Origin: a virus
Length of the DNA stretch: 21,205 nt
IMG/VR virus record: IMGVR_UViG_3300030328_002927
Coordinates: 1-21,205 of that record
Direction: 5' to 3' (one strand)
The translations under genes and the position numbers were made by a program. Shown piece by piece: positions 1 to 21,205 of this stretch (positions are counted from its first letter, which is position 1; the number at the start of each line of letters is the position of its first letter). The notes beneath the pieces were generated by a model, which had not been told where the DNA came from, made no database searches, and saw only the letters and a list, made by a program, of their open reading frames with translations.

Positions 1-270
1 AGATAATTTTAGAAGCTGACACAGCTCATCGTCTACTAAAATTCCTGTAGCTACACCCAACACATTATTTTGAACTGCTCCGCCGATACCAACTTTACAA
101 ATGTCACTGTTGGAATTGGGCAGAACTGGTGCGTTTGCCGTTGGTGGTGTATTATTTACTACAGTGCTGGACACGGTATTGGTTTCAGCGTAATAATTTT
201 TTGTGCCACCAATAACGAATACAAGAGTTAGTATAAGACAACTTATTAAATAGAGAAACCAATTTCCCAT
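1..270 (-). CDS. signal-anchored hypothetical protein, partial (C-terminus off the left edge)
   Basis: The minus strand is open from an ATG at 270 to the window edge (90 codons, no stop). The N-terminus MGNWFLYLISCLILTLVF is a hydrophobic segment of about 15 residues ending near residue 22, so the protein is probably exported or anchored in the inner membrane. A Pro/Thr/Asn-rich linker follows (residues about 30-50). Then comes a segment with the pattern CKVGIGGAVQ...GVATG...CQLLKL, which resembles a short secreted-type protein family I associate with marine phages; function unknown. The cysteine in LISC sits inside the hydrophobic stretch, so it is not a convincing lipobox. The ATG shares one base with the stop of the upstream 72-aa gene (TAATG), which suggests translational coupling. 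Confidence 0.65.
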   Translation of the reverse strand, partial: MGNWFLYLISCLILTLVFVIGGTKNYYAETNTVSSTVVNNTPPTANAPVLPNSNSDICKVGIGGAVQNNVLGVATGILVDDELCQLLKLS

Positions 271-488
271 TAATCTACCTTACTCATAGACCTAATAAAT
301 TCGACACCCTCTATTGTTTCTATTTGTGCTTCTACTTTAGCACAAGATACTCTTGCTGTATCAGATTGCATATTGCGTTCTATAATTCTTTTCTTTTCAA
401 GGCAGTCTTTAACACCATCAGTGACAGTGTGTTCAATCATAGTTCCACCTGAAAATAAAATTAAAGCTATAATTACTTTAGTTACCAT
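270..488 (-). CDS. small membrane-anchored hypothetical protein (72 aa)
   Basis: Not recognised as a named family. Residues 3-16 (TKVIIALILFSGGT) form one hydrophobic segment, followed by a charged, probably helical tail with two cysteines (CLEKKR and ARVSC). This suggests a periplasmic domain anchored or secreted by its N-terminus. It overlaps the upstream 118-aa gene by 11 nt and shares a base with the next gene (TAATG). It is one of three consecutive small proteins with an N-terminal hydrophobic segment. Such clusters in phages can encode spanin or lysis accessory proteins, but no motif confirms that here. Confidence 0.6.
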   Translation of the reverse strand: MVTKVIIALILFSGGTMIEHTVTDGVKDCLEKKRIIERNMQSDTARVSCAKVEAQIETIEGVEFIRSMSKVD

Positions 489-834
489 TTGCTCTTACCT
501 TATCTTTTAATTTTTCTATATCTCCTAATGCTTTTTCCATATCAGCTTGTAATCTCATAATGTTTACTTTGTTATGTGCCATGTTTTCTAAATCCTCTGA
601 CATACCTTCTACTTGTTCTGATACAAATTCTAATAGCATAAACTGTTCTTGGTCTATAGGTGTTTGGTCAGCACCCTTAACTAAATCTTCTTCAAATAAT
701 GTTTGTCTTGTTTCAATATTATTTAATCGTTCAATGACTCCAAAGTATGCCCACACACCTATTGCTGTAGCTGCAAGAATACTTATTAAGTTTCTCATAG
801 GCATAGAGATACTTGTTTGATCTGATATTTTCAT
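478..834 (-). CDS. membrane protein with coiled-coil domain (118 aa)
   Basis: The protein has one transmembrane segment at about residues 15-34 (NLISILAATAIGVWAYFG). The rest is long, charged and heptad-like (ERLNNIETRQ..., MRLQADMEKALGDIEKLKDK), as in a membrane-anchored coiled coil. Family and function are not recognised; an inner-membrane spanin-like or virion-associated role is possible but unproven. The ATG at 834 directly abuts the stop of the next upstream gene (TAAATG), and the 3' end overlaps the 72-aa gene by 11 nt, so it belongs to the same co-translated run. Confidence 0.65.
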   Translation of the reverse strand: MKISDQTSISMPMRNLISILAATAIGVWAYFGVIERLNNIETRQTLFEEDLVKGADQTPIDQEQFMLLEFVSEQVEGMSEDLENMAHNKVNIMRLQADMEKALGDIEKLKDKVRANGN

Positions 835-1113
835 TTAACATCTCCATCTCTTTCTAGCTTGTCTTAATCTTGAATTTGGATCTTTTGCTGCTTTTGGAAA
901 TTTTTTCATTTGTCCTGCACTTCTAGCGCAGAAAGATTTACGGCGTTTTGCAGCTTTACTGCCTTTTTTTACTTTACCTGTTACTGCTGTTTTTAATTTA
1001 GAACCAGGGTTGTCTCTTCTATATTTAGCGACTCCTGCTTTAGTCATTCCCGCTCCACTTTTGGTAGAGCGGAAATACTTTTTAGTTTTTGGTGGTTGCC
1101 TATCTCTAGCCAT
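835..1113 (-). CDS. small, very basic conserved phage protein (DUF6321-like)
   Basis: This 92-aa protein is dominated by Lys and Arg. It has a continuous conserved-looking block from about residue 17 to the end: SGAGMTKAGVAKYRRDNPGS, then KLKTAVTGKVKKGSKAAKRR, KSFCARSAGQMKKFPKAAKD and PNSRLRQARKRWRC. I recognise this pattern as a family recurrent in marine phages, probably the one called DUF6321 (name from memory); its biochemical role is unknown. The charge would suit nucleic-acid binding or DNA condensation in the head, which is inference. It follows a virion-type protein with a one-base TAATG overlap and abuts the next gene, so it is expressed with structural genes. Confidence 0.8.
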   Translation of the reverse strand: MARDRQPPKTKKYFRSTKSGAGMTKAGVAKYRRDNPGSKLKTAVTGKVKKGSKAAKRRKSFCARSAGQMKKFPKAAKDPNSRLRQARKRWRC

Positions 1114-1715
1114 TACCCATCAAAGAAAATTGAGACACTGTCATAACCAGCGCCTATGTCAATATATGCACCGTCTTTAAAACGTATTCCCTCGTCTGGA
1201 ATATATGGATCTACTTGACCTGCTGCTGCGGGAGTATCAATCTCTAATAATTTGGTACCACTTTGTGAACCGTTTCTAATTATTAAAGCTCCTGCTGTAG
1301 AGCTACTGACTCCATGAAGTCCTCGAACTCGGGTACCTCCTGCAAATACTATACCTGCAGTACCTGAAGTAGCAGTAAAACCAGCAGATGTATTAGTTGC
1401 TACTGCACCATTTGTCGAAATCTGTGTAACTGTCAAAAATTTTTGAGTAGAAGTCACAGTATTATTATTTGGTCCAGCAATAGTCTGACTAGCAGCAGAA
1501 CCACTAGCATCAGTGCCTGTTATAGTAAAGTTTACTCCTGATATGTTACCTGTAGATGTAAGAGTAACAGTTGTATCCATATTAGAACCATCACTTACAG
1601 ATGATCCAGTCAACGTCATATTTCCGGCACCTCCTAATGTTTGAGCTATTGCAATCGCAGTTGTGCTTGCAGATACAGCTTTAAACAATTTACTATTAAT
1701 TGGTGTTACGGACAT
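1113..1715 (-). CDS. beta-rich virion structural protein (200 aa)
   Basis: Residues about 15-120 are a Thr/Ser/Gly/Asn-rich low-complexity stretch with alternating hydrophobics (LTSTGNISGVNFTITGTDAS), typical of beta-structured tail or decoration proteins. Residues about 125-200 form a separate C-terminal domain (TRVRGLHGVSSSTAGALIIR; DEGIRFKDGAYIDIGAG; SVSIFFDG). It resembles the small beta-sandwich domain often seen at the end of phage head or tail-tip proteins. The start has a good Shine-Dalgarno (AGGAG, 7 nt before ATG) overlapping the stop of the upstream 248-aa gene. Role inferred only from composition and position. Confidence 0.7.
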   Translation of the reverse strand: MSVTPINSKLFKAVSASTTAIAIAQTLGGAGNMTLTGSSVSDGSNMDTTVTLTSTGNISGVNFTITGTDASGSAASQTIAGPNNNTVTSTQKFLTVTQISTNGAVATNTSAGFTATSGTAGIVFAGGTRVRGLHGVSSSTAGALIIRNGSQSGTKLLEIDTPAAAGQVDPYIPDEGIRFKDGAYIDIGAGYDSVSIFFDG

Positions 1716-1724
1716 AATTTACTC

Positions 1725-2471
1725 CTATTCGTAGCTTACGTTTCTGTCTTGAGCACCCATCATGTAATCAAGAGTTGTTACTTTAGTGCCTGTAGCGTCA
1801 CCTGACAAACTCATAGCCATCATTTTCATATTAGCTGTTGGAATGTTTGTTTGTGAAGCACCCACTTCTTGTCTGTTAATATAAAATCTAACAGTATCAG
1901 TGGATGTGCCTTTAGTTGCTTTAAAACCTAAAGTTATATAGGTGTCATCAGCTAATGTCGCTTTTGTTGTATCACTAAATGTTACAGTGGTTGGTGTACC
2001 ACTTGCTTCAGTAACACCAGAGATAACTGCACTTCCATCAGCTAATAGAAATCCTATAATGTTTGCTGATGCTAAAGCTGCTTCAGGGTTTGTTGTAAAT
2101 GTTTCTGTTAAACCGACCAATAAATCCATTTGATCTGCGTCAGATACTTTTACTCTTGTTTCATACCACAATGATTTACCTGCAGTTGATGGTAAAGCAA
2201 AATATTCTTGTTTACCTTGAATAGAAGCACCATCATTTTCTGTTGTGCCTGCAGAAGTTAATGTTACTTCACCAGCAGTTGAGTCCGCTACGATAGCGAC
2301 TGCAGCTCCTGAGTCTTTGACGATTGTCCATCTAAGGGTTTCGTCTACTGCTCCATGATCGTAATCATCGAACTGAATGAATTGATCATTCCATCTAGCC
2401 GTATTTAAATTTTCAAAAGACGAACGTGCTGATGAAAATAATATAGGGCCTTTAAAGTGTGTTCCAGCCAT
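1725..2471 (-). CDS. putative virion structural protein, lectin-like beta fold (248 aa)
   Basis: The protein opens with MAGTHFKGPILFSS, a start typical of marine-phage structural proteins. The body reads like a concanavalin/jelly-roll-type sandwich: FALPSTAGKSLWYETRVKVS, then DLLVGLTETF, ITLGFKATKG and DTVRFYINRQEVG. This pattern is common in phage capsid-fibre or adhesin domains; the fold is inferred. Its ATG has a strong Shine-Dalgarno (AAGGAGG, 7 nt upstream). It is the first gene after the terminator that follows the capsid gene, so it probably starts a separate transcript or depends on read-through. No catalytic motif is seen. Confidence 0.7.
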   Translation of the reverse strand: MAGTHFKGPILFSSARSSFENLNTARWNDQFIQFDDYDHGAVDETLRWTIVKDSGAAVAIVADSTAGEVTLTSAGTTENDGASIQGKQEYFALPSTAGKSLWYETRVKVSDADQMDLLVGLTETFTTNPEAALASANIIGFLLADGSAVISGVTEASGTPTTVTFSDTTKATLADDTYITLGFKATKGTSTDTVRFYINRQEVGASQTNIPTANMKMMAMSLSGDATGTKVTTLDYMMGAQDRNVSYE

Positions 2472-2483
2472 AATAAACCTCCT

Positions 2484-2570
2484 TGGTTGTATAGACCTTA
2501 ACCATACAGTCTCTATACCGTCTGCTAGCTCAGTGGTGTATGGTCGTTATGCTAGACCTTCAATATGGCA
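2484..2570. promoter_or_regulatory. structured intergenic spacer between terminator and 248-aa gene
   Basis: This spacer holds a 7-bp inverted repeat (ACCATAC at 2501-2507, GTATGGT at 2538-2544). It also holds an 8-bp direct repeat TAGACCTT (2492-2499 and 2553-2560). On the minus strand a weak promoter candidate is TTGAAG-N17-TACACC. A promoter is expected here because the upstream terminator would otherwise isolate the downstream genes, but no good -10 box is visible. Confidence 0.3.
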
Positions 2571-2606
2571 TAAAAAAAGGGCGCAGTCAAAGACATACGC
2601 CCTTTT
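2571..2606 (-). terminator. intrinsic terminator after the major capsid gene
   Basis: In the minus-strand transcript a perfect 9-bp stem AAAAGGGCG/CGCCCTTTT (2598-2606 with 2575-2583) with a 14-nt loop runs into seven consecutive U residues. This is the classic rho-independent form. It lies 22 nt downstream of the capsid gene stop and marks the end of the head-gene transcript. Confidence 0.85.
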
Positions 2607-2628
2607 AAAGATTAGGTTTTAGTTATGC

Positions 2629-3534
2629 TTACGCACCCGGTGAACCGAATACACATCTAGGATCAGAGAAACCAAATGAATATCTCTCTCTAGCTTTGTA
2701 TCTTACGTTTCCTGTGTCGAAATCACCTTCCATTGAAGTTCTAATTGGACTTCTTTGGAATAATTTGAATCCGTTAGGAATGTCGGTTTTAATGAAGAAT
2801 GCATCTGGGTCAGTTAAGTAGTTGTTTACTGTGTATCCCTCAGGAATCATACCCATGTTTCTTGTTGCGTTTACATCATTGTCAGCAGTGCCTGGTCTGA
2901 AAGCAGACTCAGTTAATCTGTCAGCAACGAATTGTAACTCAGAAGGAACAATAAGTTTTCTACCTTGAGTAGAGATTAGTAAACCTCTCTCGTCTACAAA
3001 TGCAGCAATATCAATTAGAGATTGCTCTAATGATGCTTCATTAAGATCAGCCGCTGTAGCAAGTTCATTTCTCAATGTGCCTGCAACAAGTGGGTGTGAA
3101 TCAGAAAGAAGAGCAACACCGTCACCACCAGGGAAACTGTCATCAAAACCATTGTTTAAGATGTTTGCAGCTTTTACCTGTTTTGTGTTTGCCATGGAAC
3201 GTGCAAGTGCTCTTGTATATCTTGCTGAGATTCTGTCATAAAGATTATCTTCAACAGCTTCCTCAGTGATTGCAAAACCAAGTGCAATTGTTTCATGTGT
3301 GTAACGTGCTGTGAAAGTTTCTGTTGCATTGTCATAGACAATTGATCCACCTTCACTCTTCGTTCTTGCATTACCAAATCCTGATAACATTACTTCTTCT
3401 TCGAATGCACGATCTGAAGTTTCTGTCTCAAAGATTTCTGCGTGTTGAGCGTCGTAGCGCCCATACTCCAAGCCGAACAGGGCGTTCAAACCTGGCTCTA
3501 ACTCTTTAACGAGTTGACTTCTAGAAATAGCCAT
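2629..3534 (-). CDS. major capsid protein (HK97 fold, Mu gpT-like)
   Basis: This 301-aa protein is the main shell subunit of the phage head. It is very acidic near the N-terminus and has capsid-like features: a GSIVYDNATETFTARYTHET strand region (about 62-82), the helix GFAITEEAVEDNLYDRI (about 86-102), SDSHPLVAGTLRN in the P/A-domain region (about 144-156), and PSELQFVADRL (about 196-206). The HPL...N signature and overall pattern match the Mu-like major head subunit group. Position supports the call: it follows scaffold and decoration genes and is followed by a strong terminator. The Shine-Dalgarno AGGAGGT sits 6-7 nt before the ATG, as expected for a highly expressed gene. No long cleavable N-terminal delta domain is seen, consistent with a separate scaffold. 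Confidence 0.88.
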   Translation of the reverse strand: MAISRSQLVKELEPGLNALFGLEYGRYDAQHAEIFETETSDRAFEEEVMLSGFGNARTKSEGGSIVYDNATETFTARYTHETIALGFAITEEAVEDNLYDRISARYTRALARSMANTKQVKAANILNNGFDDSFPGGDGVALLSDSHPLVAGTLRNELATAADLNEASLEQSLIDIAAFVDERGLLISTQGRKLIVPSELQFVADRLTESAFRPGTADNDVNATRNMGMIPEGYTVNNYLTDPDAFFIKTDIPNGFKLFQRSPIRTSMEGDFDTGNVRYKARERYSFGFSDPRCVFGSPGA

Positions 3535-3545
3535 AATTTAACCTC

Positions 3546-4124
3546 CTATATGCCTGTAGTATCTCTATACTGATGTTTGTTAATTCTAACAAGAATGTTA
3601 GCGTTAGCAGCAGTATAGTCACTATTGTCTACATCAGTTGATAATGCGACAACAGCGAAATTAGATGCACTGCTAGTTGCAAATGTACCACCATCAACCA
3701 CAACGTTAGAAATACCTGATGTAGTATCTCCTGCGCTATATGTTGCGATGTTACATGTTGAACCAACCTGTGCTACTCCAGCATTTGCGTCATCTACTTT
3801 GACTTCAAATACCACATCTGGATCCGTGATTACGTTTGCTACGATATCACTTGCTACGATGGCGCCTGGATAATGATTTGAAAAAGTTGGTTTAGACGTT
3901 GTAGGGTCTGTATAAAAGCAACCGTTAAAAATACCAATTAGTTCAGCACCAGCAGAGGATCCACGAGAAATCGATCCGTTTGCATTTAATACAACTGGAT
4001 CACCTTGAAAGATTGAATTTGTCTCGTTACTTGCAATTGTCAGCTCTTGTTGGCCTTGACCATTATAAGCTGCACCTAGCATTTGAACAGGACGAAATCC
4101 AAAGTTTCCTTGTTGATTTGCCAT
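3546..4124 (-). CDS. head decoration/stabilisation-type protein (192 aa)
   Basis: The N-terminus MANQQGNFGFRPVQMLGAAY is a signature I associate with small head proteins of marine phages. The rest is Gly/Ala/Thr/Asn-rich and beta-like (ELTIASNETNSIFQGDPVVL, GSISRGSSAGAELIGIFNGC), consistent with a protein that decorates or cements the capsid surface. It is encoded directly upstream of the major capsid protein, with a strong Shine-Dalgarno (AAAGGAG, 7 nt before ATG) and only a 12-nt gap, so the two are probably co-translated in large amounts. The exact location in the virion is inferred. Confidence 0.68.
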   Translation of the reverse strand: MANQQGNFGFRPVQMLGAAYNGQGQQELTIASNETNSIFQGDPVVLNANGSISRGSSAGAELIGIFNGCFYTDPTTSKPTFSNHYPGAIVASDIVANVITDPDVVFEVKVDDANAGVAQVGSTCNIATYSAGDTTSGISNVVVDGGTFATSSASNFAVVALSTDVDNSDYTAANANILVRINKHQYRDTTGI

Positions 4125-4142
4125 AGTTCATCTCCTTTATAA

Positions 4143-4619
4143 TTAAGTATCTTGAGATGGTTTTTTATTACCGCCACCAAAAGATACACGACTTTGCCTA
4201 TCTGCGTTCATAGGCATACTTGGATGTTGTTCTCTCAAAGGATCTGTTTCCCAAGCTTCTGTCTGTTGATCAGTTAATCGCTTGTAATGAGCATTACGCT
4301 CATCAACAGTTTCTTGAGGTATTCTTGCCAATAGCAAGTCACCCACGCTGATGACACCCTCATAAGCTTTGATGCTTCCGTTATATGCAGAGTAAAGACC
4401 TTTATTATGTTCGTCAGCTCTCACTAACTCCCAGCCTTCTCTGAGTCTTGCATTGATGTTTTTAGTATCATCCATGCCGTTGACTCGATGTCGAAGCCAT
4501 CTTTGCCTATATCCATCAGGACATGGTGGTGCGTCTAGTTGAGACGGTGGCTTCCAAGGTTTTCTACGTTCCTCTTTAGCCCTTGTTTGTGCACTTCTTG
4601 GTGTTTTATTATCTGTCAT
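4143..4619 (-). CDS. conserved head-cluster protein of unknown function (158 aa)
   Basis: A hydrophilic protein with a Pro/Arg/Trp-rich start (RRKPWKPPSQLDAPPCPDGY) followed by RQRWLRHRVNGMDDTKNINA and RLREGWELVRADEH (about residues 60-73). It ends in a Gln/Ser/Gly-rich tail. The combination LDAPP..P.GY..RW...-...N...RLREGWE.VRA recurs in marine phages between scaffold and capsid genes; no function is known to me. It has a strong Shine-Dalgarno (AAGGAGGT) overlapping the stop of the scaffold gene. A minor head or connector role is plausible from position only. Confidence 0.7.
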   Translation of the reverse strand: MTDNKTPRSAQTRAKEERRKPWKPPSQLDAPPCPDGYRQRWLRHRVNGMDDTKNINARLREGWELVRADEHNKGLYSAYNGSIKAYEGVISVGDLLLARIPQETVDERNAHYKRLTDQQTEAWETDPLREQHPSMPMNADRQSRVSFGGGNKKPSQDT

Positions 4620-4630
4620 TTTGTACCTCC

Positions 4631-5560
4631 TTAAACGTACTTAGCATACTCGGCTAAGGGAACCCCTAGCTTTTTTGCTATTTTTACTTGACTAGCGGTC
4701 AACTTAACAGACTTGCGCCCCGGTGTTGCAGACCTTGTAGCAGAAGCAACGGGTTGGGCGATTGTGTTACCTCTGATCGTCTGATCCGAGCCTTCAAAAG
4801 ACTCTGGAAACTTGTTTTTAACTCTATTAGTCAATTCATCATAATAGTCATCTGACTCTGTGTCAAATCCTTCTGCTACTAAACCTCTATGTATTCTTTG
4901 AGCATAATCTGTCATTTCAGCATCAGATCTAAACCAAGTATTCTTTTCTGCCCAAGCTAATGCTTTTTGAGATGGTTGTGGTCTTGGTTCATTCTGAACT
5001 TGTTGTTGAACATTTTCATATTCTTTTGAAAACTGTTCATACTCTTGTTCTTTTTTAGATTTAGTAACTCTTATTCTTTCTGCTTCAAGATCAAGTTTAG
5101 TTAAAGCTTGTCGAGCTTCTTCTTCTTTTTGATAATCACCTGACTCTCTTGCAGCAATAAGATTTTGACGAGCAAGATCAGATGCCATTTTATTTCTAAC
5201 TTCACTCTCTGACATATAGCCTTTGTCAATGTCAAAAGTTTTCTTTTTGGCATCCTGTAATTCTTTTTGCACATTTTGTGCAAATGTCAGTGCGGCATCT
5301 TTTTCTCTTTCTGCCTCTCTAATCTTCCAAGTCAGCTTATCTATTCTTTTTTTGACTTTGTCAGAATATTGATCCATTTCCTCCGATTGTTCGGCAACCT
5401 CAGGATTTAAAGGATCTTTTTCTTCAGTTTTTACTTCTTCGTATTTTTCTGGTGCTACTGCGCCATGAGACTTATCTTCTAATTCGACTTCTGCGCCATC
5501 TCCTGATGTATCAAGATCAACTAGCTTTTCGTCTTTTGCAGTGTTAAGTTCTGTTTGCAT
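4631..5560 (-). CDS. capsid scaffolding protein
   Basis: This 309-aa protein has the layout of a phage scaffold. Residues 1-80 are highly acidic (Asp/Glu-rich). Residues about 80-190 are a long charged coiled coil (KIREAEREKDAALTFAQNVQ..., RQNLIAARESGDYQKEEEAR). The C-terminus is short, basic and conserved-looking (SVKLTASQVKIAKKLGVPLA EYAKY), the sort of segment that binds the capsid protein. Its position between the GroES-like gene and the capsid genes agrees. It would co-assemble with the capsid protein and leave, or be cleaved, during maturation; no protease gene is seen nearby. The start follows GGAGG by 5 nt. Confidence 0.75.
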   Translation of the reverse strand: MQTELNTAKDEKLVDLDTSGDGAEVELEDKSHGAVAPEKYEEVKTEEKDPLNPEVAEQSEEMDQYSDKVKKRIDKLTWKIREAEREKDAALTFAQNVQKELQDAKKKTFDIDKGYMSESEVRNKMASDLARQNLIAARESGDYQKEEEARQALTKLDLEAERIRVTKSKKEQEYEQFSKEYENVQQQVQNEPRPQPSQKALAWAEKNTWFRSDAEMTDYAQRIHRGLVAEGFDTESDDYYDELTNRVKNKFPESFEGSDQTIRGNTIAQPVASATRSATPGRKSVKLTASQVKIAKKLGVPLAEYAKYV

Positions 5561-5572
5561 GGTACCTCCATG

Positions 5573-5992
5573 TTAAAGTATTGTTAATATGTCCTCTGGA
5601 TTATCTACTGTGCCGAGTATTTCATCGTCATTCAATAATCTTACCTCTCCTCCATCTATCCTGATCCTTGAACCAGCGTATCTGCCAAACACAACCCAAT
5701 CACCTTGTTTGCACCAAGGTCCATTAGGAAACTTTTCCTTATCTTTATATGCATCATCACCTACGGCTAATACCATGGCAACAGATGCAGTTAATTGTGA
5801 ATCCTCAATAGTCTTATCAGTGAGTATAATACCACCTTTTGATTTATCTTTTGCTTTGAAAGGTAAAACTAAAATTCTCCATCCAACAGGTTTTGGAAGT
5901 TTATCTAATTCAGTTTTTTTCTTATCAATCCCCTTAGAAGGATTGTCTAATTTTGATTTTACGTGATCTGGCACGTACAATGTTTTAGTCAT
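5573..5992 (-). CDS. GroES-like co-chaperonin (Cpn10 family)
   Basis: Residues about 33-128 form a Cpn10 beta-barrel. PVGWRILVLPFKAKDKSKGG (about 35-54) gives the first strands and leads into the mobile loop GGIILTDKTIED. The hydrophobic IIL there is equivalent to the tripeptide by which GroES docks onto GroEL. Later come VAMVLAVGDD, CKQGDWVVFGRYAGSRIRID and LLNDDEILG, matching the conserved GD.V.F..Y.G and ..-.EILA segments. The N-terminal 30 residues are an extension. It probably partners with host GroEL to fold the capsid protein, the role of T4 gp31; this is inference from its place in the head cluster. ATG at 5992 is chosen (GAGGAG 7 nt upstream) over a TTG one codon earlier. It overlaps the upstream gene by 8 nt. 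Confidence 0.85.
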   Translation of the reverse strand: MTKTLYVPDHVKSKLDNPSKGIDKKKTELDKLPKPVGWRILVLPFKAKDKSKGGIILTDKTIEDSQLTASVAMVLAVGDDAYKDKEKFPNGPWCKQGDWVVFGRYAGSRIRIDGGEVRLLNDDEILGTVDNPEDILTIL

Positions 5993-6176
5993 CAATTTTC
6001 TCCTCTTGTTCCAGCAGGCGAGAAAGCTCCTGTTGGCATGCCTCTAGCATGTGTATCTTCCCTAAAATATACTTGTAATCTTCAATTTTATCAACCCCTA
6101 CAATAAGATTTTCTAAGAGGTTTTCTTTTAAGCTTTTAAGTTCTTTTTGATAATTGTGTAATACAAATACGCTCAT
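5985..6176 (-). CDS. small coiled-coil protein of unknown function (63 aa)
   Basis: Short, almost entirely helical and charged (QKELKSLKENLLENLIVGVD near the start, QQELSRLLEQEEKIDD at the end), with a heptad-like pattern and no membrane segment. Family not recognised. It is tightly coupled on both sides: its ATG overlaps the methyltransferase stop (ATGA) and its 3' end overlaps the GroES-like start. A good Shine-Dalgarno for the GroES-like gene lies within its last codons. The overlaps are the best evidence that it is real. Confidence 0.65.
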   Translation of the reverse strand: MSVFVLHNYQKELKSLKENLLENLIVGVDKIEDYKYILGKIHMLEACQQELSRLLEQEEKIDD

Positions 6177-6796
6177 TTAAGACAATTCAGTCCTGGAACT
6201 GCTTTCTCAAAAAATTTATAGCTATCATTTTTACTAGCGTACCATGTTTGTTCTTGACTTCCATTAATACCTAAACCACCTGCCATTACTGCTGGTAATG
6301 TCATCTTTACTGCTTCTGCAACAGACGCTAAATTATAATCATCACCAAACATCACACCATCTGGTTTTAGTTTTGACCACCAGTTTTGTATATCGTCTAT
6401 AACTGGCTCATATTCATGAGCACCATCTACCATAATATAATCGACGCTTGCTTCTTCAAACTGTTCCAATATTTTAGTATCATCTGATCTACCTTGACAA
6501 ACATGCACCATATTTCTTCCAATAAAATATTTTAGATTGTCTCTAAACATACTTGAAAAATCTTGTGGTAAATTTAAGTTTGCATGTTCAGATGATCCTG
6601 CAAAAGTATCAACACAATATATTTTCACATTCTCTTTATTTGCGTTGACTAAACTCGTAGCTAAGTAATGTGTTGATCTACCTAAGAAAGATCCTATTTC
6701 AACTATCTTTCCATCCTCAGGTATCTGATCAACAATCATATCGTAAGTTTCTGAGTAGTTGAACCACCCAGGTATTTTGAAATAACTGTGTTTCAT
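6173..6796 (-). CDS. class I SAM-dependent methyltransferase (Methyltransf_24 type)
   Basis: This 207-aa single-domain enzyme has a recognisable Rossmann methyltransferase core. Motif I is VEIGSFLGRST (about 32-42). The acidic end of beta-2 is CVDTFAGSSEH (about 61-71). VDYIMVDGAHEYEPVIDDI (about 118-136) has the VDGAH signature of the Methyltransf_24/CmcI-like group. KPDGVMFGDDY (about 144-154) is the following strand with acidic residues. The substrate is unknown; the absence of DPPY-type motifs argues against a classical DNA adenine methylase. A small-molecule, glycan or protein target is more likely. It sits, unusually, inside the head-gene run. The upstream inverted repeat places its ribosome-binding site in a hairpin loop (separate entry). 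Confidence 0.82.
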   Translation of the reverse strand: MKHSYFKIPGWFNYSETYDMIVDQIPEDGKIVEIGSFLGRSTHYLATSLVNANKENVKIYCVDTFAGSSEHANLNLPQDFSSMFRDNLKYFIGRNMVHVCQGRSDDTKILEQFEEASVDYIMVDGAHEYEPVIDDIQNWWSKLKPDGVMFGDDYNLASVAEAVKMTLPAVMAGGLGINGSQEQTWYASKNDSYKFFEKAVPGLNCLK

Positions 6797-6828
6797 AGTT
6801 AAGTTCCTTTTTTATTTGTCTTAACTAT
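6795..6828 (-). promoter_or_regulatory. hairpin presenting the methyltransferase ribosome-binding site
   Basis: In the minus-strand mRNA, AUAGUUAAG (6828-6820) pairs perfectly with CUUAACUAU (6803-6795). The 16-nt loop contains the Shine-Dalgarno AAAAAAGGAA, and the final A and U of the stem are the first two bases of the AUG. No U-run follows, so it is not a terminator. A role in modulating translation initiation is inferred. Confidence 0.5.
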
Positions 6829-6835
6829 TTGTATC

Positions 6836-7039
6836 TTATTGGAATTTATTTTCAAGCCTTGTGGAACTGGTCCTCTTTTCGGAGGCACTGTTGTTGTAAG
6901 TCTCTTTTGCTTCTTCATGTTCACATTTACCACATTCACATACGCAGTATGAACCACAGTGGCACATACAACCGCAAGTAATGCATTTCTCCATCATTGA
7001 CTCGCATTTCAAACATAAGGTATCACAACCCTCACACAT
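6836..7039 (-). CDS. cysteine-rich mini-protein, probable metal-binding (67 aa)
   Basis: Residues 1-41 contain 13 cysteines and two histidines in close-set CxC and CxxC pairs: CEGCDTLCLKC near the start, then CITCGCMCHCG and CVCECGKCEH. The C-terminal 26 residues are Ser/Thr/Lys/Glu-rich and probably disordered. Such spacing is seen in metallothioneins and compact zinc-binding modules; no specific family is recognised. Zn or other thiophilic metal binding is likely, and function is unknown. The ATG shares a base with the holin stop (TAATG), so expression is coupled to the lysis/portal region. Confidence 0.65.
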   Translation of the reverse strand: MCEGCDTLCLKCESMMEKCITCGCMCHCGSYCVCECGKCEHEEAKETYNNSASEKRTSSTRLENKFQ

Positions 7040-7434
7040 TATTTCTTTTTAGTGATTAAACCCATAGCACCTTTTGCCCCCTTTATACCAAAGCTGGCCG
7101 AGCAGGCAATGTATAAGAGATGCTTATAATAATCAGGAAGTGAGTGTAAGGCTTCAAACCCTGCTTTGATATGTGGTGTCCATCCGGGTATGAAGACTAG
7201 CACCGCTGGAATTAACAGGGCTAGTAAAATTACCTCGTCTTTCCAGCTCCCCTTCATTTGGTCGACAGCACTGGCTTCCCACGAAATTTTTCCTGCAATT
7301 TGTTGCTCTTTAAGTGACTTTTGTGCTTTTATTTCTGTTAAGGCTAAGTCCGCTTTCGCTTTTTTTGTTTCAACGAAGCCTTTTACCGTATCTCCCAACA
7401 AAGATGTTATGGGTCCTACTAATAAATTAAACAT
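7039..7434 (-). CDS. holin (GTA-type three-TM holin family)
   Basis: This 131-aa protein matches the pattern of the 'Holin of 3TMs, for gene-transfer release' family. It has an amphipathic N-terminal segment (MFNLLVGPITSLLGDTVKGF) and a charged helix (about 22-50). Next come the motif SWEAS...QMKGSWKDE (about 51-67), a strong transmembrane segment VILLALLIPAVLVFIPGW (68-85) and a second hydrophobic segment KHLLYIACSASFGIKGAKG (104-122). Holins make the inner-membrane lesion that times lysis. ATG at 7434 is preferred (AGAGGT 4-5 nt upstream) over a GTG at 7440. The start overlaps the portal stop by 8 nt. Placement between portal and head-assembly genes, with no endolysin nearby, is unusual. 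Confidence 0.78.
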   Translation of the reverse strand: MFNLLVGPITSLLGDTVKGFVETKKAKADLALTEIKAQKSLKEQQIAGKISWEASAVDQMKGSWKDEVILLALLIPAVLVFIPGWTPHIKAGFEALHSLPDYYKHLLYIACSASFGIKGAKGAMGLITKKK

Positions 7435-9889
7435 TTTCACCTCTATTCTGTTGATTTTGACGTTGTAATGCTACATCTGCACGTAAATTAGCTAAATCGT
7501 AGTCTTTTTTTAGCTTTTGTGAGTCTAAAACTTGTTTGTAATCAAATTGATTCTCTTTTAATGCTTGATTTTCACCTTTTAACTGCGCATCCATCTCCAT
7601 TTCAGCTTGTCTTAGTGCTAATTCTTGTTGTTTTAATAAAACAAGTGGGTCCATGTTTTGATCTTGAAGTGCTTCTTGCTCTTCGCCAACCATTTGTTCA
7701 GTTATTTTTACAATTTCATTGTCAATTGCCTCAGCTCTTTGCATTTGTAAAGCTTGTAATGCTTCTGGCGGTATTTGTTCACCAAATTGTTGACGTAATT
7801 TCTCTGCTTCTTCAACCATGGCTTGATCAACAATTTGTGTAGCTAATAAAGATACATGTTGATTAATATGAGAAACTAAATTCATAATAGCCATTGGGTT
7901 TGCTTTCACTAAAGCTGATGACATAAAAGTTCTATGTGCTTTTATGTGCAACTCATGGTTTTGATCTGGAAATGCTTGAAGTTGTGCACCACGTAAAACA
8001 ACACTATGTTCCATTGCAGGGTCTTGTGGTTGTGGTCCTTGCGGTATTGGTAAGATTTGTTCAACATCTTTTACACCTAAAGCTATGTACATTCTTCTAT
8101 ATGCTTCATACAAATTGTGCATTTGCGGATTTGTTTGTGCAAGTTGTAGTTGATTTTGTGCCAACGTAACACGTTGAGACATTGAAAAAATATTTGGATC
8201 GGATACAGGTAAGATATCAATATTATCATCAAAATCTTGTATCTTAATTTCTCTAGGTCCACCTGTAACATTATAAGGATACATAGGTGGTAGAACTAAT
8301 TTGAAAATTTTAGCTAGTAATTCAAATTCTTTTTTCTGTGCATAATGTAATCTTTTATGTACAGCAGACATGACTTTAGTACCACGTTCCATAAGGGCCA
8401 TAGTTGTACCTACAGGTGTTTGTGAACTACCTATTTCTGACAACTGCATATCGGCAACAGTTGCAAACTGTTTTGCTGCGTCTACACAAAAACCTAAAAG
8501 TTGCATTAGAACTTGATCTGGACCTTTGTAAGGTAAAGGCATCAATGCTTCACGTATTATTCCATTAGGTGCATCAACATCTCTAAACTCACCAGGTTGT
8601 AATGGTTGATCATCATCACGAATACGTAAACCACGTGACTTAAAACCAGCAGGTAAGTTAGATAAGGTTCCTGCATCAAGTAATTGTCTTAGAGCAGTAG
8701 TGGCAGTTCTTGTCAAACCACCAATCATGTGTATTAGACCAAAACCATAAAAACCTAAACCAGGTAAAAACTTATAATGAACAAAGTATTCATTTTTTCT
8801 TTTTAGAGCATCACGCTCGTTGTAGTTTCGATAGATTGATAGAACTTGATTTGATGTTCTTTCAATAGTTACAACGTAAGGTAATTTAATTCCGCTAGGC
8901 TCACCATTTCTAGGATTAATATCTTCAAAACCTTCAAGATCTAAATCGACATGCATCTCATAAAGTTCTGCCATATCATCCATTCTGTAATCATTTGGAT
9001 TGGTGCCATCTATTTGATCTTTTTTATCTTGTATATCACTAGCTTCGTCATCATCGTAAGCTTGTATTTCAATATCTCGATAAAATCCTGAAACTTGTTT
9101 TTTTCTTAAATCATTCATTGACATCTTGACAATCTGCGTAATACGTTCGCAAGTGTCTAAATCAGATGCACCGTAAGGCACAATCATATCTTCTGCAGGA
9201 ATAAATTTTGATGTCGCTCTTTGTAAGACTTCATCGTAATAAACTTTTTTAAATGCACTACCTGACAAAGGTAATTGAAATAACAGTTGATCCATCTCTG
9301 GATTGTAATCTTCCATGACATGAGTAATCTCATAATTCATGTAATCTTTTACACGTTCTGCTGCTTGTTGTAGTTGTGTTGTGTTTGCACCTACTACTTG
9401 TGTTCTTACAGGACCATCACTAGGTAATAGTTCCACATAAGCCATCGCTTGAAACTGTGTGACCGCTTGAGCTAATACAGGATGACTAACGCTTGCAGCA
9501 CCACGAAACGGACGAGTGCGTTCTTCATATTTAAATCCAAGTAAGTCTAAACCTTTAGTGTAAGCTTGTTCCCACTCTTCACGAGAGGATTTATCACTCT
9601 CTACTCTTTCAACAAGTTGATTAGAAAGATCTTGTAAAATTGCATCGTCTACAATTTCAGCTAAGTTAGAATTAAAACCTGAAGCAACAGGCACTTCTAC
9701 TTCACCGACGATTGCAGAACCATCTTCAATAATTTCTACACTGTCTTCGATTTGATCAGGTGATAGATTTACATCAACCTGTGTTCCTACTTCTTCAATA
9801 TCTAATTTATCGTCACCCCCTGCACCTAATGCTTTTGCATCATCGATGTCGGTTGGATTACGTGATGAGCTGTTAAATTTATCTACCAT
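7427..9889 (-). CDS. portal protein (P22-type)
   Basis: This 820-aa protein forms the dodecameric ring at the capsid vertex through which DNA is packaged and ejected. It follows the P22-type portal layout. There is an acidic N-terminal extension (1-75). The wing and clip regions follow (EEWEQAYTKGLDLLGFKYEE, RPFRGAASVSHPVLAQA at about 126-143). The core includes DQLLFQLPLSGSAFKKVYYD (about 200-219), FIPAEDMIVPYGASDLDTCE and LPGLGFYGFGLIHMIGGLTR. A Gln/Glu-rich helical C-terminus (about 690-820) would suit a barrel. Large size and position two genes after TerL agree. The start overlaps the 1620-aa gene by 11 nt and has no strong Shine-Dalgarno, so translation may be coupled to it. Confidence 0.88.
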   Translation of the reverse strand: MVDKFNSSSRNPTDIDDAKALGAGGDDKLDIEEVGTQVDVNLSPDQIEDSVEIIEDGSAIVGEVEVPVASGFNSNLAEIVDDAILQDLSNQLVERVESDKSSREEWEQAYTKGLDLLGFKYEERTRPFRGAASVSHPVLAQAVTQFQAMAYVELLPSDGPVRTQVVGANTTQLQQAAERVKDYMNYEITHVMEDYNPEMDQLLFQLPLSGSAFKKVYYDEVLQRATSKFIPAEDMIVPYGASDLDTCERITQIVKMSMNDLRKKQVSGFYRDIEIQAYDDDEASDIQDKKDQIDGTNPNDYRMDDMAELYEMHVDLDLEGFEDINPRNGEPSGIKLPYVVTIERTSNQVLSIYRNYNERDALKRKNEYFVHYKFLPGLGFYGFGLIHMIGGLTRTATTALRQLLDAGTLSNLPAGFKSRGLRIRDDDQPLQPGEFRDVDAPNGIIREALMPLPYKGPDQVLMQLLGFCVDAAKQFATVADMQLSEIGSSQTPVGTTMALMERGTKVMSAVHKRLHYAQKKEFELLAKIFKLVLPPMYPYNVTGGPREIKIQDFDDNIDILPVSDPNIFSMSQRVTLAQNQLQLAQTNPQMHNLYEAYRRMYIALGVKDVEQILPIPQGPQPQDPAMEHSVVLRGAQLQAFPDQNHELHIKAHRTFMSSALVKANPMAIMNLVSHINQHVSLLATQIVDQAMVEEAEKLRQQFGEQIPPEALQALQMQRAEAIDNEIVKITEQMVGEEQEALQDQNMDPLVLLKQQELALRQAEMEMDAQLKGENQALKENQFDYKQVLDSQKLKKDYDLANLRADVALQRQNQQNRGENV

Positions 9890-12800
9890 ATTCGCCGTAT
9901 ATATCTGTAATTGAAACTAAACTATCTTTATCAATACTTCCACCAGATTTTTTCTTAAACAAGTACATTGGTTCTTCAAGCTTTGAAGGATCAAATGATA
10001 TCGTATACATATCTATTTCACTAGGATTATATTCGATAATTTTAATCATAGCGACGTCTACATTTTCTCCTTCTTTAAGGGGTATTAAACGATAACCGGC
10101 TGAAGTGGTTGGTCCCTCTACAACGTAATAATCCATGAACTGACCTGGTGATATTTCTCTAGTCAAAACTATCTCCCCAGCTTCAGCATTACTTGCTATT
10201 CTTGCAATTTCTTCATCTAGAAACTTATCTCTATCAACATTTGACAATCCCCTTCTAGGTTCTATTTGTTTAAGTGTTTCAAATTCACCATCTGGGTTTT
10301 TGTTTAAAAATGTTAAACCTTTACCGCTTTTACTTGGATCTACAATTTTTTCTATCTCTAATGTGCCACCATATTTTTTTGCAATGTTTTTTAGCTGTTG
10401 AACACCAACCTTATCATATAAGTTTTCAAATTTCTTTTTAGCTTCCTCACTAGACTTACCCCAACGAGGATTAGCACCTACGTTAGCAGGCATGATTGCT
10501 ACTTTGTTAATGCCTTTACCTTTTGCTGCTTTTATTGTTGATTTAATCAAAAGATCTACATAGTCCGCTTGTTTGTTAAAAGGTATAGGTGGAAAAGATT
10601 GAACTTGTTTTAGATTATAACTCGTGGGTAAATATTCATCGGTGTTAGCAATTCTGTTTAACTCATTACGATCGGCGGTGGATGGAACTTTAAAATCTCT
10701 TAAACTTTCTTCATAGTTTGCAGATCGATTCATTGAAGATAAATCCTCAAAGATTTTATTTTGTTGTTGCGCTAAATCAAACACCATAGTCTTATAAGCA
10801 GGATCATTATACTGCTCTACATTAGCCATGATTAATTTATTAATTTGTTCTTGAATAGAATTTAAATTAGCAGTTCGCTCCGGTATTAAATCTTTTGCTA
10901 CAACATTGGGAAAAGGCTGAATTAAGTTATCTGTCTCTAACGCTTCTAATTTAGCTGGAGGATATTTCTGATCAAACAATCTTAATTCATTTTTATAATA
11001 ATCAGGGTTCAAACCACGTTCAGTTTGATCAACAAGTTTAGCACGTTCTCTTTTTAAGGCGTTTATCATTGCAAACAATCGCTCTTGTTCTTTACGAACC
11101 TCAGTCAACATATCTGTTTGCATTTCTTGTATGACGGCTACTGTTTCATTGTTACTATTTTTGTATGTTCCGACACGTGTAAAACCTAAAACGTTAGGTT
11201 CTTCAAAGTGACTTGAATTAACAAACGCTCTTTCTTGACCTGGTAAGGAGGGTACATTTACAACGACTTCAAAATAATCATCTGCTTGTTCATCAATATT
11301 AGCGTTACCTGCACCCTTATGTTTTTGTCTACCTTGATCTGCATTAAAATCTAAAAAATCTCTTGTATTTTCTCCTTGAGGTATGTCGTCTAATTCTACT
11401 GTACGTCGAGTGTTTTTAACCCTTACCTCTAAATTACCTAAGGGGGACGTGTCATAGAGATCTTCTAATTCTTGTTTTGTAATTTTTTTATTAGGATAAA
11501 ATTTTTCTGTGTCTTCTAAGTATTGCAAGATTCCGGTATCTAACATTTCTGCTTCAGGAACTTTTTTACCTTTAATTAAAAACTCTCGCCATCCCTGTGG
11601 TGTCGAAGCTTTTGGTGCATTAGGTAGATTTAATTGATCTAGTAAATATGATTTGAAAAAGAAGTCAGGTCTACCTGCAGGCATGGGTTGTAGTTCTTGT
11701 GATCCGGGCACTCCTTGAGGCATTGGATCTCTTGCTTGTTCTACTTGTTTAATATTTGATGGTGTTGCCATCACTTTTGGTTTTTTAAAAACTTTAAATA
11801 AATTTAATAAGTTAACCGCTTGTAAGTTACCAGAGTCCACGGCTTCTTGAAAATAGTCTTCTCCTTCAAAGGCTGGATCAGGTGAGAACTGTTGTTGATT
11901 AAGATTGGTCAACGGATCACCGCCTATGGCCATACGAACTGGACCGCCATCTTTTAAACTTCTTATGTACCCACCTTCATTTTTAAATACATCGACGGGT
12001 ATATTATTTTCAACAGCATAATTTAATTCATCAAGTAATTTTTTCTTAAACAACTCTACTCTTACCTCGTTAGGTATAGCTTTCATATCTGGAACTCCAA
12101 AATATTCAAAATCTTTCTTACCACCCTTACCGATTCTTACAGGCACAATAGTTCGAATACCTCGATCTTTGTAAATTTTATCTATAGCATTATCTATTGC
12201 AGTTAAAAATTTATCTTGTTTTTTACCTACAAAATCATCAAGATTTATGTTGGCTCCTCTTTGATTAAGTAAAGCAACAAACTCTTCTGTAATGAAATTT
12301 AATCTATCTCCTGTACCTTTACCTTTTTTTGATAAGGTAAAATCCATTTTTTTTGCTTTATTTTGTAAAACTTTATTTTGTCTGAGATCAGCTAATTTAT
12401 TAATAACTGGATCAAATTTTACCTGCATATTGTTGTACACTTGAAATGATGGATTTAAAAATTGGGGTTCTGTAGCTGTGTTAAGTAATCTACCTATTTT
12501 TTTTAAACGACCTTTACCCTCAACTCTTGTGACAAACAGTGGTGTATCATGTGCTTTATCTACACCAACTAATTTATAATCAAGCATACCATTTTTATCT
12601 AATAAATATTTTCTGTACTCAGGTATATTTCCTAATTCTTCTAAAAAATCTCTTGCTTCTTTTTGCATTGCAAGTCTTGTTTCCTCCAAACCTATGAAAC
12701 TTTGAAACTCACTTCTTAACAAATTTATATCATCTGGATCGTATTTAACTTGTTTAAAGAATTGTTCAGGTGTTAAGTTTTCAAAACCTGATGCGTCTTT

Positions 12801-14741
12801 GATGCCTCTGTATCTGTATTGTAAAAAATCCCTAAATAAATTTATTACATCATAATTTTTTTTTATACCTTGACTTTCCGCTAACTGTTTTATGTTTTGT
12901 AAGGTCGCTCTATCAAAGTCATTTAATTTATTTGATTTGACACCAAGAAATTCCAGTTTTTTTTTCATAGGTATTTTGTCATAAGTATTAAAAAAAACAT
13001 CTTTAATCTGTGTTCCTCTTTCAGGTTCTTGAATTAATATGTCTAATAAGGGTTTAAACTTAGGATCATTTCTACGATCTCTTATAGAGTGTCGTGAACC
13101 TTTTAATAGTACACTCAATCTTCTGCCAAGAGCATTCTCACTGTCAAATACTATATCTTGATCTATCAAATCTTTTAATATTTTTATTAACTCAGGATCT
13201 GTTGCAGCACGTCTTGTTGCACCTGCTGTTTTTGATCTAATTGCGTATTGTTTCTCTTTGTAACCAGGTATTGCATTTAAAATACTTTTTGCTCTAGTTT
13301 TTAATCCGGTTTGTGCACCTCTATTTCTTTGTTCTACGATTAATAAATTATCAAACCCATACTTTTCAACTAACTCTTTGGAAGATAGACCCTCGTTCTC
13401 TGGTAAGTTTTGTTTTATGATATTAGCTAATTTATTTGCATTCGTAGCTACTAAATCTGTTTCTGCTTTTGTCGGTCTAAAGACATTTGTAATACCTAAA
13501 TCTATACCCTCTTTTAATAGATTTGATAAAGATTGATTAGAAGCTGCTAATTCAGGTGCCTTTTTTTTAATTAAAGCGGCAGCCTCAACTATAGTGAATT
13601 CTTTTCCTGTTTTCTTTTTTTCTTCAGCAATTATTTCTTGAATTTTTTTTATATCGTCAGGTCTATCAATTAATTTTGTTTTTTTCTTAGGAACCTGAAT
13701 ATTGGAACCACCACCTGGTCGATCAGCAACGTCTAATGTAATTCGTGGAGTTCCCGGCATGCCTGGTGGTCCAGCGGCGGCATCTTGTATTAACGGAAGG
13801 GGTGAGCCACCAAAAATTCTTTTAGCTTCCTGCACGTCAGGATCAAATGCATATGTTTGATTATCTAAAATACTTTTAATGTCAGGCACTCCTGCTTCAT
13901 CAAAATATTTCTTTTTTAATCTTTGTATTAATTTATAAGTTCCCTTAGCAGCCACTCCTCCTAATAAACCTATCCCTGCAAAATCTAAAATATCTAATGG
14001 CACCGTTAGTAAGGCATATCCCTCACCTGCCTCTAATGGCTCTCCTTTTCTCATTTTTCTAAATGCTTTAAATGTATCACCAAAAAGATAATCAGGTATT
14101 TGTGCTAATGCCTCTCCGGCTGTTAACGGAGTAAACCCTCGAGCTATCGCTTCTGCCCTTTGCTCACGATTCATATTTCCAAGTCTAAAACCTAATTCTT
14201 CTAAAATTTGTTTATTTTTTTCTCGCTTCTCTTTTGCTCTTGCTGCTGCTTCTTCAGCTACAATAAAATCATAAGTGTACTCACCGGCTGCCCCAATCAT
14301 TTTTTTCTGTTGGGTAAAATCTTCTTGTTGTCTTTGCTCATAGACAGGTTGCATGGATTGATAGAAAGCACCTGGAACGATATCTTCTATCTCTTGTAAT
14401 TTTTTTTGTGTTTCTCTGATGTCTTTCCCTTCAGAAATAAACTGTGGTACGGGGACCGTGGTCGGTGGTTCTTGATTTAAAGGTTGTATAGGAGCAATAT
14501 CTCTTTCACCTGGTTTTGCTTCTAGTATCTCTTTTCCCAGTCTAATAGCATCTTTCACTGTATATGGGTTATCTTCAGCAAGAATATCAATACCTTGAGA
14601 AATTAAGTAATCTCTTCCTGTTTTATAAAATACTTTTTCTCCCTGTGAGGGAACACCACTGATTGCTTGTAAGGGATCACCTCCATTATCCATGTAGGCG
14701 GGGTCATTTAAGATTACATCATCAAAAGGATTGTAGGCCAT
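9879..14741 (-). CDS. giant polyvalent-type phage protein, possibly ejected (1620 aa)
   Basis: This is the longest gene in the window. Visible parts: a Pro/Glu-rich start (1-110); one hydrophobic segment at about 241-266 (YALLTVPLDILDFAGIGLLG); a Lys-rich helical middle (350-900); a Gly motif DGGPVRMAIGGDPL (about 931-944). Residues about 1175-1215 read SSHFEEPNVLGFTRVGTYK...VIQEMQTDM and about 1384-1420 PPIPFNKQADYVDLLIKSTI...KVAIMPAN. This pair resembles the HFxEPNVLaHvR...EIQSD / PfkktW..LalKrmir.Aa..G.drIaw unit found in large polyvalent proteins of phages (Iyer/Aravind description, from memory). No polymerase, lysozyme or protease motif was identified. It may be an internal virion protein delivered with the DNA; this is inferred. 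It shares a base with the TerL stop (TAATG). Confidence 0.7.
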   Translation of the reverse strand: MAYNPFDDVILNDPAYMDNGGDPLQAISGVPSQGEKVFYKTGRDYLISQGIDILAEDNPYTVKDAIRLGKEILEAKPGERDIAPIQPLNQEPPTTVPVPQFISEGKDIRETQKKLQEIEDIVPGAFYQSMQPVYEQRQQEDFTQQKKMIGAAGEYTYDFIVAEEAAARAKEKREKNKQILEELGFRLGNMNREQRAEAIARGFTPLTAGEALAQIPDYLFGDTFKAFRKMRKGEPLEAGEGYALLTVPLDILDFAGIGLLGGVAAKGTYKLIQRLKKKYFDEAGVPDIKSILDNQTYAFDPDVQEAKRIFGGSPLPLIQDAAAGPPGMPGTPRITLDVADRPGGGSNIQVPKKKTKLIDRPDDIKKIQEIIAEEKKKTGKEFTIVEAAALIKKKAPELAASNQSLSNLLKEGIDLGITNVFRPTKAETDLVATNANKLANIIKQNLPENEGLSSKELVEKYGFDNLLIVEQRNRGAQTGLKTRAKSILNAIPGYKEKQYAIRSKTAGATRRAATDPELIKILKDLIDQDIVFDSENALGRRLSVLLKGSRHSIRDRRNDPKFKPLLDILIQEPERGTQIKDVFFNTYDKIPMKKKLEFLGVKSNKLNDFDRATLQNIKQLAESQGIKKNYDVINLFRDFLQYRYRGIKDASGFENLTPEQFFKQVKYDPDDINLLRSEFQSFIGLEETRLAMQKEARDFLEELGNIPEYRKYLLDKNGMLDYKLVGVDKAHDTPLFVTRVEGKGRLKKIGRLLNTATEPQFLNPSFQVYNNMQVKFDPVINKLADLRQNKVLQNKAKKMDFTLSKKGKGTGDRLNFITEEFVALLNQRGANINLDDFVGKKQDKFLTAIDNAIDKIYKDRGIRTIVPVRIGKGGKKDFEYFGVPDMKAIPNEVRVELFKKKLLDELNYAVENNIPVDVFKNEGGYIRSLKDGGPVRMAIGGDPLTNLNQQQFSPDPAFEGEDYFQEAVDSGNLQAVNLLNLFKVFKKPKVMATPSNIKQVEQARDPMPQGVPGSQELQPMPAGRPDFFFKSYLLDQLNLPNAPKASTPQGWREFLIKGKKVPEAEMLDTGILQYLEDTEKFYPNKKITKQELEDLYDTSPLGNLEVRVKNTRRTVELDDIPQGENTRDFLDFNADQGRQKHKGAGNANIDEQADDYFEVVVNVPSLPGQERAFVNSSHFEEPNVLGFTRVGTYKNSNNETVAVIQEMQTDMLTEVRKEQERLFAMINALKRERAKLVDQTERGLNPDYYKNELRLFDQKYPPAKLEALETDNLIQPFPNVVAKDLIPERTANLNSIQEQINKLIMANVEQYNDPAYKTMVFDLAQQQNKIFEDLSSMNRSANYEESLRDFKVPSTADRNELNRIANTDEYLPTSYNLKQVQSFPPIPFNKQADYVDLLIKSTIKAAKGKGINKVAIMPANVGANPRWGKSSEEAKKKFENLYDKVGVQQLKNIAKKYGGTLEIEKIVDPSKSGKGLTFLNKNPDGEFETLKQIEPRRGLSNVDRDKFLDEEIARIASNAEAGEIVLTREISPGQFMDYYVVEGPTTSAGYRLIPLKEGENVDVAMIKIIEYNPSEIDMYTISFDPSKLEEPMYLFKKKSGGSIDKDSLVSITDIYGEYGR

Positions 14742-16264
14742 TAATAATACTCCGTTTGTCCATGGTCCGTGGGCTCTGGCTCGTAGTCATCGTGCAACGA
14801 TACAAAGTTCCCTTTACGAAACCTTAGTAATGCTTGGCTCATTGAGTCGACTAAGTCGTCGTGTTCACCATGTGGGAACATCGCACATTCTTCGATCATC
14901 TCTTCAGCCCAGCGTTCTTTTGGTACCCACACAGCTCCGCTTTCAAATACAGGAGCAACTGCGTGTACTCTGGACAACTTATCATTGCCTTTGCTAGGTG
15001 TAAAGTTGATAACGGGGATACCGATCTGACGTAATTCTTGTATTAAGGGTAAGCCCGACGCCTTTGCTTCAACGATCACGGACTCCGGTTCCCAGTATTT
15101 ATACTGATCAATAGCAACTTTTTTTAATTCAGGGAACTCAAAACGATCTTTGACCAAATCTAATAAAATTATATTAGGTGTCACTTCATCAGGATAGAAC
15201 ACACCCCACGTTGTAATGGCACTATAGTCACCTGTTTCTTTTTTCGTATATGCTGTGTCATACGATTGTATGATATGAGAGAGCATGGGCATATCTTTTC
15301 TATCCCACTCGTTCCACCACTCACGTTTGATGATCGCCCCTTCTTCACCTGTGGGGTTCTGTTGCCATTGTGCTTGCCACTTTTGTTCCGATAATGATGC
15401 TTTAACTGCTTCGAGTTCTTCTAACTTCCAGTAGTTAGGCCAGACAGGTTTATTGCTGGGTAAGATTGCAGGAAACTCTATCACGTCCCATTGATCCGCT
15501 TTCACTTCACCCATGGCTCGAAGTAAATTGCCTGTTAAATCTTTTTCGCTCCAACGAGTCATGACACAAACAATACTACCACCAGGTTGTAAACGCTGAC
15601 GAGGACCGGAAGTATACCACTCCCATGCATTGTCCATGGCTGTTTGGCTTAGAGCATCTTGTTCGGAATGAGGATCATCAATGATAAGAAGATCAGCGCC
15701 ACGACCAGTAATAGCACCGCCCACACCTGCACCGAAATATTCCCCACCATAATTTGTTTCCCAACGACCCGCCGCTTTGGAATCTTGACTAAGTCTAACA
15801 TCTGTAAATACCGCTTTATACTCCTCACTGTCCATGAGGTTTCTCACTTTACGACCAAAACGATAAGACAGTTCAGCCGTGTGTGTTGTTTGAATGATCT
15901 TGGTCTGTGGTTTGTGGCCCATGAGCCAAGCAGGAAAGAGATAGGACGCAAATTCTGATTTCGTATGACGAGGGGGCATGTTAACAATTAATCTTTTAAT
16001 TTCACCCGATAGTACCTTTTCGAACTTCTCACCGATCCTGACATGGTGCTCACCTTCCACGAACCCTGGCCACACAGTTTTAACGAACGTTATAAAGGAG
16101 TCTCTTGCCTTACTTGCAAGTTCTAATTGTGTCTTTCGGAGTTCAAGTTTTATGAGTGCCTCTTGAGCCTCCTTTTGATCCATAGAGGATACGTCAAAAT
16201 CTACTTTCATGTCAGAATTATTATCATAGATATTATCTGTGTAAATTACAACCGAAGTGCTCAT
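14741..16264 (-). CDS. terL: terminase large subunit
   Basis: This 507-aa protein is the packaging motor and headful/cos nuclease. The N-terminal ATPase has Walker A NMPPRHTKSE (about 95-104; HTK replaces the usual HGK), Walker B LLIIDDPH (about 192-199) and coupling motif VMTRWSEKDL (about 234-243). The C-terminal RNase H-like nuclease has its acidic residues in QSYDTAY (about D336), VIVEAKASG (about E399) and HGEHDDLVDS (about D469/D470). The ATG at 16264 is chosen because AAGGA lies 8 nt upstream. The open frame continues 28 codons to a GTG at 16348 through a G-run tract with no Shine-Dalgarno, which is unlikely to be translated. Its stop overlaps the next start (TAATG). TerS lies 3.2 kb upstream rather than adjacent. 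Confidence 0.95.
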   Translation of the reverse strand: MSTSVVIYTDNIYDNNSDMKVDFDVSSMDQKEAQEALIKLELRKTQLELASKARDSFITFVKTVWPGFVEGEHHVRIGEKFEKVLSGEIKRLIVNMPPRHTKSEFASYLFPAWLMGHKPQTKIIQTTHTAELSYRFGRKVRNLMDSEEYKAVFTDVRLSQDSKAAGRWETNYGGEYFGAGVGGAITGRGADLLIIDDPHSEQDALSQTAMDNAWEWYTSGPRQRLQPGGSIVCVMTRWSEKDLTGNLLRAMGEVKADQWDVIEFPAILPSNKPVWPNYWKLEELEAVKASLSEQKWQAQWQQNPTGEEGAIIKREWWNEWDRKDMPMLSHIIQSYDTAYTKKETGDYSAITTWGVFYPDEVTPNIILLDLVKDRFEFPELKKVAIDQYKYWEPESVIVEAKASGLPLIQELRQIGIPVINFTPSKGNDKLSRVHAVAPVFESGAVWVPKERWAEEMIEECAMFPHGEHDDLVDSMSQALLRFRKGNFVSLHDDYEPEPTDHGQTEYY

Positions 16265-16284
16265 AGTGTAAGTCCTTAGGAGGC

Positions 16285-16313
16285 AAAAAACCCCCCACCC
16301 CCACGGGCACGGG
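16285..16313 (-). promoter_or_regulatory. G-run hairpin with U6 tail in the terL leader (attenuator-like)
   Basis: The minus-strand RNA reads CCC-GUG-CCC-GU-G5-U-G6-U6, ending 20 nt before the terL AUG. The two CCC triplets can pair with GGG triplets in the G runs (with G-U wobbles and one mismatch), and six U residues follow. That gives the shape of an intrinsic terminator or attenuator. The G5/G6 runs could alternatively stack as a quadruplex. It lies in the untranslated leader if the 16264 start is right. Confidence 0.45.
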
Positions 16314-16410
16314 CACAATATCTTGTGGTCTAACCTTAAGGGACTCACTAGATATAGTTATCGGATCAAGTTTGATGGGCTGTAAAGATTGGAGATGCTG
16401 GGAACAGGTG

Positions 16411-16433
16411 AGGGCTGGAGATTATCCAGCCCT
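16411..16433 (-). terminator. GC-rich hairpin downstream of the 84-aa gene
   Basis: A perfect 9-bp stem AGGGCTGGA/TCCAGCCCT with a 5-nt loop begins 9 nt after the stop of the 84-aa gene. There is no U-run after it on the minus strand, so it may be a factor-dependent terminator, an RNA-stabilising hairpin or a processing site. The rest of 16349-16410 shows no gene. Confidence 0.5.
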
Positions 16434-16441
16434 GCAAAAGA

Positions 16442-16696
16442 TTAAAGATTATCGACTGATAATCCTTTTTCGTGAAGTTTTCTAATGACTTCCTTCCCCC
16501 ACTGTTTCACTTCAGCATTATCAGTAGAAACAATAAGATGAAAAATTTCACCAGAAAGAAAGTTAGCGATACCACGATAGTCCACTTCCCTTCTATTGTT
16601 TAAGGCATTATCACGATCAAGTGTTTCCACTTCAGCCAAACGTTCTTGCAGATCTGCAAAAGGACGATTGATAATACCATTGTTATCGTTAGGCAT
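16442..16696 (-). CDS. small hypothetical protein, probably translated from a leaderless mRNA (84 aa)
   Basis: The protein starts MPNDNNGIINRPFADLQERL, is hydrophilic and helix-rich, and has DYRGIANFLSGEIFHLIVST near residues 40-60. It has no membrane segment or catalytic motif and belongs to no family I recognise. The ATG at 16696 is the only methionine in the plausible coding part. The frame stays open upstream to a TTG at 16825, but that region is the promoter module and a GC-rich palindrome. There is no Shine-Dalgarno. Instead a -10-like TATTTT ends 6 nt before the ATG, so the transcript would begin at or next to the start codon. It forms a one-gene unit closed by the hairpin at 16411-16433, just upstream of terL. 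Confidence 0.65.
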   Translation of the reverse strand: MPNDNNGIINRPFADLQERLAEVETLDRDNALNNRREVDYRGIANFLSGEIFHLIVSTDNAEVKQWGKEVIRKLHEKGLSVDNL

Positions 16697-16763
16697 GATT
16701 TTAAAATACACTAATCCTAACTTGTTGCAAGTATATAAGATCTTTTCTGTGGATAACTTTTTT
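16694..16763 (-). promoter_or_regulatory. promoter module copy 1 (TTATCCACA box + leaderless -10)
   Basis: On the minus strand, in order: AAAAAAGTTATCCACA (16763-16748), 14 nt, TACTTGCAACAAGTTAGGA (16733-16715), 6 nt, TATTTT (16708-16703), 6 nt, ATG (16696). TTGCAA to TATTTT spacing is 16 nt. TTATCCACA is a perfect match to the bacterial DnaA box. The same elements in the same order occur at 17380-17451, which makes a shared regulatory function very likely. Confidence 0.7.
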
Positions 16764-16805
16764 ACCCTTTGCTCGCACCCTTGATCACACACGGAACACC
16801 CAACA

Positions 16806-16821
16806 CGCCGTCTGGACGGCG
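16806..16821. repeat. GC-rich palindrome
   Basis: CGCCGTCTGGACGGCG is an inverted repeat (7-bp arms, 2-nt centre). It stands out from the AT-rich surroundings and lies between the hairpin after the 110-aa gene and promoter module copy 1. It could be a protein-binding dyad or a short hairpin; nothing downstream decides. Confidence 0.45.
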
Positions 16822-16885
16822 ACAAAATTACCTAGTATAACCCCATGCCAAAGGGTAAGTGGCGAATGGAGAATGGAGAACGGCA

Positions 16886-16903
16886 CGTGGGCGAACGCCC
16901 ACG
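16886..16903 (-). terminator. GC-rich hairpin downstream of the 110-aa gene
   Basis: CGTGGGCGAACGCCCACG is a perfect inverted repeat with 8-bp arms (7-bp stem plus a GUUC tetraloop in the minus transcript), 16 nt after the 110-aa gene stop. No U-run follows. It occupies the same place relative to its gene as the hairpin at 16411-16433, which suggests both end module-driven transcripts. Confidence 0.5.
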
Positions 16904-16918
16904 CACTAGAGATAAATG

Positions 16919-17251
16919 TTATTGAGTTTGCATTTGAAGAAGTGGGAAGTTCTCTGTAAGAATCTCGCTTTCTTCTTCTGAGTCAATGACAGGCTTCAAC
17001 TCGACAGACCTAACAAGCTTAGTCTTGTATGACTTATATACGTCGGGTTGATCTTTTCTGAAAGACTCACTATCAAATCTTTCATACTCACGCACGATCA
17101 CATTAAGTTTGTGATCAATACCTTTGAGGACTTTGTCTTCTTCCTCAACGAAAGACTTAACCAAATCTTTCTGTTCCTTCAACTTCGAACTGACGAAGTT
17201 GCTTAGAATTGTTAGCCTTGCTAACTTGTCTATTTCCTTCTTTTTGTTCAT
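16919..17251 (-). CDS. hydrophilic helical hypothetical protein (110 aa)
   Basis: Highly charged and helix-rich (LTILSNFVSSKLKEQKDLVK, EEEDKVLKGIDHKLNVIVRE), with a conserved-looking FRKDQPDVYKSYKTKLVRSV near residues 63-82 and an acidic tail. No membrane segment and no family recognised. A DNA- or protein-binding accessory role is possible but unsupported. The start has a strong Shine-Dalgarno (AAAGGAGG, 5 nt before ATG) and overlaps the stop of the 44-aa gene (ATGA). It is therefore the second gene of a two-gene unit driven by promoter module copy 2. Confidence 0.7.
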   Translation of the reverse strand: MNKKKEIDKLARLTILSNFVSSKLKEQKDLVKSFVEEEDKVLKGIDHKLNVIVREYERFDSESFRKDQPDVYKSYKTKLVRSVELKPVIDSEEESEILTENFPLLQMQTQ

Positions 17252-17382
17252 GTTGCCTCCTTTGGCTTTTGTATGGCGCTGTTTATACCCACAATGCTAA
17301 ACTCATTGGGACGGGAACTATTTAAACATTCTTCCCGTACTGAAACTCGGTTAGTGTTTCTTTTCTTGCCTGTACCATACAT
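17248..17382 (-). CDS. short leaderless gene upstream of the 110-aa gene (44 aa)
   Basis: An ATG at 17382 opens a 44-codon frame, starting MYGTGKKRNTNRVSVREE and ending IQKPKEAT, whose TGA overlaps the ATG of the 110-aa gene (ATGA). The product is small and basic at its N-terminus, with no recognised family. Three things support translation. The frame ends exactly at a coupling overlap. It contains the downstream gene's Shine-Dalgarno in its last codons. Its ATG lies 6 nt after the TATATT of promoter module copy 2, the same spacing as at the 84-aa gene. There is no Shine-Dalgarno upstream, so it would be read from a leaderless mRNA. It is too short for many gene callers. Confidence 0.6.
   Translation of the reverse strand: MYGTGKKRNTNRVSVREECLNSSRPNEFSIVGINSAIQKPKEAT
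17311..17338 (-). promoter_or_regulatory. hairpin within the 44-aa coding region
   Basis: ACGGGAA (17311-17317) and TTCCCGT (17332-17338) form a perfect 7-bp stem with a 14-nt AT-rich loop inside the 44-aa gene, about 60 nt before the 110-aa start. It could affect coupling or RNA stability; no U-run follows. Confidence 0.35.
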
Positions 17383-17451
17383 ATATTAAATATAGTAATG
17401 TCCTAACTAATTGCAAGTAATTATTTTAAATAAGTTGTGGATAACTTTTTT
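17380..17451 (-). promoter_or_regulatory. promoter module copy 2 (TTATCCACA box + leaderless -10)
   Basis: On the minus strand: AAAAAAGTTATCCACA (17451-17436), 16 nt, TACTTGCAATTAGTTAGGA (17419-17401), 6 nt, TATATT (17394-17389), 6 nt, ATG (17382). The 16-nt first block is identical to copy 1, the second block differs at 2 of 19 positions, and spacing from TTAGGA to the ATG is identical. TTGCAA-N16-TATATT is an acceptable sigma70-like pair. Confidence 0.72.
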
Positions 17452-17500
17452 GAAAACACACACCACCTCCTGTGGTCAGGCACTGTAACCTGCCGGTAGC

Positions 17501-17704
17501 TCAGGCCACTACTAACGGTCCTAATAAAAGGCGAAAGGGGAAATGGAGAATGGAGACAGCGAGCCAGAACAGCAGGATCAGCGTCCAGCTCGCTAATACT
17601 TCACGAAAGACGGAACCAATGCCAAAGGGGAGTTTGGCGATGGAAAAGGATACAAAGATCCCGACCAGAACAATAATTCCAAAGTAAACTAGAAATGGGG
17701 GCAA
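17501..17704 (-). CDS. putative small two-TM membrane protein with TTG start (67 aa)
   Basis: The predicted product is strongly hydrophobic. One segment is at about residues 4-23 (FLVYFGIIVLVGIFVSFSIA) and another at about 38-55 (ASWTLILLFWLAVSILHF), separated by a short polar turn. The pattern looks like a genuine small membrane protein and follows the strand of its neighbours. The start is a TTG immediately after the upstream stop (TAGTTG), which would need translational re-initiation; no ATG or strong Shine-Dalgarno is present. A plus-strand frame across the same bases is charged and looks like its shadow. Function unknown. Confidence 0.42.
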   Translation of the reverse strand: MPPFLVYFGIIVLVGIFVSFSIAKLPFGIGSVFREVLASWTLILLFWLAVSILHFPFRLLLGPLVVA

Positions 17705-17893
17705 CTACTTTGCTGCCTGATCTTGATCAACTTGCACCTCTTTGAAATCAAATTCCTCAAGGCCCTCTGGCTTTTCTCTGTGTTTGTTGTGTTGTTTTAA
17801 CCATTCTTTAGGTGATAAATGTGTGGTGCCTTCGTAGGTTGGTCTTCCCCCCGAATCATAACGACCATTGTAATAAATATTATATAGTTTCAT
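17705..17893 (-). CDS. small hypothetical phage protein (62 aa)
   Basis: Begins MKLYNIYYNGRYDSGGRPTY and continues with HLSPKEWLKQHNKHREKPEG, ending in an acidic, Gln-rich tail. It is a compact, hydrophilic, probably mixed alpha/beta protein of the kind common in marine-phage early regions; no named family recognised. The ATG at 17893 is preferred (AGAGAAAG just upstream) over one 11 codons earlier, since the extra residues read as the shadow of the upstream gene's end. It overlaps that gene by 14 nt. Confidence 0.6.
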   Translation of the reverse strand: MKLYNIYYNGRYDSGGRPTYEGTTHLSPKEWLKQHNKHREKPEGLEEFDFKEVQVDQDQAAK

Positions 17894-18233
17894 TTTCTTT
17901 CTCTGCAATGATCTCACGACACACATCTTCGCACGCCCACCACGCCAGCAGGTTCCTGAACTGATCGTCAGATCCTACATCACAGCCGCCATTAAATGTT
18001 GCAACGTAATGGAGGCAGCTCTGGTGTTCATCACAATCCTGAGCCGAATCATACAGCCTGTCCCAAATCTCTTCTTTATATTTTTCATAGAAGGCGCAAC
18101 TGTCTGCGTAGTATATCAACTCTGACACGATGCCCGACTGGCATCCTTCCAGGACTACGTCTGCGATCTGACCTTCTTCCAGGTTGTTAGTGACCCACTC
18201 CTTGATGGAGCTTTCTTTGAACTCAACGGCCAT
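17880..18233 (-). CDS. conserved phage protein of unknown function (DUF7222-like, 117 aa)
   Basis: Acidic, Cys/Trp-containing protein. Its key segments are EGCQSGIVSELIYYADSCAF (about 29-48), YEKYKEEIWDRLYD, and FNGGCDVGSDDQFRNLLAWW (about 80-99) followed by ACEDVCREI. The pattern GC.SG.v..LIYY.Dt..Fy...e.Iw.ll / FNG..dVgs..qfkNlLaW.A.E recurs in marine phages. I believe it is the family called DUF7222 (name from memory). No function is known. It is the second gene after the promoter at 18477-18505; its Shine-Dalgarno is AAGGAG, 8 nt before the ATG. Confidence 0.7.
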   Translation of the reverse strand: MAVEFKESSIKEWVTNNLEEGQIADVVLEGCQSGIVSELIYYADSCAFYEKYKEEIWDRLYDSAQDCDEHQSCLHYVATFNGGCDVGSDDQFRNLLAWWACEDVCREIIAEKENETI

Positions 18234-18360
18234 ATGGCTTCTCCTTCCAGCTCACGAACCAGGGCACACGGACCCAACCGTGTTTGGTCAACAGCTTATA
18301 GATAATGTGAATATAATTGTACTTTTTGTCCTCTCCTGTTCTTACTTTAAAATATTTCAT
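18223..18360 (-). CDS. small basic hypothetical protein (45 aa)
   Basis: Starting at ATG 18360 the product is MKYFKVRTGEDKKYNYIHII... and ends with VPWFVSWKEKPYGR; basic, aromatic-rich and probably a single small domain. The internal start is chosen because GGAGAAGGA lies 4-7 nt upstream. An earlier in-frame ATG at 18414 would add 18 residues but lies in an RNA stem (GGGAAAUG/CAUUUCCC). It overlaps the 117-aa gene by 11 nt and is the first gene of the cluster. Confidence 0.5.
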   Translation of the reverse strand: MKYFKVRTGEDKKYNYIHIIYKLLTKHGWVRVPWFVSWKEKPYGR

Positions 18361-18380
18361 GTTCCTTCTCCTTTGTGTAA

Positions 18381-18419
18381 GGGAAATGTCAATCCTGATC
18401 GGACTCGTTATCATTTCCC
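18381..18419 (-). promoter_or_regulatory. leader hairpin upstream of the 45-aa gene
   Basis: Perfect 8-bp inverted repeat GGGAAATG (18381-18388) / CATTTCCC (18412-18419) with a 23-nt loop. In mRNA the upstream arm contains the alternative AUG at 18414 and the stem ends about 20 nt before the favoured AUG. Confidence 0.4.
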
Positions 18420-18450
18420 CTTTATTACCCAGCTGATTAAAGAGCCCTGG

Positions 18451-18505
18451 GGTTATAACCTTACAGCTCTATAATATATATAGTCCTAATATGTTGGGAT
18501 GTCAA
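18451..18505 (-). promoter_or_regulatory. sigma70-type promoter with downstream palindrome
   Basis: On the minus strand TTGACA (18505-18500) is followed, after exactly 17 nt, by TATATA (18482-18477) within an AT-rich TATATATATTATA run. Just downstream, around +10, is the perfect 10-bp palindrome GGTTATAACC (18451-18460), a plausible repressor site. It would drive the four-gene cluster 18360-17501. Confidence 0.65.
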
Positions 18506-18820
18506 GAGCTAATGTAATCTTTTTTCCTCACGGCTGTCAGCAGGTAATGTCAGGATGGGCTGGATTCAACTAATACTCATACTAAGTGGTGCTTGGGTAA
18601 TGGGGAATGGGCAATGGAACTTAGGTGGTGAGCCGAGGACTTCGACTCACCGATTTGTTTCGTTTGGCTAACTAAACAAAGAAGGAATATTTATTCATTA
18701 GCAGAATCCTGCACTGCTGTCAACTCACCTGAGCTGGAGATCCGCAACCATCTGCCTGGGTTACCGGTCTGGCTGGCCTCACAGTAATGGACGATGGAGA
18801 GAGGTTTGTGGGAATGGAAA
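18506..18820. other. non-coding stretch with a stem-loop and AATGG repeats
   Basis: No open frame with gene-like features is seen on either strand. It contains three tandem NNAATGG heptamers (18597-18617). It also contains a stem-loop GGTGAG-c-CGA-loop-TCG-a-CTCACC (18627-18651) followed on the plus strand by a T-rich stretch. A minus-strand TTGACA at 18719-18724 lacks a convincing -10. More heptamer units lie at 18784-18797. The local sequence is richer in G and C than the genes around it. Confidence 0.5.
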
Positions 18821-19240
18821 CTAATGGAGCTTAATACTTGTCCTGCTGTCAGGAGTCCAGACACCCAGAATGTGCATCAGGAGATCCCAGCTCTGGGACC
18901 TGGATCCGGGTGTAATGGAACAAAGGACGGGTTTATCATCAATGGACAACGGATCACGGACAATGGAGCCTGAGAATAATTTAAGGGTCTTCGAAAGAGG
19001 GTCCTTCGCAAGTACAAATACAGGGCAACCTTCAGAATAATGCCTATGAATCCACGCAATTTGATGTGCAGAGAAGTTAAGTTTATTATTCTTTATTATT
19101 TTAAGTTCAACCCAAAAAGGTCTTTTGTAAAATCCAAAGAGATCAGGAATACCCAATCCTGATGTAGCTTCAATTCTTGTCCAAATTACTGATTTTGTGT
19201 TATTTTTTAGTTGTTTCCAGAGATTCTTCTCGTCTGCCAT
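18821..19240 (-). CDS. VRR-NUC-type PD-(D/E)xK nuclease (139 aa)
   Basis: The core reads WTRIEATSGLGIPDLFGFYK then RPFWVELKI. The catalytic D33 (IPD), E45 and K47 (ELK) form the PD-(D/E)xK triad, with a following SAHQIAWIHRHYSEG (Q60) as in VRR-NUC and phage Holliday-junction-resolvase-like nucleases. VFVLAKD completes the fold. Such stand-alone nucleases probably act on branched or flapped DNA in replication, recombination or packaging; substrate unknown. The ATG at 19240 overlaps the preceding nuclease gene by 41 nt. The 3' part of the gene contains four tandem AAYGG-type heptamers (18939-18966), so the last about 40 residues may be fast-evolving. Confidence 0.75.
   Translation of the reverse strand: MADEKNLWKQLKNNTKSVIWTRIEATSGLGIPDLFGFYKRPFWVELKIIKNNKLNFSAHQIAWIHRHYSEGCPVFVLAKDPLSKTLKLFSGSIVRDPLSIDDKPVLCSITPGSRSQSWDLLMHILGVWTPDSRTSIKLH
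18939..18966. repeat. tandem heptamers (four units of NNAAYGG type)
   Basis: Four consecutive 7-mers: TCAATGG, ACAACGG, ATCACGG, ACAATGG. The same heptamer with 7-bp phasing occurs at 16864-16883, 18597-18617 and 18784-18797, and in looser form at 17541-17554 and 18811-18827. Confidence 0.55.
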
Positions 19241-19541
19241 GTTGAACGATCCAGCACCTTTCTTCTTCTAAATCAACCATCAATAACTCAACCCTTAATT
19301 TCTTTTGTAATTTAGTTAACACTCGGTTAATTGTTTTCCCTTTTTTCTTTCCCTTTGCATATTTCAATGACGTTTTCACGTCATACAAATGGATCTTTCC
19401 ACGCTTATCAATAGCAACAAGATCAACACAGCCTGTGTCATGAATCGTCTTGAATACCAGATTCCCCTTCTTCAGCAAGTAAGTCATCGCCAGACTCTCC
19501 GATAGATTCCCCTTCAGATGTGTCATGGTCAATAACTTCAT
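19200..19541 (-). CDS. PD-(D/E)xK endonuclease-like protein (113 aa)
   Basis: The domain reads KGNLSESLAMTYLLKKGNLV (conserved E15 in the first helix), HDTGCVDLVAIDKRGKIHLY (D40) and DVKTSLK (D54-x-K56), then a Lys-rich loop and VELLMVDLEEERCWIV. This is the order E-D-(D/E)xK of archaeal-HJR/PDDEXK_11-like nucleases. Substrate unknown; a second, differently built PD-(D/E)xK nuclease follows directly. ATG at 19541 is chosen because AAGGAG ends 3 nt upstream; an in-frame TTG at 19577 is less likely. With this start the gene shares 104 nt with the end of terS in a different frame, including the codons of the first catalytic helix, an unusually long overlap. Confidence 0.7.
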   Translation of the reverse strand: MKLLTMTHLKGNLSESLAMTYLLKKGNLVFKTIHDTGCVDLVAIDKRGKIHLYDVKTSLKYAKGKKKGKTINRVLTKLQKKLRVELLMVDLEEERCWIVQHGRREESLETTKK

Positions 19542-19998
19542 ACTCTCCTTGAATGGATAATTTTTTTCGAAGTTCAATTAACTTATCCTCAACCTCTCCT
19601 ACGGACATAGAATCAATCGTGCCATGCATGACCTCTTTTCTGTCAACGTATAGTCCAGCCGCCATGCCTCGATACTTCTCAGCAGCAATAGCTCCAGTAT
19701 AGTTACCGGCTTTCTCCGCAGAATCTCGTAGTTCTGCTAGCTTTTGGATGTGTGATTTATAGGAAATGGAATATCTCCTGTTTAATTCAGCCCTTCTTCG
19801 TTCTAATTCTGCAACCACATGCGGATAGTATTTAGGATTTTGTAGTTGACTTGCAATGACTGTAGCACCAGATTCAGCGAACCCAGCGTCCAAAGCGCAT
19901 TGTCTAGCACTCTGAATTGTGCCCTTTTCAATGAAAATATTAACAAATTTCATCTGTTTTGGGGTTAATTCGAGTGTTTTTACTTCTTTTTTAGACAT
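19438..19998 (-). CDS. terS: terminase small subunit
   Basis: This 186-aa protein has the Terminase_2-type N-terminal DNA-binding region: LTPKQMKFVNIFIEKGTIQS (11-30), ARQCALDAGFAESGATVIAS (31-50) and QNPKYYPHVVAELERRRAEL. This matches the LT.kQ..Fv..yi...n...Aa..AGy.....a.......p.v...i pattern. A helical oligomerisation region follows, with AAEKYRGMAAGLYVDRKEV (about 105-123) typical of the family. The last about 30 residues are a Glu/Asp/Ser-rich tail, encoded where the nuclease gene overlaps. TerS recognises the packaging site and regulates TerL. GGAG lies 9 nt before the ATG. Confidence 0.85.
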   Translation of the reverse strand: MSKKEVKTLELTPKQMKFVNIFIEKGTIQSARQCALDAGFAESGATVIASQLQNPKYYPHVVAELERRRAELNRRYSISYKSHIQKLAELRDSAEKAGNYTGAIAAEKYRGMAAGLYVDRKEVMHGTIDSMSVGEVEDKLIELRKKLSIQGEYEVIDHDTSEGESIGESGDDLLAEEGESGIQDDS

Positions 19999-20128
19999 GG
20001 TTTTTTACTCCATTGTGCAGTTTACTGTCAAAAAAGCTATATTTTTCAACAAACTGTGTAATTCTGTAAACCAGGTCACACCACCCGTATGACAACTTAT
20101 TTACAGAGGAAACCCTTGATATATATAT

Positions 20129-20150
20129 ATATTTACTACTTTGTAAATAT
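20129..20150. promoter_or_regulatory. operator-like dyad in the divergent terS / 81-aa intergenic region
   Basis: ATATTTAC-N6-GTAAATAT is a perfect 8-bp inverted repeat, 12 bp upstream of the plus-strand -35 box and next to an (AT)n run (20119-20132). TGTAAACCA also appears twice nearby (starting about 20069 and 20150). The arrangement suits binding by a dimeric regulator. Confidence 0.5.
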
Positions 20151-20162
20151 GTAAACCAATTT

Positions 20163-20191
20163 TTGACTTTTCGGCCGATTTTAGATTTAAT
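20163..20191 (+). promoter_or_regulatory. sigma70-type promoter for the plus-strand gene
   Basis: TTGACT (20163-20168), 17-nt spacer, TTTAAT (20186-20191): close to the -35/-10 consensus with ideal spacing, placed 27 nt before the ATG of the only plus-strand gene. Confidence 0.68.
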
Positions 20192-20218
20192 TTCTGTAGA
20201 ATAATATATATTGGAGGA

Positions 20219-20464
20219 ATGAGATTGGTCCGTGTTTCGTGGTTCGACACTATTGAACATCCTACAGGTTGGTATGAAGCCGATGATATTAAAGATCTTG
20301 AAGATGCACCCTTGGTTCATAGTTATGGCCTCATCCTTAAAGAAAACGATAAAACAATCACATTAATCGCAGATCTAATACCGTCAGATAATACTTTTGG
20401 TCGGGGGACCACGATCCCTAAAGGAATGATCAAAGATATCAAAGACATCTCAGTTATAGACTAG
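20219..20464 (+). CDS. small conserved phage protein of unknown function (81 aa)
   Basis: The only convincing plus-strand gene. MRLVRVSWFDTIEHPTGWYE, GLILKENDKTITLIAD and TTIPKGMIKDIKDI follow the pattern LV+V.W.Ds....GW...-di.......sVG.....nd..itl......  .tIPk..I..I. of a small beta-rich protein family common in phages, function unknown. It has its own sigma70-like promoter and lies across a divergent gap from terS. The Shine-Dalgarno GGAGG ends only 1 nt before the ATG, unusually close; a TTG two codons later would have 7-nt spacing, so the exact start is uncertain. Its 3' end overlaps the convergent 241-aa gene by 11 nt. Confidence 0.78.
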   Translation: MRLVRVSWFDTIEHPTGWYEADDIKDLEDAPLVHSYGLILKENDKTITLIADLIPSDNTFGRGTTIPKGMIKDIKDISVID

Positions 20465-21179
20465 CAACTCCACCCATGGACATTTGTCTTATACCTTTAG
20501 CAATTCGATATGCATTTTCTCTAGTCATTCCAGGTTTCATAATCTCTCGATCATAAATCCTTCTCTCTCTAGGTGGTAAGGCCATTAATAACATATTAAA
20601 ATTTTGTCCTGACTGCATAAAATTATTAAATGCACCTAAACCTTTATCAATATTTTGCATTAATGGTTCGGGGACCATGGACGGTAAGGTATTCGTAACA
20701 AAATTTTGGACGCCCGATCCTACAGACTTAGCTAAGTTTATAAGTGGTGATCCTTTTTCTGCTAAACCTTGTGCTATTTGACCAGCACCGTAATTAATAT
20801 CAGACATTATTTCTTTAAATGTAGGACCAAATTGTCTAGCTCTTGCCGCTTGTGCTTCAGCAATAGTTGGACCACCTGGGACTGTGCTTTGAAGTAGTGT
20901 TCCACCAGTTCCTTCGACAGGCTTAAACATTGTTAACCTATCAAGTAGATTGTAATTTTCTTGCTGAAGTCTTCTTTGAGCTCGATCATAAGTTACGTCT
21001 TTTCTATTATCAAAAAATTTTGCCTTTGCTTTCATAACAGGATCAGTATATGAAACCGCTCTTGAACCAGGTGATATGGAGCTGATACCACCAGGTTGCC
21101 TACGATTCATCATTTGACCATATTGTGCTGCAAGACTTCCTCCCTTCGCACTTGGCGGTCTAGATAAATCAAATGCCAT
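20454..21179 (-). CDS. putative virion-associated protein (241 aa)
   Basis: Ala/Gly/Gln/Arg-rich protein with no catalytic motif. It has a basic, disordered N-terminus (RPPSAKGGSLAAQYGQMMNR), a helical middle (VTYDRAQRRLQQENYNLLDR; ARARQFGPTFKEIMSDINYG) and amphipathic helices (NQFVTNTLPSMV-like, MQSGQNFNMLLMALPPRERR). The C-terminus ends RQMSMGGVASL. The GG-plus-hydrophobic ending is common in proteins of uncultured marine phages, so a minor structural or ejected-protein role is likely (inference). The ATG probably shares a base with the stop of an upstream gene (TAATG). It converges on the plus-strand gene with an 11-nt overlap and no terminator. Confidence 0.62.
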   Translation of the reverse strand: MAFDLSRPPSAKGGSLAAQYGQMMNRRQPGGISSISPGSRAVSYTDPVMKAKAKFFDNRKDVTYDRAQRRLQQENYNLLDRLTMFKPVEGTGGTLLQSTVPGGPTIAEAQAARARQFGPTFKEIMSDINYGAGQIAQGLAEKGSPLINLAKSVGSGVQNFVTNTLPSMVPEPLMQNIDKGLGAFNNFMQSGQNFNMLLMALPPRERRIYDREIMKPGMTRENAYRIAKGIRQMSMGGVASL

Positions 21180-21205
21180 TACTTTTTATCTACCTCTTTT
21201 AGGAT
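21179..21205 (-). CDS. possible C-terminal end of an upstream gene, partial
   Basis: Reading in from the right edge, one minus-strand frame is open (ILKEVDKK) and ends in a TAA that forms a TAATG overlap with the 241-aa gene, the junction used elsewhere in this genome. Only eight codons are visible, so this is weak. Confidence 0.3.
   Translation of the reverse strand: MLKEVDKK

Follow-up and report, generated by a model that had tools for sequence, protein, structure and literature searches.

A phage protein encoded between the terminase and portal genes carries an exchanged middle region on a conserved C-terminal module

The gene P0001, which lies between the terminase and portal genes of an uncultured phage, encodes a 1620-residue protein in which residues ~22–928 are a polymorphic cassette, exchanged wholesale between otherwise near-identical phages. 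The swapped middle looks like an interchangeable tool against hosts or rival phages; it is the strongest feature of the protein and is invisible from one genome alone. The DNA that we analysed, a stretch of 21,205 nucleotides (hereafter, the window), comes from a linear viral record of 39.9 kb, which is probably a fragment because a close relative extends to at least 52 kb. Coordinates refer to the window unless another record is named, and P0001, its features and its two neighbors lie on the minus strand.

A coupled gene in a cargo slot

An earlier note on this DNA had placed an open reading frame of 1620 residues between the genes for the terminase large subunit (TerL) and the portal protein. 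Its coordinates were exact (9879–14741, stop codon included; 1620 codons, beginning at ATG), and PHROG profiles identified both neighbors, TerL at 14741–16348 (E 1e-114) and the portal protein at 7427–9889 (E 5e-50). P0001 begins within the TerL stop codon (TAATG), an overlap of 1 nt, and its last 11 nt also belong to the start of the portal gene. Thus, the three genes are translationally coupled. This arrangement recurs in the P0001 family: the portal gene comes next in 93 of the 94 loci fetched, overlapping the C-terminal match by ~8 nt in all but a few, and TerL precedes wherever the contig extends far enough. We found the C-terminal part of P0001 in 152 IMG/VR contigs, with no confirmed copy of the C-terminal module among 84,980 bacterial and archaeal genomes.

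By TerL and portal, the closest cultured relatives are the pelagiphages HTVC027P and HTVC023P, phage 023Pt_psg01 and DSL-LC04. It is on account of these relatives, and not of sample records, that we regard the P0001 lineage as one of uncultured aquatic phages, probably marine. The TerL–portal interval of the cultured phages encodes proteins of 483 and 892 aa, of 615 and 751 aa, a "PcfJ-like" protein of 825 aa, or a protein of 201 aa. These are non-homologous to P0001, and neither HMMER nor hhalign gave a significant score between P0001 and the slot proteins of the four phages. In this phage group the interval thus serves as a cargo slot, of which the 1620-aa family is one occupant. The earlier note called a protein this large between motor and portal unusual; it is so in size but not in slot, where cultured relatives encode proteins of 201 to 892 aa. 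A His..Asn likeness to two of these slot proteins, seen by eye, was dropped. The whole of P0001 found no convincing match in Pfam, PHROGs, NCBIfam, PADLOC, the PDB or cultured phages by HMM and tblastn searches. Downstream of the portal gene, a 207-aa ORF (6173–6796) that resembles class I methyltransferases by eye is conserved in two relatives (L028 and L029).

Wholesale exchange of the middle

We compared 57 family proteins that retain most of the N-terminal and middle region, scoring middle identity over the last 300 residues of the middle. The C-termini were at least 80% identical in 136 pairs, and in 102 of these the middles were less than 30% identical, close to the shuffled baseline of 0.20; in most pairs, C-termini 85–99% identical went with middles of 17–25% identity. 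Clustering resolved 24 middle types on 10 C-terminal types, and several middle types recurred in independent contigs on different backbones.

The borders of the exchange are visible at the DNA level. Homology from the TerL side extends to about 14673–14711 and then ends; the 5′ border is the conserved first 21 codons (MAYNPFDDVI..DPAYM, 14679–14741). At the 3′ border, marked by GGPVRMAIGG (residues 932–941, 11919–11948), nucleotide homology resumes: against three relatives (L003, L005 and L006) it restarts at the identical base, 11957 in codon 929, and against two others (L004 and L013) no more than 22 bases from it. Between L013 and L021, identity reaches 99.93% along 8,799 bp that start at the GGPVRMAxGG codons and run past the portal gene, yet the 2.1–2.4 kb preceding these codons are unrelated. 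In L098 and L100, a stretch of 1.2–1.8 kb has been replaced, and the DNA flanking it is 97% identical on either side. Where the middle has been replaced outright, TerL and portal remain 90–98% identical. The reverse also occurs, as L011 and L083 share middles of 97% identity on C-termini of only 49%, with portal genes 78% identical in DNA. Likewise, the middle of the window's protein is 62% identical to those of L092 and L093, whose C-termini are 48% identical to its own.

The middles are under purifying selection, with dN/dS values of mostly 0.07–0.32 in close pairs and 0.49 in one very diverged pair. Given these values and the full-length relatives that occupy the same slot in dozens of contigs, P0001 is not a chance ORF. 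When the P0001 middle and two other middle types were searched for outside the slot, they found only near relatives in the same slot. Along the part shared with the 52-kb relative, no replaced stretch, contig ends aside, exceeds the 2.7 kb of the cassette.

Several further observations concern this architecture and its surroundings. In L028, the protein is split into two ORFs (3–1847 and 1847–4099 of that contig) just before the border, there GGAVRMAIGG, which suggests that chassis and cassette can be separate polypeptides. A 5′-truncated relative (L051, 2–2683) has the N-terminal region joined straight to the C-terminal module, without the middle. Elsewhere in the window, 190–831 and 1099–2466 have no blastn match in the 52-kb relative, and are thus further variable spots besides the cassette; they cover small ORFs at 270–834 and, following the capsid genes, two ORFs of 200 and 248 aa.

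A conserved C-terminal module related to giant phage proteins

Residues 926–1620 (9882–11966) can be aligned across every family member, and for this module AlphaFold gave a usable model (pLDDT 75.7, pTM 0.74). It contains an EIQSD-type, GNAT-like domain (residues ~1105–1595, 9957–11429) and ends in a near-invariant tail, GGSIDKDSLVSITDIYGEYGR (residues 1600–1620, 9882–9944). Two motifs quoted in the earlier note lie in the domain, running from H1178 to D1210 and from P1387 onward: HFEEPNVLGFTR...EMQTD (residues 1178–1210, 11112–11210) and PFNKQADYVDLLIK...NLYDKVG..KKYGG (residues 1386–1457, 10371–10586). They had been taken to resemble a domain of large polyvalent phage proteins.

This likeness was borne out by profile comparison with an unnamed domain of giant polyvalent-type phage proteins, the EIQSD domain, which spans about 1785–2000 of PHROG 7348. 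We gathered the EIQSD set from at least 376 IMG/VR contigs, starting from a weak match to a 4012-aa Microcystis-phage protein. By hhalign, the first half of the P0001 C-terminal domain matched it at 98.5% (E 2.8e-15) and the second half alone at 76% (E 2e-5); the best of 15 column-shuffled controls reached 0.9% (E 0.06). As paired by reading the alignments, the two groups have in common the invariant residues Y1156, E1158, H1178, N1183, R1189, E1206, Q1208, T1209 (S in EIQSD), D1210, P1387 and K1400. They also keep the same motif order: NYREV..HWxxPNV..R..EEIQSD, PF..W..LALKR..GYDRVA, FYDK..KKxGG and an IT..PLF end. P0001 differs from the EIQSD proteins as a divergent branch, with HFxEPNVLGFTR and EMQTD, another helical insertion and a conserved tail of its own. 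Judged from these profiles, the C-terminal domain of P0001 is homologous to the EIQSD domain. The latter has no Pfam model and is therefore none of the named LPDs, and none of the named LPD domains in Pfam gave a profile match to P0001 above cut-off. Thus, the proposed kinship with polyvalent proteins holds for an unnamed domain but not for any LPD family named in Pfam.

Structure comparison pointed in the same direction. The top Foldseek matches of the C-terminal module were predicted structures of giant uncultured phage proteins (E 2e-11), one of which carries the name "large polyvalent protein". In the AlphaFold model, the elements follow the order strand 1, two helices, strands 2–4, a 150-residue helical insertion, helix 3, strand 5, helix 4 and strands 6–7, the insertion between strand 4 and helix 3 covering residues ~1210–1366 (10644–11114). 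This predicted order matches that of GNATs, which appeared repeatedly among the PDB structure matches (SSAT, KacT, AtaT, GmvT, NatD and the C-terminal domain of ICL2), albeit with weak scores (Z up to 7.9; Foldseek E 0.46). Unlike GNATs, P0001 has its 150-residue insertion at the position of the acetyl-CoA loop, and inspection of the alignment before the PFNKQADYVDLLIK helix showed the (R/Q)xxGx(G/A) motif of this loop to be absent between strand 4 and helix 3. Because of this absence, we describe the modeled domain as GNAT-like in fold and do not call it an acetyltransferase.

Some proteins outside the family deserve mention. The 4012-aa protein of Microcystis phage Mel-JY33 (L101, 15553–27591 of that record) has the EIQSD domain and is annotated as a "lysin" on the basis of a crystallin motif, an annotation that is probably misleading; Nostoc phage Nsp-JY18 has a stretch identical to a region of this protein. 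In another EIQSD protein (L133, 2752–4611), an ART-PolyVal match that falls below threshold (E 1e-5) comes after the domain; GNAT and ART domains are typical neighbors in polyvalent proteins (PMC5512222). The PcfJ-like protein of DSL-LC04 (L067, 10347–12851) has GGLVDINSLSVAAFAEGG, which resembles the family tail GGSIDKDSLVSITDIYGEYG. The proteins are otherwise unrelated, and this was the only non-homologous slot protein with the "GG..I..DSL" tail motif; the likeness may be due to chance.

Contents of the cassette and proposed role

The N-terminal region (residues 1–350, 13692–14741) is weakly conserved and itself exchanged. It contains the one hydrophobic segment that the earlier note had seen, which we place at residues 243–261 (13959–14015); its Kyte–Doolittle window is the highest at 1.68, the runner-up elsewhere being 0.76. 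Residues ~355–640 (12822–13679), which are polymorphic, are predicted to be a helical, HTH-like array: AlphaFold gave short helices (pLDDT mostly 60–87), the structure search returned sigma-region-4 and other HTH structures at a weak Z of 3–4, and the middles of relatives L052 (E 7e-5), L030 and L078 had HTH matches below cut-off.

The last part of the cassette (residues 644–925, 11967–12812) is a domain that recurs as the last 280 residues of the middle in 38 dissimilar members, at a mean identity of 18%. In the alignment of these members, the only invariant columns are H731 (codon 12549–12551) and N770 (codon 12432–12434), in the pattern HxxP[IL]..N..xQ. Such a pattern is what an active site may leave behind, and it recalls the His-Me finger nucleases. 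HNH (PF01844) and Endonuclease_NS (PF01223) gave no profile match to this record at E values up to 10, with controls matching. The model of residues 1–925 was poor (pLDDT 57.5, pTM 0.40) and left the His/Asn region unfolded, the His731–Asn770 loop being predicted only at pLDDT below 45 where a His-Me finger would have its beta-beta-alpha metal fold; a viral structure search with this model found no match, nor did sequence searches of Pfam and the PDB with the middle. Given the failure of the two nuclease profiles and of AlphaFold to resolve the loop, we infer rather than assert that the middle probably acts on DNA as an enzyme, for instance as a nuclease. The earlier view that the protein holds no recognized enzyme is thus literally correct, yet the GNAT-like fold and the invariant His/Asn domain point to enzymes.

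In phages and conjugative elements, polyvalent proteins have been reported to be injected, to be encoded close to head genes and to include GNAT domains (Iyer et al. 2017, PMC5512222). Like them, P0001 is very large, has multiple regions, is encoded with head and packaging genes and has a domain common to giant polyvalent-type phage proteins; its combination of putative GNAT-like, HTH-like and His/Asn domains would also fit their hallmark of disparate domains in one polypeptide. Unlike them, it has no named LPD, and no metallopeptidase able to process it was detected. It also differs from them in its architecture: at one locus of one viral lineage, the chassis stays fixed and allelic middles are swapped wholesale.

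We tentatively propose, with slightly less than even confidence, that P0001 is a polyvalent-type conflict protein that is made with the head-packaging proteins and carries an interchangeable DNA-directed module. The EIQSD-type, GNAT-like module and the short conserved tail would be the common chassis; the cassette between the first ~21 codons and GGPVRMAIGG would bring in HTH-like arrays, with a putative HTH function, and then the His/Asn domain, whose presumed catalysis would be directed at DNA, probably as a nuclease. The protein would most likely associate with the virion and enter the cell together with the DNA, as suggested by the general argument for polyvalent proteins (PMC5512222) and by the gene position; virion carriage is favored by this position and the late-operon coupling. 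The cassette may then act on host DNA or on that of resident elements or rival phages, and exchange by recombination at the conserved borders would renew its specificity.

The main rival, unlikely in our estimate, is that the cassette is of a homing type. The middle would be an endonuclease that uses HTH arrays to recognize its DNA target and cleaves this locus in co-infecting phages with another allele, whereupon repair copies the cassette in, so that spread and mutual exclusion instead of virion delivery would explain the swapping. The single fixed locus, the borders conserved on both sides, the HTH-like arrays and the invariant His/Asn domain all suit this explanation, which accounts equally well, with no need of a virion, for the recent exchange of alleles between nearly identical genomes; homing endonucleases are also known to serve interference competition among phages (PMC11620839). 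However, no known homing-endonuclease family matches, the cassette lies within a reading frame and is neither free-standing nor a splicing element, and a nuclease-free allele was not clearly seen, except for the partial locus lacking the middle.

We consider it improbable that P0001 is a structural or packaging accessory, i.e., a protein inside the head or at the portal vertex with a fast-evolving, freely recombining middle and no role in conflict. The tight coupling between TerL and portal would suit such a protein, and the conserved tail could bind a head component. A fitted structural role of the middle is nevertheless unlikely, because it is replaced outright between phages whose TerL and portal stay nearly unchanged; moreover, the C-terminal domain is one that giant polyvalent proteins share, and the middles keep their invariant His/Asn pair.

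Far less probable is a classic polymorphic toxin with a neighboring immunity gene, like the MuF toxins of temperate phages, which have been proposed to be head passengers (PMC5576092). P0001 resembles these in having a constant domain and an exchangeable module beside the portal and terminase genes. Yet the variable part of P0001 lies inside the protein and not at its C-terminus, and the 1-nt and 11-nt overlaps leave no space for an immunity ORF, which makes such a toxin–immunity pair unlikely; P0001 also has no MuF domain, and its phages are uncultured and probably lytic. Although every family sequence comes from metagenome contigs, assemblers that joined unrelated middles to common flanks are a highly improbable source of the pattern, as the borders are identical in many independent contigs, middle types recur on different backbones, and the frames stay open for 1300–1620 codons under purifying selection.

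On a bolder reading, which we regard as doubtful, P0001 is a weapon that travels in the virion or homes to its locus. Its fixed GNAT-like chassis would carry any of at least 24 DNA-targeting enzymes, interchangeable members of an undescribed and extremely divergent His/Asn family, which coexisting phages would trade as a single cassette. Both polyvalent proteins and polymorphic toxins of phage heads have been described before. In the literature that we searched, we did not find a fixed-locus allelic series that combines an internally swapped core, an unnamed GNAT-like chassis and a His/Asn core domain. If our reading is correct, a single locus would report which conflict drives fast evolution in the uncultured phages that carry P0001, as the core is exchanged where identity around it can be as high as 99.9%. 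The protein would represent a polymorphic-weapon design unlike MuF, with an internal cassette and no immunity gene, and possibly a new family of enzymes with one His and one Asn as its anchor; it would also offer a hypothesis on the fold of the EIQSD domain, which is widespread in giant phage proteins but unnamed.
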